Source: Paragonimus westermani (lineage: Eukaryota; Platyhelminthes; Trematoda; Plagiorchiida; Troglotrematidae). From it: a stretch of DNA of 64,000 bases. The DNA lies in assembly GCA_008508345.1 (NCBI GenBank), contig QNGE01002422.1, forward strand, positions 51,222 through 115,221, written 5' to 3'. Shown here one piece after another: positions 1 to 64,000 of the stretch. Under the pieces are notes generated by a model, which was given only the letters and a program-made list of their open reading frames with translations, made no database searches and was not told the origin of the DNA. The first letter of the stretch is position 1, and the number at the start of each line of letters is the position of its first letter. Made by a program: the position numbers and the translations under genes.

Positions 1-1970
1 GGAACATACTGCTTCTGTGCAGATTGTATTCAGCAGGCCATTGTCGATGGTTTGAGAAGCGGACAAGAGCAAATGCAGTCATAGTTAACAGCAACGTACT
101 GTATAGATGGTAGTGCATTTTGAATACTGACAGCATATGAATACGTGGCAACCGCATGGACTTGTGGGAATTGCGCTCACACGTGCCGTCACTGATGTTC
201 ACTATGTACCATGTGCCCTCGCGACTTACACGAAGCTATCAACTGACGTCACATAAAGTACAACGACCATGAACTCCTTCACTCGTTTGAAGTGCAGCAG
301 GGAAGTACGCCCACTGAGATGCTTCAACTCCAGTTGACTGGCGAACGATTTCAGCTGAAAGAGCATATTCTTAACGTGCACTTCTACGCTGACCACCCCC
401 CGGCGGTCGCAACCGTAGGTGCGCTGCATTTCAAACTCCCGCATTAGCCACTCCCTGTGGGACCAAATTTTACTGAGGGCCGTCGCCAAGTGATCTTTGG
501 GATGTGTTCTTCTTTAGTCACCCATTCGCATTCTCCAGACGGTTTCTGCACGGCTTTCGAAGTGAACAACATATGACTGTGCATGGATGGCATACATCGG
601 CTTTTTGAATAGCCAATTGCACAAAAGGTAGTCTGAAACCAGGAACTAATATAGCTTCAGGCTACAGCGGCGAATATGAAGTGACAGACGACTTACATGT
701 GGCGGTTGGTCTCATGTGTAGCATCGACGTTTTCTACATCAGGGCACCGTCTGATCAACTGCACTTGCTGCCTCCGTGCGAAACGCATATATGTATATCT
801 ATTATTTTCGTCTCTGATGGCATACAGTACACCGATTTTCTCTATATGATGCAGAATTTGTGGTAGGTTTTCTGCTATATTAGTGCATGCTAACCCACTT
901 ATTGCTGTAGATTTCGAACCGATGACGGTTATTGCAAATATCCCTGGTTGTTATATACTTGCCCGAAACATCTGCAGCATGCTGCCTCAACTAAGGAGTT
1001 GGCGTGTTGTACTCGGAAAGATGCCTCGAGTTGCTCACTTCACATTCTGTAGGCCGACGAGTCGTTGGGGTCTCATCGTACACGGAGGCAGTTATGTCGG
1101 GGTTGTGCTCCAACGTGAAGGAGCTAACAATCAACCCAGTTTTTTCCCAATCACGTTAAAACGTGATTGACAGGGTGTATCGCGGGAACTGTGCAATGGG
1201 TAGAGTGTGAAGTAAACTTGATAAACACGTCGTAACCCACGGTTCTTGCTCGCACGTCACTTGTATTTCACATTCCTGAACGTCATCTACTACGTAAATT
1301 CAACGGCAATCACGCTCACATGACCATATATTTCAAGTGTCCACTGCCTGATTTCTTGCTTGAACAACTCAAATGGGAGACGCCAATCCTTTATGTATCT
1401 ATTTGAGCAACTTCTAAACTTGGTGAAAATAACATACTCCCGACCCACAAAGACATATCTGAAGCCCGGCAACTAGTCCATCACCTAGGACGGAATGGAG
1501 GATGGAATCAAATCCACCTGCATTAGGCCGACAGAATATGTATCAAGACGTTCCAACAGCTTACCATACCATGCATCAATCATCAATAGGCGACGGTCGA
1601 ATATTAATCACACGTGAAAAACTTGTTCACAGAATAGCGCATTTATCTCGTCGCAACATATACTGTTGCCGATTTCGATTTTGGAGCCAAATGAAGGAGA
1701 AACCGATTTGCATTCTGCTAAAACAAAACTTTTTAGATCCCATGATCACTTCTTCCATGGAAATCAATTATTTTCAAGTTCCTGGGCTATACCGCAGGAA
1801 TATAATCTATTATCCAATGATTTCTCATTTTATTGCCGTAAAACGGCAGATTTCACTTCCAATGGATAATTTTAATCCTTGCATTGACTGGCTTTCAAAT
1901 TAACAGAAAACCGCCAGACTTCGAAACAAACTAACTGACTGGACCCGGTAGTTTGGGTCCAGCCACAAAT
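1..1970. other. No gene recognised
   Basis: Several short open frames occur on both strands, but none has a recognisable motif, domain or convincing start. The longest are an 87-codon minus frame near 226-489 and a 133-codon plus frame near 1502-1903. No repeat shared with the rest of the window was seen here. Probably intergenic or old repeat DNA. Confidence 0.4.
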
Positions 1971-2302
1971 AGGTGTACAAATCGTATTACTAATAAGTAG
2001 TGTAGCAGATTAATGAATTTAGATGAGACCCAACTGTGAAAAGTCAGGGCTTCGGCGTGAACTGTTTGAGAAATCCTGCCGGAGCAGTCGATCCCCTGAA
2101 TCATTTGGTGGATTCCATATGAGACAGTGGGACGGGTGGGTAACCGAGTCCAAGTGTGAAATTTCCGAGCTCCTGGTGTGGCTTCGTAGCTCAGCTGGTA
2201 GAGCGCTTGCCGCGTTGAGGCATGCCGTGTCTGTCGCTGGTTCGAATCCAGCCGAAGCCCTGACTTTTCACAGTTGGGTCTCATCTAAAGGTGTACAAAT
2301 CG
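1971..2302 (+). repeat. Foldback tRNA-derived SINE, copy 1, with target-site duplications
   Basis: A 14-bp direct repeat AGGTGTACAAATCG lies at 1971-1984 and 2289-2302 and brackets a 304-bp insert. The insert has a perfect 36-bp inverted repeat at 2021-2056 and 2251-2286 (outer ends AGATGAGACCCAACTG and its complement). At 2180-2259 is a tRNA-like unit: a 7-bp acceptor-type stem GGCTTCG/CGAAGCC, a box A (TAGCTCAGCTGG), a D-stem GCTC/GAGC and a box B (GGTTCGAATCC). Long target duplications point to LINE-type target-primed insertion, so this is a SINE and not a DNA transposon in spite of the inverted ends. A second copy sits at 39973-40241. Confidence 0.8.
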
Positions 2303-3235
2303 CTGAACTCACTGAAGTTGCTGGCTAATGGTCGTCATTTTCCTGTGAACTGATTTGGTCTTGCGCGTGATTCGAATTTGAAACTACGTTGCTTCTCTCG
2401 TCCTGTATTTTTTCTGCCAAATAAATCAGGTTGACTAAGCTAGATGAACAGCTCGCAGGTAATATGCCCCGTGTCTCTTATCCGTGCCCTAGAAACCAGT
2501 GTGGCAGTAAAATGGTAGTCGACAGTTAACGTGATATATGCGATAGATAGTTTTCACCATTCATGTGCACGCATAAACACTGAGCCATATAAACTGCACG
2601 GCAGATATTCTGGCCTACGCTGGAAGAAAGTTGGCTGATCTTTCAGATAGATCGGAATCTAAAATAGGTGTTTCACACATGTCGACTTCCGGCACCTGTT
2701 CCCTAAGCCATATCATCAATCAATCTCGGAACTCTGCTGCTACAAAAACCTGGGTCAATCATCACGGAAACTCAACGAAATTTGAGCGCAATCCGATGGC
2801 CCTCTGCAAGTAGCCTGTACGTCCGACATTGGGAAGTGGCACTCTTGTGCGCTCAACACCACTTGGATCAACAGCTTAACACTCTAAGAACAACACATCG
2901 GTTTCCCTAAAATTCGAAACTGACAATGAAGGTGCTCAGGGAACACAGGGGCCACCTACTAGCACAGTTTTGAGATCTGAGAAACCAATAGCGTTGACAC
3001 CAAGGGGACAAATGAACGGATGCCCATAAATCACCGTGTGAACCTAAGTCCCAGTGGACCGACACACCTCGGTGCGGTTCTCGCACGGATAGCGCGACAC
3101 ACGGCCGATTTACCTAATGTCACGGCCACTCTAACTAATTAAATTATTACAGTTAGACAGTTCCAGTTTTCCCTGTTAGTAAAGCAAGCACACAGTGCGC
3201 AACTGTTTCTTCGAGTAGACGACAAAAAAATAACA
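2303..3235. other. No gene recognised
   Basis: No coding frame or repeat of known type was recognised between the SINE and the retrotransposon that begins near 3236. Part may be the decayed upstream end of that retrotransposon, but no endonuclease motif is visible. Confidence 0.35.
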
Positions 3236-5218
3236 TTGGAAGCTGATAAGATGGCCTGGAACCCAACGGTTCCCATGGAGGACGTTGACAGTCTGTGGTC
3301 GATATACGTCGATACCATCCGGGTTCTTACAGATAAGAACGTCCCTCAGAAACATGTCGGAGGAAGAGGTCGGAGGTTATGTGTTCGTTCCAGGGTCAAG
3401 AGAGCCTTCCAACGTAAGCACATAGTTCGGAAGGCATACACGCGACATGAGGAGTTTAAGAGCTTCATGATTTACAGAAAGGCTTGAAATGAAGCAATCA
3501 GTGTGGCAAGAAATGCTCTAGTCTGTGAGCTCAACCTAGCAAGTGATATTGAACAGAACCCAGGATTTTTTAGGGTTATGCTCAGTCCATATCCTCTGTT
3601 AGAAAGGAAATTGGGACCAAACTCTCCTATAACGGAGAGATCATATCGACTGACAAGGACATAGCAACCTAATGCCGTGAGCGCGTCCACGGTGGGTCAG
3701 GTAATTACGCCGCACGAAGTTGAGCAAGCGATTTTCTAGCTAAACAGCACAATGTCCGCGGGAACTGACCACTTCCATCCGGCAGTCCTAAAACCTTTGG
3801 CCAAATTGTTGGCGTCTCGACTTGCTCAACTGTTTGATCTCATATTAGAAACAGGGATAGTGATGAGAGACGGGAAAGAAGCCATTATAATTCCCATCTC
3901 CAAAGATGGCAACCGATCAGAAGTTGGAAGTTGCCGACCAGTAAGCCTGACTAATGTTGTCAGCAAAATTTTCGAACGAATATTACGAGAGAGGATCTGT
4001 AAGTTTCTCTGTGAAAAGAAATCCTTCAGAGCTCCTCAACATGGCTTCCTAGGGGGAGATCTTTTCTGATCAATTTGCTAACTTTTTGTGACACTGTTTT
4101 CGAGAAACTGGATAGAGGGGAAGTGGTGGAAGTTGTGTTTTCTGGACTTTCAGAAAGTCTTCGATTCTGTCAACCACAGGCTTCGATGGTGGAAACCCCG
4201 AGAAGCTGAAATCTCTGCTAGAACCTGCAGATGGACGCAGGGGTTTCTAGTTGGAATGTCGTGTAAAGTGAGAGTATGAGGTGTACTGTCGGACAAAGGT
4301 TCTCCGTTAAGTGGAGCTCTTCAGCGATAAGTCCTCGACCCTCTGCTTTTCCTGGTATACATAAACGGCCTGACCAACGACTTAGTCTGCCCATTTTATC
4401 TGTACGCATATGATATAAAGCTGGTCGGGAGTTTACTCGGACTCGACCGTTCTTCAAGGAGACATTCTGAAAGTTTGCGAATGGATATTAAGTGGGATCT
4501 ACCACTGAAAGATCTCAAAAGTCATATCGTCGCCAAAGCTCTCTAGTCAACGCTCAGGTACTTAAGGGATGCATATGGGCAGGAAGTTGAACCAACAACT
4601 GAACAGCAAACAAGAGACTTGGGTATCCAAGTCACTAGTACGTTTACTCTATCTCTTCAATGTGCCGCATGCGCGTTCGATAACCCCTGTCCAGCGGTGT
4701 TCATTCCACTGTACTCGGCTATAGTTCGCCAACACGTGGAATATTGCGTCCAAGATTGGGCACCGTATCTCAAAATGGACATGACCGCCCTCGGAAAAGT
4801 ACAAAAGCTCGCCACACGTATGGTATGGGGAATGAAGTGTCCATGCTACCAAGACCGACTAACTTCTTCGAACTTATTTTCGCTTGAACGCAAGCGGGTA
4901 GGAGAAGACCTTATTGAAATGTACAAAATTACCCACCACAATGGAACAAGTTTCATGACAGCCTTGTTCGAGATGCGACAGGACAGTGACTTAAGAAGTC
5001 ATAGGTTCACAGTCAAGAAAACGAGCTCACGATCGGCTGTCGGATATAACTTTTTCACTAACCGGCTAGTCAACTCGTGGAACAAGCTGCTTGCAAAGGT
5101 CGTTGAGGCCACGAGCGTATACATCTACAGATATATTCAAAAGAGAGCCAGACAAATGTCAGAACAACCTTTTTCCTACTTTGTACTAATAGAAGAATCA
5201 ATGGTTTCTGCTATTTAG
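3236..5218 (+). mobile_element. CR1/Jockey-type non-LTR retrotransposon, 5'-truncated and broken
   Basis: Several frames in succession read as one reverse transcriptase. 3236-3487 is the linker before the RT, 3752-4069 holds the early RT blocks (AGTDHFHPAVLKPL and CRPVSLTNVVSKIFERIL), 4088-4279 a later block (FDSVNHR, CRWTQGFLVG), and 4619-5218 the C-terminal region (VEYCVQDWAPYL, KVQKLATRMVWG, NLFSLERKRVGEDLIEMYKI). Stops and frameshifts separate the pieces. The catalytic box near 4400 reads YAYD where active elements have YADD, so an essential aspartate is lost. No endonuclease domain lies upstream, as expected for a 5'-truncated copy. The CR1/Jockey assignment rests on motif style; sure about RT, less so about the clade. 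Confidence 0.85.
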
Positions 5219-5242
5219 AGCAACCGGGTTTTGAAAATCCTT

Positions 5243-5570
5243 TTCCTCTGTCCCTACCCTTGGACCACAACTGAACACATCAACAGGACATGAAGCCTGG
5301 TCGATCTCCGGATCACACCAATCAAGCATCAGGACGTCAGTAGGCGTAAGCCTTCATCAAGTCCTCGATTTAACATTTGAAATTGAATTTGAAATTTGAA
5401 GTAAGATTTGTTTCTTCTGTCCCCACCCTTAGACCAACATTGAACGCATCAAAAGAAAAAGCAGTCTGGTCGATCTCTGAATCACATCAGTCAAGCATCA
5501 GGATGTCAACAGACATAGGCCTTCACCGAATCCTGGATTTGAAATTGACATTTGGATTGAATTGGACACC
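5243..5570 (+). repeat. Two-unit imperfect direct repeat, 168-bp period
   Basis: A unit beginning TTCCTCTGTCCCTACCC at about 5243 recurs as TTCTTCTGTCCCCACCC at about 5411. Both contain CTGGTCGATCTC, CAAGCATCAGGA and a tail rich in TTGAAATT. It follows directly on the reverse transcriptase, so it is probably the retrotransposon's 3' untranslated end duplicated in tandem. It ends about 75 bp before the RABGGTA start codon and so occupies that gene's upstream region. Confidence 0.7.
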
Positions 5571-5646
5571 GAAGGTCGCGCGGCTGCTACGAATGTTTTT
5601 CCTGTTGATGTCAGGTACGGTGTAGTCCTTCTGTTTCAAAGGTACA

Positions 5647-7551
5647 ATGCACGGGCGTGTGAAGGTACGGCGGTCTGAGGAACAGGAAAAAACTCAGAAA
5701 GAAAAAAAAGAAAAGAGCGAGAAGGAACTGAGGTGCGCTCTGAATGACATATTTCGTTTCCGTCGCGAACACACGTACGAAGATAAACAACTTAAACTCA
5801 TCGAGGCTGTGATAGAAAAATGTGCCGAAATGACAACCTTATGGAATTACAGACGGGAAATATTAAAACATATGTTTATGTCTTTAGGTTATCCAAATGA
5901 TAAAGTGGGTTCGCTGTTAGATCATGAGTTATCACTAACAGCCAACTGCTTGACTAACTTTCCGAAGTCCTATGCTATTTGGCATCATCGTGTGTGGGTA
6001 ATGAGAAACCACGTATCGCCTTCCTGGGCCAGCGAGATTGAATTCTGCAACTCTGCCTTGAAATTAGATGAACGAAATTTCCATTGTTGGGATTATCGTC
6101 GCTTCGTGGTGTCTCAAGGAAAAATTCCAACCACATCGGAGCTCCTATATACTGAAGAATCTATAGGGATGAACATGAGTAATTATTCCGCTTGGCATTA
6201 TCGAAGTGAGCTGCTAAGTTCATCTCGTCCGTCGTCAGACACGTCTTTGCCGGTCAGTCCGCCTCCATCTCAGATCGTCGATTACTCTGCGGATTCGTTT
6301 GCGGATGCTTCGATCCCTGCTGCAGAGTTGGAGCTCGTGCATAACGCCATATACACTGATCCTAATGACCAAAGTCCGTGGTTTTATTACTGGTGGCTCT
6401 TGGGTCGTGGTATCAGAAAAGCATATCTTCGGGAACTGTACATATCCAGACCCCTTTCCCGCATTGTTATTGTGTTTACTTCGGCAAAGGCGCGTAGCGC
6501 TTTGGAACAGTTAGACGTCTCAGTTAAGGTTACCGCTCCATCCACAGCTCATCTGTTCGTAACAGTGGACGCATTAGGTGGCTGGCAGTCCGCTTTGAAT
6601 GAAAATGTCTCGGCTGTTTGGTGGTTGCCTATTTCTCCGGATCTCATCTCTTCATTTGCCCCCGTCGGTAATCAGGATGAGTTCGAGTCGGACTCCTTAC
6701 ATTTTGATGTTTCTGTCTGCATCAGAAACATTGGTAATTCCCACGAGTCAAAAGTTTGCACTAATCCTTTCTGCCCCCCAGACCATCTATTTTGTCTACA
6801 CTGTACGCTAGTTTCCACCCAGAATGAGTCACTCACTCGTGTTGATCTTGATCCGCTTCGACTGTTAAATCCTGTCATCTCGCCGACTAATGAGCCGTCG
6901 ACTTTGTCGGCCTTGCTGGACAACATTCGGGACCTGGTGGAGATGGAGCCTAAAAATAAGTGGGCTTTATTGACCTACATCGATCTACTGCGATTTGTCC
7001 ATCCCTCTGGATCAATCGAGGATATCAACCGAGCTTTGGATACTCTGATGTCTGTCGACAGCGAACGGACCGCTTATTACTTAGAAATGAAAGTATCTCA
7101 TTCTGTACAAGATGCACTTGCCTTTGCGTACAGCGAACGTTCACGTGAGGTCGTCATGTCTGGCTTGCGAATGCTGAATATGCGCTATCTTGATTGGTGC
7201 ACTTTACTGACTAAAATAGACTTATCGGTTAACAATATTATGAGGCTACCAGATACGATTGCGTATCTTATTTGCCTCTGTGAACTGAACTTGGACGACA
7301 ACTGTCTGGTTACCCTCAATGGAATCAGTCGTCTCCCTTCACTGCAGATTCTCTCGGCCCGGAGAAACTGTCTCAGTGAATTTTCCTCTATCGAAGAACT
7401 TTTGTTGTGTCCCAAACTTCAAAGCGCGTCAATTCATGGAAATAAAGTAACTGAACTGCCTTATCTCACTCGCCTACTTGCTGAACATCCTGGTTCCAAA
7501 GCCAAATCTCATTCTATTGTGGTTATTTATGACAAATCGTTGCAATTGTGA
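5647..7551 (+). CDS. RABGGTA: Rab geranylgeranyltransferase subunit alpha, single exon
   Basis: Alpha subunit of the cytosolic heterodimer that, with RABGGTB and Rab escort protein, adds geranylgeranyl groups to C-terminal cysteines of Rab GTPases. The 634-residue frame starts with MHGRVKVRRSEEQ, closely matching the conserved family N-terminus, which fixes the ATG at 5647. Prenyltransferase alpha repeats are visible as LWNYRREIL (about residue 64), AIWHHRVWVM (110), CWDYRRFVV (148), AWHYRSELL (184) and PWFYYWWLLG (244). The poorly conserved stretch at about 260-400 fits the Ig-like insert of animal subunits, and KWALLTYIDLLRF (about 437) is a further helical repeat. The C-terminus (about 515-610) has leucine-rich repeats (LTKIDLSVNNIMRLP, LCELNLDDNCL). 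From memory the human protein is about 567 residues; the extra length lies in the N-terminal charged stretch and loops. No intron interrupts it, unlike POLK nearby; it may be a retrocopy that kept an intact frame. Confidence 0.95.
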   Translation: MHGRVKVRRSEEQEKTQKEKKEKSEKELRCALNDIFRFRREHTYEDKQLKLIEAVIEKCAEMTTLWNYRREILKHMFMSLGYPNDKVGSLLDHELSLTANCLTNFPKSYAIWHHRVWVMRNHVSPSWASEIEFCNSALKLDERNFHCWDYRRFVVSQGKIPTTSELLYTEESIGMNMSNYSAWHYRSELLSSSRPSSDTSLPVSPPPSQIVDYSADSFADASIPAAELELVHNAIYTDPNDQSPWFYYWWLLGRGIRKAYLRELYISRPLSRIVIVFTSAKARSALEQLDVSVKVTAPSTAHLFVTVDALGGWQSALNENVSAVWWLPISPDLISSFAPVGNQDEFESDSLHFDVSVCIRNIGNSHESKVCTNPFCPPDHLFCLHCTLVSTQNESLTRVDLDPLRLLNPVISPTNEPSTLSALLDNIRDLVEMEPKNKWALLTYIDLLRFVHPSGSIEDINRALDTLMSVDSERTAYYLEMKVSHSVQDALAFAYSERSREVVMSGLRMLNMRYLDWCTLLTKIDLSVNNIMRLPDTIAYLICLCELNLDDNCLVTLNGISRLPSLQILSARRNCLSEFSSIEELLLCPKLQSASIHGNKVTELPYLTRLLAEHPGSKAKSHSIVVIYDKSLQL

Positions 7552-10500
7552 CTTCTGACGTAAACTGGTTGTACAAAGTCTCGATATAATTTGGGTCGCA
7601 TTAATTTCATCTCTGTCGTTTGCCTTTGTGTGGTTTATCTCATTACACTATGCGTAATGGTTGCAGTTTCGGTTTAATATATCACTCTTTTGATCACACC
7701 TTCTGCCAGTTATACAGCTGTCCTATGACGCGTCAATAGTAACTGCAGCAATACCCCCTCGTTAACGTTATTGTCAACTTTACCAGTTTCGCTCATGTAT
7801 GTACATATTAAGTAGGCGTTCTGTTTTGTAGTCGGAAATATGTCGAGACTGTGCTGGCTGCATTGGGATTTGTTTGCTTCGTCAGTGAAATGTACGAAAC
7901 ACATCCTTAGTTATGGACTAGTAGCTGATCAGTAGCGAGGGCCGGCTCTGCTAACCATACATCTGTTTGCTTCTCACAATGTCTAGTCTGTTAACCATCT
8001 CGTATATATATATACCCCTACTGGCTACTTCAGACAGTGCTCTCAACTAATGGTGTGCTCTTCCTTTGAACCTCAGCCAGGAAGCCGAGAGTGTCCTGCT
8101 GAAACAAGCCTCAGTATCATTGCCCTCGTACTTGAAGCTTAAATCATTTGCCGGCCACCGGCCTGTCATCTGCAGCTCAACGCAACACTTGAAAACAGCA
8201 TACAACGTAGCAGGTGGTGAGTTGGAATACGTGAAATATATTTGAGCCAATGCATCTTCTGGGGTTGGGTCCTTATGCACAATGGTCGACCGAGTCCATC
8301 TTTCTCGAAGACTAGTCGACGAACTTCGTTGTTGCTGGTGAAGTGCTACAAATTCATGCTGTCACTGTTTCGGACACAATGTTGCTTGAAAGCGAACGCT
8401 TTGTGAGCATCCTTTGAGCATTTAAATCGTATTTTACAGCCGCCCAATGAGATCACCCGTACTGTGACAATGTCCACTCGTTTTCTTTTGAGAAACTGAG
8501 ATCAAGCTGGCGCCACAGACGGCTTAATTCGCAAACTTCACCTGGATTCCAGCTATACTTTTTGTGACCTTGTCAGGCATTCCATCAATTCCCTTAAAAT
8601 ACACGAACTTTTAGACTACCTCCAAAGGCTTGTCGTCAACGCTGATATGCGCAGAGTCCTGCCTGTCTTTCAGTAACACCTTGCTGTTGGGAGGTGCGAG
8701 GGTAATAACAGTCGCTCAATCGTTCGTTTGGATTACTTCATTGTTGTAACGTGAGCAGTTTGATTGTAAATACCATCTGCTGTGCGTTTTCTTGCATTGG
8801 CCTGCTAATGAATAAACCATGAATAACAGTACGTAGGCAAAATTTGAAGGGGACTTTTTGGTATAATTTGCACACCGCTCAAAGCGCATTGCAGGTTTAA
8901 CATTGAGACAGTTTTACGATAGATCTCTTTCAAACGGGACCTAGTTTTCGCTGCCTTTGGAGTTTATCAGTGGTGTATATTCTTGTGCAGAAGGGAATTT
9001 TAATTCTGGGCTACCTGTCTGTTTTACCAGTGTTTCAACTGCGGGCAGTATTTCATTGTTTCGGTTCAGTTGTTACTTCGAAAATGTGTAGGTAAGTGCT
9101 GCGAAATACCTACGTATGTGAACTTTGTGCAGCAAGATCTGCAATGTCTGAAAGTGCATGACACGTGTGCATGACTTGTAATTGGTGAGGTTTCCTTGAC
9201 GCTTTTTGGTTGCATTTTGTCGTGACAGTCCAACGTATGTACGTCACCTGTCGATATGTTGTCTACTATTAGATTCAGCCTGAAAGTTTGTATGAAAGGC
9301 TAGAGTGAATTCCTCACTTACTTGGGAGAAGAAACAGAACTAAATTGGAGATCGCATCCGTACTCACTGGTCCTAAACGCTGACCCTCAAGGTATCAAGT
9401 CATATTAGCAGTCTCCTTACAAACTTCATCAGTGCAGAAAGAAAACATGTTGCGATATGTTAACATTTCGTTCACTCTCATCAGTCGCAAACTGGTTGCT
9501 ACTGATCAGTTTGTCGATTAGTTTTGAATAAACCTTAGCTATCTGTGGTAGATATTCCACCTGTATTGGAAATGGAATCAATGACAATTGTTTGTCGAAA
9601 GGCCACCGTGCCACCTTATCCGTTTAAGGTCACCACCTGGCATTTTGATCAGAATATGAAGCCTGTCCATTTCGGTTTATGGGCTTAATTAAACCATGAT
9701 ACTATTTTTTTTCGGCAAGGCGCGTTGAATCCACTGCCGGACGAAAGTGAACTTGTACTATCATCTAATCGGTAGGACTTCGTTTGTGTTGAAAACTAGC
9801 GACATTTTCGTCATCCCAGCTGATTGAACAAGCCTGTTAGTGACGGATGTTTTATGGGTGGACAACTTAGTAAGATCGAAGCGTTTGCTAGTAAGGCTAG
9901 CTGCAGATTACTTTTTTTGTTGAATCAAGTGTACTGGATATCCGATCTTCGACCGTTCATAAAAACACTCGTCCTAAAGACGCTTCCTCGGTCTCGTTTA
10001 CAGGGCTTTGACTGTTGCTTTTAGCCTTTATTTCTCACTTACGCAGGTGTCATTTTTCCCGTGTGTGATCATTTCTTCGGCTTCATATAGAACATTGCTT
10101 TGTTAAGTTCATGACTAAGCGACATACTGCTTTATTGCCGCATTCATCTCGCTTGTATTTTGAAACTTATTTGTTCACCTTGCGATTTGTGTTCCTGACT
10201 GAGGTTTGTAAAATGCTTTCCGCAGCTGTAAGTGAACCAGTAAGACGTGGAGTAGTCAGTCTGCTATATTTAATATGACGGTGTCATGTCTTTGTCTCTC
10301 GGAAGACTACCGCAATATGGTTATTTTATTGTTTTTCCCCAGACCAGAACTGCATGGCTAATTTAGCTTTTAAGAAAATGGGTGGGACGCGTTACATTAA
10401 TTCATATCTCCATCCTCGTTGCTGTTGGTTTCCAGTTTTCCATTGTTTGACTAGGAGATTCTCAAATCATGGATTAAATTAACCGGGAGTATATTTGTCA

Positions 10501-12700
10501 CCAGAAAACAGGTCACTCGGAAGCCGTGATCAACAGCTAAGCCACTAATTTGGAATTCACTGGTCTAATGCCTACTGATATCACTAAATAAGTGTGTGTC
10601 AGTAACGTCGGCACTATCACAGTCACTTACTGCAGTGCAAGCTAGTACTGTCGATGCATTTTTGATTGTTTGGGTTAGTTAATGCTGATTCTTCCTCCAT
10701 CCGTCGTGCTGCTCCTTTCGCGTGCTATCGTGAAAGCTTAACATGGAGATCGATTAGTCTAACCCTGTTATAATATTTTTGAGAGAAGGTTCGTTTACCA
10801 ATCAGGCATTCCCGATAGTTATTTTACAAGCTTATGTTACAAAAGTCATTAAATACGCGTGCATTAGCATGATGTATACATGAAGGTTCTGATAGGTCAA
10901 GTGTTCAACCCAAGATGCAAGACCGCTCACGGGGTAGTTCAGGCCCTTACGTGACAAGTCACTGGATGGGGATTATTGACATTGGCATATATTTTTTTGA
11001 CCAATCTCTTCATAGCTGTCGAAACCGCAAACTGTGCAGGAATTCCTCATGTGCTCATAGCGGAGCCGTGGACAACTCTCGCGGTTGTACCTACAGAATG
11101 GTGTATTCAAAGCAGTGTTTAATCCGTCTTTACGGATATGATGGTTAGTATCTGATAGTTTGAGATTGTTGCAGCCCTGATTATCTAGATATTTTCAGTA
11201 TTAGACCATGCAGGATGATGTTCCTTCGCTGTTTTTTGAAACACTTGGTTATACAGGCTGCAAACTTTACAATCTCAGGAGACATGAGTACAATATCTTT
11301 CTTTCGTTGTGAACGGACATTATGACATTCAAGTTCAGTTATGAAATGATCTTCATGGTGAATCAGTCCTCTAAGTCGCAGTTGGAGATTGTTGTCTAGT
11401 ATGCGTATTATCCTGGAACGGTAGTGGAATCACAAATTATTTTTTACAAACAAACTAGCGGATTGCTTTCGGAAAGAACCTTATGTGCTTACTAATAAGT
11501 TGTTCAGATATCCGTTTTTATCAGGTGCATAAGATTGACCCAGACCGGTAAATGTCAGGGCATTGTTAGAAAAATCTCTCCCCACGCTAATGACAAGGTA
11601 GTGAATCAAGTTACCATTTTTCAAGTTTGTTGTTCGCTGTCTGCTGCGTTCATCAATATCTCCATGGACTGAGAGGCGTCCATGCGCCAAACAAGATGAA
11701 TGTCAACAGTCATGTTACTTACGTGACTATATTATATGATTGTCGTTTGTAATACAACACATCCCATATCCGTTGTGAAGTTAGAGTCCTGTAACCGCTT
11801 TCACTGCCACCTTTGAGTTGTGTTCGCACACTTGTCTCAACTGCGGTTCTTGTCTATTCGTTACCTGTCCAGTAAAACTGGCAAATTTGGCTTTTTCCTG
11901 ACCTTTCCTGCTGGGTTGACATGGTGATCAGGTTTATGTGCTGTTTTGATCAGGCGGACTATGTTGACTAAGACTTCGGTCCTTTCATGTTCAACCATGT
12001 CAGGTTGGTCGAAGGGAAGCAGCCAGAGGAATGGCAGGTGCGCTCGCTATGGATGATGCCAGTGTTGTTTTGGTCTTACATGATACTTGTCCTTGCCTGG
12101 TCTGGTTTTATGTTTGTGACTTGTTTATCTCTACGATAACATTGGTCTTATATGAGCGTGCTGACTTTATGGGTGTGTGGTCCCCGAGCTTGCTCGTAGC
12201 AATTGCAATTTGGTTGTCGTCGGCGGTCGATGCTTTTGCGTTTATGTGTGTCACCCTCTGCCTTACGGTACACGCTTTTGAGCCGAAAGCTCTGGATGAG
12301 GGCCGGACCGCTCTCCTGTCTAAGTCTGGGTGTCGTGGGACTATCCAAAGCCCATGGTTACACAACATAAACTAAATACCATACAGCGTCGTCTGTCATA
12401 TTGGGTAAAGCGCGTCGTCCTCCATAGTATCTGCTGCAGGATGGTTACGCGATATGCTACTTCCCCTTCCCTATCCAACTGATTCCCTCACATATATCGT
12501 TATTCTNTTGTTCCTACACCGTATCTTCCCCTTCCCTATCCAACTGATTCCCTCACATATATCGTTATTCTAATCGACCCTTCCGTTCGTCACATTACAG
12601 ACCACATGCTACGTTTTCTGGTTGATTAAAGCCTTCCTATCAGGCGTTGTATTTTCACTCTCTCGGTTATTCTTATCGGAACTATTCGTTACACAAACAC
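7552..12700. other. Long stretch without recognised gene
   Basis: Starts with the 3' flank of RABGGTA. No poly(A) signal was found close to the stop codon; the first AATAAA noticed is at 8811-8816. Only short frames without motifs are present, including a 77-codon minus frame near 8047-8280 and overlapping frames on both strands near 12031-12375, the latter perhaps the decayed 5' part of the next retrotransposon. Confidence 0.4.
12460..12571 (+). repeat. Exact 47-bp direct repeat flanking an ambiguous base
   Basis: The 47-bp block from CTTCCCCTTCCC to GTTATTCT occurs at 12460-12506 and again, identically, at 12525-12571. The single ambiguous base N at 12507 follows immediately after the first copy. 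This may be a real tandem duplication or an assembly join across a gap. Confidence 0.9.
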
Positions 12701-12789
12701 TCCTCCTCTAATGAACTCCCCAGTACGGATCCTAAAACAGGCAATGCTCTCTCGAGTCTCAGTAACACGAAGACCAACCTAAGACACAC

Positions 12790-15700
12790 CCGGGGACGCA
12801 AGAAGTTGTCTGAGACATGGAATGCGCACAGGCTGCTGGGTCGATGTAGCACCACAGGACGGTGGGAACGCCGAGCCGCACTGATCACGATGGGAATGAG
12901 TCGCTAGGGCGTCGACGTAGTAGTCTTGAGTGATAGAAGGCACGCAGACCAAAGTAAGCTCCGGGAAACAGGTGCTGGATGCACCTTCGGCGGACTATAC
13001 CAGGGACCATGTTGTGTGTTTCTCAGTCGCTGATCACATCAGTTCATTGAAGGTAGGTGAATCTTACGTCGTCAGTCCTCGAATCCTGCTCATTTGCCTG
13101 CGACCCGGCTGAGGTAGCTGTGCTCCATTTCCTAGTATTTATGGTCCAACTTTTTGTCACACTAATGATACAGAAGACCACTTCTATGCCCAACTGTCCG
13201 CCACAATCCGGGCGGCACCTGTAAGTGACCGACTGTTTGTTTTAGTCGACTTGAACGCTCGAGTTAGGCGCGAGTCGGCGGCCTGGCCTGGAGTCATCGG
13301 GCCGTATGGCATTGGTGTAGTCAATGACTGTGGTGATCATCTGCTCCACCAGTGTGCTACTAACGAGCTGGCTATCAAAAATACCCGATTTCAACTGGTT
13401 GTGAGTTAGGCTGACCCATGAAGCGGTCACCATCGGTTGTTTGATTACCTGGTTGTGTGGCAGTGCGACGTTCGTGAAGTGCGTATCACGCGAGTAATGT
13501 GCGACGCTGAAGGTAACACGGATCGTACGCTGGTCAGGACCAAAGTGTTTATTCCTGTCTGCAAGCCTGTCTGCTGTAGATCATCCGGATAACAACAGAA
13601 GTTGGACGTCAAGCGATTGGAGAACTGTGAGACGAGTACTGCTTTCCACTATGCAGTTGTCGCTCATCCTGTATCTACCACCTCCGAGGGTATGTGGTGA
13701 CGGCTGGAGGGAGAGATCACGGTTTCAGCCACCGAGACGATCGGTATGGAACGCCAGAAACGTCCTGACTGGTTCGATGGCAACAACGCGTCTATCTCCA
13801 GCCTGGTACGGTAGAAGATTGCAGCGTTTGCCGCTCCCACAATTTACCCGGACAATGGAGACAAGAGAATGATATTCCGCAGCACTCGCCGTCAACTGGT
13901 CGGAAGTGTTCGGAGAATCAAGGACTACTGGTGGAGGAAGCAAGGTGAGCGAATGCAGGACGAAGCCGATCGCCGACAACACATTGCGTTCTACGTAACA
14001 CTTGAAGTGATTTTCGGTCCATCCGTGCAATCTACCAAAGTACTGGCTGACGTGGACACCGGCCGTTCTTCTACCCGGCCAGAGGTGGCCTAATAAACCG
14101 TCCTGCTACGGCTGATTGGGTGATCGTAAACCGCTCGCTGGAACAGACCGTCACATCTTCACTGTCTCTCTCCCTGGATTTGACAGAGATAAAGGGCGAT
14201 TGGAAAACTACGCAGTGGAAAGGCTGTATGCAAGGATGGATTGATGCGTGAATTACTAAAAAAATGTCAGACCGGCGTCGGAGCGCACTTAGCTCCAGTT
14301 GGTTCACCTCATCTAGGAGCAGGAAATGATGCCACAAGAGTTCAAGGATACTGTGATAGTACCGTTGTTCGAAGGTAAGAGCAGCAAGCAGTGCGCTGAG
14401 AGCTATTGGGGCGTCAGTCTGTTGAGCTGCGCAGGTAAGATGCCTGCAAGAATCTCTCTGAACCGAGGGAATGCGGACGTATATGAGGCCAGTGTTCCTG
14501 AAGAGCAGTGTGGATTCCGGGCGAGTCGTAGCGCGGTCGACCTGATGTTTGTTGCTTTACGGCTTTAAGAGAAGTTCCAGTCCCTGTATGCCCTCCTTTT
14601 GGGTTTCGCCATCGCGTCTGATTCCGTGGGCCGGGAGGCGTTGTGGATGGTGCTTGGTAAGTTTGAATATCCAGGTAAGTTTGTTAATTTGATTAGAATA
14701 TTGCGTGTGGTCATGAAGGCGAAGATGCAGCCGTGTGGCTCGACCTCTGATGACTTCAAAATTGTCTGGCGTGAAGCAAGGTTGCATTCTAGCCCCAACC
14801 CTTCTTATTTTATATTTGAGTGTCATACTAACAGTTGCTCCTCAGGACTCGGCGGAGGACGGGGTTGAGATTGAATACTGACGGACGGATGGACGCCTAC
14901 TGAATTTTTAACGTTTCAGCGCCCCACCTGGTCACTTACCTCAGCGATGTGCATGCTTCTGTTCACAGGTAACAACGCGTTGTTTGCACACAGTGAAGAC
15001 GAACTACAACTGGCCGCGGCCTCTGTGACCGCAGCATCCAAGTCTGGATTAGATATCAACACTGATGAGAAGTCTCCTTTCTTTCAGCCTTCACTGAGCG
15101 GATGTGCTACCCCTGTACGTGCGTCTGAGAGATGTCGACAGCTGTTCAGATTTCTGCTACTTGGGTAGCAGTTTGTCGACAGATTTGTCCGCGGATCACG
15201 AGTTACAAGCTCGTGCGGCGAATGTTAGTGCTGCTGTCGGACGTCTTGAAAGACATGTCCACAAGAACCACAGTCGGAAGTTGTCCTCTAAAATATGTGT
15301 CTACCGCTCACTGATGCCCTCTATACTGCTGTATGGCAGTGAAACTTGTGCATTGCGTCAGCGGAATGTGTGTTCTCTGAACCGTTTCCATTTGCAGTGT
15401 CTAAGGTGCACTGTGGATATTGAGTGGTCGGGAATGGTTCCGAACACTGGGATACTGCAGCCAGCGGAAATGAACGGGACGGAAGCCATGCTGATGCTGA
15501 ATCAGCTTCGTTGGCTAGGTCACGACCATCAGATGGACGGCGATCGTATTCCAAAGCATCTGCTGTAAGGGTTGGTGAAATAAGATGAGCGAAATCCCGC
15601 TGCTTAAAAGCTGCGACTCCAGTATGTTATTCAGGCAAATCTTGCGCGTTGTAACATTGATTTCAGATCCTGAGGGACTTAGCGTTAAACAAGACGGTCG

Positions 15701-15870
15701 GAAGAGATGATCCGGACGGCGTCCATAAGTCCATTCAGCAATTATTGTGCGACCGCGAACGGAAACATGCGATACACAGGTCGTGGTGACTTGACTACAT
15801 GATTTTGCGATGTGTGCGCTAATGAATGCGCTGATCATCTCGCCAATGTACTCATAGTACACTGTCGGCG
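12790..15870 (+). mobile_element. Endonuclease/reverse-transcriptase (RTE-like) non-LTR element, degenerate
   Basis: Reads as an apurinic-type endonuclease followed by reverse transcriptase, with many breaks. Near 12818-12910 is WNAHRLLGR and WERRAALITM, then VDVVVLS. At about 13180-13400 VLVDLNARV stands for the usual GDFNARV, followed by AAWPGVIGPYGIG and NDCGDHLL. RT blocks follow: EFKDTVIVPLFEGK with VSLLSCAGKM (14340-14450), PEEQCGFRASRSAVDLMFVA (14494-14560), SVGREALWMVLGKF (14620-14670), and a degraded catalytic block LLFTGNNALFAHS near 14953 where FADD is expected. The C-terminal part (15104-15568) keeps CYLGSSLSTDLSADHELQAR, LLYGSETCAL, FHLQCLR and LNQLRWLGH. Loss of the catalytic aspartates and several frameshifts show it is dead. 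Low-level similarity of this style continues to about 15870. Confidence 0.85.
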
Positions 15871-16789
15871 AACAGACAACGAGTACGTTAGAGTTGAGTA
15901 GATTATGTCATATCCATTTTTTCTTGTTCACATCGACCAACGACCACCGTCATTTGGCAAACGACCCATTCGTTTTTTTCAGGAACCTGGGTGTCTATGA
16001 CCTTTTATCTTTTCTCTAGCTTTGTTGGTGTACCGTGTGATAAGTGTTCTGTCTGACTTTCGGTCCAAATTTGAACTCTATTTTCCATTATTGTTTTATC
16101 TGGAGTGCACTAACATACACTCGTGTGCTGAGCTACTTCTTGCATTTTACTTTCAACGTTTTTCTTCCTAGCTGAAATCTTACCATTGAAGTCTCTCTCT
16201 GTTTGTTTCCCGAGAGACATGGGTTTCAGTTCTGTGTTGGCCTACCAGTTGGCTAACAAGCATTGGCCGGCTGGAAGTAGAAACTCGCGCCTCCTGTTCT
16301 CAGTCCGTCGGGTTTACACTGGTTACCTGGTGTATAAGTAGAACCACAGGTGGTGCGGCGCATGCCACTTGTGATGACGGCTTTGGCTTCTGTCACTATG
16401 ACAGGCTAATCTGCAACGAATGCCGCCAACCAAGAACTTAGAAGTGATACTTCTGTGCCTTATTACGGTCCGAAACTTCAGAGCTGTAATTTATTACCCT
16501 GGAATTTTCACATATGCCTTGTGAAGTACTCGATTTAAAGCATCAAGGTCACCAACCACCAACTGGAAGTGGCACAATTCCGTTGACGCCGTTATTAAGT
16601 CCATCTGCGTTTTGAACTCCGGTGTACTTCCCTAGTCATACCTATTGAGAGCGTTATGGGCCGCACACGGCAGGTGCCATTATTGTTTACAGGCTACCTG
16701 ACGCTTCAGTTTCAAAGATTTTCAAACTTGTTCGTTAATTTAATAACGACCCTTTAACTTACGAGTGATGTTGACTTTTTCTTTTGCAG
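15871..16789. other. Upstream region of POLK
   Basis: Intergenic sequence between the retrotransposon and the first POLK exon. No promoter element could be identified with confidence. It ends in the polypyrimidine tract and acceptor described separately. Confidence 0.4.
16774..16789 (+). promoter_or_regulatory. Splice acceptor upstream of the POLK start, possible spliced-leader site
   Basis: TTTTTCTTTTGCAG ends at 16789 and is a strong polypyrimidine tract plus acceptor, 83 bases before the POLK ATG. The sequence from 16790 to the ATG has no other in-frame ATG. Flatworms often add a spliced-leader RNA to such acceptors, so this is either a trans-splice site or the end of an intron in the 5' untranslated region. 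The sequence cannot tell which. Confidence 0.55.
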
Positions 16790-16872
16790 CTATCGCATTC
16801 CGAAAGCCCAAGTCGGGTGCCTGGACGTTGTCACGCTTCGCTGTCGCTATCTTCCTGTTATCGGTCACTCTG

Positions 16873-16972
16873 ATGGACACGCCCGGTTGTGGACGTTACA
16901 GTACGAATAAGGCTGGGATGGATGGACTGGACAAACAAACCATCATGCAAATTATTCTCGAGAATTCCAAGG
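16873..16972 (+). CDS. POLK: POLK coding exon 1
   Basis: Starts at the ATG giving [20 protein letters not shown] and ends in phase 1 at [29 protein letters not shown] matches the start of the N-clasp of polymerase kappa. Chosen as start because it is the first in-frame ATG after the upstream acceptor. Confidence 0.9.
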
Positions 16973-19900
16973 GTAAGCGTTAGCAGGTCATCACTCTCAT
17001 TGTCTACCTTTGGGAAAATAAATCATTTATTATTTAATGCTTTTATTTAATGCTTTTACTTAATGCTTTATAAGTGAAGCAAGTTGTTAAGTGTCTTCTT
17101 TTTTTGCAATAGTAGACTATAAGGGCTGATTAAACTTATTTGAGGCGTTAATCAATACTTACTTAGTTATAATGTATGTAACACCAGTGCCAGTCGCTTG
17201 CAACTGCTTACAGTGTAAAACGTAATGCATGTACCGTGCTATAGTCTCCGATGTATCTGACTGACCAAGCGAACGAGCATACTTTCTGTTCACAAGTTTA
17301 AGTTACCAAAACTTTAGGTGACCTAACGCTAACCACGTCAAACCATGTTCTCAGGTTGAAGTTTGAGCTAATTGAATCACTGCGGTTCAGGTTTATAAAG
17401 TCTTAGACTACATCACTCGGTTGCTGTTTTGAAGGCTGTATTTATAGTGCACTTGTTGGAAGCCTAGGTTTTTGATGGCTTGCGCAACGTTAGCCACACT
17501 CATTTATTTTCTCCGTTTCGGTCGATCGTTTCTCAGTGTTTGTTCACCCAACAGTTGCAGACTGTCTCACTGCTGCAAGCCAGATAATTAGTTCTATCAA
17601 GTGTGTGTTTTCACACTTAGGGGCAATCTAAGTTTCAAAGTCCCTGTGTAAAAGTTAGCGCTTTACTCCCTGGTGATCGTTTTTTGGGTTGACTGACTTT
17701 TCAAGCCATACTTAAAACTGTGAATTATAGGTTCCAAGTTCTACGAGAATGAGCTTCGCAGAGAACGTTTATTGCACCAACAAATTGAAGCAAAACTCCG
17801 CCAAATCAGATCTCTCACTCCAGTAATGGTCCAGAACGCGGAACACGAGGTGAGTCGCATTTCACCAATATGACTTAATCATGTTGGTTTATGTCAACTT
17901 TTGAGTGGTTGGCATGCTCCACTTTTTCATTCGATTTTTGTTATACAGAGTAGTCTTACCGGTACACTGCTTTCTCTCTACGGCTTCCCCCATAAGGACC
18001 ACTGTTCTATTGAACTCAATTGTATTACAGGGCGCAGATTCGGTAGAAGGCATGATAGATGACTCTAACCTTTGAAGCGTCCAGCTTTGTAATACACAAC
18101 TTATCTGCAATGATCATCGATCTACCGTTTTCCCGCAGGCCTGCACTCGTGTTTCTCGTGGACGTAACCTTTATGAAGCCCACTGATCATGTTTTCAATT
18201 GGATTAATCAACAAAGAGAGTAGTAGCCCCCCTCAGAGACGATTGCTTACTCGTATTCCACATGCATTAGACAATTCAGCATGCTTATCTTCAACATGTG
18301 TTTATTCCGATTCAAGTCTAGGCTCGGTTGTTGTCGCACCTTATCAGCCCTTCAATAAGCGCAGCGCGAATAACAAGGTGCCCCGTTTAGCCTGGGTGAC
18401 GAGAGGATAAAACACAAATATGACTTTACTGTTGGGTTTTTGACCGTTTATCCATGTTTGCGGTTACACTAACTGTTGTTACTCGTCCAATGTCCTACGA
18501 GCCCGTAAGCAGATAACGGAATAACGGTCAGTGGAACGACGTATAACGGAACATAGTCAACGGTAACGGACTACGGAGTGTGCACGACTAGTTTGAGACT
18601 TCCTGGCCAACCCAACCATCCGAGGCTAACGGATGAACACAGAGAGAAAACTCGCCTCCAGACAGAGTTCCTTTATGTCACTCAATCCGAAGACCGCACG
18701 GTCACAAACCAGATCATATTTAAAGGGTTTGTGACCAGTAGGAAGACCAAATCAAAGATGGACCAAATGATAAGCCGAACAGTAAAGTGGTGCGCGTAGG
18801 CAGGATGTAGTCGTGTGAGCATTTGGGCACGCAGGTGGGGTGCCACAGATTTGTCACAAGGTTTGAAGGGCGAAGTGGCACATGACCGTGCCAATTATGA
18901 AGGTCACAAACAAGTGTACTTTGTTAGTTTTTCGCACACAATATTTCCGGGGAACTGACGACTTCCCTGACACTAACGCTACTAAAGGATGTATCACAAG
19001 TTATCTGATTGACAGGAGTGTCGGTTTCGACTGAGCCACATCGAGCTTGTTTTCACCGCTTGCTTGCTCCGCGTTTCTTCTCATAGCTAAACCGAGCATA
19101 TTCACGGTACTTGAACCACAGCAGTTTAAGCTCACGTACGGTCGTGTTGTCAAGTCGAACTACGTGAACATACTGAACGTTAAAGAAAGAAGGGGAGGTT
19201 AGCGAAGCCCACAACCAGCTGCCCGTCAACCGTAGGACAGCTGTTTAGTACCCTAAAGCAGAGAGAAGAACAGAACACCAATACGATGCAAGTTACTATC
19301 AAAGGTTACCGATTTACCGTACGTTTTGGCCGCGTTAACAAGAGAGACATCCAGTGAGCAACAAACATCTGTTGAGTGATTGATGAAAATAAAGTAGTGT
19401 TAATAACACGTTTACGGTACTCTAACCTTTTTGATGCACCTTTCTAGAAATGACCGCGTCTAGTTGGAATATGTCCCCAAGGCAGTTGCCTCCGCTCACA
19501 ACACCCATCCTCTCAACATGCCTGATTTTCCTTTTTCCTAGAGATGGTGGCTGTGGTTGGAACACTAGTTTGAAAGCTGGTCTTGTAAAAACTTGAAGGT
19601 TCACCCCTTGGTTGTTCACGTAAAATCCACGGCCTTCCCTCTGAGCTTGCAGTTTGCTTGGCCACCGTGTTGCTGGTCATGTAGTGCATTTTTTACTGAT
19701 CAACTCAGCTCGGTTTGGTTTCTCATGTGGTTTTGTTCTGCTGTTACGTGATTGCTGTCCCCTTAAACGACATGGAGGAAGCGACCAATTAAATTTAAAA
19801 GCGAATGTTGTGCGCCTCGGACTATTTATCCATTGTCTTCAGTAGTTTCATGAGTGGTTCAAGCAATTGTTTATTTCGCAGCATCGATGCTGTTATCTTT

Positions 19901-20095
19901 GTTGTTTTCAGGTTTCTGTCCTGTTCTTAATTCCCGAGCAAACCACGTGTCCTACTCAGCCTGAAGTGAGGTACATGTGTCCCGCCTCTTGATACTAACT
20001 TGTCGTCAATGCCAGGCAGAACGTGCCCAACCATACTTTTTATCAGTTAACCGGTGGTTGCAGCGACAATCCTATCTGCATAACCTCTCTCTGTA

Positions 20096-20129
<34 letters not shown>

Positions 20130-23100
20130 GCGTCTAGTTCAGACGGTGTTCCCAGGCTTGAAATGGACAAACTGCGTAAGGACTAAAGACGAAGGAATTA
20201 ACATCGGGGGTGAATTGCAAAATCACCGGACAGTTATTTAGGTCACTGGGGAATTTCGCATTGACTGACCGCTGGTTGGACTCTAGTCATGAAATCGATC
20301 TGAAAAATGTCCAGTTAGTTGGACTGAAATTCGGAACTACGATGAAACTTCCCTACGGTGACTTCTCCTATAAGCGACCACTTCACAGCAGCGACTATTT
20401 CAGCTCAGTTCTGTGAAATGTCTATTGAACCACATTCTACAACTATCTTCCTAATTCCTACATCTACCGTTTGTTTGTTGACTACGGTCTCTTCACGGTG
20501 ACCGGACCTCACATTCACACACGGCCGCAGTTCCGTTACCAGGTCGAAAATATGTTTCTCTGCTGTTTGATTCACATCAGGATGGATGTTAGTGAAGGAA
20601 GCAGCACCCATGCGGCTTCAAAGAGGCTCTGGCTATAAAAGGTTGCAATGTTAAGAGAGGAAGGTTTCGTGATCTAATAGGTAGTTTGTGATTAGTTATC
20701 AAGTGGACGAGGCTGGGGTTGTCTGTACCGCATTGTACGCACTAGGCTGACTAGCGTTATGTGGTGGTCAAAATCAAGAAACCATACCCTTGGTTCAACG
20801 AGTGGATAAAAGTTAACTGCTTTAGTGCTCTCGTAGATTCACTAAAAAGGTTGGTTGATCGCATAAGAATAATTAGAGCGGAAGTTCTAAATATTACTCT
20901 CAACCAGGCGGTTTAAGTCCGGTGAAGTTCGATTATCGAAGGCATGCAGAAGTTTCTCAATACATGAGTATCTTTTAATGAAGGCGTGCATAAAACGCTA
21001 CATAGCCGGCTTGTGTACGCCAGAAACAAATGTCTTTTTTCCATTCCAAGTCTAGTTTCCACAGTGGAAGTTATCGAAGTTTCTGGTGGTTTAGGATACG
21101 TCAGGTTTTCATCAAACATTTACCCGCTTTTAAGATTTATCCAGAAAACAGAATCAACTCACGTGCCTTCTATGAAGAAGACACGAATGCATCTACAGTT
21201 TACTACGATTTAGTTGAATCACCTCCAATTTACAATGGTAGGATTTGGATTAGGCTGTATTATTTACTTGCAGGTTTCTGAAGCAATGCTCCGCGTTGAG
21301 GGGGATAAACGTCGTTTTGCGAAGAACAAATTGAGGTTCTTCTATCTTACTATGCAACAGGTTAAAAGTTGACACTGTATGTAATAGAAAGAGGGAAAAG
21401 AATGAGTTGTTTCAAAATTACGGACCCATCCGCTTCATGTGTAAAGCTATGGATGATGAGGAAGATATTCTGCCCAATTGAACTCTATATCTAGATGGCC
21501 GTAACGAATAGACTAGACCTTCGGGCCGACGGGTGTTTACTTGCTGACAACTATCTTGCTCAGTCAGAGGCTCAAGGTACCCACCCAGTTACACCTGGAT
21601 CATGTGCTTCCGCGTCAGCATGTCGTGTTGAACAGGAGCCTGAGGTACGAGAGCTGTAGAACTATAATCATTTAGCCCTCATGAATATAATTATATTTCT
21701 CGGTTGCAAATCAATGCGGTGCGAAAGTCAGTCGATATACGGTCGGCGATAGCTTACAAACGGTGGACCGCCAACTGGAGTAAAGAGAGTAAAGCAAAAC
21801 TGCCGGTGTATACAAAAACATGCAAAAATTCCGGTTGTTCAGAATGCCTCTTCACGCATGTTCAAGCATACCAGATGAACTCAGGAATAAAACAGAAGTA
21901 CCACACAGTCAACAGACATTACATCCACAAAAGTGGACTTTGTGGATGGATACTTTGTGTGACAGTTGTTCTGTTCACACAGAATTTCTTCCCGGTCATG
22001 TACAGTTTGTTTTCTTCCTCTCGAATCGCACTTTTTTGTTCGCTATCTGGATTGAGGAGCTCATAGCACCAGATGCACAACTGGTAGGTCGATTGACAAC
22101 TAATCGTACTATCGTTGTTGGTTGATCGTATTTTTTGTGTGCTACTGGTATGTTTTTTTATGAACATTTTATGTGACCAAACAGATTTCCTAACGTAATC
22201 AAGCGCTGTTGTAGATTTCAGTTGTGTGAAACACCACTTGTCAAACTGATAAACGTTGGTTACCTTGCGTCCAATTACTTCGTTGGTTCGAGAGTGGGAT
22301 TTTTTTTAAGCTAGCGGAGCGTGTGCGCCTATGCTACTACGGAATCTTCTACGATGTGTAATCTTCTCTTGTTTTTATCTGGCATCTTGTGCTGTCTAGC
22401 GTTCGGCTGCTGGAACATCGTGTGTAGGCAGTTGGATGTGAGAGTGGCGAGGATAGGTTACGCTGCTCAGTCGGCACAGAGGTTGTGCCACTGTCCGTCC
22501 AATTTTTGATAGTCTAACCTTATTGGCTGCGTCGAAGTTAAACTTTGTTATAGTGAATCACACAGTTTGCATTCGGATAAGAGCTTAGGTTCCCTTTAAC
22601 AAAACCTCACAGTTGGGGGTTGTTAACCACATAAAATACTTATAATGTTAGGCAAACAGAGGCTATACCTTTAGAACCCACTTGTGTTGATCTTATACCC
22701 TCTCGTTTGTGCCCGTACAATGTGAAATTCAATGGTCTGTTACTACCTGCTAAGCCATGGATTCTGTCGTATAAAATATAGAGTGAAATCGTACCAACAA
22801 AAGGATTTTTAAACTGCTGTAAGTAAGCGTTCACATGCCGAGCCATCCATAACTTGGTTTTGTCACGCTACTTTTGAATACTAGATTACTGTTGATAAAA
22901 AGTTAACTATATTCTTACGCTTCCACAGACATATACACATTTGCATCCTCTAGTTCAAGTTTCATGTACAAAACCTCCAGGCAGATAAACTTCTAGAACG
23001 AATTGAAAAACGGCGGTGCTTCTCTCGATGCGTTGCTCATTTCGACATGGACGCATTCTTTGCAGCTGTGGAGATCCGCGATCAACCCGAGCTACGGTTT

Positions 23101-26100
23101 CTTCCCGTGGCAGTAGGAAGCAACAGTATGTTAGTAAGTTCGATTTGTGATACACTTGCTTACTTGTGTTTAATTGCCCCTGAAGTGTGTTTTACGGTTT
23201 TATGTGGTTGATGGAAGCAATCCGGTCTTCGTAGTCCTTCATAGGATTTGTGTGCTGAGTACAAGTTGAGGGAAAGCTTAACGGCTTAAAAACGTGTGTG
23301 GGCTTACAAAACTTTGGTGCATATGAAGGAATGGTTACAAGGCAAGACAGAAACATTTTAATCTGTTAAGTAGGCCGCAGGCTCAGAACGGAACGAATGA
23401 GTAGCAACAGCAATGAAACGTCGAACAAAACTTCACTTTTTCGGAGTGATTCTGTTGGGCAGCTTGCTAGAAGACGATTCAGTGCACTATTCCCTCCAAC
23501 AAGAAACCTCTTCGTGGGAGCTCAAATGTCTCTTCAGTAGGTTGACAATTTCCGCTTGGGTAAAGGACATTTCAATCTCTTCGAACCGAACCGATCTTGA
23601 CGTGGAACCGCGAGTAGAACAGAGTTGCTCTGTAAGGAAAGTCAAATTATACATTTACTCATGTTTAACACCGTGATCTCCTCGGGACCATTTTTAGCAC
23701 TTTAATGTACCGCAGACCCTCTAGGTGGAAGTACGCTATCGAGTATTCCCGGTTTATAATTTGCAGTATGGATTATACTAGTATGATGTGTTGAGGGCAA
23801 TGGTGTATCATACGTCGAGGTAGCCAATAATATTATACGCCATTGTTTTCAATTAGGGTGTAAAAAACAAACAACAAAACCGGTCGGTGTTGCCCTCATG
23901 TAGTCTCATGGTTACACACAAGACGCGCTATTACTAGCCTGGACAGAATCCACCCAACTTTATTTCGAACTCAGAACCCCCGGACTAACAATTCAGCTGT
24001 CTGTCCATGGCGAAGATACGGTCCGGCAATTTCAATGTCGGCCAGTGGATTATACATTTGAAGTCTACACGCCCAGTCAATGTTGGGTTGACGCATCAGT
24101 GTGAATGCGCCATAGCAGTCTGATCTAGCTGTGTCATTTTACCGAGATAATGTTTTATACATTTGCACTTACTTTGTTTTCTATAAAGGTTGTTGAACCG
24201 AAATTCATCTCGTAGTTTTCTGATAGTATCTGTATATTTGTTGCGCAAGATGGATGTTGTGAGCTTATTGATAAGAAGGGTATTCCCAAAAATTGGCATG
24301 GCCGTGTTAATGTTGTAGAATGTATCCCACAAAACGCCCTTCGATATGCTCAACAGTTCGTTCGTTTGATTAGTATTAACTTATTCCTCGATGCAAGTTA
24401 GTCTTCCTTTTAACGGAGACGTAGCTGCAGCTAAGTCAGTACGATTGTGAACGATTCACTTGCGTGGGCAAAATCGTCCTTAACAGGCCTTTCTCACGTG
24501 AGTGAGTTCACGTTCTTTCAGGTCTGTTCTGTGATCACTGTGTGAACAAGTGGGATGCGATCCAGCAAAATTGCTATGCTGTTTCTTGGTTGAGCTTGGA
24601 CCTCCCACCTAGTGAAAGACTGACTGATCTTGATTATGCTGACGACAAGGTGTTGCTGTTTGACAACTTTCAATCGGCACAAGCGATGCTCGACGCTATT
24701 TCGCGTTCTGCAAAATACTTCGGAATGCGCTTTGCAGCCTCAAAATGCAAAGTGCTTCTGCAGGATTGCTGTGGTCACGTAGATTTGATGTTAGATAATG
24801 TAGTGATGGAGGTTGTTGACCGGTTTGTATACCTGGGAAGCTGCATCAGCGGTGGCGGCAGCGGAGGTGTAGGGAATGAAATAGAAGCGCACATCTCCAA
24901 GGCTAGGGCGGTGTTCGCGAGGCATNTGGAGACACTAGGTGAGATGGCGGCTAATCGAGCTCAGTGGCGTGAATGTTGTCGTTGTTTTTCCGAGTTGTCT
25001 GTGAAGTAAGTGCATTTAATGACGCGGGGCAGTGAAAGCCATAAGGAAGCTGTCTCGCTGATGACGCCTTACCCTCACTTGCAGCTCGGTTGTGTTGTTT
25101 GCAAGGTGTAGGCACCTTGATGTTGAATGTTTGAATATGGACGTAGTCATTTTCAGTAGATAGGTCCCTTCCCGTCCCCTTCTTTTTTCTTCTCTCTCTC
25201 TTCCTATATAGGGTTTGCTGTTTCTTCATGGTTGTGTGGCAGCTAAGCATTGGTGTGAACCACTGATGTATTGCTGTCTATGATGATGATGATGATGAGA
25301 TTGGCCATTTACTCCCCCAAAGTTGTTTGGTGTATGTTTCTGAGAGATTTATCTATTGAAAAAAGATACGTGGTGCAAAAATTTCGTACCTCATAAAAAC
25401 GTTTCTTAGACGGGCGCGCTCTTTCTTCGAGTTTTCTTTCTGCGGAAACTGAATTGTGAATGGTTGCTCCAATTTAACGCTTTACTTGGTCTACGCTACT
25501 GTTTCAAAGTAAGTAGGAGAAATCAGTATGTAGGTGGTATTTTACTTGATTTTTCGTGACTTATCATCTAACAGGCGGTCTTCCACTGCTTCAGTCCACC
25601 AGTAACTACATCGCTCGACGTTATGGAGTGCGCGCGGGACTCCCTGGGTTTTTAGGCAAAAAGCTGTGCCCAAATTTACGTATTATTCCGCCGGATTTTG
25701 CTCGATACACCGCTGCCAGCTACGTGGTCCGGGATGTACTTCGAGAATACGCCACCACTGCAGGAATACATACACCTTCTCCTGAGAAAGACCAAGCGGA
25801 CGTGAATAGCACGACAAAATCGACTGCAGCCATGGTCACAGCCAGTTTGGATGAGGCGTACGTGGATTTGACGAATCATTTGGATGAGCGAGCAAAGTGG
25901 CCAGAAGAAAAACGCTCGTTCTGGCCCCGAGTTAATCGCAGTGCTCCAATGCTTGTTTGTCGGTCAGTCGTTTTACTTGTGTTTACACGATTGCCGATTG
26001 ATGAATTCACATCAGCAGCCCTGCTATAGAGATTTTTTGTGTGGAAAATCGTTGTGACAACCTGTAACCTCTCATCATCAGTGAATACTATGCACGCCGA

Positions 26101-29100
26101 TAGAATTTTTTTGTTTTCCTTGATTGTCGACTAGGAAAGCTGAACTTGGATTCATAGGCATCTCAGGAAATTTACTGATTGGAGGAAGCTGAGAACGCTA
26201 ATGTACGTCTGAATCTGTGTTGTACGGCCAGGGAAAGAAAGGCAAATCGGAAGGTTGTTTCAATTTCAGACGGTCAGCAGTGGAAAGACTGCGAAGGGGA
26301 AAATCGGAAGACAGTGAGCAGAAGGGAAACCCAACCATTGTCCATCAAGCATATAACAATTGGGGTGAAACGTACAGCTGACAAATGCTGACCAGCACCA
26401 ACAGTGAGAGGTTGAGAGTATCTTCATTCCACCGCAATGATCCCGATGGTCATGCTATCTGAATGCTCGGTTTGGTGTCCCAAATGTGTGCGTTAAGACT
26501 GTGCCTTAATTTATCTACTGATGACAGTTACAATAGACTCTGGTCGGTTTTACTAGATCGGACACATCCGGACGCCATAAGACTGTTCTCTTCAAGTCAA
26601 ACGGCTCATTTATGGACTTAACGAGTTGCCTCTGGGATAGTTACTTTCGCTAGGCAAGTATTTTTCTGTAGAAATGTTGCGGTTGATAGAAGATCTCTCA
26701 CTGAAATCAAGCGTTCTCTTGTATGGTGGCAACGCATTGAAAATTGCACCAGTTTGCCTAGCCTGTGTGAGTAGAAAGTAGAACGTAGTGTCGCAACCCG
26801 TTTTGTAGTTCTACTTTTTCTCTTCTCACTAAGACTAGCGTCTTTTACGATATAAGGACGACAGACTTAGATATTTACCATACAATAGAAATGCATTAGC
26901 GGGTTAGACATAGTAGTGAAACAGTGAGTGGAGCTGTCCAAACAGTCTGAGGAGTAGCCCAAGTACCGAGTTGGCTTTCTTGGCCATTGACACACTACTG
27001 GGAGAAAGACTAAGGTTACTAGAGACTTGAGAGGAGACACGGTAACTGCTCTGTTAACTCCAATCGATGACCCCTCGATTAGGACTTCTCTGCAAGTTGA
27101 AGTTACGGAAATCACTAAATTGTCCAGCAACATTTTGATTACTGTTGTGCAGTAAGGGGTATTCGTTTTGATATAAATTGGACAACACCCACAATTGATC
27201 GCAACTGGTACATTCCCATAGACTTTCCAGTTGGCCCCTCATGAGAGCGTGGATAGAATTTTAGTCTCGGCCGTGGCAAAGATATGTACTGTTGAAGAGC
27301 TTTAACAAGAGTGAAATCCCAGCCTAGTACTTGTTTTCGGAGGGGGCTAACCTGAAGGTCTATGGGAATGAGACAGCTGCGATCAATTGTGAATGATGTT
27401 CAATTTATCTAGGTTTATTATCTCTGGTTTAGTTTTTTTTACGTGGAACCTCACAAACAAAACATTCCGCGTCCGTTGAATGACTGAATTAAGTATCTGC
27501 ACGTTTCTTCATGTATGTCAACTTCCTTTCATTCAGATGTCACAGTCAGGCGGTTCGTAAAATGGGTTCTCATGTTTTGTCGACACCTCCGCCGAAGACT
27601 ACAGCTTCCACTGACGTTCCAGCTGGGTCTGCCTACTTGGATGAATCATCATCCAACGAAGCATCTGCTGAGGAAGCGAAAGTGGACGAAGAATTAGCCG
27701 TTTGTAAAAATTGTGGTCTCTTTCTTAAATCTGGGCTGCGTGTGTTTGGGACTAGCGCTTGGGAAGCGGTGCGCGAAATACGTTTTCGTATCTTTTGCGC
27801 CACAAAACTTACGTGCAGTGCTGGTACGTTGCGCACATATTGACTGCACCTATGGCTACCGATTATTTTCATAACTTTACAGTTGTTGGAACACAAAATG
27901 ATTGTGAATCATGCTTATTATGTGGTTTTAGTCGAGCTGTATTCAAATTTTACGGTTCTACTTCTTACCCTAATAGTTCTTCGTAAGCAGTTGATTTCTG
28001 TGACTTGAAAACGTTCACAGGCTTTCCGATCTGACCATCTTTACCTATGATGTAACGCACCTTTTCCTTGTTAAAACGGTCAATCCTGGCTTGGATGCTT
28101 TACTCGGACCCTTGCTGTACGGCTTCACCAAGCACGGAGTCAGGGAGAACAAGACTGCGTAGAAAACACGCTGTAATGCCGATTACCACTTCGACAAATG
28201 AATGAAATGCATGCAAATATAAATCATGAGTTAGTCTCCAAATATAGCCAATTACACGTTGAACCAGTGTCCAGTGGTTTAGGCCACTTTGCGATTAGGT
28301 GGCGCAGTATGGTCAGTTCCTTAACCGTTGCACTCTGATTGGTTCATCGGGATAGCACGATACCCACGTCCACCTTCATGCCTCCTCCTGATTGGTTCAA
28401 CTGGAAAACTTTGCACGCTAGTGTTTCGTTGATGAACGATTTCGTCAGCCGTCGCCGATGGCCAGATTAGGTTATTTTGATGATGTCTCTTAACAGCCTA
28501 CCAAGTTGTGCTGTTCATAGTGTGGTGGATTGTCAGGCCGGAGGTGCGAGTTTTCGAGCGCTCGGCCGAATACCTCAACGCGGGGGGAGGTACGTTCAAA
28601 AGCCTGTCGCGATCGAATCAAGAACAACGGGCGCGACCGGATGAGTCATCGCTCGACTGGATCGGACCAACGGGCGAGGCAGGGCAGGCGAAATACGACA
28701 GACGGCCAGATCGGAGGCGTGGTTTTTCCAACATTTAGAGGAACATCTCGACACGATGTTGGAATACGGTCAAGGCCAACATTGGGTGGATGGCGGACAG
28801 CACGAGCAGCCGGACGAGCCATCGCGCAACGAAATCGGACAAACAGACGAGGAATGGCAAGCGGAAAACCCTCCGATAGAAGGCACCGGTCACACACGTA
28901 AACCGGTTAGAAGTGCACACGACGTGTGAACGGAAACCGGGGGGTGCTGCGGGTTGGAATTACGACTCATAAACGAGAGAGCGCGCGTTGCATGTGACTG
29001 GCGATTTGGACAATAAAGATTGTGCTTTATTGGACGCCTTTTCGCTACAATAGCATCATAGTGTTCACAGGTTAAACGCATGACCGACTGTGTCTAATAG

Positions 29101-32100
29101 TAGTGTTAACTTAGTATTGTTTACCTTTCTTGTTAAACGACTTTCCCATTTGTTGGCATATGTTGAGAATGTCGCCTGAACTATTCGAAAAATGTGCAAC
29201 TAAATTTTTTTGTCTCCCTCCTCTGGGAGAAGTTTCAGGGGAAGCATCTGATACCATAGTAATCAAATGCAGTGTATGTGCTAAATTAAATGGATTCGCG
29301 CCTTTTTTTCTGGATGAGCTGTAGATCTTAGAATCAGTAAGTGTTGTTAGTCAACACCAAACTGTAGACATTGACCGTCTTTTTTATATGTTTATGTTAT
29401 TTTCCGCAATTCATTAATCTGTTTTATAATTCTCTGTTTCTGATGGTTGGGAACAGCGGTGTTGTTTGTAGATCAGGTTGATGGTTTTGGTATTGATATG
29501 TTCAGCGTATATACGCTGGTGTCACCTCGCCTGGTGATGAAACGTTTGCAACCTAAATGCCAAGCTCGGCGAACATATCAATACCAATATAATTATCTGT
29601 TTTTACCGTTTGGTTTTAACAATTACACATTCATTTCGATAAAGCTAAGAAACCTTACACAATCATTATGTGGCATATAGAAAAAAACCTGATGTAGAAC
29701 GCGCAGTGAATCCAGCAAAAGGAGTTAGTCTTTTTTATAGTTTGAATGGTCCTGTCTTTCTGGTGGCAACATTGCTACTCCGTTCTTACGCATTTGTCTG
29801 CATCACTTTCTGACTGTCTGATACGACTGAAACCGGACCCCAGATTCTTTTTTAAATTTCTTTGGTGAATCGCCCTTTCATTTAAATTGGGCTGTAGTCT
29901 TATATGTTCGAAACCTGGTGCAACACGTTTTATGTTTGTAGCAGGGACTGGATTTTTTGGGTTGTTCTGTTTGAGATCTGCTAGCTTAGCTTAGTAGTGC
30001 TGCTTATAATTAGCCGTTTCTACAGAACAACATTATGGGTAGTTGTAAAAACAAGACGTTTCGCTTTTAATATGTTCAGGTGTCGGACATATTGACCCAT
30101 TTTTCCGGCACTTGTTCATGTGCCCATCTTTCCGTTAAAGGGATTGGACCTAACACGCTGATCGCCAAAATCGCCTCCGATTGGAGCAAACCTCGTGGCC
30201 AATTCGAGGTGACGTGCTCCGTGGAAGCAGTGAATAAATTTATGCGGCAACTGCCCGTTCGAAAGGTAACAACTTCGATTTGTTTCCTCATCAAGTGTTG
30301 CTTGTTCTCATACGTCATTTCGTTGGAGATTGCAAATAAGGATAGCACCTATATTATTTTGTGAATTGCTGGCTGACTCTTATGGCAGTCGAGTGACTAG
30401 ATCTCATGCGAGTTGAACCTGCTGCTGGGCCTCACAAACTCCCGTTGGTGTACTGGCAGAGTTGCGGTAGGGATAACGAAGACGCTGTTTTGTTGGCGAT
30501 CGATGTTGGTTCCTAAACTGTTCACGTACATCTGTAACAGAGACTTCATCATGACGCATGCATGTTTATCCGTTAGCAGGGCTGCGTTGACCATTTTGAA
30601 TTGTTGTGCGTGGGCCTGTTTCTGGCCGCTTTAAGCATCCTTTCAAAAGCAGATCGGTGCAGAGTAGTGTGCCACGTTTTCACGTTGGACATCATCTTGG
30701 TGTGTTCATTAGTGGTTGGATGTACTAGCTAGAGAGTTAACCAATGGAGACTGTTCGCTCCGTTGGGCTTGGGGTGCTACTGATGTGAAGGTGAGCAATT
30801 GAGTCATCCTGGGACGGTATCCAATTAGACCCCTCAACTACTATTTCCACCGCGAATGCGAATTCTGTTATTTTGAGATGATCGATAAAACAACGGTTCC
30901 GACTACGATAGAAATAATTGAAATCTGGGAATACAACCTGGTTGATACTGAAGCAGCGATTTCGTTGTTTTTGTGAAAACCAGTGAAATGCGTAGGCCGT
31001 ATACAATGATCCTTTGGATGATTGATAAATTCGAGCTCACGTTTGCTGATTTTACCAGGCACGTTGTTTGAATCAGCTGTCACTTAATCGGGCCGTCGTT
31101 CGTGTTCTCTGTCACGCCAGACCATGCTGTGAGTGGTCATAGCAGGGAACCGAACAGCAAGTAAATAATGTGCTGACAGAAGAAATCGAAGAATCGATTA
31201 ACTGTTTCACTTCCCTCTTCCTGCCAGTGAAAATATTCGGCGGAAAAGTTCGATGTTTTGTCGCTTCTGGAAAGTAAATGAAATTGCAATTGATAAGGCA
31301 TTTCCCATTCCACCTGTGTCGAAAATAGTCGTTAAGTTACGGACGAACAGAATAATCACTATCCTGGAGTTCTCTCCAGAATATCAGTGAGTGCCAGTCT
31401 GCTAACCCAATCATGGCAAATGGCTTACACTTTGTGGTGTAAACATTTGTGATTTAGACCTATCGTTTTGTTTAGTAAGTCTCATCTATACCTTCGGACA
31501 ATCGATACTCCACGCTGTTTGTTGGCCACTCACTTTTCTTCAGAGGCAATATCGTCATCTACAGCATTTGTAAGACAATATACGATGGATGCTTCGATCT
31601 CATGGTGGGGAGTAGAAGAAGCTGGCATGCAGATCAGTTGCCCGAAGCCACAACTGGTGGAACAAATGGCGATACTGTTCGGTCACAAAATGAGTCACAG
31701 CCAGATCTCATCACAACCAGGTAAACTGACGGCGTTCAAGGGAAATCCGGTGCTTACATCGAGGGGAACATAGTGACAGTTTCTTGGTTGATTTTTCTTC
31801 TACAGTCACTTCATCAAAATCTTGTGTTATCACGGTCACTGTACAGGCGGATACAGAAGACGTGTCGATTTCACTAGTCGTAAGGCACCAAGCATGCTTT
31901 CGCCAGAACCCAACGACTACTGAAGAAAGGACATTTGACTCTGAATTAGGCACCAGCTGGACAAGGCTTCACAACCACAGCGTGCATAACGGTGTGGGGA
32001 TAGAACCCCTTTTGACTCAAGAAGGAAGTGCATAAAATAGGTCAGCCGGATTTTTAAGTCGGATGAACGGTACTATTTAACCATATCAAAAGTGTTTGAA

Positions 32101-35100
32101 GTTTGTTGGGACCTCGCGAAAATAGAGACCGCATCTGTTGGATTAATATTTCCAAACGGGAAAATTATGCCTCCAGCAGCGTACCAGCATGTCGGCAGTG
32201 TCAGCTCCTGGCAGGTGGTGGCTGTCCCAATTAGCACCTCACTCAGTCATTCGCCGTCAATGAAATTAGTGTGCTATGACCCGTGAATAAAATGGACTGG
32301 TTCCCTTGACCTGCTCATAACAATCAGATCATGATGGTCACGGTGAAACGTCTCCAAGTGTAAGTGAAGACAGCCGACACACTTGGTCAGTCTGAACGCA
32401 CCACTATATGCGGGCAGTGGTGGAGCAGATTGTAGATCCTGAAATTCTGCAAAACCTTTTGGCCTACCGAGGTCTTTGCTTTGTAAGTAGAACATTCTCG
32501 AACTGTTCGGAGTGCTTGAGGATGTAGGAGGTTCACACCATGACCAGACGGAGTGACGTTAAAACAATCGCACAGTCAAAGTACGTTCGGCGAATAAAGG
32601 GTAGAGCTTGTAAGGGATACTGCCATCAATTTCTCTAGCTCTTCGTTACGCACTCCCAACCACAACGAAGAAATCGCCCTTTGAGCTGATATATGAGCGA
32701 ATGTCATACCCGCCAGTTGATCAAGCAGTGCACTGTGGAGGTTGTACCGGCGACTGAATGCACGTGAGGTAGTCAAAGCGCTGAGGTTGGTTGCCCAAGA
32801 CCACCTAAAAAAAGGGACCGTCAAAGCATAGTCTATCCCAAAGCTGTTTCGTCGATGCAGTTTGCTTGAACTTTGCGTGAACATGTTGCACAGGGACCGG
32901 TTGGTCATGGATGCAACAGAATTGACATCTCTATAGCTCATCGCAAAATAGGAAGGGGCTGAGTATAGCGATGAGAGACTGTCGCTCGTTATTTCTCATC
33001 AGGGCCATCAGAATGAGTCTCATGGAAGCGGGTTAAACATGTGTACATGCCGAGCAGAAGAGAGCGCTTTATGTACATCGAAGTCATTATAACTGGCATG
33101 CAACTGGCATGATGAGGCCAGCTCCTTCGACAACGCGCTCCTCAGTGTTACTCGAATGTGCATAGACTGGCAGCCTGTGCGATTCTTTAATGAAGATCGA
33201 ATAAGAACTTCTCTTTTATCAACCGTTTTTATTTGATTGTTGATGTTCTGAAATGTTTTCTAATGTTGGCATGAATTAAATTCGTAGCTAGTAAACGCAC
33301 TGTGTGTTGAAAATAGCGACTCGCACTTTCAGTTTGTTCTTTTTCCTTCCAACTCGTACATTATTCATACCGTACAAATTTAAGTGTTTTGCTAACATAT
33401 GTGATTGTTCTGTTCGAAGCGTACTACCGTTCTTGTTAACAGGTCTGGTACTTGGTGGTTGCGTGGGTTTGCGCCACAGTTTCTACATGTTTGCAATTCT
33501 CAAAACCTACATCTATACCAAATTCATGTTTCATTCAATGTTCAACTGGTATTGTACAGTTTTTGTTTGTGAACATTGTTTCGTGTGGGCGTGCACTCAG
33601 TTAATTCGTTACTAGATCCATGAGTTCAAAATGACTACCTTCCGCCCCCACTACGTCTGTATGTGTGCTTCTGTTCACACGTCAGCCAGTTTGTTGTACG
33701 GTGTGACTTTCCAATCTGCCACTAGCATCTGCTGGGCACTATTTCAATTTATTTTGGTTTTTCAGGTTCCTGGAATAGGACATGTGACCGAACGACGTCT
33801 GGAAGCTTTCGGAGTGCACTGCTGCCACGACCTGATCGAAAAGCGGGGCGTACTGTGGCACGTCAGCAGCCATTCGGCCATGACTTATTATCTCCGCATC
33901 GCTCTTGGGCACAGTGAAGACGATTGGCTTCCACGGTCTCGTGCGGTGGATCTGTGTTCGCCACCGGAATCGAAGTCTACCAATAAACTGCTTTGTTCCA
34001 GTGCGGCGGCTGTGTCTGATGTGGATTCTAATCAGGGCTTTGCCGGACTGGGCCGCAAAAGCATGAGTGTCGAAAGGTAGCATTGAGCATTGGTTAATCT
34101 CGTTCAGTTGTCTAACTATGGTGTATTGTTCTTCTTTCTCTGTTTAATGAATCATTCGCTGGCTGTTTGTTGAGAGTTCAGATAAGACTACATCATGAGC
34201 ATTTAAATTGTGCTTATCAACCACTTCATCTCCCGTTGTTCATTCGGTTCATGGAATCAAACGTACTCATGCATGCCAGTTCATAAACGAACCTGCAATG
34301 TCTATTTTTCACTAATCGGAATTCAGAAGTTCAAATAATTTACAGACTCTTAGAAAAGTACAACGGTCAATGATTTATTGAGGTAGCTTGGACACATCGT
34401 CGAAACCGTGTGCATATTTAAGGAAGGTGTATAATATTGAACGATGTGATTGCATATAGAACTTTATAGACAGTACTACGACTGGCATACTGGTTATCAA
34501 AGGGTTGGTAAAAGTGTCTTTCTTCCTTCAACCTGGCGTTGCATTTGGGATGTGGGAGTAGGTCACTAGTTAAAGTGTTCCTCATGATGTGAGTTTATCC
34601 TATTGACGAGTTGATTAGGTTTTCACAACGTTGCGTTTATGTTCGTACTTGCCTCTTTAATGACTGACACTTCATGTGAATCGGCGTTGTTTTCGTCTTC
34701 TCAGCCACTCGTTGAATTGTAAGTATGATTCTTTCCTTATTCACACCCAACACAACTATTTCACTCGCCGTTGTCACCCACTGGTGATTAGAAGGACAAT
34801 TTGCGTCGTACTTTTCGAACGGGACATTCTATGAGCAGTATTTACTGTGAGGATCAAAATGGTCTTTCGGATGGTTTCTGTAGCCAGTTTTTAGTGCCTG
34901 TCGGTCCCTGTTCATCTGAATGGTTTACTTTGTTGTCTAGACTGTACACCGACGTCACATGAATTTCTGTCTGCTGACTGAACAGCTCGTTCCTCACTTA
35001 GTTGCACCCACTTCGTGCTAGCCATTTTATCTCTCGAATCTTTGTCTATGTATTGATGTTTACTAGAATCCCTGTGGACCAGCCCATTCTATGAGTATTG

Positions 35101-38100
35101 TACCTGTCTCTTCATTCCATTGTTCACTTTCAATTTTTCCGCGCCCCCCATTTTGTACAGAACTTTCCCGGACACTTCAGACCCAGATGCTTTAATGCTA
35201 CGTTGCCGGCAGTTAGCTGCAATGTTGTCCATCGATTTGAAGGAGGAGCATGTCAAGGTGGGCCACTACAGTCACTACTCTTTGGCTTGGTTCTTGATGT
35301 TCTGCTAGGCTATTCCTAGAATGTCTTCTCGTAGTTATTGTTATCACCTCTTGGATTCCGCTGCATGAGTCCACCCAACACTATCCGGCATAATATCCTC
35401 CTCCTGCTCACGTTACCTTTACAATGATATTCCATTCCTAGCGCCTTTCGTTCCTCAGTGGTGACTCTTTTATGTTTCTGCACGATGGACCTAGAGATTT
35501 GATCAACTGATCTGTTTCTCATTCTCCCACTGTCGATCTTTTGAAATATCAGAATTTTCTGCTTTTGTCTTTTACTGACTAATTACTATAGGTTTTCTGT
35601 TGACTGCACATGTTTTTTGTTGTTTGTAAAGATATTATCGAATCTCTTGGCGTTGCTTCATCCCACAACTTTGCCTGGTATCCTCACACGGTAACTGTTT
35701 TTTTCGTGAAATGAGGAATCTATCTTTGTTATGCTTTGCACTTCAGAATCCTATACACATCTTATCCTACAAGATATCGATTCGTCATTACGTGCATCCC
35801 GCCGCAGTGGCTGTACGGTTGTCTCCAACTTCCAAGAGGGTTGTTACACTCTCGATAAGATTCCTGAAAAATAGTTACAAATGTGGTGGTGCTCCTCGCA
35901 CATTCCTCATCATTTTTATCATGTCCGTACACTTTATTGCTTGCAATGAATTCGTTGAGAGTATACCTCTTGACTCTAATATTCTTCTCTTTTATCACCT
36001 CTGTCTCTTCCAGAACAGTTATTGTCATATAGGTGACCGAAGTTCGCATTTGAAGTTTTCTGACACGTTTTCGCTTGAATAACGTACAGTTTTTCTTCCA
36101 ATATTTTTGCAACAGTAGTTTTGTATCAATGTTAAGTATTCAGTCTCCGGTTGCCCAGGTTTTTTCTGACTTGACTTGAAATCCAATCGTTCCGTTTTCA
36201 GGGACGTGCACTGACTATGAAGTTGAAATTGGACACTTTCGAGGTTCGTTCGCGCTCTCAACCTTTACCAGACTATACGAACGACGCAGAGGTCATTGCT
36301 ACCTTTGCAACTGAAATTCTTCGAGAGGAAATGCTGAATGAGAAAAGTGCGATTGTTCCAGTCAATCCAAACGCGTCAACAAGTACCCGTAGCCCCGGTT
36401 CGCAATCACCACGTGTATTGACGCTACGCCTAATGGGTGAGTTTTGATCCAACTGATTATTCCGTTGAAGAAATACTATTCTATCATTCCCCGTTCGTCA
36501 TCATTTTCCCGCATTGTAGGTGCTTATATTTTTATAAATGGACGCAACAAAAACAAAATGTGTCATAGCTCTGAGTAAAATGTGTTAGGTTCATCGTTCG
36601 ACTGCCCGTCATATTCGTATCAACCGTCTTGATTTTTTATCTTCTAATCTCACATCTACCGCCAACTTTTCCTATATCCCAAACTTTATCCCATATCTCA
36701 TATGCTTCTACCTCACCTCAGTTTCCGCACCTTTAATTCCAGGGTTGAGAATGTCTACCTTACTACCGGTCGAAATGTGCCCACAAATTCGTCAGCACAA
36801 CATCGAACAAGCTTTTGCTCAGGCACGTGCCTCGAACCAAAATGAAGAACTTTTTGTCGATCCGATCAGAAAGCCTGCTGATGAATCAAAATTTCCACTT
36901 TCTGTGGATAGGAATGCTACCACTACTGTTAGGAAAACCGTATCGTCCAAAAAACAGAAAAGAAAACAACCAAGCCATCAGACTCCGGTTAGCATTGTTT
37001 ACTCTTGTCAACTCTTGGTAGTCAATGTAGGATTTTACGTTTTATCTTTTCTTCTTTCGATTACCGTTTGTTGTGCTGTCTCGATACGAGTAGTTAGTCC
37101 CATTTCAGCATTTAATCTCTAGGGCCTTCTTATGATTATGAAACGTTCACTATCCATGCGTTTTGCGTGTGTTTCGACTTGTTAAGTCACTGTTGGCTCA
37201 AAACTACCTACGCTGCTTCTGCGGATTTCGCCACGACCACATTTGTTTCGTTCTTGTGAGACTGGGGTGCAAGTAGCACTGTTAGCGTTTATCTACACAG
37301 CTTTAGTTCTCTCGCGGTGTGTACAGCGTGAATAGTTTTTAGAATCGCCTGTTGTTGTTAGTCAGCTGCCGAACGAAAATTTTGTATTGTCTCTATATTT
37401 CGTATAGCATGTACTTGTGAACTGTTAAGCGTCGGAACAGTAGAGCTCTTGCTGCTCCAAATGCTCCCCATAAAGCCGATCACTGGACTAATTAGGCATC
37501 GCTGCTGCACCCGAGAGACTAGAAAACTTATTTTCATACACGCAACAGAGTTGTCTGGTGACTCTGCTGGTCATTTATTTTCTTGGTTGAAGTGGTCATG
37601 TCCGAGAAGGTTAATGAAGTACTCATTGTTCACGGTAGCCGGTTTCGTGCAGGTTGTATCCAGCTGCCCAACTCATGCTGACTTCATTAATTCTGGCAGA
37701 ATTATTTCATGAAGCGTTTGCCTGTGTATACTAATTATCGTACTTATTACTCTAGTTGTATATGGAAGAAACTTTTATTCCTACTCAGAATATTCGTCTA
37801 ATATGTAATATGTCTAATATGTAAGCGTTATAGTTCATTTCTTGCGCAAGCATCGTTGTTTATAGTTGCCAAAACCGAAGGCGATGCTTGACCTTGAGAC
37901 GCCTTTTCTGCAGCCGTTGATTCCAGTTTCTGACCAACTGTGTGAAGGGTTGAACCTTACAGTTTGCGACTCATCGAGAAACGGTGGTTATTCTGTTGGT
38001 TTGTACCCCTTTTCACAAACTTTCATTATTCAGTACACTTTCGATCATAACCACGTTCCTTGGGAGGATTCCACCTTGAAGCTACCTGCAGCTGCACATA

Positions 38101-41100
38101 TTTCATTGACACTGGACGTTCGCACGTCATACCTCCTTTTTTTTGCCGGAAGCTGGTGATTACTCAGTCGTTCTCCTTCCTAACCGTCTACCATAGGTTT
38201 AGTGTCCGGCCAACCAATGATCTACAGAGTGATTCACGAACCATCTCTGTGAGGTCTGAAATCAATTAAGGTAAATTTCCTCAGGTGGATTTTGGGTGGC
38301 TCATCTTTCTGGACGTAGAGTGCTTCCCTTACAGCAAGATGCTTCCGGAGGAAACGTTTCTTACGGGGACAGCACGATCTTCACCGCATCCTCATGGCGA
38401 TATGGGAACAATCCGTTAACTCTAACAGTAAGACGCTGTGTCGAATTTGTGCTTGCAACGAACAACTCACGCCAAATCGCGCCATCCATTGAACTAGTCG
38501 GCCTGTTCGCACACTGCGCGTTCGCTGGTCTAGCTTGTTCCTGTTTGTCATCTTCGACTACCTGCCTCACAAACTTTTACTCAAACCCACTTTATATGTC
38601 TAGGTTTCAGTGTCTACAATTAGTTTCTCATTCCACGAACAAGTCAGGCGGCGAACCGCACGTGCGTTTCCGTCACCTAATGTTGTCACAATTCTGTGAG
38701 ATGAAAGTCCTTTGGATAGAAAAGGTAGTCTCCGTAGTAGACAAGAATGATGCGAATGTTTTTAAAACACTGAATTTGACCGACAGAATGCGCTGTTTCG
38801 CCTTGCGTTACACACACACTATGCCCGTAAAGGCGACCGAGTCTCAATATGAGTCGCAAGTTTCGTCGGCGGAACAGTTACTGAAACATATGTTGACCCA
38901 GTTTTCCTTTGAAAATTAAAGTAATTTACAATAGATCCTGCCCAGTCACCAGATCAGCTTATGGGGTTTTAAATGAGCGTAATCTCTGTCTCAGTTCCCT
39001 CTTCTTGTTCCAAACTTCTTTCTATCACAGTCAACATGAACTACATGGTTGTATATCATCAGCGTTGTTTTAGGGAAGTTACCAATTAATTACTTTCTGT
39101 TTGGCTAACGTATACTTACTGGAACACCTCTTGATTAAGTGCACTTGACAATCCCGGCGGTTGTTTTCTATGTTATCACCGGTCTCCGTTTCATGTTTAC
39201 CTACGTTGATGTAAGGTACTCTCGCTGAGGGCAGATAGTGGGTAGGACCTACCTTGCAGCGACTGCTTAAGACGTTTCTTGAAGAGGATTTTGTTGATCG
39301 CTTACTAGAACGTTCATTCACCGCATAGATAGTTTTATCGTGTTAGTTTTTACTGTCCAGTTTTCCGTTATTAGATGTATAAGAATTCGTGTATATGAAT
39401 TCTACTTTGAGCCCGTGTCTTCCTAGCGCTTTGAATCGCGTGTGATTTTCTGGCGTTTATTTTCATTGTTGATTAAGTGCAACACATCAGTTTAACAGTT
39501 CACGTTTTCAACGTGTTTTTCTCACTAACGAGTTTGTGTGCTTATTGATTTAGCTTCTTTGCTGGACTCAGTCCGGTTCCCGACATGACAAGTGTGCAAT
39601 AGACGTCAAAGTGGCGGACGAATTGTCGCCCACTGGCTTGTGTGTCACCTGCCCGGTTTGTGGATTGGAACTGCAGGTTGCTTCGGAAGAACAGGTATGT
39701 CTGGTTATGTTGGCGTTGTGATGGATTCGCCGTTGCCCACCCGTTTTTGAGCTTTACCTGGCTATTTTTCTTTTGTGTATGCAACGATTTAATGGAGATA
39801 GTAGCCCTGTAACAGCTCTGTAGCTCTCATTTGGCTTCTTGTAGACTAGAATCATTCTAATATTCAATCACTATCAAACGCACAATTTCCGCTTTATTTC
39901 GGTCCACCTAGAATACGGATTTGGCTGCCCTGTGAGTACCTAACCAACTGTTGTTCCTAACAATCACATATCAATGGTGTATATTTCTGATGAGTAGTGT
40001 GGCAGATTTATGATTTTAGATGAGACCCAATGTGAAAAGTCCGAGCTTCGGCTGGGTTCGAACCAGCAACAGACAGCATGCCTCAACGCGGCAAGCGCTC
40101 TACCAGCTGAGCTACCAGCTGGCTTCGTAGCTCAGCTGGTAGAGCGCTTGCCGCGTTGAGGCATGCTATATCTGTTGCTGGTTCGAATCCAGTCGAAGCC
40201 CTGACTTTTCACAATTGGGTCTCATCTAAAATGGTGTATATGTTGAAAACACTTTTTTCTACCACTTTTATCGAAATAGTTGTGAACATTGGCAACTAAC
40301 TACTGTCTGTTTTTCTACTTAAACAATTGAATTGTTTCATTTGGATTGGTTTGATGGTCGCATGGAAACCGAACTGCCTCTCGTCTGACTTCTGGCCTTT
40401 TTTGCTCCTTAACCCATAGTCAGCTCTGCGGTTACTGATCGCTCTAATCGCAGCCAGTTTTAATATATCTGTTCAGAACTCATCAGCTGTACCTCCTCCT
40501 GTCTTGTCCAAATCGTTCATTCACCAATGTCTGTGATTTAAATCCTATTAGAATATCCACTTTGTTTCGCCTCGACTGAAACTGAGCGATCTGTTGATAG
40601 GAAGAACCGCGCCTCACTGATAGCATGTTTTGGTCCATGTTTGTATTTTGAGCCCCCTCCCAATCTTGGAAGCCTCTCTTCTAACTCCAGGATATGGATA
40701 CTGTCAGTGTTGGATTGTTTTCCAGGCCTGTCGTTTCCCTTGAACATCATCATGTCAAGTGGCATCTTCAGTACGGCTTCGTAGGAACTCCACATTGATG
40801 ATGGTGTTTTATATCGCTGGTCAGTTTTGTGTGCCTCCTATTTGTCTACCTAGTTCAACACTCATCTGGACGATTGTCTCAATCAGACTGCGATCGCAGA
40901 CGTTGTGCGCGAAAGAACATTCAGCGTCTCCCAACCAGCTATTGTGTCTTCACAATTCGGTCCGCGTTCTGAATCCAAGACACTAACGTGCCATTCCCCA
41001 TCTCTGTCTTCCTTCGTGCCGTGAGTCTCGCGTGCTTTGATTTGGTCAATATGAGTCAGAATTTACTTATCCAAAGCTTGCTTTGTGTAAATGAGCAGAC

Positions 41101-42156
41101 CTGTTTTTGGTTGCATCCGGTCCGTGTGCCTTCATACTCCAAACGTGTGGGTTTCGAAACCTATGTGATTGGTCATGTGACCATCCATCAGAACCATAGC
41201 GAAATTTTTCTGTTCACATCTTTCCCAGACGGGTCGACAAGGGCGGCTAGTAGTATCTGCGTGCTTTCTCACATTTGCTGGCTGTTTTGATAACGACTGA
41301 TTTCACACGTTGGTAACGACTTGAAATCTCATCATTCCATGCTGGAACGCGCAGCAATTATTATCTGTGTTTCTGTCCTACAACGTTTGTTTGCCAACAG
41401 TTGACTGCAAGCTTCAGATATCGAGCGTTCTCCTTGACAGCTCATCCACAAATCTCTTGTGTTTTGTCGGCAGATTTTCTATGTCACAAAATGTTCTGAT
41501 GAGATATTCCAATGCGTTCATCAACCTATTTTTAGCATGTTCGCATACTGCCTCCATTATCGATCGTCTAAAATATTGTGTGCAACGGCGTAGCTGGGTC
41601 TGACAATCCACTAGCGTACTTATCGGTGCATACAGTACGTAAAGACTTCGTTGGCTATGTAGTGTTCAATTTTTGGCCCCGGCTTGGTGTATTTCTAACA
41701 GTAACTTCCGGTAAACGTTCTCCACTCATGGGTGGGTATGTATTTGATGTAATTGAAATATTGTAAAACTTAAAACCCAACAAATCTCGGTGTCGGTTTT
41801 GAGGACACCATGTTTGTTAAATCACTGAAACAACACGATACTTCATCGTGGTTGTTCATTCTTACAAACAAATTATTGTTTGCACCATATTCTGTCATAG
41901 ATAAGTTGAGTTTTGGATCTACCGTACCCGTTAGCAAAATAGGCTGATTTCCTGGACAGTGGAGTGGAGTGTAGCGAGATGCCAAGATCTCATAATCGTC
42001 AATAGGCTTTCGACTTGTCTAAAATGCTCGCTGGACCAGAATTGGTCCAGACGCTATGTGAGCAAGCACCATTTCACTTCGTCGTCAGTGAGCATATATG
42101 GCATAGTTGAACCGGATCATTACGTGTTCAGTTAAAACAAGACTGTTTTGTGTCAA

Positions 42157-42218
<62 letters not shown>

Positions 42219-45200
42219 AGGTAGCAATATATCAGTGGTTCACACCAATGCCTAACTGCCACACAACCATGAAGAGAAAGCAAACCCTATGTATATAGGA
42301 GAGAAGGAAAACAGAAGGGGACGGGAAGGTACATAACTCCTGAAAATGACTACGTCCCTATTCTAACATTCAGCATCAAGGTGCCTACACCTTGCAAACA
42401 AGTGTCAATTGGTGTTGAATGCACTGATCGTGTATGCTGGGGTAGGCAACGTTAAAGACATCGCTGTTCACGTGATCAAACAAACCAGCGCGCGGCGGTG
42501 GGGAATGCATAGATGGACAAAAAGTGCGTCGTGTTTGTCGAATATACACACTATTTCCTTTGACATTCCTCAGTTCGACATGCGTCCACTTATGCGATAT
42601 TACAGTCACTCTTAGCGCCCTCAGATACCTAAGTGAGTCGTGATTTTGTGGACGTGTCTGTCAAGAGTAGTTTGTATTGAATTTAAACATGATTGTCTTG
42701 ACGGGTCCGCCCTGTTTCGGAACAATTTTGGTCGCTTTCATCGGACAAAAAAAATGAGAGAATTCTGCCCTCATTTTTCAGCTTTTCGGGGATTGTGATC
42801 TTGTTTGCACCCTATTGACCAAATCAAAGGTGGCAATCCCGTTCACCGGATTGTTGACTGCTCCTGGCCAATTCTGATGAAATGGAGGACGCATGTACGC
42901 ACTGGCGTGTACGCGCGACCATAATTGAATGGAGCTGTTTCCAGCCCACTTTGGTTCCTTGGGCCCAGCTGCACAACTTGTCTTATCTACAACCACGTAA
43001 AATCCCACTTCCTTGCTCAGGAGCATGGCTAACCCAGCAACCACAAGCTCGCTGGTCTATTGTTCACTCACCAGTTTAATAAATAAGCAAAACCCTGTGA
43101 TGAGTCACTGCGATCCCGTTTTTTTAACCAACCCACTACTTTAATTTTAGGTGTTTCATCCCATATTTTACGTTCGTGTCTACTGAAACAATACCACACA
43201 TGAATAGATGGATATACAATGAATCTTAAGTTTGGGGCCAATTTGTGCATACGTTGATCCTGGAGTAGAAACTGGCTATGACAAATTCTCCAATTGAATT
43301 CATTGGGTTCAGCTGTTGCGTACAGGCTTTCTATTGCATATCTAAGGTGGACATCAAGCTTCCTTGCTTAAATGCAGATAACAGACATTAGTACGGCTCA
43401 TTTGATTCGTAGACATGTTTTATTTGCATATGCGGTAAGCGCCTACTGAAGACGGTCGGTGTGTGCTTTAAGCGAAATGGGACATTTTTTGACCATTCAA
43501 ATGCGCGGTTCGAGCATCCTTTCACTGTCTACTAATTTCCTTCCTATGGTTCACATGAATTGTGTGGTTTGCAGTTTTCGCGTTATAATCGCCGACTGTC
43601 TTAGTACATATTCTGACCACCCGGTCACTTAGATTTTTCAGAATCCGGCATTATTAAATTTGCTCACATTCTTAGTCCGTAGACAGCGGTGTCTTTGGTA
43701 TGACGACGTACACTTCAAGTATGAGGTGGCAAACTTTGTTGCAGTTGCCGAAAAGGCAGCACACTTCAACTGCTGGTAGTGCCAACGTTTTGTGTCTTCT
43801 ACATCCATTTATTACCGTAGTGATTGATCTTTCTAAGTCCCGCTTGTGTCCACCGCCCTTTACGGTTTGCTGACAGGTTTGTGGGCTGTGGGTTTCACAT
43901 CATCCGCTTAATGACGTCGTTGCATCACTGGCCTATTCACTAGTCTCTGTTGCAAACTTGCCGTATAGGGAAACCTTGGGAACTCAGTCGATTTTTTTAT
44001 TCGCCTGATGTTGTGGCTTTCTTTTGTGGAATCCTCACTGACCAGTGCGATTGAAAACAGAATTGGCTTCACTTTTCTACGGTACTTTTGGTATAATAGG
44101 TGACATTCTGTGCCGAATTATACCTCAATTGCTTACGATCACAAGGAACAACGCAGTCAGATGGTAAATGGCCAAGGAAGGTCCGGGCCTACTGATGACA
44201 ACCACCCAACAGAAACAGCACCAGTATGTGCGGAAATGTTAGCAAAACATGTACACTGACATGGATGATGAATTGGCTAATGGCCACATGATTGCCACCT
44301 GGGAGAACGACGGATTGTGCCACTAATCGCTGTTGCAAAGATCAGTATATCATGTGCATTCATATTGACCGGATAGGACAAAAGAACCTTGGGTTATCGC
44401 AAAATAAGTAACCCCTCAGGCCGAGTGGGGACATGGAACACAGGTGAATACAGGAAAGCTAGACCGATAAGTTAAATGAATCCAGTCAGGATTGTGAATG
44501 CTAGATTTGAATCTTGGCATCACAAAAGCGTACACATGTAGACCGGCCATTTCATGCGTCTTTTGCTTATTCCAATAAACACCTATCTGTTCCCTAGTGC
44601 CACTTTGAAAAGCCATCCACTTTACCCCCACCCTTATGAGAGACCTCAGTGTTAAATTCAATTTATATCCCTTACAGGAAATCACTGCGTGGTCTATACG
44701 CTAGTGAATTCTAATAAACCCTAATTTAGTCGGATCATCATCATCACGTTGTACGCAGTCACCTAACTTGTGCACAGTCAAAGCCATGTCTAAATTTATT
44801 TAGCGCTGGTAAGTTTTGGCGGCTGCTGTTACACTTCAAGTGCACACTTGATCAAACTCTCAGTGTGTGTACTACAGCCGTTCACAGCTTTCAATATTCC
44901 CATTTGATCTTATGCTTGTGTCACTTGATTTTCTGGGCTCGTGTCCGTGGCCACTATTCTGAAGTTGGGTATTTTTTCGCTAGTGTTTCGAATGTCACTC
45001 TTACTAACGTTTTATTTTTAATTAGGGATTTTCACTAATTTGCTAGTGAGCCAACCGTTTGTGAACATTTGTTCCTCATACTTATATAGGTTGTTGTAGT
45101 TTCTGTTTGTCTTTGGCTGTCTGTGTATTTGGAATTTGCACTTACCTAAAATCGCTGTAGTCAGCGAGCTCAGCGGCTGTTATTTTCGTAGTGAGCTGAT

Positions 45201-45664
45201 TTCCGCTTCTTCACTTGATGGTCGATTGACATGTTTCAAGTTATTTTCATCCATGACCAGATTGTGGCCAGTGTACAACTCGCAAATATGTACACTTTGA
45301 AATGACTTGCATGACATTTGTGCATGAGATGAATGGAAGATATCTTTTAACTTCGGGATTGGATGAATGGATATTCATCAGATCTGTTTGACCGTCAGCC
45401 TTGGAAATCCTACCGTGACATGCTGTGACCCTGTTTTATGATTGCTTCGGTTTGTCTTGAATGTTTGACCATTCGCAAATGGTAAATCGCCCCTTTGCTT
45501 TTTCCATTTCGTCCGTATTTCCTTAACTAAATTCTAGTACCTTGAAATGTGCTGTGATATTTTGACCTCGTTTCTTTCACTACAGCTCGAGAAAGCGTAA
45601 ACAATCTCAACAGACCAGTGAAAAACCCACACGAGGCCCTCTAGATGCTTTTATCGTCCGCTGA
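16873..45664 (+). CDS. POLK: DNA polymerase kappa, 13 coding exons (gene span)
   Basis: Y-family polymerase for translesion synthesis past bulky lesions, acting in the nucleus with PCNA. Exons: 16873-16972, 17731-17849, 22981-23133, 25595-25962, 27537-27823, 30141-30265, 33766-34076, 35161-35257, 36202-36436, 36743-36987, 39572-39694, 40854-41020, 45586-45664. All have GT donors and AG acceptors, phases agree throughout, and the sum is 2409 bases (802 residues; about 870 in human, from memory). Landmarks: [11 protein letters not shown] (N-clasp), [12 protein letters not shown] and SLDEAY (catalytic acids), [13 protein letters not shown], a UBZ4 finger CPVC...HLDDC, basic stretches KKQKRK and RKRKQ, and C-terminal PLDAFIVR resembling the terminal PIP box. 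The steric-gate position after DMDAF is Phe. Only one UBZ is seen where vertebrates have two. A further small exon in intron 10 is possible. Confidence 0.95.
16973..17730 (+). other. POLK: POLK intron 1
   Basis: 758 bases between donor GTAAGC and acceptor AATTATAG. Carries a short repeat of TTTAATGCTTTTA near 17034-17070; nothing else recognised. Confidence 0.8.
17731..17849 (+). CDS. POLK: POLK coding exon 2
   Basis: Continues [18 protein letters not shown] and ends QNAEHE in phase 0 before GTGAGT. This charged helical stretch corresponds to the rest of the N-clasp, residue for residue the length expected before the palm. Confidence 0.92.
17850..22980 (+). other. POLK: POLK intron 2
   Basis: 5.1 kb. 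Holds an AT microsatellite at about 20096-20130 and a short cluster of ATAACGGA-like repeats near 18515-18575. Numerous short frames on both strands show no motif. No recognisable transposon protein was found. Confidence 0.8.
20096..20130. repeat. TA/TATG microsatellite
   Basis: Alternating TA run interrupted by one GTA, lying inside POLK intron 2. Confidence 0.95.
22981..23133 (+). CDS. POLK: POLK coding exon 3, first catalytic aspartate
   Basis: Exactly 51 codons in phase 0, between acceptor CCTCCAG and donor GTAAGT. Encodes [17 protein letters not shown] then [20 protein letters not shown] and [10 protein letters not shown]. The first Asp of DMD (23044-23046) is the metal-binding residue equivalent to human Asp107. 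The Phe codon 23059-23061 occupies the steric-gate position, Tyr112 in human. Confidence 0.96.
23134..25594 (+). other. POLK: POLK intron 3
   Basis: 2.5 kb. The second half is a non-LTR retrotransposon fragment in the same orientation as the gene (listed separately). The first half has no recognised feature. Confidence 0.8.
24542..25300 (+). mobile_element. Non-LTR retrotransposon fragment with (ATG)n tail, internally deleted
   Basis: An open frame 24542-25009 carries the RT catalytic block [18 protein letters not shown] (YADD intact) and [31 protein letters not shown] and ISKARAVFA. Immediately after comes an ambiguous base at 24926, and then [17 protein letters not shown], which in full-length relatives is the extreme C-terminus. 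The whole thumb and C-terminal region is therefore missing at the N. The 3' untranslated part (25010-25278) ends in a short ATG microsatellite (about 25279-25299). The same 3' end recurs inverted at 42159-42420 and about 57000-57340. Confidence 0.88.
25595..25962 (+). CDS. POLK: POLK coding exon 4, palm and fingers
   Basis: Begins [19 protein letters not shown] and contains [17 protein letters not shown] and [19 protein letters not shown]. Asp and Glu of SLDEAY are the second pair of catalytic acids. Compared with human there is a longer loop ([20 protein letters not shown]) before the catalytic strand. Ends in phase 2 before GTCAGT. Confidence 0.95.
25963..27536 (+). other. POLK: POLK intron 4
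   Basis: 1.6 kb. A copy of a foldback repeat family occupies about 27030-27400 (listed separately). Otherwise nothing recognised. Confidence 0.8.
27030..27400. repeat. Foldback repeat family, copy A
   Basis: Shares GAGGAGACAC, CTGTTAACTCCAATCGAT and GATTAGGA with the copy at 51157-51704. Inverted arms lie at about 27188-27240 and 27338-27393: CAATTGATCGCA...TTCCCATAGAC on one side and its imperfect complement on the other. It lacks any protein frame. Family type unknown; non-autonomous. Confidence 0.65.
27537..27823 (+). CDS. POLK: POLK coding exon 5
   Basis: Opens with [19 protein letters not shown], a low-complexity Ser/Glu-rich linker ([18 protein letters not shown]), then [17 protein letters not shown] and KLTCSAG, the palm segment that precedes the conserved SAGIAPN motif. 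Acceptor CATTCAG, donor GTACGT, exit phase 1. The linker is the variable insert also found in vertebrate polymerase kappa. Confidence 0.94.
28600..29069 (+). mobile_element. Possible LTR-retrotransposon 3' end: pol tail, polypurine tract, LTR
   Basis: A GC-rich block unlike its neighbours. One frame (about 28718-28929) reads [20 protein letters not shown], then [20 protein letters not shown] and [14 protein letters not shown] before TGA, a composition typical of the C-terminal tail of Gypsy pol. It is followed by a G-rich tract (GGAAACCGGGGGG) directly abutting TGCTGCGGG at 28945, and by AATAAA at 29012, as in a polypurine tract, LTR start and poly(A) signal. The LTR end near 29069 is a guess. 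Other parts of pol are absent. Confidence 0.35.
29487..29587 (+). repeat. Penelope-type terminal repeat with damaged hammerhead-like fold
   Basis: Two 17-base arms, 29487-29503 (TTGGTATTGATATGTTC) and 29571-29587, are perfect complements. Between them GTCACC/GGTGAT stem II and GATGAAAC, CGTTT/AAATG stem III match those at 53994-54040, but the CTGATGA catalytic box is reduced to CTGG. An added short palindrome AGCGTATATACGCT sits at 29504-29517. Probably a remnant of a Penelope-like element, whose termini are known to carry hammerhead motifs. Confidence 0.65.
30141..30265 (+). CDS. POLK: POLK coding exon 6
   Basis: Encodes [20 protein letters not shown] then [20 protein letters not shown] and RK. 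SAGIGPN spans the exon junction. KPRGQ matches the conserved KPNGQ; the usual DKNK before it is DWSK here. Acceptor GTTAAAG, donor GTAACA, exit phase 0. Confidence 0.95.
30266..33765 (+). other. POLK: POLK intron 6
   Basis: 3.5 kb. Frames of 80-120 codons exist on both strands around 31468-32941, but none shows a known domain. No transposon protein or shared repeat was recognised. Confidence 0.7.
33766..34076 (+). CDS. POLK: POLK coding exon 7, thumb and helix-hairpin-helix
   Basis: [20 protein letters not shown] is the helix-hairpin-helix of the thumb; [14 protein letters not shown] follows. An acidic/serine insert ([18 protein letters not shown]) precedes [11 protein letters not shown], the conserved entry to the little finger. 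Acceptor TTTTTCAG, donor GTAGCA, exit phase 2. Confidence 0.95.
34077..35160 (+). other. POLK: POLK intron 7
   Basis: 1.1 kb with no recognised feature. Confidence 0.8.
35161..35257 (+). CDS. POLK: POLK coding exon 8
   Basis: Short exon encoding [20 protein letters not shown] then [12 protein letters not shown], the first helix of the little finger (QELCSELAQDL in human). Acceptor TTTGTACAG; the donor GTGGGC is weak but the phase is correct. Confidence 0.9.
35258..36201 (+). other. POLK: POLK intron 8
   Basis: 0.9 kb. A 123-codon plus frame near 35711-36082 and a 116-codon antisense frame lack motifs and are probably chance. Confidence 0.75.
36202..36436 (+). CDS. POLK: POLK coding exon 9, little finger
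   Basis: [20 protein letters not shown] corresponds to human GRTVTIKLKNVNFEVKTRAS; the exon ends at LTLRLMG. Acceptor TTTTCAG, donor GTGAGT, exit phase 1. A short Ser/Pro-rich insert ([14 protein letters not shown]) is specific to this protein. Confidence 0.96.
36437..36742 (+). other. POLK: POLK intron 9
   Basis: 306 bases, the shortest intron of the gene. No feature. Confidence 0.85.
36743..36987 (+). CDS. POLK: POLK coding exon 10, little-finger end and basic tail
   Basis: Starts GLRMSTLLP (human GVRISSFP) and continues into a hydrophilic tail with [15 protein letters not shown] and a lysine-rich cluster [10 protein letters not shown], a likely nuclear localisation signal. Acceptor ATTCCAG, donor GTTAGC, exit phase 0. 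Confidence 0.9.
36988..39571 (+). other. POLK: POLK intron 10, with a possible extra exon
   Basis: 2.6 kb. At 37866, after TTTATAG, a frame reads [20 protein letters not shown] and could be a small phase-0 exon, but no convincing donor follows. A 207-codon open frame at 38296-38919 begins with GTG and has no known motif. No transposon was recognised. Confidence 0.6.
39572..39694 (+). CDS. POLK: POLK coding exon 11, UBZ4 first half
   Basis: Encodes [20 protein letters not shown] then [20 protein letters not shown] and Q. CPVC supplies the first two zinc ligands of the ubiquitin-binding UBZ4 finger. The acceptor GGACTCAG at 39571 is preferred; TTTAG at 39552 would also keep phase and add LLCWTQ. 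Donor GTATGT. Confidence 0.88.
39695..40853 (+). other. POLK: POLK intron 11, splitting the UBZ finger
   Basis: 1.2 kb. Contains the palindromic tRNA-derived SINE at 39973-40241. The intron falls between the CxxC and the HxxxC halves of the zinc finger. Confidence 0.85.
39973..40241 (+). repeat. Palindromic tRNA-derived SINE, copy 2, with target-site duplications
   Basis: A 12-bp direct repeat AATGGTGTATAT at 39973-39984 and 40230-40241 brackets a 245-bp insert. The right half (40121-40200) is a tRNA-like unit with acceptor stem GGCTTCG/CGAAGCC, box A TAGCTCAGCTGG and box B GGTTCGAATCC. The left half (40018 to about 40116) is its inverted copy, including the outer AGATGAGACCCAA end, so the arms of about 100 bp are separated by only a few bases around 40119. 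A single transcript would fold into one long hairpin. Same family as 1971-2302, but there the inner part of the left arm is replaced by other sequence. Confidence 0.85.
40854..41020 (+). CDS. POLK: POLK coding exon 12, UBZ4 second half
   Basis: [11 protein letters not shown] supplies the His and last Cys of UBZ4 (human NKHVDECLD). A Ser-rich linker ([20 protein letters not shown]) follows. Acceptor TCTACCTAG, donor GTGAGT, exit phase 2. Confidence 0.92.
41021..45585 (+). other. POLK: POLK intron 12
   Basis: 4.6 kb. Holds an inverted non-LTR tail with a long CAT microsatellite (about 42159-42420). No second UBZ exon (CxxC...HxxxC) was found in it, although vertebrate polymerase kappa has two. 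Confidence 0.8.
42159..42420 (-). mobile_element. Non-LTR retrotransposon 3' tail with expanded (ATG)n
   Basis: Read on the minus strand, this matches the 3' untranslated end at about 25080-25299: GCAAGGTGTAGGCACCTTGA, then ACGTAGTCATTTTCAG, TATAGGGTTTGC, TTCATGGTTGTGTGGCAG and GGTGTGAACCACTGAT, ending in (ATG)n. Here the microsatellite has about 20 units (42160-42218), against about 6 at the first copy. No RT remains, so the copy is severely 5'-truncated. Confidence 0.88.
45586..45664 (+). CDS. POLK: POLK coding exon 13 and stop
   Basis: After TTTCACTACAG, encodes [20 protein letters not shown] then AFIVR and TGA (45662-45664). The end PLDAFIVR aligns with the extreme C-terminal PCNA-binding motif of human polymerase kappa (TLDIFFK); the usual first Gln is absent there too. 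RKRK may be a second nuclear signal. Confidence 0.92.
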
Positions 45665-47859
45665 CGTATCGTTCTCACTGTGAAGATAGTTTGATGCTGA
45701 CCTATTTTTCTGATGTACTTCTTACAATACTTTTATATCTACAGATGTACATTATATGAACTTTCATCATGAAATTCTTCGATCTGGTTCAGTGTACTCA
45801 TGTTTATTGTGAATGGTGGTTAGCGTTCCTTTTTGTGCCTGCCAGCCTCTCACTTATTGCAGTACTATATTCGACCACCACTGTCTTATAACCTAGACAG
45901 GTGTGAGTTAGCTGTGTTGAATCTACTACGTGCGTAGTAAGTGATCATTACCTTCCCTCATTTCTCCCACTGTTCGCAATTGCATCCGGTTCCCACTCAT
46001 TGAGTATGCCGGTCAACATCGCTTGGCCGCAAAGAGGAAAGTCGATTTGAAGATTGAAATTTCTGTCACAATCGCTCTTTTTATGTATTCAGCTAGCTGC
46101 TTAGACTAGATTGTGGTGGTTAGATGTCAAGTATTTTTTTCTGTTCCAGTTTTCCGGATTATAATTGTGCCCAATCTGAATTATACAAACAGATGAGCAA
46201 ATTTCGAACAAATCAACATTCGCTGATTGTATCCACACTCATCAAGAGTTGCTATGCAAGTGCAATTAAGCGGATATGTTGTACATTTGTGAGTAGCTCA
46301 CTTTTCGTTATATTACCTGACATCTTCAGGTGTACCTTTTTTCTTTCTTAAGGATGCACGATAATGCACTGTCAACATCAGTGATGCTGACATGATTTTT
46401 CTGATTTGGAAAGTTTATCTGCTTGTTTTCTCATGTGTCTCGGCTCACATAGTTTTGGTTATTCGGCACACTAATAACGTTCATGTTCTCGTTATCATTT
46501 CATTTCATTTATGATCAGTCGTAAGCAGCTTAGTTGGCTCAGGTGTCTGTTGGGTTATTGCAGTGGCTCTTCTCAAACCATTATGTGGTTTAAATTAACC
46601 CGGACACTCTGGGATGATTGAGCTAAATGGGGTGATCAGTCCTCCGCACACGTTCCCGTTCCGTAGACAAGCAGCCATCACTTAGTTGCTAAGATAATCT
46701 GAACAAACTCAAACGATTAGGCTGAGTGGTGTGATCCGCTTTTGCAGATGAAATCTCGCCAAAGCTTTGTGACTAGCTAGACTAACATGACTGAGCGAAG
46801 TCACGTTGCTTGGTTAACGGATTTTTGACGTTGGTTTCTGGTAACCGAATCTCGACCTAGTCCGGTTCACATCCCTAAGTTCTCTTGTCCTCGTATGCCA
46901 AAGACATGTTTCTGCTAACACTGCCTCCTACAGGCTTATTCGCCATGATTCCGTTCCAAATCCCAACCCAGTTGAAGTTTGACTGCATTTTCCCCATCAA
47001 ATATTATTCAATAGTAAGAACTACTCGTTCCAATGCTGTCGTTCACCTATTCTAACTTTAATTTTTCAGTCACTTTCATTGTATGTCTTTGGACTGAAAC
47101 CGCCGTTGCTGAACGAATGAGGGCAGACGAACATCATTTCTGATTGCATGCTCAATGCATTTCATGCAGTCTGATGAGAAGACCTGCATTGCGAAATCGG
47201 GCTTTGAGGAGTCAGGCCACTTCCGGTTCCCTGGGTTGTAATGTTTCTGGAATATGATGGTGCCTACGTGGTGTGATAGAGTTCCACTAAGTTTGGTTAC
47301 AGTGTTCTGCATACTGGAAACAGTAGTGTCACATGCAACCAGAGCTTTGGCTACTTGATGGAAGCTATTCTGCTCCTTTTAAACCAAAGGCGGTCCGCAT
47401 TGATTGGTTTACTGTCCTAGTGGTAAGATGGTCTCATCAAGCTAGCAAAATAAAACCATTACTCGTACTGACAGTTAATTCTGGCTGCTTGCACCACATT
47501 GTACTTGGTTCAAAATTACCGGCTGTTAGCTGTGTGATCACAATTGCTCATTTGGAGTGTGCCATATCATGTAGGAATTCATGAGGTACCGTCTGTCTCT
47601 TTCAGTGTCCATTATTGTTTGTTGGACCACTTATTTACACTCTCCTACTTCGCGCCGTAGGTTCGTTATACAAACCACCTCGTTTGTTATGTTGCCTTTG
47701 CATCCTAGTGCGATGTGGTCCGTTGCTCTGGAACATGAATAAGGTTTAAAACGATTAATGTTATGGTTCTTACTATATTTGCTCGCCTTATCTTATTGTG
47801 AGACAGATTGCGCTATAATCGATTGTATTGGTGCAGATGCGAACACATCCTGTTAATAG
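45665..47859. other. Intergenic region between convergent genes
   Basis: Contains the 3' ends of POLK (+) and of the unidentified minus-strand gene. No canonical AATAAA was noticed directly after the POLK stop. A 78-codon minus frame near 47076-47312 has no recognised domain. Confidence 0.5.
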
Positions 47860-48000
47860 TCAAACCAAATCCGGTTTCGCATACATTGGTAGGAGGTTGT
47901 AGTTGAAGCTGATGAAGTTCAGCAAGCGTTCCTCCACGGCTCGTTTATAACCGTCTTTCAAGTAGACAGCTTTGAGTTGCTCCAATTCGCTTGGTTTGAT
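47860..48000 (-). CDS. Last coding exon of an unidentified minus-strand gene
   Basis: On the minus strand, acceptor TTATGTTCACAG is followed by 46 codons and TGA. The peptide reads IKPSELEQLKAVYLKDGYKR then AVEERLLNFISFNYNLLPMY and AKPDLV. It opens in phase 0, matching the donor of the exon at 52256-52346. The composition (charged helices, no low complexity) and splice consensus argue that it is real. I do not recognise the protein family. It points towards POLK, so the two genes converge. Confidence 0.7.
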   Translation of the reverse strand: MKPSELEQLKAVYLKDGYKRAVEERLLNFISFNYNLLPMYAKPDLV

Positions 48001-50189
48001 CTGTGAACATAAGGTAGAGGACAAAGTGTTCATTGGCAGTTCACATACACATTCAAGAAGTAGAACGATTCTGATGTCCTATGAAGGAAGCCATTCGCCA
48101 TTATGAAAAAGTTGGTACTGATGTATACAAGACTTCATCGTTCTATTCTATCTAGATCAACATTTGAGCGTTCTTCTCAGCCGAGTGACCTTCTATTTAT
48201 GGTCTTATACGACTGAAATGGTCACTTATACCAGTACTACAAATGCGTTACGTTCTGTGTCTAGTTCACTCTGCGGGTCACTTACCTCGCCAGTTCCCTC
48301 GAGCATTTCTCGAACGTTATCAGCTATGGATTGCTGTCCTTTGGGCTGTGTGAGACATGAAGGTAAAGTGAAAAAGAACTCCTCAGTGCACCGGTTAATA
48401 CAGGGATTCATTTCACCGGATGAAAATAATATATCGTGGTTGGCAGTGCTTTAGTGTATCGGTTTTGCTGAGAATTTTACGCCTCACTCTAGCCAAGAAG
48501 TGATGCGTGTACGACGAAAGTGTGTGACTTTTCATTCGTTTTAGTTCTATTTCATAAAAAGTATCTGTCTTCTCTTGTCGGACAGATGTTTCACTTGTAC
48601 ACGAACAAATACCTTTCGTATGATATTCTACAATCTGCATCCGACATTCTGGTTTTCTGTTTCACTTTTTTGGGTCAACATTTACACTGGAAGCAAAATT
48701 GTCTGATCTTTTTCTTGCGTATACAAATTGTCAATGGTAGTTACCAACTTCCTGTACAAATTCGCCGATCAGACTTGGATCACGCGTAGCTCAAAGGTCA
48801 GAATGCTCTTGTCACCTGGAAGATTGCGTCTACAGTCTTATTTATTGAGACTAGTTCATTTTTTAAATTTCTTTTAATGTAAACGCTGTGAATGTTTAGC
48901 AAATGGTTGAGCGTGATAAACTCTCAATCAAATCGTTGATACAAGATCGAAGCCCTTAGGCTGATTGTAGGACGTTTTTGGAGGTCAAAATTCCCCTCGA
49001 CTGACCCTGCCGCGCCTTTTCTCGTGACCTCGTCCAAGTACACGCTTGTTTCCGTTATCCCCACGGCACATGTCTTAGAGTACTAATTCCTCCAGCCCGC
49101 CTCCCTCAGTCATTGAATCTCAGTCACTTGCCCCACACCTATTGTTATCTGTCAGTCTCACCCTCCCTACACCCTGTGAATACGGTCCGCCATTAAACTT
49201 TTATCAGCTAATTGGTCTGCCCGAAGGACGGGTATTTAGACCGATCTGATCGCATTCGGTCGGTTCGTCATTATCTGTCGGTCGCTTGTGCTTGTACTTG
49301 ACGCGCCCTACTGCGGCCAAACATTGTGTTTTATCTCACGAATGCAAACGAATTGAGGTAATTGGTAATTGATTATATTATTTATGTCAATAGTACCACG
49401 TTTCCAGCGACTTGATTTGGTTCTGATATTTGGCATCGTTGGTTATACGTGCGTCGGCAGAATGTACACTGGTTGTTCCCAGTGTTTTGTTGGTAGAAGT
49501 GAACATGAGCAGCTGCGCTGATCAACAGTATCGTCATCGTCACAAACCACTATAAATCAATAGCTCCAGTTTATGCTTAATTGTCTTACAACTGTGTAAT
49601 GAGTAAAAAAGCATAAGTACGTGTAAAGCGTGGATAAACTTAATCATTACACATGAAAATGTTTGCGTCTCACAAATAAAGAACAGAGGTGTAAACAAAC
49701 GTAGAGCATCATCAGCAAGATTTCTTCCGTAAGGCTTGTACTACCCCCCATCGTCATTCATTGAGCTTACTTTGCACCCATTTAGGCCATACCTTAACTA
49801 CATTGGAGTCACTGACCCTGATCGTACCCCGTTTCCCTTGTCTCAAGCTGCCAACTCTATGTAAATTGCGTGTACCTTGCCCAGGGACCAACTCAACCAG
49901 TTATGAGTTAGTTTGCATGAGCAGAGTGCTCAGAATTCATAGCTATCTGCTCGCTGCATTTACTTGTGCTTGTTCATTGGTGTCAGTCGACCACAGAATT
50001 ATAAGTAGTCTACTAATTATCGAGATGCATGCCAATTTACATACCCCTCATGCAATTGCCCTACCCAACACATCGAGTGCAGTATAATATTGTACTATAA
50101 AATAGATAATCAGTTGAAGAAAAAAACATCTTCATGCTTCTGCTTTAAATCAATGGAAAGTATCTTCGGATTGTTGCAAGCGAGTGGAG

Positions 50190-50280
50190 ACAAAGTGTCG
50201 ACTTGGGGACTCGAACTCACAACTGACAACAGTGATTCTATCCGTTGCTCCACCCGGTCAAAGGCGAAAGCTCACAGTTG
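50190..50280 (-). repeat. Possible tRNA-derived SINE of a second family
   Basis: On the minus strand GTGGAGCAACGGATAGAATC resembles a box A/D-arm and GTGAGTTCGAGTCCCC is a good box B, about 40 bases apart. No target-site duplication was found, and it is not related to the palindromic SINE family. Confidence 0.5.
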
Positions 50281-51156
50281 CTATTTCATCTGCTCTTATT
50301 GACTAAACTGCTGTGCTGTAGGTGTATATTCCTAGATTTACCTCTGTATATTGATCGCTTCAAATATTAACCAAACATTTATCAACTATACCGCATTGAC
50401 TTTGTGAACTCTCCCTTGTTTGTCTTATATCGTTTCAATTTATTATGGACGCCACTTCGGTACTAGTTGTCAACGGTCATTTTCTATGCTCAGATTCTGT
50501 CTGGATTCAACTGTTAATCATATATTTGCTTACAGTCAGTTTGATCTTTATAAACCCCTACTAATCCGTCTTGCTCTCTCTGAATCAATAAGTTTACGGC
50601 TAACCCGAGAGATTATTTTTAACCGTGAATTGTCACAGTTCCTGTAACCTGGTCGGGCGGCCTGGAGTGAAAATCGCTTCGCCCACTCTTCTTTAATTGC
50701 TGTGACCATGCTGTTCAGGGTGTTCCTACTCTACCTACTGTCAGAGGTGTCGCTGAGTGTGAACTCTCCTCACATATACTCTGGCTACTTTTTTGATATC
50801 AACTCGACCCGTCTATCGCTCTGCACATTTTAATCCGTCGCTAGTGTTGTTTTCTTTGTCGGGTGGCGTGCTAGGATAGTGTTGTACACAGTAGCGAACT
50901 AACCATGACGATATGTAAGGTGGCGAGAAATTGTGACTCGGTGAGTGGGCGGTGTTCCTCACGAGTCACACTATCGACCATCACTGGGGTCTGAACAATG
51001 ATCCATTGTTTGCTTAACTCCGGGCAGCTGCTCGTTTTACTTTCACACTTACGTAACTATAGTTCCATGTCTCGATGACACTACAGCGATTTCTGTCCTG
51101 CTTTATGCGGCTGCATTTCAGAATGCTGAGATCGTGAGCCACATGATAGTTTCCAT

Positions 51157-51704
51157 TTCTCAAGTTGAACATTACTGACATTTGATCGCATTCTTCGCAT
51201 TCAGATAGACTTTCCAGCCAGCCTCTTTCGAAAAGGAGCACGAGACTCAAGTTTCGCTTTCATTAGGGCATATCCTTGCCACGGCCGGGATTTGAGCTCC
51301 GGTCACGCTTTCATGAAACAACCGTGTTGACCACTGCCTCATTGACCTCACATTAGGCACGACCGAATTATCAATTCTGAACTGTCGACCACTTTCGCTT
51401 GTGAGCGTTGATCAGTCTCGAGAGGAGACACAATAATTGTCCTGTTAACTCCAATCGATAACCCCGCGATTAGGATTTCCTAGACAGGTCTAGATCACTG
51501 ATCTCAGCAAACCTGTTAGGCGATATTTTAGATTACACGGTTGCCTCATGAAAGCGTGACCGGAGCCCAAATGCCGGCCGTGGCAAGGATATGCCCTAAT
51601 GAGAGCGAAACTTGAGTCTAGTGCTTCTTTTCGAAAGAGACTGGCTGGAAAGTCTGTCTGATTGCGAAGGCTGCGATCAGATGTGAGTGATGTTCAACTT
51701 GAAA
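51157..51704. repeat. Foldback repeat family, copy B
   Basis: Arms of about 170 bp at 51157-51327 and 51535-51704 are inverted copies at roughly 88 percent identity by eye, with a 207-bp spacer. Shared words include AAGTTGAACAT, GACTTTCCAGCCAG, AGGGCATATCCTTGCCACGG and CCGGTCACGCTTTCATGA. The spacer carries GAGGAGACACAATAATTG and CTGTTAACTCCAATCGAT, also found at about 27030-27060. No coding frame; class unknown. Confidence 0.85.
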
Positions 51705-52255
51705 ATAAACCAAATCCTCGACTACTCAGTTTCCAATTCTTTTGTCGCAACTAAACACGACTGGGCTTGGTAGTCGCAGTTTTACGGTATTTGATCATTC
51801 GGAGGTGCGTCTACTACAAGTAGAAATGTATAAAGGTACTAATGATGTGATGAAGACACTCAGCCCCTTCGTACAGTGAACATGTCATCAGGCTGAAAAT
51901 TGACTTTCTAACCCTGCACGTTGCCTTCATGTTTTAGGTCACAGCTGACAAACATCTATCGTTATTCACAATCTTACAGAGGTGTAGATTTCCATTATAC
52001 ATTCTTTATTCCTGCTCGTAGAAGGCGTATTATCATATCTTCGATCCACCTTACATTCCTCTAACTTCAGACATTCTTCAAATTAGAAGTAGAAGCCACA
52101 TGACTGTTGGGTGCTATTTAAAAAAATTTGGGAAACCCATTGGTAACGCTAGTTATTAAGACAGATTAAAATAAAGTTTGCTGAACTTATCGCTTTCTAA
52201 AGGGATCCTAACGAGACATGGATGTTTTAGACAAATTCCCAACCTGCAGACTCAC

Positions 52256-52346
52256 CGGAATTGACTGCAGTATTTCACGGATTTCAGACTGAAATTCTGC
52301 AAAGCGATCGTGGTATATCGCCAAAGGCCACACATCATCCAAAAAG
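52256..52346 (-). CDS. Penultimate coding exon of the unidentified minus-strand gene
   Basis: On the minus strand, acceptor ATTCCCTACAG, one base completing a codon, then 30 codons FLDDVWPLAIYHDRFAEFQS and EIREILQSIP, and donor GTGAGTC in phase 0. The exit phase matches the final exon at 47860-48000. A phase-compatible upstream piece with donor GTAATG lies just above (low end 52569, reading PDCLSAIKPNCAKWKI), but is less certain. The protein is not recognised. Confidence 0.7.
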
Positions 52347-53229
52347 CTGTAGGGAATAATGTTTAAAGAAAAGGATAACTTAATTTTTCACAAACAATAA
52401 AATATGTGGTTGTGTGCCTTCCGAATGGTCACCATTTTTAATGTTACGTTTGAGCGATGCAAAGCGGGGAAGGCGTTGTGCTGCTAGTAATTAATGGGGT
52501 TTATTTTCTTCCTGACTAATCTCAGTTGTTGAACATGATGGCTCGCCTAATTCGTCCAAATTCATTACCATATTTTCCACTTCGCACAGTTGGGCTTGAT
52601 CGCTGATAAACAGTCGGGCATTACCGCAAACTGGACATCAATGGCGAGTCGCAGCTTTCACGTTCAGGTGGGCTTTTTCGGTTACTCTTTCAGTAGTGTG
52701 TATGCGGCCTCGGATCAGGAGTTTAACATCATCCCTCATATTTGCACAATGCTATTGATTTTGGATCACATAGAATTGAATCACCACATTTTTAAAAGTT
52801 CGGCCACTTCTCCCTGTGTATCACAGAGGTTGCCAGATCACCCGATAACTTTCCACTGAACGATATAGCGTTCTTTGAACTGTAAGGATTAAATTGGCTG
52901 AGGACTTCTGCCCCAGTTTAGGTGTACAATGTCCAACGCGCGTATGGGTTCAGTGAGTCTGTATACTTGGGATTATACGTAATCGACTAACCAAGTGACT
53001 ATTTACGAATAAAGTACTTGCAGATGTGACATTTCATTATTTTCTTCACGCAACGGTAGCTGATCATTCATACTTAATCGTAGTCGGTCTTTTGAGGAGG
53101 CTGAGAAAAATACTCCCGATAAAAAACTGATCTACCAGCGGTTGACGGTGACCGTCGGTGTATTATTCTATGCGGTCCAAAAGCCCACAATAATTCTCAG
53201 GAACTCCATGTGGCTCACAATACATCTGC

Positions 53230-54068
53230 TGAGATCAGCAATGAGTCGTCAATGTCTCATTCTCTGCGCTCCCAGGCTTGGTAAATGTAATGACTGTGGA
53301 CAACACTACGTCGGCCAAACCGGACGGAAATTATCAACGCGAATACATGAACATAAAGTGGCCATCAAGAGGCACGATTCATTTTCCCTGATCTCCACCC
53401 ACGAGGATGAAACTGGACACGCCTTCAACCTGCATACCGCAGAAATCCTTACTCAGACAAACACCAAACATGCAAGAGAATTTCTCGAAGCTTGGTACTC
53501 GTCACCTGGGTCAGTAAACAAACACACCGAGCTGGACAAAATCTATGGGCCAATGCTAACCAAGGATTTGAGGAGAAGCAGAAGCCATCAAGCACAAATG
53601 GCGGTAAACCCAAACGGAGCAACCTGAGCTGATCGGACCAAAGTCGAGACAGAACAGTAAATAACCAATCGGACGGAATTCCAAAACGAAGAGATGATAC
53701 ACCCAGTCAATTCACAACCAATGCGATTCGAGGTCAAAATGCGATAGCGACACAGAGTGAAGCCAATCAGACTCCAGCTCAAGGACTCCGGGAAACAAAC
53801 AATCGGACATCGGGTCAAAGTTCAAGTGCAACAAAATAAACCAATGGTGAGTCAAGTCAAAGGTCAAACACGACGGAAAGTGACCGACCGGAATTCGGGT
53901 CAGTAGGTCAACTTACTGTGCTATATATTAGCAGGCATCCATCGAACTTCACCAAACCTCACGCTCAAAACTGTACGCGGAAATACTTACGCACTGATGA
54001 TGTCACCTCGCTTGGTGATGAAACGTTTGCAACCTAAATGCCAAGCTCGGCAGACATACCGATACCAA
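53230..54068 (+). mobile_element. Penelope-like element 3' part: GIY-YIG endonuclease and hammerhead-like terminus
   Basis: The frame 53142-53627 contains CNDCGQHYVGQTGRKLSTRI then HEHKVAIKRHDSFSLIS, TGHAFNLHTAEIL and EFLEAWYSSPGSVNKHTELD, the GIY-YIG endonuclease pattern of Penelope-like retroelements (HYVG, R in LSTRIHEH, E in EFLEAW). No reverse transcriptase lies upstream, so the copy is 5'-truncated. A 3' region of about 370 bases leads to the hammerhead-like motif at 53994-54040. The stretch ATGAAACGTTTGCAACCTAA and what follows it are shared with 29535-29570. Confidence 0.85.
53994..54040 (+). ncRNA. Hammerhead ribozyme-like core
   Basis: CTGATGA (53994-54000) is followed by stem II GTCACC (54002-54007) pairing with GGTGAT (54014-54019) over a 6-base loop, then GAAA (54020-54023), and a stem III of CGTTT (54024-54028) and AAATG (54036-54040) closing a 7-base loop. 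This is the conserved CUGAUGA-stem-GAAA arrangement of hammerheads, known from Penelope-like elements. After AAATG the bases are CC where a U before the cleavage site is expected, and the 5' strand of stem I is not evident, so this copy is probably inactive. Confidence 0.65.
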
Positions 54069-54170
54069 AGCGGGCGTTAGTTAGAAAATTTTCCAGTCCC
54101 AGTTCATTGGACTGTTAGATGAAAGAACTTCACTTGGTCACAATTACGTTGCAGGTTGATTGATTTCATA

Positions 54171-54963
54171 TGAGATTTATCCACCTGTGCAATCAGTGAC
54201 AGAGAGCAGTTGACATGCCCACCATAGTTGAAAAAAGAATAAGATCCACGTTTTGCCATTATTCAACGTTGACAATTATTCGCACCCAAATACGGAAGGC
54301 CTCGTTGCATCGATTCGATGAACCTGCAATGCAACTTTCTTCGCTTTGCTCTACAGAACTCTCAGATTACCGCTACACTCAACCAAGGAAGAACAAGCTA
54401 ACGTTTTAAACTCAGGCTGTGATTATTCGTTTGTGTGTACCTGCGACGAAGGTTACATTGGCAGAACTGACATGTGTTTGAATTTTTGGATGAAGGGGCA
54501 TTCGCCAGACTGGGCCGAGAAGGTGATTGCGTGGCATAATTCACGCATTTCTAGTTCACAGAAACTTGAGATTTATCCACCTGTGCAATCAGTGATAGAG
54601 AGCAGTTGACATGCCCACCATAGTCGAAAAAAGAATAAGATCCACGTTTTGCCATTATTCAACGTTGACAATTATTCGCACCCGAATACGGAAGGCCTCG
54701 TTGCATCGATTCGATGAACCTGCAATGCAACTTTCTTCGCTTTGCTCTACAGAACTCTCAGATTACCGCTACACTCAACCAAGGAAGAACAAGCTAACGT
54801 TTTAAACTCAGGCTGTGATTATTCGTTTGTGTGTACCTGCGACGAAGGTTACATTGGCAGAACTGACATGTGTTTGAATTTTTGGATGAAGGGGCATTCG
54901 CCAGACTGGGCCGAGAAGGTGATTGCGTGGCATAATTCACGCATTTCTAGTTCACAGAAACTT
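54171..54963 (+). mobile_element. Second Penelope-like endonuclease fragment, tandemly duplicated (396-bp units)
   Basis: Two head-to-tail units, 54171-54566 and 54567-54963, differ at only three positions that I could find (CAGTGACAG/CAGTGATAG, ATAGTTG/ATAGTCG, CCCAAAT/CCCGAAT). Each encodes CDYSFVCTCDEGYIGRTDMC then LNFWMKGHSPDW, a GIY-YIG-like stretch (GYIGRTD) of a different Penelope family from the one at 53230. Both are fragments without RT. The high identity shows a recent duplication. Confidence 0.85.
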
Positions 54964-55019
54964 CCAGCTTCACCCATCACCACACTTCGGGAGGACTCAA
55001 CATTGAACCGGACCGTCTA

Positions 55020-56990
55020 AATGAATGCGATGCGAAATTGCGTCCGAAGCTTCTGTTCCCCATTCTTGGCTGCGCATTGTTCGATGGGTATGGCGTCCAC
55101 AATATATAATTTTGGACTTCTAACTTATGTAGCGCAGTGCATGTCGCTTGACTCATCATGGAGATGTAGATGGCCTGAATGCTGCGCCACGTCGGTCTCA
55201 AGTATTACCTGGGAGTAAACTAACGACGAGCCGTTCCGCTATTTTAACATGCTAGGCCACACAGTCAAACGATTGTTAGGCGAGTGAATGAAAGCTAGTG
55301 TTTTGTACATGCTCCAGTTTGGTTTTTTGGCTGTGACAGTTTGTGAACACGAAACAGACACTTACCTATAAAAGTCGGATATCAGACCTTCGTCATAGCG
55401 ATCAATTAGCTTGTTCAGTAGTCTTTCGTGAACACCGTAAAGGTGTATGTAGTTGCTGGCGGAAAAGGGCTGAAATGAGGAAATACTTCTTGAATGCTTA
55501 TTTCAATTTGGGGGATTATATGACGTAGAATGTGTTGATATAGGAGTTTGTTGGCTAAATATAATATAATCTTCCGATGGTGTCCAGCTTATTACTCAGT
55601 ATTTGAGACTTCGGCACGTGAATGGCTTCCTTTTCATTCCTGATCTTCCATTTAGTCGACCATGTTTCAGCCACGCAGTTCACCATTTTACTGATCACAT
55701 TCATAAACGTTTAATGGTAAGCTGTACACCTGGGACCTCGGACGGTAGGGATGTGGGTATAAGTTTTTTTACAGTGTGTGAAACGTTGCGAGTAAACAAG
55801 TACGGGCTGCTCGCAAGTTGTCCCGAAAACTCGCAACCGACAGGGTGGATCCGCTTATCATTGGTCAGGAAAGACTCCAATATATCACGAGAAGATCGAC
55901 ACGATGAGATCACAGTTAAGCAACCTGATTGCTTAGCAAAGTTTTTTTGATTTTGGTCGACGGACAATATTTCGTTCCATTTGAGCAATGATAAACCCCT
56001 GTGTTGAGAATTGCCCCAAGATCTCGACGGGAAACGAACTGATCACTACAGTGGAGTCACCTGCACCGAATTGCTGGAAACCTCGAGCTTTCAATGGCAG
56101 CACACAACATAGTGCATGGGTGCGTGGATTATTTGCTTGTCTGATTGGAAACGTCCTGATTGAATGGGATGTGTAACTGTTGCTGATAAAATCAATCATG
56201 AATCTCGTATTTATGGTCACATTGCAAACCTAAATTTTTCTTCAGTGAAGGCTTTAGAAAATCATGATGCGGTTTGAAAACGTCTTATGTTTGCTGATCA
56301 GGTGAGATCAAATGCAAAAGTGGACAGGCAAATTTGCAAGAAATGCGGTTGGGTGATATTCAGTCATGAGTTCACAAAACACTATTGGTGAGGGTTGCGG
56401 ACTAGTCTTTTTGTGAATCCTGCGGAAGCGCTGTAAGAATAATTTCACAAGATACCGCCATTGTGCATTGTACTATCACAATAACGGGCAATAAACCGAT
56501 GACAAAATCCTAGAACGTTTATGACATACACAACACTGTCAAATTGACTATTTGTTTCAAGTCCAACAGAGGTCGTTTGCATAGCGAAGTGATGACATTC
56601 GATTACCGAGCATGCTTATGAACATGTCACACTTGACATTTTAACAAAACCCGTCGGTTAGCGGTGCTGGAGCATATGCGGTGTTCTTAGGCCAGGCGCG
56701 AACGTGTGCGAGAAACACACTAAATACAAGCTCCAAAATAAGGAAGACGTTTTTCTCACGACGGATTTGGCATTTCTGCATGTAGTATGAATGTGAGCAG
56801 TACTCAAATACTCAGTCGAGTCTACGCAGTTCGATTAGCATTTTTGCTTTGCAAATGCCAGACTACTGTTATCGCATTTGAGGTTGATGCAAAGATTGCT
56901 CCATATATTCTTTCATGGTTGGTTGCAATAAGCACTTCGTAATCAAGTACTGGGAATGGTGGCATACATTTACGGTGATTTATAGGAATA
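55020..56990. other. No gene recognised
   Basis: Overlapping frames of 95-115 codons occur on both strands between 55603 and 56220, but none has a known motif. Upstream exons of the unidentified minus-strand gene may lie in this region; none could be supported. Confidence 0.4.
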
Positions 56991-56999
56991 GTTAACTGT

Positions 57000-57340
57000 A
57001 ATCATTCTTATGGACAGCAACATCATTGGCTTTTGCTGATGCCTAACTGTCACATAGCCATGGAAAAAGGTAAGCTCTTCCCAATACAAATGACAGCGAT
57101 CCAATTACTAAAACCAGTTATGTCTATATTTAAACACTCAACATCACGATGACTACACCTTGCAAGCAAGGACCCGGCTATCGGTGAGGGTAAGGCGTCT
57201 CCAGCGAAACCGTTTTCTCACGACCTTCATTGCCTTGTGTCAATAAGTGAACTTACTTTACACACGAAGTTTCCAATCAACATTCACGCCACTCGGTCTA
57301 GTTAGCCCCCATCTTACTTAGAACCTCTAGCCGCCGACTC
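57000..57340 (-). mobile_element. Old copy of the non-LTR retrotransposon 3' end
   Basis: On the minus strand, words match the element at 24542-25300 in order: GGCTAAC...GAGTGGCGTGAATGTTG (end of the RT frame), GACGCCTTACCCTCAC, TTGCAAGGTGTAG and CATGGCTATGTGACAGTTAG. Identity is clearly lower than between the other two copies, and the ATG tail is reduced to a few bases. An older insertion of the same family. Confidence 0.75.
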
Positions 57341-57549
57341 TGTGAGTCGTGAGGTGCCCAGCCCGAGAGATGAACCCTGTCAGCCAAACAACTTGGTGAA
57401 TGACTTCATTTATCTACGCCTGATCATTAGCCCACCTCATCCTACGTCAGTGGGCCGAAATGTCAGCAAAAAGTGCGTGATGTAGCAGATGATTAGTTGG
57501 CACCCTTGATTCATGGCTTAACCCAGCTAAGTCCGAACAAACTTGAACG

Positions 57550-58050
57550 TTGAGACTCTGCTAGGAGTCCGGGGATTAAGGTTATTTCAAGGTGAACACC
57601 ACTCATGCTTGGTTGTACCTCTTGCGTTCAGGTGGGCCCTTCGGTTGGCTTACTTTGAAGGAAAGCACCAGATCCGAGTTTTGCTCATTATAATCCAGCA
57701 GTAATGCATATCTTTATCGGTACCGGAATTTGTACTTCGGTTCTCGTGTTTGTGAGACCAATGGGTTAACCACAACGCCAATAACCCCACAATAGTGTTC
57801 CACTTGTCCAATTATTTTGAATGGTAAATAACCACAGTCGCACTGTTCAGCCCAGTCGACAACATCGTGATCAGGACTTCTCGTCCGAGTTTTGATTACT
57901 GTCTTCATTGAACTAATTGAGCATGGTTCAATTATTTGATGAAAGTTCGGGGATTTGGATTAGTTTGCACTGAAAACTACCCACACTTGATTGTAACCTT
58001 TGTATTCATATAAGGCTTTTGACTGGCCTTTTAATCTACAGAGTACTTAA
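57550..58050. repeat. Foldback repeat family, diverged copy C
   Basis: Stretches resemble copies A and B: CCAGATCCGAGTTTTGCTCATTA, TGCATATCTTTATCGGTACC and TCGTGATCAGGACTTCTCGT. The ends about 57570-57650 and 57950-58030 resemble each other (GTCCGGGGATTAAGGTT versus GTTCGGGGATTTGGATT). Heavily diverged, so boundaries are approximate. Confidence 0.45.
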
Positions 58051-59611
58051 GTTCACTTTGTCAATCCTTATGTCCTGGTTTGTGAAATGCCAGCATTACT
58101 TCGAAGTCTAGCCTTCTGAACTCAGTTCAAAATACTATCTCGACATGCGATCCACTCTGAACCCTTCTTGTTCAAGAGCATTAAATCACGTGCACATGCG
58201 GTCAGTATCCAGTCACTTTATCTGTCAGCCCATTAAGTGTCGAGATGTGAATAATAGGTTGGGTCGGCCGAAGTGTTCGCTACTGGCTGCTATCGTTTTC
58301 ACTGATGTGAATGCAGTTTTCTTATCATCTGTCGACTTGTTACCGTCTGCCAATATCCGAAGTGTGACTTCAACGTAGTGAGCAGGTTCACTTGTTGCAA
58401 CTTCTTCAACATTATCATCTTCAGCTTTGCACTGTATTCATGGCTACTATAGGTCGGTTATCGTAGGCTTTGATAATGGTCCACGAAGTTGAGAAGTAAT
58501 GAGCACAGGTGTATAGCAAATAAAGAAGAGAGAAAAATACAAACGATAGCAATCTACTGTCATGAGAAAATGAGCAAAAAAGTTTGCTGATACATGCTTG
58601 CAGTTGACTACGGCACGATAGTGTCAGTGTGTTTCAAACCGGTGGCGTGGATGGTCGCGAATTCTCCAACCAGATAAGGGGCATCTACCGTCCTCGCTCA
58701 TGAAAAGGGTCAGGACTTTCCTGACCCGTGATCACGTCATCGCCTGACCGCCTTGCGGTTTTCTCGAAGCACCAGTAGCCAGAATGAACAGTGCGCGATG
58801 CGGGAGACGCTCTGTAAGCATACGGAGTATATGGCCCAAATATCGGAGATTGCATTTCAATTATCTCAGTTAGTGGCCTCTAACATGCATATTTCCCGAA
58901 TACACATCCACGAATCGATGCGTTGTTCGTGTAGTGAGCTCATTTGATACAAGCCAACTGGCTGGAACAGCAATGAATCTTCCGCACGAACAGATTAGGT
59001 ACCTGTTCCATAGATCAGAACCAGACACACGCATTGTAAAGCCTGCAGCTTATCAACGTTGCCAGTACAGTTTTCGAGAGTACCCACAAAAGTAGTAGTT
59101 TCCTTTTCATATATGTGCCAACAAGATTAGCTAGCTGAACGGACCGTCGGCCTATACAGACATATTCATCAGCTACAGAAACCTATTCATCCACCCTGAA
59201 TTTTAATTATCATCTGATTTCACCATCAATGTACGCTGGTATTCCACGCGAACCATTCAGCTGGCATATTCTAGTTACTGCGAGGACTGTGTGAATCTTT
59301 ATCGATAGTAAATAACTCAGCGCACTTATTACTAGTACACCAAAGTAAGAAGCCAGCACGTAGAACGGTGTTTGATGTACCCGTTTAGCTTATGCGTTTC
59401 CGTCGAAGTCCTATGAGTGTCACAGAACCGTTCTTCGTCAACAGCTCCTTACGCATCCGATCTAGCACACTCTCCGCCCTACGCAGAAAAGCGACTCTAA
59501 GGATGGCTCATTTTTCTTCGGAGGCATACAATTGTGCTTCGTTGCACTGGGAGAACTCACGCTGCCTTTCTTCACGTCTTCGAACTGTAAATCATGGCCC
59601 CCAGTCGTTCT
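58051..59611. other. No gene recognised
   Basis: Flank of the LTR element. Short frames only, including a 73-codon plus frame near 59392-59613 without motifs. Confidence 0.4.
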
Positions 59612-59616
59612 GACCA

Positions 59617-59766
59617 TGTTGTAACGTGAATCAGAACGCAAGGCAGGGGTAACAAGTGTAAACTAGCTTGCATGCTATCGGCCCAGTGACAGTACACGAA
59701 GGACATCAAATCAGATACGAGGTGAAAGTTCTGGCCTTGTGAAGGATGTGCACAACACATACAACA
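59617..59766 (-). repeat. 3' LTR (150 bp)
   Basis: Matches the 5' LTR over both ends (CAGAACGCAAG, GGTAACAAGTGTAAACTAGC, GATACGAGGTGAA) but lacks about 64 internal bases after ATCAAATCA. Bounded inside by the purine tract and outside by GACCA. Confidence 0.88.
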
Positions 59767-59942
59767 TCACTCCCTCTCGGTCAGATTCGAATTGGGCGTA
59801 GGTAAAACGGTCGACCGATTTCGGAGCGTATGATGAGCGACAGAGATTTGAGGGATTTGCAAAGGGTTGCTCCGTACGTGAAGGTAACTTGACTGCCCGG
59901 GTTAATCGTCCAGTAAATAAGTGACGTTGATTAACTTTCTTG

Positions 59943-60562
59943 TTATCCAACTCGTATGTACCGTGTCCGTGGATACGCTTTATGGAAATCGGGAATGAAA
60001 AGCTTGTTTTCCCTTTTTTGTGTGACTAATTCTCCAAGTGGACAAATGTTCCGGGTGCCAGAGTTTTTGCTGACTTGGCATAAGTCTTTCGGTAAGTATC
60101 CCTCCTTCATTTGCAGGTTGTTGAGCTGCATTAAGTTTCGAACGTAGAGCTCTCCCGTACATAAGTTAAGCTGGCGTTTTTCCGGTCGCTCTATGGTGGT
60201 TGACGCGATAACGCTTGAAGCACAGAATCCTCCCACGTTTCCCATTGTAACTGTAATGCCTGTACACACTCCTTCAAAGAGCGATTCAAACGTTCCACCA
60301 TACCATTACTTGCAGGACTGTAAGGAACAGTCGGCGAGTGTTTTATTTTCTGCTGACGTAAAAATTCTCCAAACTCATAACTGACAAACTGAGATCCATT
60401 ATCGATGACAATCTTTTCAGGAATCCCGAAGCGGGCAATGAGGTGTTTCATCCAATGAATTACTGTGGTTGACGTAACATCTCCAGAACTGTGTCTACAT
60501 CCATTTACTGAAGTAGCAATTAGCGACCAGTATGTTGTGTTTATTCCAAGGGGCTGTTGCAA
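59943..60562 (-). pseudogene. LTR-element integrase catalytic core and C-terminus
   Basis: The minus frame at 60562-60191 reads HLIARFGIPEKIVIDNGSQF and continues to VPYSPASNGMVERLNRSLKE. The Asp of VIDNGSQF and the Glu of MVERLN are separated by exactly 35 residues, the D35E spacing of integrases. A neighbouring frame (60269-59943) continues the pol C-terminus (KRQLNLCTGELYVRN, NSGTRNICPLGELV). The frame change marks a frameshift. Confidence 0.9.
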
Positions 60563-60639
60563 ACGGTCCCATAATATAGATATCCAGCTTTACCCACGGA
60601 CGCATAGAATACTCCACTGGTGACACAGGAGCAACTATA

Positions 60640-60850
60640 GGTTTGATTGGTTTGTCTGCATGTTGACAAGGGACGCAATCATTGACAAGAGTCTCGAATG
60701 ACGAAAACGTTCGTGGCCACCAATATCATTCGCTAGCACAACGAAGATTCCGCGTGATTTCAGGATGACCCTCATGAGCGCACAGCACAATCTCACGTTT
60801 TAAACCAGATGGCGGGCCGGGCCCTGATCCACGCATGATGCAGTCGTCTA
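60640..60850 (-). pseudogene. Integrase zinc-binding (HHCC) region
   Basis: Minus-strand translation gives REIVLCAHEGHPEITRNLR, an in-frame stop, YWWPRTFSSFE, then VNDCVPCQHADKP. His-x3-His-type and Cys-x2-Cys spacing matches the N-terminal domain of Gypsy integrases, and the stop before YWWP shows decay. Confidence 0.85.
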
Positions 60851-60978
60851 TCACAGAAAGCTCTTCTCGCAAGTTATAATAGCATTCTAGCTCGTCAGTG
60901 ATATTTTTTTACGCTAGGCCGTCCGGTAGAAACGTATTGTTTCAATTGTTGGAGTTCATCGTCCACTTGTGTATGCTC

Positions 60979-61499
60979 TCACAGTCGCTCTTTGGTTACC
61001 GCATGAATTTCCAAATCATCAATGACAACCACCCTCCCGGAATCGTTCGTATCGTCTGTATCAGTTTGTGTAGGCAAAGGTAAGCGGGAAAGTGCATCAG
61101 CTAATTGACTTTCTGAACTACGTCTATATTTTATTTCGAGTTCGTTATTCAATAGTCTGGTATACCACCAACTGATCCGTAATGGTCTATGGCCTTTAGT
61201 TCCTTGAGTGAGAAGTGTAAATGCTGCATGATCTATTCTCAGAACGAAGCGTCTACCGAAAAGGTACATGTCACTTCTCACAGGCCCAGACACAGGCTAA
61301 AGCTTTCTTCGCTGGCTGGACATTTACGTTCCGTACCAGAAAGTGTTCGTGATGCGTATATGACAATCTCTTCCTGTCCTTGTTGAATTTGAGAAAGAAC
61401 GACTTCTAGACCAACATCGAAGGCATCTGTTGAAACAAACGTACTGCAGGATTCATCAAAGATACTGACAACGAGGACGGAAACAATCGTCTGCTTCAC
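60979..61499 (-). pseudogene. LTR-element RNase H region, frameshifted
   Basis: Two overlapping minus frames together give STDAFDVGLEVVLSQIQQGQ, EEIVIYASRTLSGTERK, then LFGRRFVLRIDHAAFTLL and LRISWWYTRLLNNELEIKYR, ending SQLADALSRLP. This is the RT-connection/RNase H pattern of Gypsy pol. The break falls near 61280. Confidence 0.9.
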
Positions 61500-61839
61500 G
61501 CGTGAAAAAGCTTCTCTCTGTGTGTCGGATCACTCAAAGGGAACACCGGATCTCGTAAGTAATCGGAGTGGCTCGACCACGGTGGTGAAATTCGGAAGGT
61601 GGCTTAAGTAGTATGAGCAGAGTCCGGGGTAACGTTTGAGTTGAAGTAGATTCGTAGGTTCTGGAACATTTGCAATAGCCTCAGTATTTTCCACGTTGGG
61701 GTGTACTCCTTCACCAGATATACTGTGACCATGTTACATAGAATACACACTTGTTCCTGTTCAAACGCAAGTTCAACTGATGGAGACAATTTATCACAGA
61801 AAGAAGATGATTGGAATCATGTTCTTCTTTAGATTTTCT

Positions 61840-62333
61840 GAAAACATCATCCATGTACACAATAGAACCCCGGCATGAAGTTAACTACTGAGTCATGAAT
61901 TTTTGCCAGGCTGAGGGAGCCGAACTCAAACCCATTGGTAGAACGTTGTGCTGAGATAGACCTTCTATGGTGAGAAAAGCAGTGAAAGATCTGGAATCGG
62001 CCGTAAGTGGCATGTGGAAGAAAGCACTTTTGGTGTCCACTTTTGAGAAAAATTTGCTCCGGCAAGTTTAATTAACAGTTCATCTTGATTAGTCAAAATG
62101 GATTTTTCAACCAAAATTCGTCCGTCAAGTGCTCCAAGATCGGTGCACAATTGAACGCTACCGTCTTTTCTAAAAACCGCAACTAACGGATTCACCCAAG
62201 CCGAGCATGTTTTTGGTTCAATAATGTCATTTTGAAGCATCAAATTAATAACGACAGAAACTTTTTCGCTTTGTAAGGAGTACTGTTCGCGGCTGTGATA
62301 TGGAGGACAGTTTTGCATCCGACATTGAACCAA
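61840..62333 (-). pseudogene. LTR-element reverse transcriptase
   Basis: Minus frame with IEPKTCSAWVNPLVAVFRKD, GSVQLCTDLGALDGRILVEK and NQDELLIKLAGANFSQK, then in another frame LPMGLSSAPSAWQKFM, a stop, and YMDD (61846-61857), the catalytic box. All key RT blocks are present in order but split by a frameshift and stop. Confidence 0.92.
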
Positions 62334-62539
62334 CTGGGTGGACTACCTTGACTGCACGGCCAATCGAATCAGCAAATAATTGTGGGTATTTATGATGCAA
62401 TAATGGCACCTCAGCAGAAGCTATTGTCATACGTTCAATAGAATGTATCAGATTCAGGGTAACCATTGTGTTACGACCTAACAATGGTTTTCTGTTCGTG
62501 TTGCGTATATACACGACAACAGAAGCAGGTGGAGAAAAC

Positions 62540-62860
62540 TCAACACAGTTGGAGTAATATAAATCCTTTCATTTCTACGGGTGCATTGCAGTAGCTGTCA
62601 AATTTATAAACCTTTGAGTGCACAGGTAGATGTTTGAAATAACGCTCATAAAATGAATAGGGGATTACAGTGATTGGAGATGCAGAATCTAGTTCCATCT
62701 CAAGAGTCAGTCTTAAGGCTGAAGATAGAGGATAAATCGGTCGAACATCTGAACGGGGTAATCGTGGTTCTTTAACAGACATGGAAGCAGCAATACATTC
62801 GTCAGAATGAAGGACAAATTGTTTCTGCGGTAGGAAGTTCTTCTGGAACAGTAAAAGCAC
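62540..62860 (-). pseudogene. LTR-element aspartic protease
   Basis: The minus frame contains LEMELDSASPITVIPYSFYE. The triad DSA (62681-62689) stands where retroelement proteases have DSG or DTG. It lies between the zinc knuckles and RT, as expected. The Ala may be decay or a lineage trait. Confidence 0.8.
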
Positions 62861-62891
62861 CTCCCTCTAGTGCATGTACCGAGCGCGTACT

Positions 62892-62999
62892 GCAGAGTTC
62901 TGCAGAGTGACCAATCTTAGCACAGCTTGAACATTTAGCAGTTCTTGTCGGGCATTCCAGATTATTCGCATGATTTGCTGTTGATCCACACCGGAAACA
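62892..62999 (-). pseudogene. LTR-element gag zinc knuckles
   Basis: Minus-strand reading gives CFRCGSTANHANNLEC, a slightly stretched knuckle, then CSSCAKIGHSAELC, a perfect Cx2Cx4Hx4C. Two knuckles at the end of gag fit a Gypsy element. The rest of gag (to about 63650) is too broken to read. Confidence 0.88.
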
Positions 63000-63662
63000 T
63001 TTGCCAAGAGGTTAAAAGGCAGCTGACGGCTTCGAATTTTCGGTCACTGAAACCAACTGTGGCGATTCGGGGAACGATTCACATTGTGCTCGATCTTGCT
63101 CTTTGACAGGGGTAATTTCACAGGCCTTCTCTCAAGATAATTTAGATCCGTCCTCAGTCTAAAGGGATTGACAGATTTTTTTCATTTCATACCCCCAAAT
63201 ATAAGCTGTTGTATGAGCATGCAATCTTCAAGCTTCTTAGTAGGTAATTTAGAGTACTCAGACGGTCGGATGGTTCTTATAAATAAATCGAAAAATGAGT
63301 CCTTCCAGTGATTCTCCAGTTTGCTGGCTGACGCGGAAGAAAGTCAACCTGGAAGTGTATATGTTGGTAACGTCCCCTAGCAAATTGTCAATAGTATCTA
63401 AAGCCTCCTCCAATGTGGCTTATGGCGCAGAGAATGAATTTCAAACTGTCACTGCCCTTCACTCCCCAGATGATTGCGGAGAAGTTTTAGTTTAGTTAAC
63501 TCTGTCAGGTTCAGCGATGGATTTAACACATTGAGCAAATCCACGTAATCCGTAAATGTCGTCTTCCACGTAATCCACTAATCTGGCGTTGGAAGTACTG
63601 CTGGACCCACCCAAAATGTTGCAGGTGCATTCATCGAAGTGAACATTGCGGACGACGCCATA

Positions 63663-63876
63663 TGTTGTGAAGTAAATCAGAACGCAAGAGAGAGGTAACA
63701 AGTGTAAACTAGCACGCATGCAATCTGCCCAGTGGACGTGCACGGAGGACATTAAATCAAGGAACGAGTTAGAATTAAACCAATCATATTCGCGATGTAT
63801 CACGCGATCGTTAGTAGCCGATGAGATACGAGGTGAACGTTCTGGCCTCATAAAAGATGTACACACACGCACAACA
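63663..63876 (-). repeat. 5' LTR (214 bp)
   Basis: Same ends as the 3' LTR (TGTTGT and ACAACA). It contains about 64 bases not present in the 3' LTR, between ATTAAATCA and GAGATACGAGG. Substitutions between the pair are frequent, which indicates age since the LTRs are identical at insertion. Confidence 0.88.
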
Positions 63877-64000
63877 GACCACCATCGTCATCAGTCTCAC
63901 TCTTTTTGTTCCCTTAAATATTATCAAAGAAATACCTGTTCTTATCATCATCAAAACAGCCGCCGCTCACCTCAACAGTGACGTGGAATATCCTAAAGGG

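Follow-up and report, generated by a model that had tools for sequence, protein, structure and literature searches.

The DNA analysed in the present study is a stretch of 64,000 nt from the trematode Paragonimus westermani, referred to below as the window. It carries an ORF at 5626-7551 specifying the alpha subunit of geranylgeranyl transferase type-2 (RabGGTase alpha; 98% to a P. westermani protein), a reverse transcriptase fragment at 24506-25009 (RVT_1, E 3.8e-5, below the Pfam cut-off), parts of a Penelope-like element (PLE), and two insertions of a short tRNA-derived family, one of them a near-perfect palindrome. A second tRNA-like family, its boxes recognised by eye, is represented by inverted, tail-outward arms at 51157-51327 and 51535-51705 (91%) and by another pair at 27173-27238 and 27343-27408 (arms 82%); by eye, no clear target-site duplication (TSD) was seen for either of these two pairs.

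The palindrome at 39985-40229 is real, and it is flanked by an exact 12-bp direct repeat, AATGGTGTATAT (39973..39984 and 40230..40241, + strand, 12/12 identical). Its innermost arms are 41 nt long and 100% complementary on either side of an 11-nt spacer, and farther out there are two mutually overlapping segments, one of 48 nt at 88% and one of 19 nt at 100% complementarity. Overall the arms agree at 90% over 224 aligned positions, with small indels, which bears out the description of the locus in the earlier note as a near-perfect palindrome with a genuine 12-bp TSD. The two outer ends are designated S2 (left) and S1 (right), and the arms are named after them. From the left, the insertion consists of an inverted S1-S2 interval whose outer end is S2 (39985..40014, - strand), an extension of about 30 nt that is absent from the right arm and was recognised by alignment with the second window copy and other loci; the S2 arm, an inverted tail and a decayed tRNA-like unit (40015..40115, - strand; inverted-repeat and Rfam analysis); the spacer, which is the inner junction between the arms (40116..40126, no strand assigned; inverted-repeat analysis and junction comparison); and the S1 arm, a tRNA-like unit and a tail ending ..TCTCATCTAAA at S1 (40127..40229, + strand; inverted-repeat analysis). 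The tRNA-like region of the S1 arm (40121..40201, + strand) is called a tRNA by ARAGORN (Asn GTT) and by Rfam (45.5 bits against a gathering score of 29), so the tRNA derivation proposed earlier holds for the right unit, and the left unit is a decayed tRNA that falls under the gathering score (25.1 bits). Box A of the S1 arm, TAGCTCAGCTGG, and box B, GGTTCGAATCC, are presumed assignments, made by eye against the box consensus; a tRNA-like head (Rfam 45.5-47.1 bits) with such boxes is what a tRNA-derived SINE should carry. Folded as RNA, the palindrome strand gives one hairpin of -190.5 kcal/mol (z -24), a value equalled by none of 200 shuffles. A TIR transposon was considered and rejected, since on the S2 side the inverted tails stop short of the TSD.

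A second member of the family lies at 1985-2288 inside an exact 14-bp TSD (AGGTGTACAAATCG, left copy 1971..1984, right copy 2289..2302, + strand). Its S2 arm is short (1985..2056, - strand), being the inverted last 72 nt of the 305-bp unit described below (100% to unit positions 234-305). Its S1 arm is long (2055..2289, + strand; unit positions 38-272 by unit mapping) and extends about 125 nt into other sequence 5' of the tRNA-like region at 2180-2260, which rests on ARAGORN and Rfam. The outer ends of the two window copies are alike and their insides are different. The motif GGTGTA is common to both window TSDs, but among 25 tabulated sites none of the remaining 23 repeats it. A protein search found nothing resembling a translation of the second copy. 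Both this copy and the extension on the left arm of the palindrome had been missed in the earlier note.

The family was then sought throughout the Paragonimus assembly (823 Mb in 9701 contigs). With the palindrome as query, the best 40 of 2960 first-look candidates were scored and gave 87 matches, many places matching nearly the whole palindrome on both strands; with the second copy as query, the best 40 of 3505 candidates were scored, and these candidate numbers are not copy counts. The latter query exposed a young form built from a 305-bp unit, which comprises about 37 nt, about 125 nt, the tRNA-like part of 81 nt, a tail of 29 nt to S1 and 33 nt more to S2. Young copies are up to 100% identical over 268 nt. 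Dispersed copies lie inside TSDs, as those of a tRNA-derived SINE should, and there are also tandem arrays of 305-bp period with up to about 4.5 units (L091 501-1884, L083, L087 and L088). Some insertions have very unequal arms (the second window copy, L054-L059, L072 and L073), and others are one-sided. A single unit (L062) folds as a branched structure (z -3.0). Pattern scans for the element in viral and prokaryote contigs gave no match. Rfam found no hammerhead in five loci of the SINE at E up to 5, a weak null given that the PLE piece in L070, hammerhead-like by eye, also went uncalled and that minimal forms could be missed. A candidate hammerhead core box at 39987 (antisense CTGATGAG) was discarded, as other copies read CTAATGAG or CTAATAAG and Rfam called none.

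That the inverted form should recur at many loci inside distinct TSDs was the check proposed in the earlier note, and it does recur. The palindrome is therefore neither unique nor an assembly inversion, two of the circumstances held to speak against the proposal, although copies with a single arm, the third of these, do exist. A few insertions appear twice, in contigs C4223 (1-2 kb and 36 kb), C868 (5 kb and 32 kb) and C366/C6889, inverted within one contig or across two, through duplication or assembly error. As an account of the family as a whole, inverted duplication after insertion or faulty assembly can draw on these few places, but it is scarcely credible when dozens of loci differ in their flanks and TSDs.

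To read the outer ends, each insertion was mapped onto the 305-bp unit, S1 being defined as unit position 272 (..CATCTAAA; accepted window 264-280) and S2 as position 305 (..TTATTAGTAATA, in some copies ..TTATCAG or ..CATCAG; accepted from 290), which sits 33 nt further 3'. Many insertions are tail-out, that is, the element turns a 3' end outward on either side and the units stand head to head. With stricter scoring and three duplicate places (L020, L040 and L056) taken out of 79 rows, the table lists 76 distinct insertions, and all 41 two-sided, resolved tail-out copies are S1/S2, with none S2/S2 and none S1/S1; each of the two main queries has an S1 end and an S2 end, so that S1/S1 copies would score lower, and by the make-up of the queries S2/S2 copies should score equally with both. 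One 3' end was present in 29 copies of this table (23 S2 and six S1), and among the six S1 copies L075 has, by eye, a 9-nt inverted S2 end beside its TSD. Six of the 76 have an end at neither site and were excluded from the S1/S2 count (L005, L038, L042, L043, and L017 and L028, which fall 1-2 nt outside the S1 window). Five tail-out copies added later (L104, L107, L112, L113 and L114) are also S1/S2, which brings the total to 46 of 46 resolved. A query blind to the ends, made of the tRNA core only, gave 31 single-core places from the best 40 of 672 candidates scored, and 11 of them were read. Six of these were tail-out (L054, L107, L112, L113, L114 and L109), indicating that such copies are common; five were fully readable, all of them S1/S2, and L109 runs into masked N. 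The other five were one-sided, with S1 in L108, L110 and L115 and S2 in L048 and L111. The flanking sequence of L045, like that of L109, reads as N. Copies bounded by two reverse transcription start sites 30-40 nt apart are characteristic of Penelope-type elements, and S1 and S2, at 33 nt, bound the SINE copies in this manner.

TSDs are found at many loci of the family. Of the 50 copies that have a 3' end on both sides, 24 share an exact string of 9 nt or more across the insertion, as do 10 of 2450 mismatched pairs of flanks; for one-sided copies the figures are seven of 29 and 13 of 812. In the set of 46, the TSD length peaks at 12 bp, with 14 copies at exactly 12 nt, 25 at no fewer than 9, and 21 shorter than 9 exact nt. 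The A+T content is 75% in TSDs of 9 nt or longer and 61% in the flanks. The motif GTT is enriched past the S2-side end of the TSD (7/25 against a background of 3.2%, P 1e-5), with a weaker mirror trend past the other end (3/25, P 0.045), the GTT P value being optimistic because only copies with good TSDs were used and the motif was picked after the columns had been viewed.

The inner junctions are variable. Palindrome junctions were compared in 14 copies (13 distinct places) and are of several kinds, differing among most of the copies; L003 resembles L010, and L005, L006 and L016 are alike. An overlap of AGCT or GAGCT is present in many of the 14. The palindrome arms begin at about unit positions 131-211, near the 5' end of the tRNA, and in the young form one arm often extends to positions 1-49. 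These observations bear upon the proposal of the earlier note, by which the palindrome would be a dimeric SINE of fixed form whose transcript is a single long hairpin and which enters the genome by target-primed reverse transcription of LINE type. Near-palindromes with TSDs at many loci, and the junctions that are alike, would suit such an element, but it is very unlikely in view of the several different inner junctions and the very unequal-armed copies with the same outer ends. Moreover, both outer ends are fixed 3' sites in all 46 resolved copies, and with a linear dimer RNA one would expect the 5' end to vary. No hairpin RNA would be expected from the two Pol III promoters, both of which face outward.

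The two arms of a dimer can also be compared with each other. The mean distance is 0.092 within dimers and 0.105 between dimers, the former lying below all of 2000 shuffles; since subfamilies could produce such a gap, private variants were counted in place of distance (30 dimers, unit positions 182-264, with L020 and L052 being one place counted twice). Non-consensus sites shared by both arms number 21 against 5.0 +/- 2.8 expected, and rare variants 16 against 2.3 +/- 1.7 (500 shuffles each, with maxima of 16 and 10). At least one private variant is shared in 12 of the 30 dimers and none in 18, so that a single template is favoured, not proved, and later conversion between the arms could add to the sharing. 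Private variants common to both arms would be expected if a cDNA primed at S2 snapped back and copied itself, making the second arm a copy of the first. Such fold-back is nevertheless highly improbable, because in the second window copy and in L054-L058 the S1 arm reaches unit positions 26-42 and the S2 arm ends as early as 230-254, which leaves most of the S1 arm without a template in the S2 arm; a fold-back started at S1, for its part, could not produce the S1-S2 interval. Alternatively, the two sides may have been primed on two separate RNAs, with the shared variants arising from subfamily structure or later arm conversion. The 18 dimers that share nothing fit this, but we regard it as unlikely, for the total sharing far exceeds that of the shuffles, and separate RNAs leave the absence of S2/S2 copies unexplained.

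The same genome harbours a PLE that can be compared directly. In the window, 29441..29587 (+ strand) is by sequence comparison a tail-out copy of the PLE end, with S2 inverted at the left, S1 (..ATACCAA) at the right, and an unconvincing TSD. An ORF at 53064..53627 (+ strand) resembles, by eye, the GIY-YIG endonuclease end of a PLE; it has no Pfam hit, and its relatives P0121 and P0122 match PF01541 below the cut-off. The PLE end itself is at 53997..54070 (+ strand), where a hammerhead-like core, seen by eye and with no Rfam hit, is followed by sequence ending at the PLE S1. This end (54068-54070) recurs in L055, L056, L066 and L070 and at window position 29587, and a short PLE piece in L075 stops at 54052. 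A young SINE copy in L066 (1467-1758) lies about 17 nt away from the PLE end there. The query 29440-29592 gave 67 matches from the best 40 of 785 candidates, many of which span the whole query. All seven PLE copies inspected closely (L070 and L093-L098) are tail-out and S1/S2, the PLE S1 ending ..ATACCAA and its S2, about 49 nt further 3' (counted on L094), ending ..CCAACCATCA. Exact TSDs of 12-13 nt flank five of the seven; at L095 the exact match is 7 nt, or 12 by eye if one mismatch is allowed, and L093 has none that is convincing. The PLE and the SINE of one genome thus share a two-site, tail-out insertion anatomy. Their S1 and S2 sequences have a faint, short likeness by eye, none of the PLE sequences examined has an S1/S2 sequence like that of the SINE, and the GTT preference of the SINE is absent, by eye, from five clear PLE sites. 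The GTT preference and the faint likeness suggest that the partner may be another PLE than the one examined.

SINEs are usually assumed to depend on LINEs for their movement, and the earlier note had ascribed the palindrome to a single LINE-type insertion; a single event within a true TSD is upheld here, but Penelope-like integration matches the anatomy more closely than LINE integration does. Without a PLE, twin priming by a LINE or a different inversion of LINE type would account for inversions inside TSDs and for a target preference that differs from that of the examined PLE family. This alternative is quite unlikely, however, as twin priming does not leave an outward 3' end on each side at fixed sites separated by 33 nt, and tandem arrays and two sites are described as PLE traits in the relevant passages of PMC11167929.

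The feature is probably a tail-out insertion of a non-autonomous, tRNA-derived SINE made by PLE-type, two-sided target-primed reverse transcription. Both target strands were presumably primed, as the two outward 3' ends of the 46 resolved copies suggest. Weighing against the PLE reading are the 21 of 46 TSDs shorter than 9 exact nt, the 18 of 30 dimers with no shared private variant, a GTT preference unlike that of the PLE examined, the lack of a hammerhead call in the SINE, and the finding that the Anolis PLE protein started alike on both strands in vitro (PMC11167929). The order of steps, a PLE enzyme as partner and the use of one RNA for both strands may be pictured as follows. A Penelope-type endonuclease/reverse transcriptase would nick both target strands about 12 bp apart, and each target 3' end would start a cDNA within the RNA of the element, that of one strand from S1 (..CATCTAAA) and that of the other from S2. 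Both cDNAs would extend toward the 5' end of the RNA and be joined head to head at a microhomology, leaving an inverted insertion within a 12-bp duplication. If both halted near the tRNA 5' end, a near-perfect palindrome would result; unequal stops would give copies like that at 1985-2288, and one-sided events plain monomers. It is a reasonable but tentative suggestion that SINEs of this class parasitise a Penelope-like enzyme. Two enzyme units would load one behind the other on a single RNA, the front unit at S1 and the rear unit at S2, and each would extend one strand of a target cut with a 12-bp stagger; in that case an inverted dimer would be the usual outcome of a two-sided event, and a monomer that of a one-sided event.

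A short, abundant and partly young SINE with Penelope-type ends would be a natural reporter of PLE integration. The division between S1 and S2 provides a quantitative rule that any mechanism must explain, and it offers a simple explanation of how near-perfect genomic palindromes arise in one step, without later rearrangement.

Among known systems, tRNA-derived SINEs moved by LINEs share with this element a tRNA-like head, Pol III boxes, short length and TSDs, but here there are two outward 3' ends at fixed sites, and inverted dimers are a common product. L1 twin priming yields an inversion inside one TSD, with the 5' part of one RNA inverted; the SINE likewise shows inversion within one TSD, but it has a 3' end on both sides. 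An autonomous PLE carries reverse transcriptase and GIY-YIG, for which the unit is too short at only 305 bp; in contrast to a PLE, the SINE is a tRNA-derived unit that could not hold a PLE protein and has no Rfam-detected hammerhead. No title in the literature surveyed was on PLE-moved tRNA SINEs or tail-out SINE dimers, older PLE work being thinly covered there and the titles weak evidence of novelty. Sm-alpha of the trematode Schistosoma is a SINE-like element related to a tRNA (PMC2770079, PMC8490949), and both it and the metazoan retrozymes (PMC7761336, PMC7229834) resemble the present element in being about 300 bp long, non-coding and partly tandem. A possible difference is their hammerhead, none having been found in the SINE by Rfam in five loci, where minimal forms may be missed. 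The passages on Sm-alpha and retrozymes in these sources do not describe a tail-out S1/S2 anatomy, nor do the relevant parts of the trematode papers PMC12938311, PMC2770079 and PMC6530080 hold anything on tail-out anatomy; according to one review, retrozyme repeats in metazoans carry no motif that reveals the machinery used (PMC7761336). The closest counterpart is PAc, the Poseidon PLE of Anolis carolinensis; not until 2024 was a full-length PLE protein reported to be active in vitro (PMC11167929). In the passages of that paper relevant here, which mention no tRNA-derived element using a PLE system, the purified protein cleaves and extends both target strands in vitro and initiates cDNA synthesis at a pair of neighbouring sites inside the RNA; these two sites bound a 30-40-bp tail of genomic copies. 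The SINE is like PAc in its tandem or partial tandem copies (L083, L087, L088 and L091), a Penelope-type trait, in its two start sites with a 30-40-nt tail between them and in its AT-rich targets; to judge from its outward 3' ends, it may also share the use of both strands. It is unlike PAc in one respect: the strands show no difference in start site in the PAc reaction in vitro (PMC11167929), whereas the two sites of the SINE are split between the two ends of the copy.
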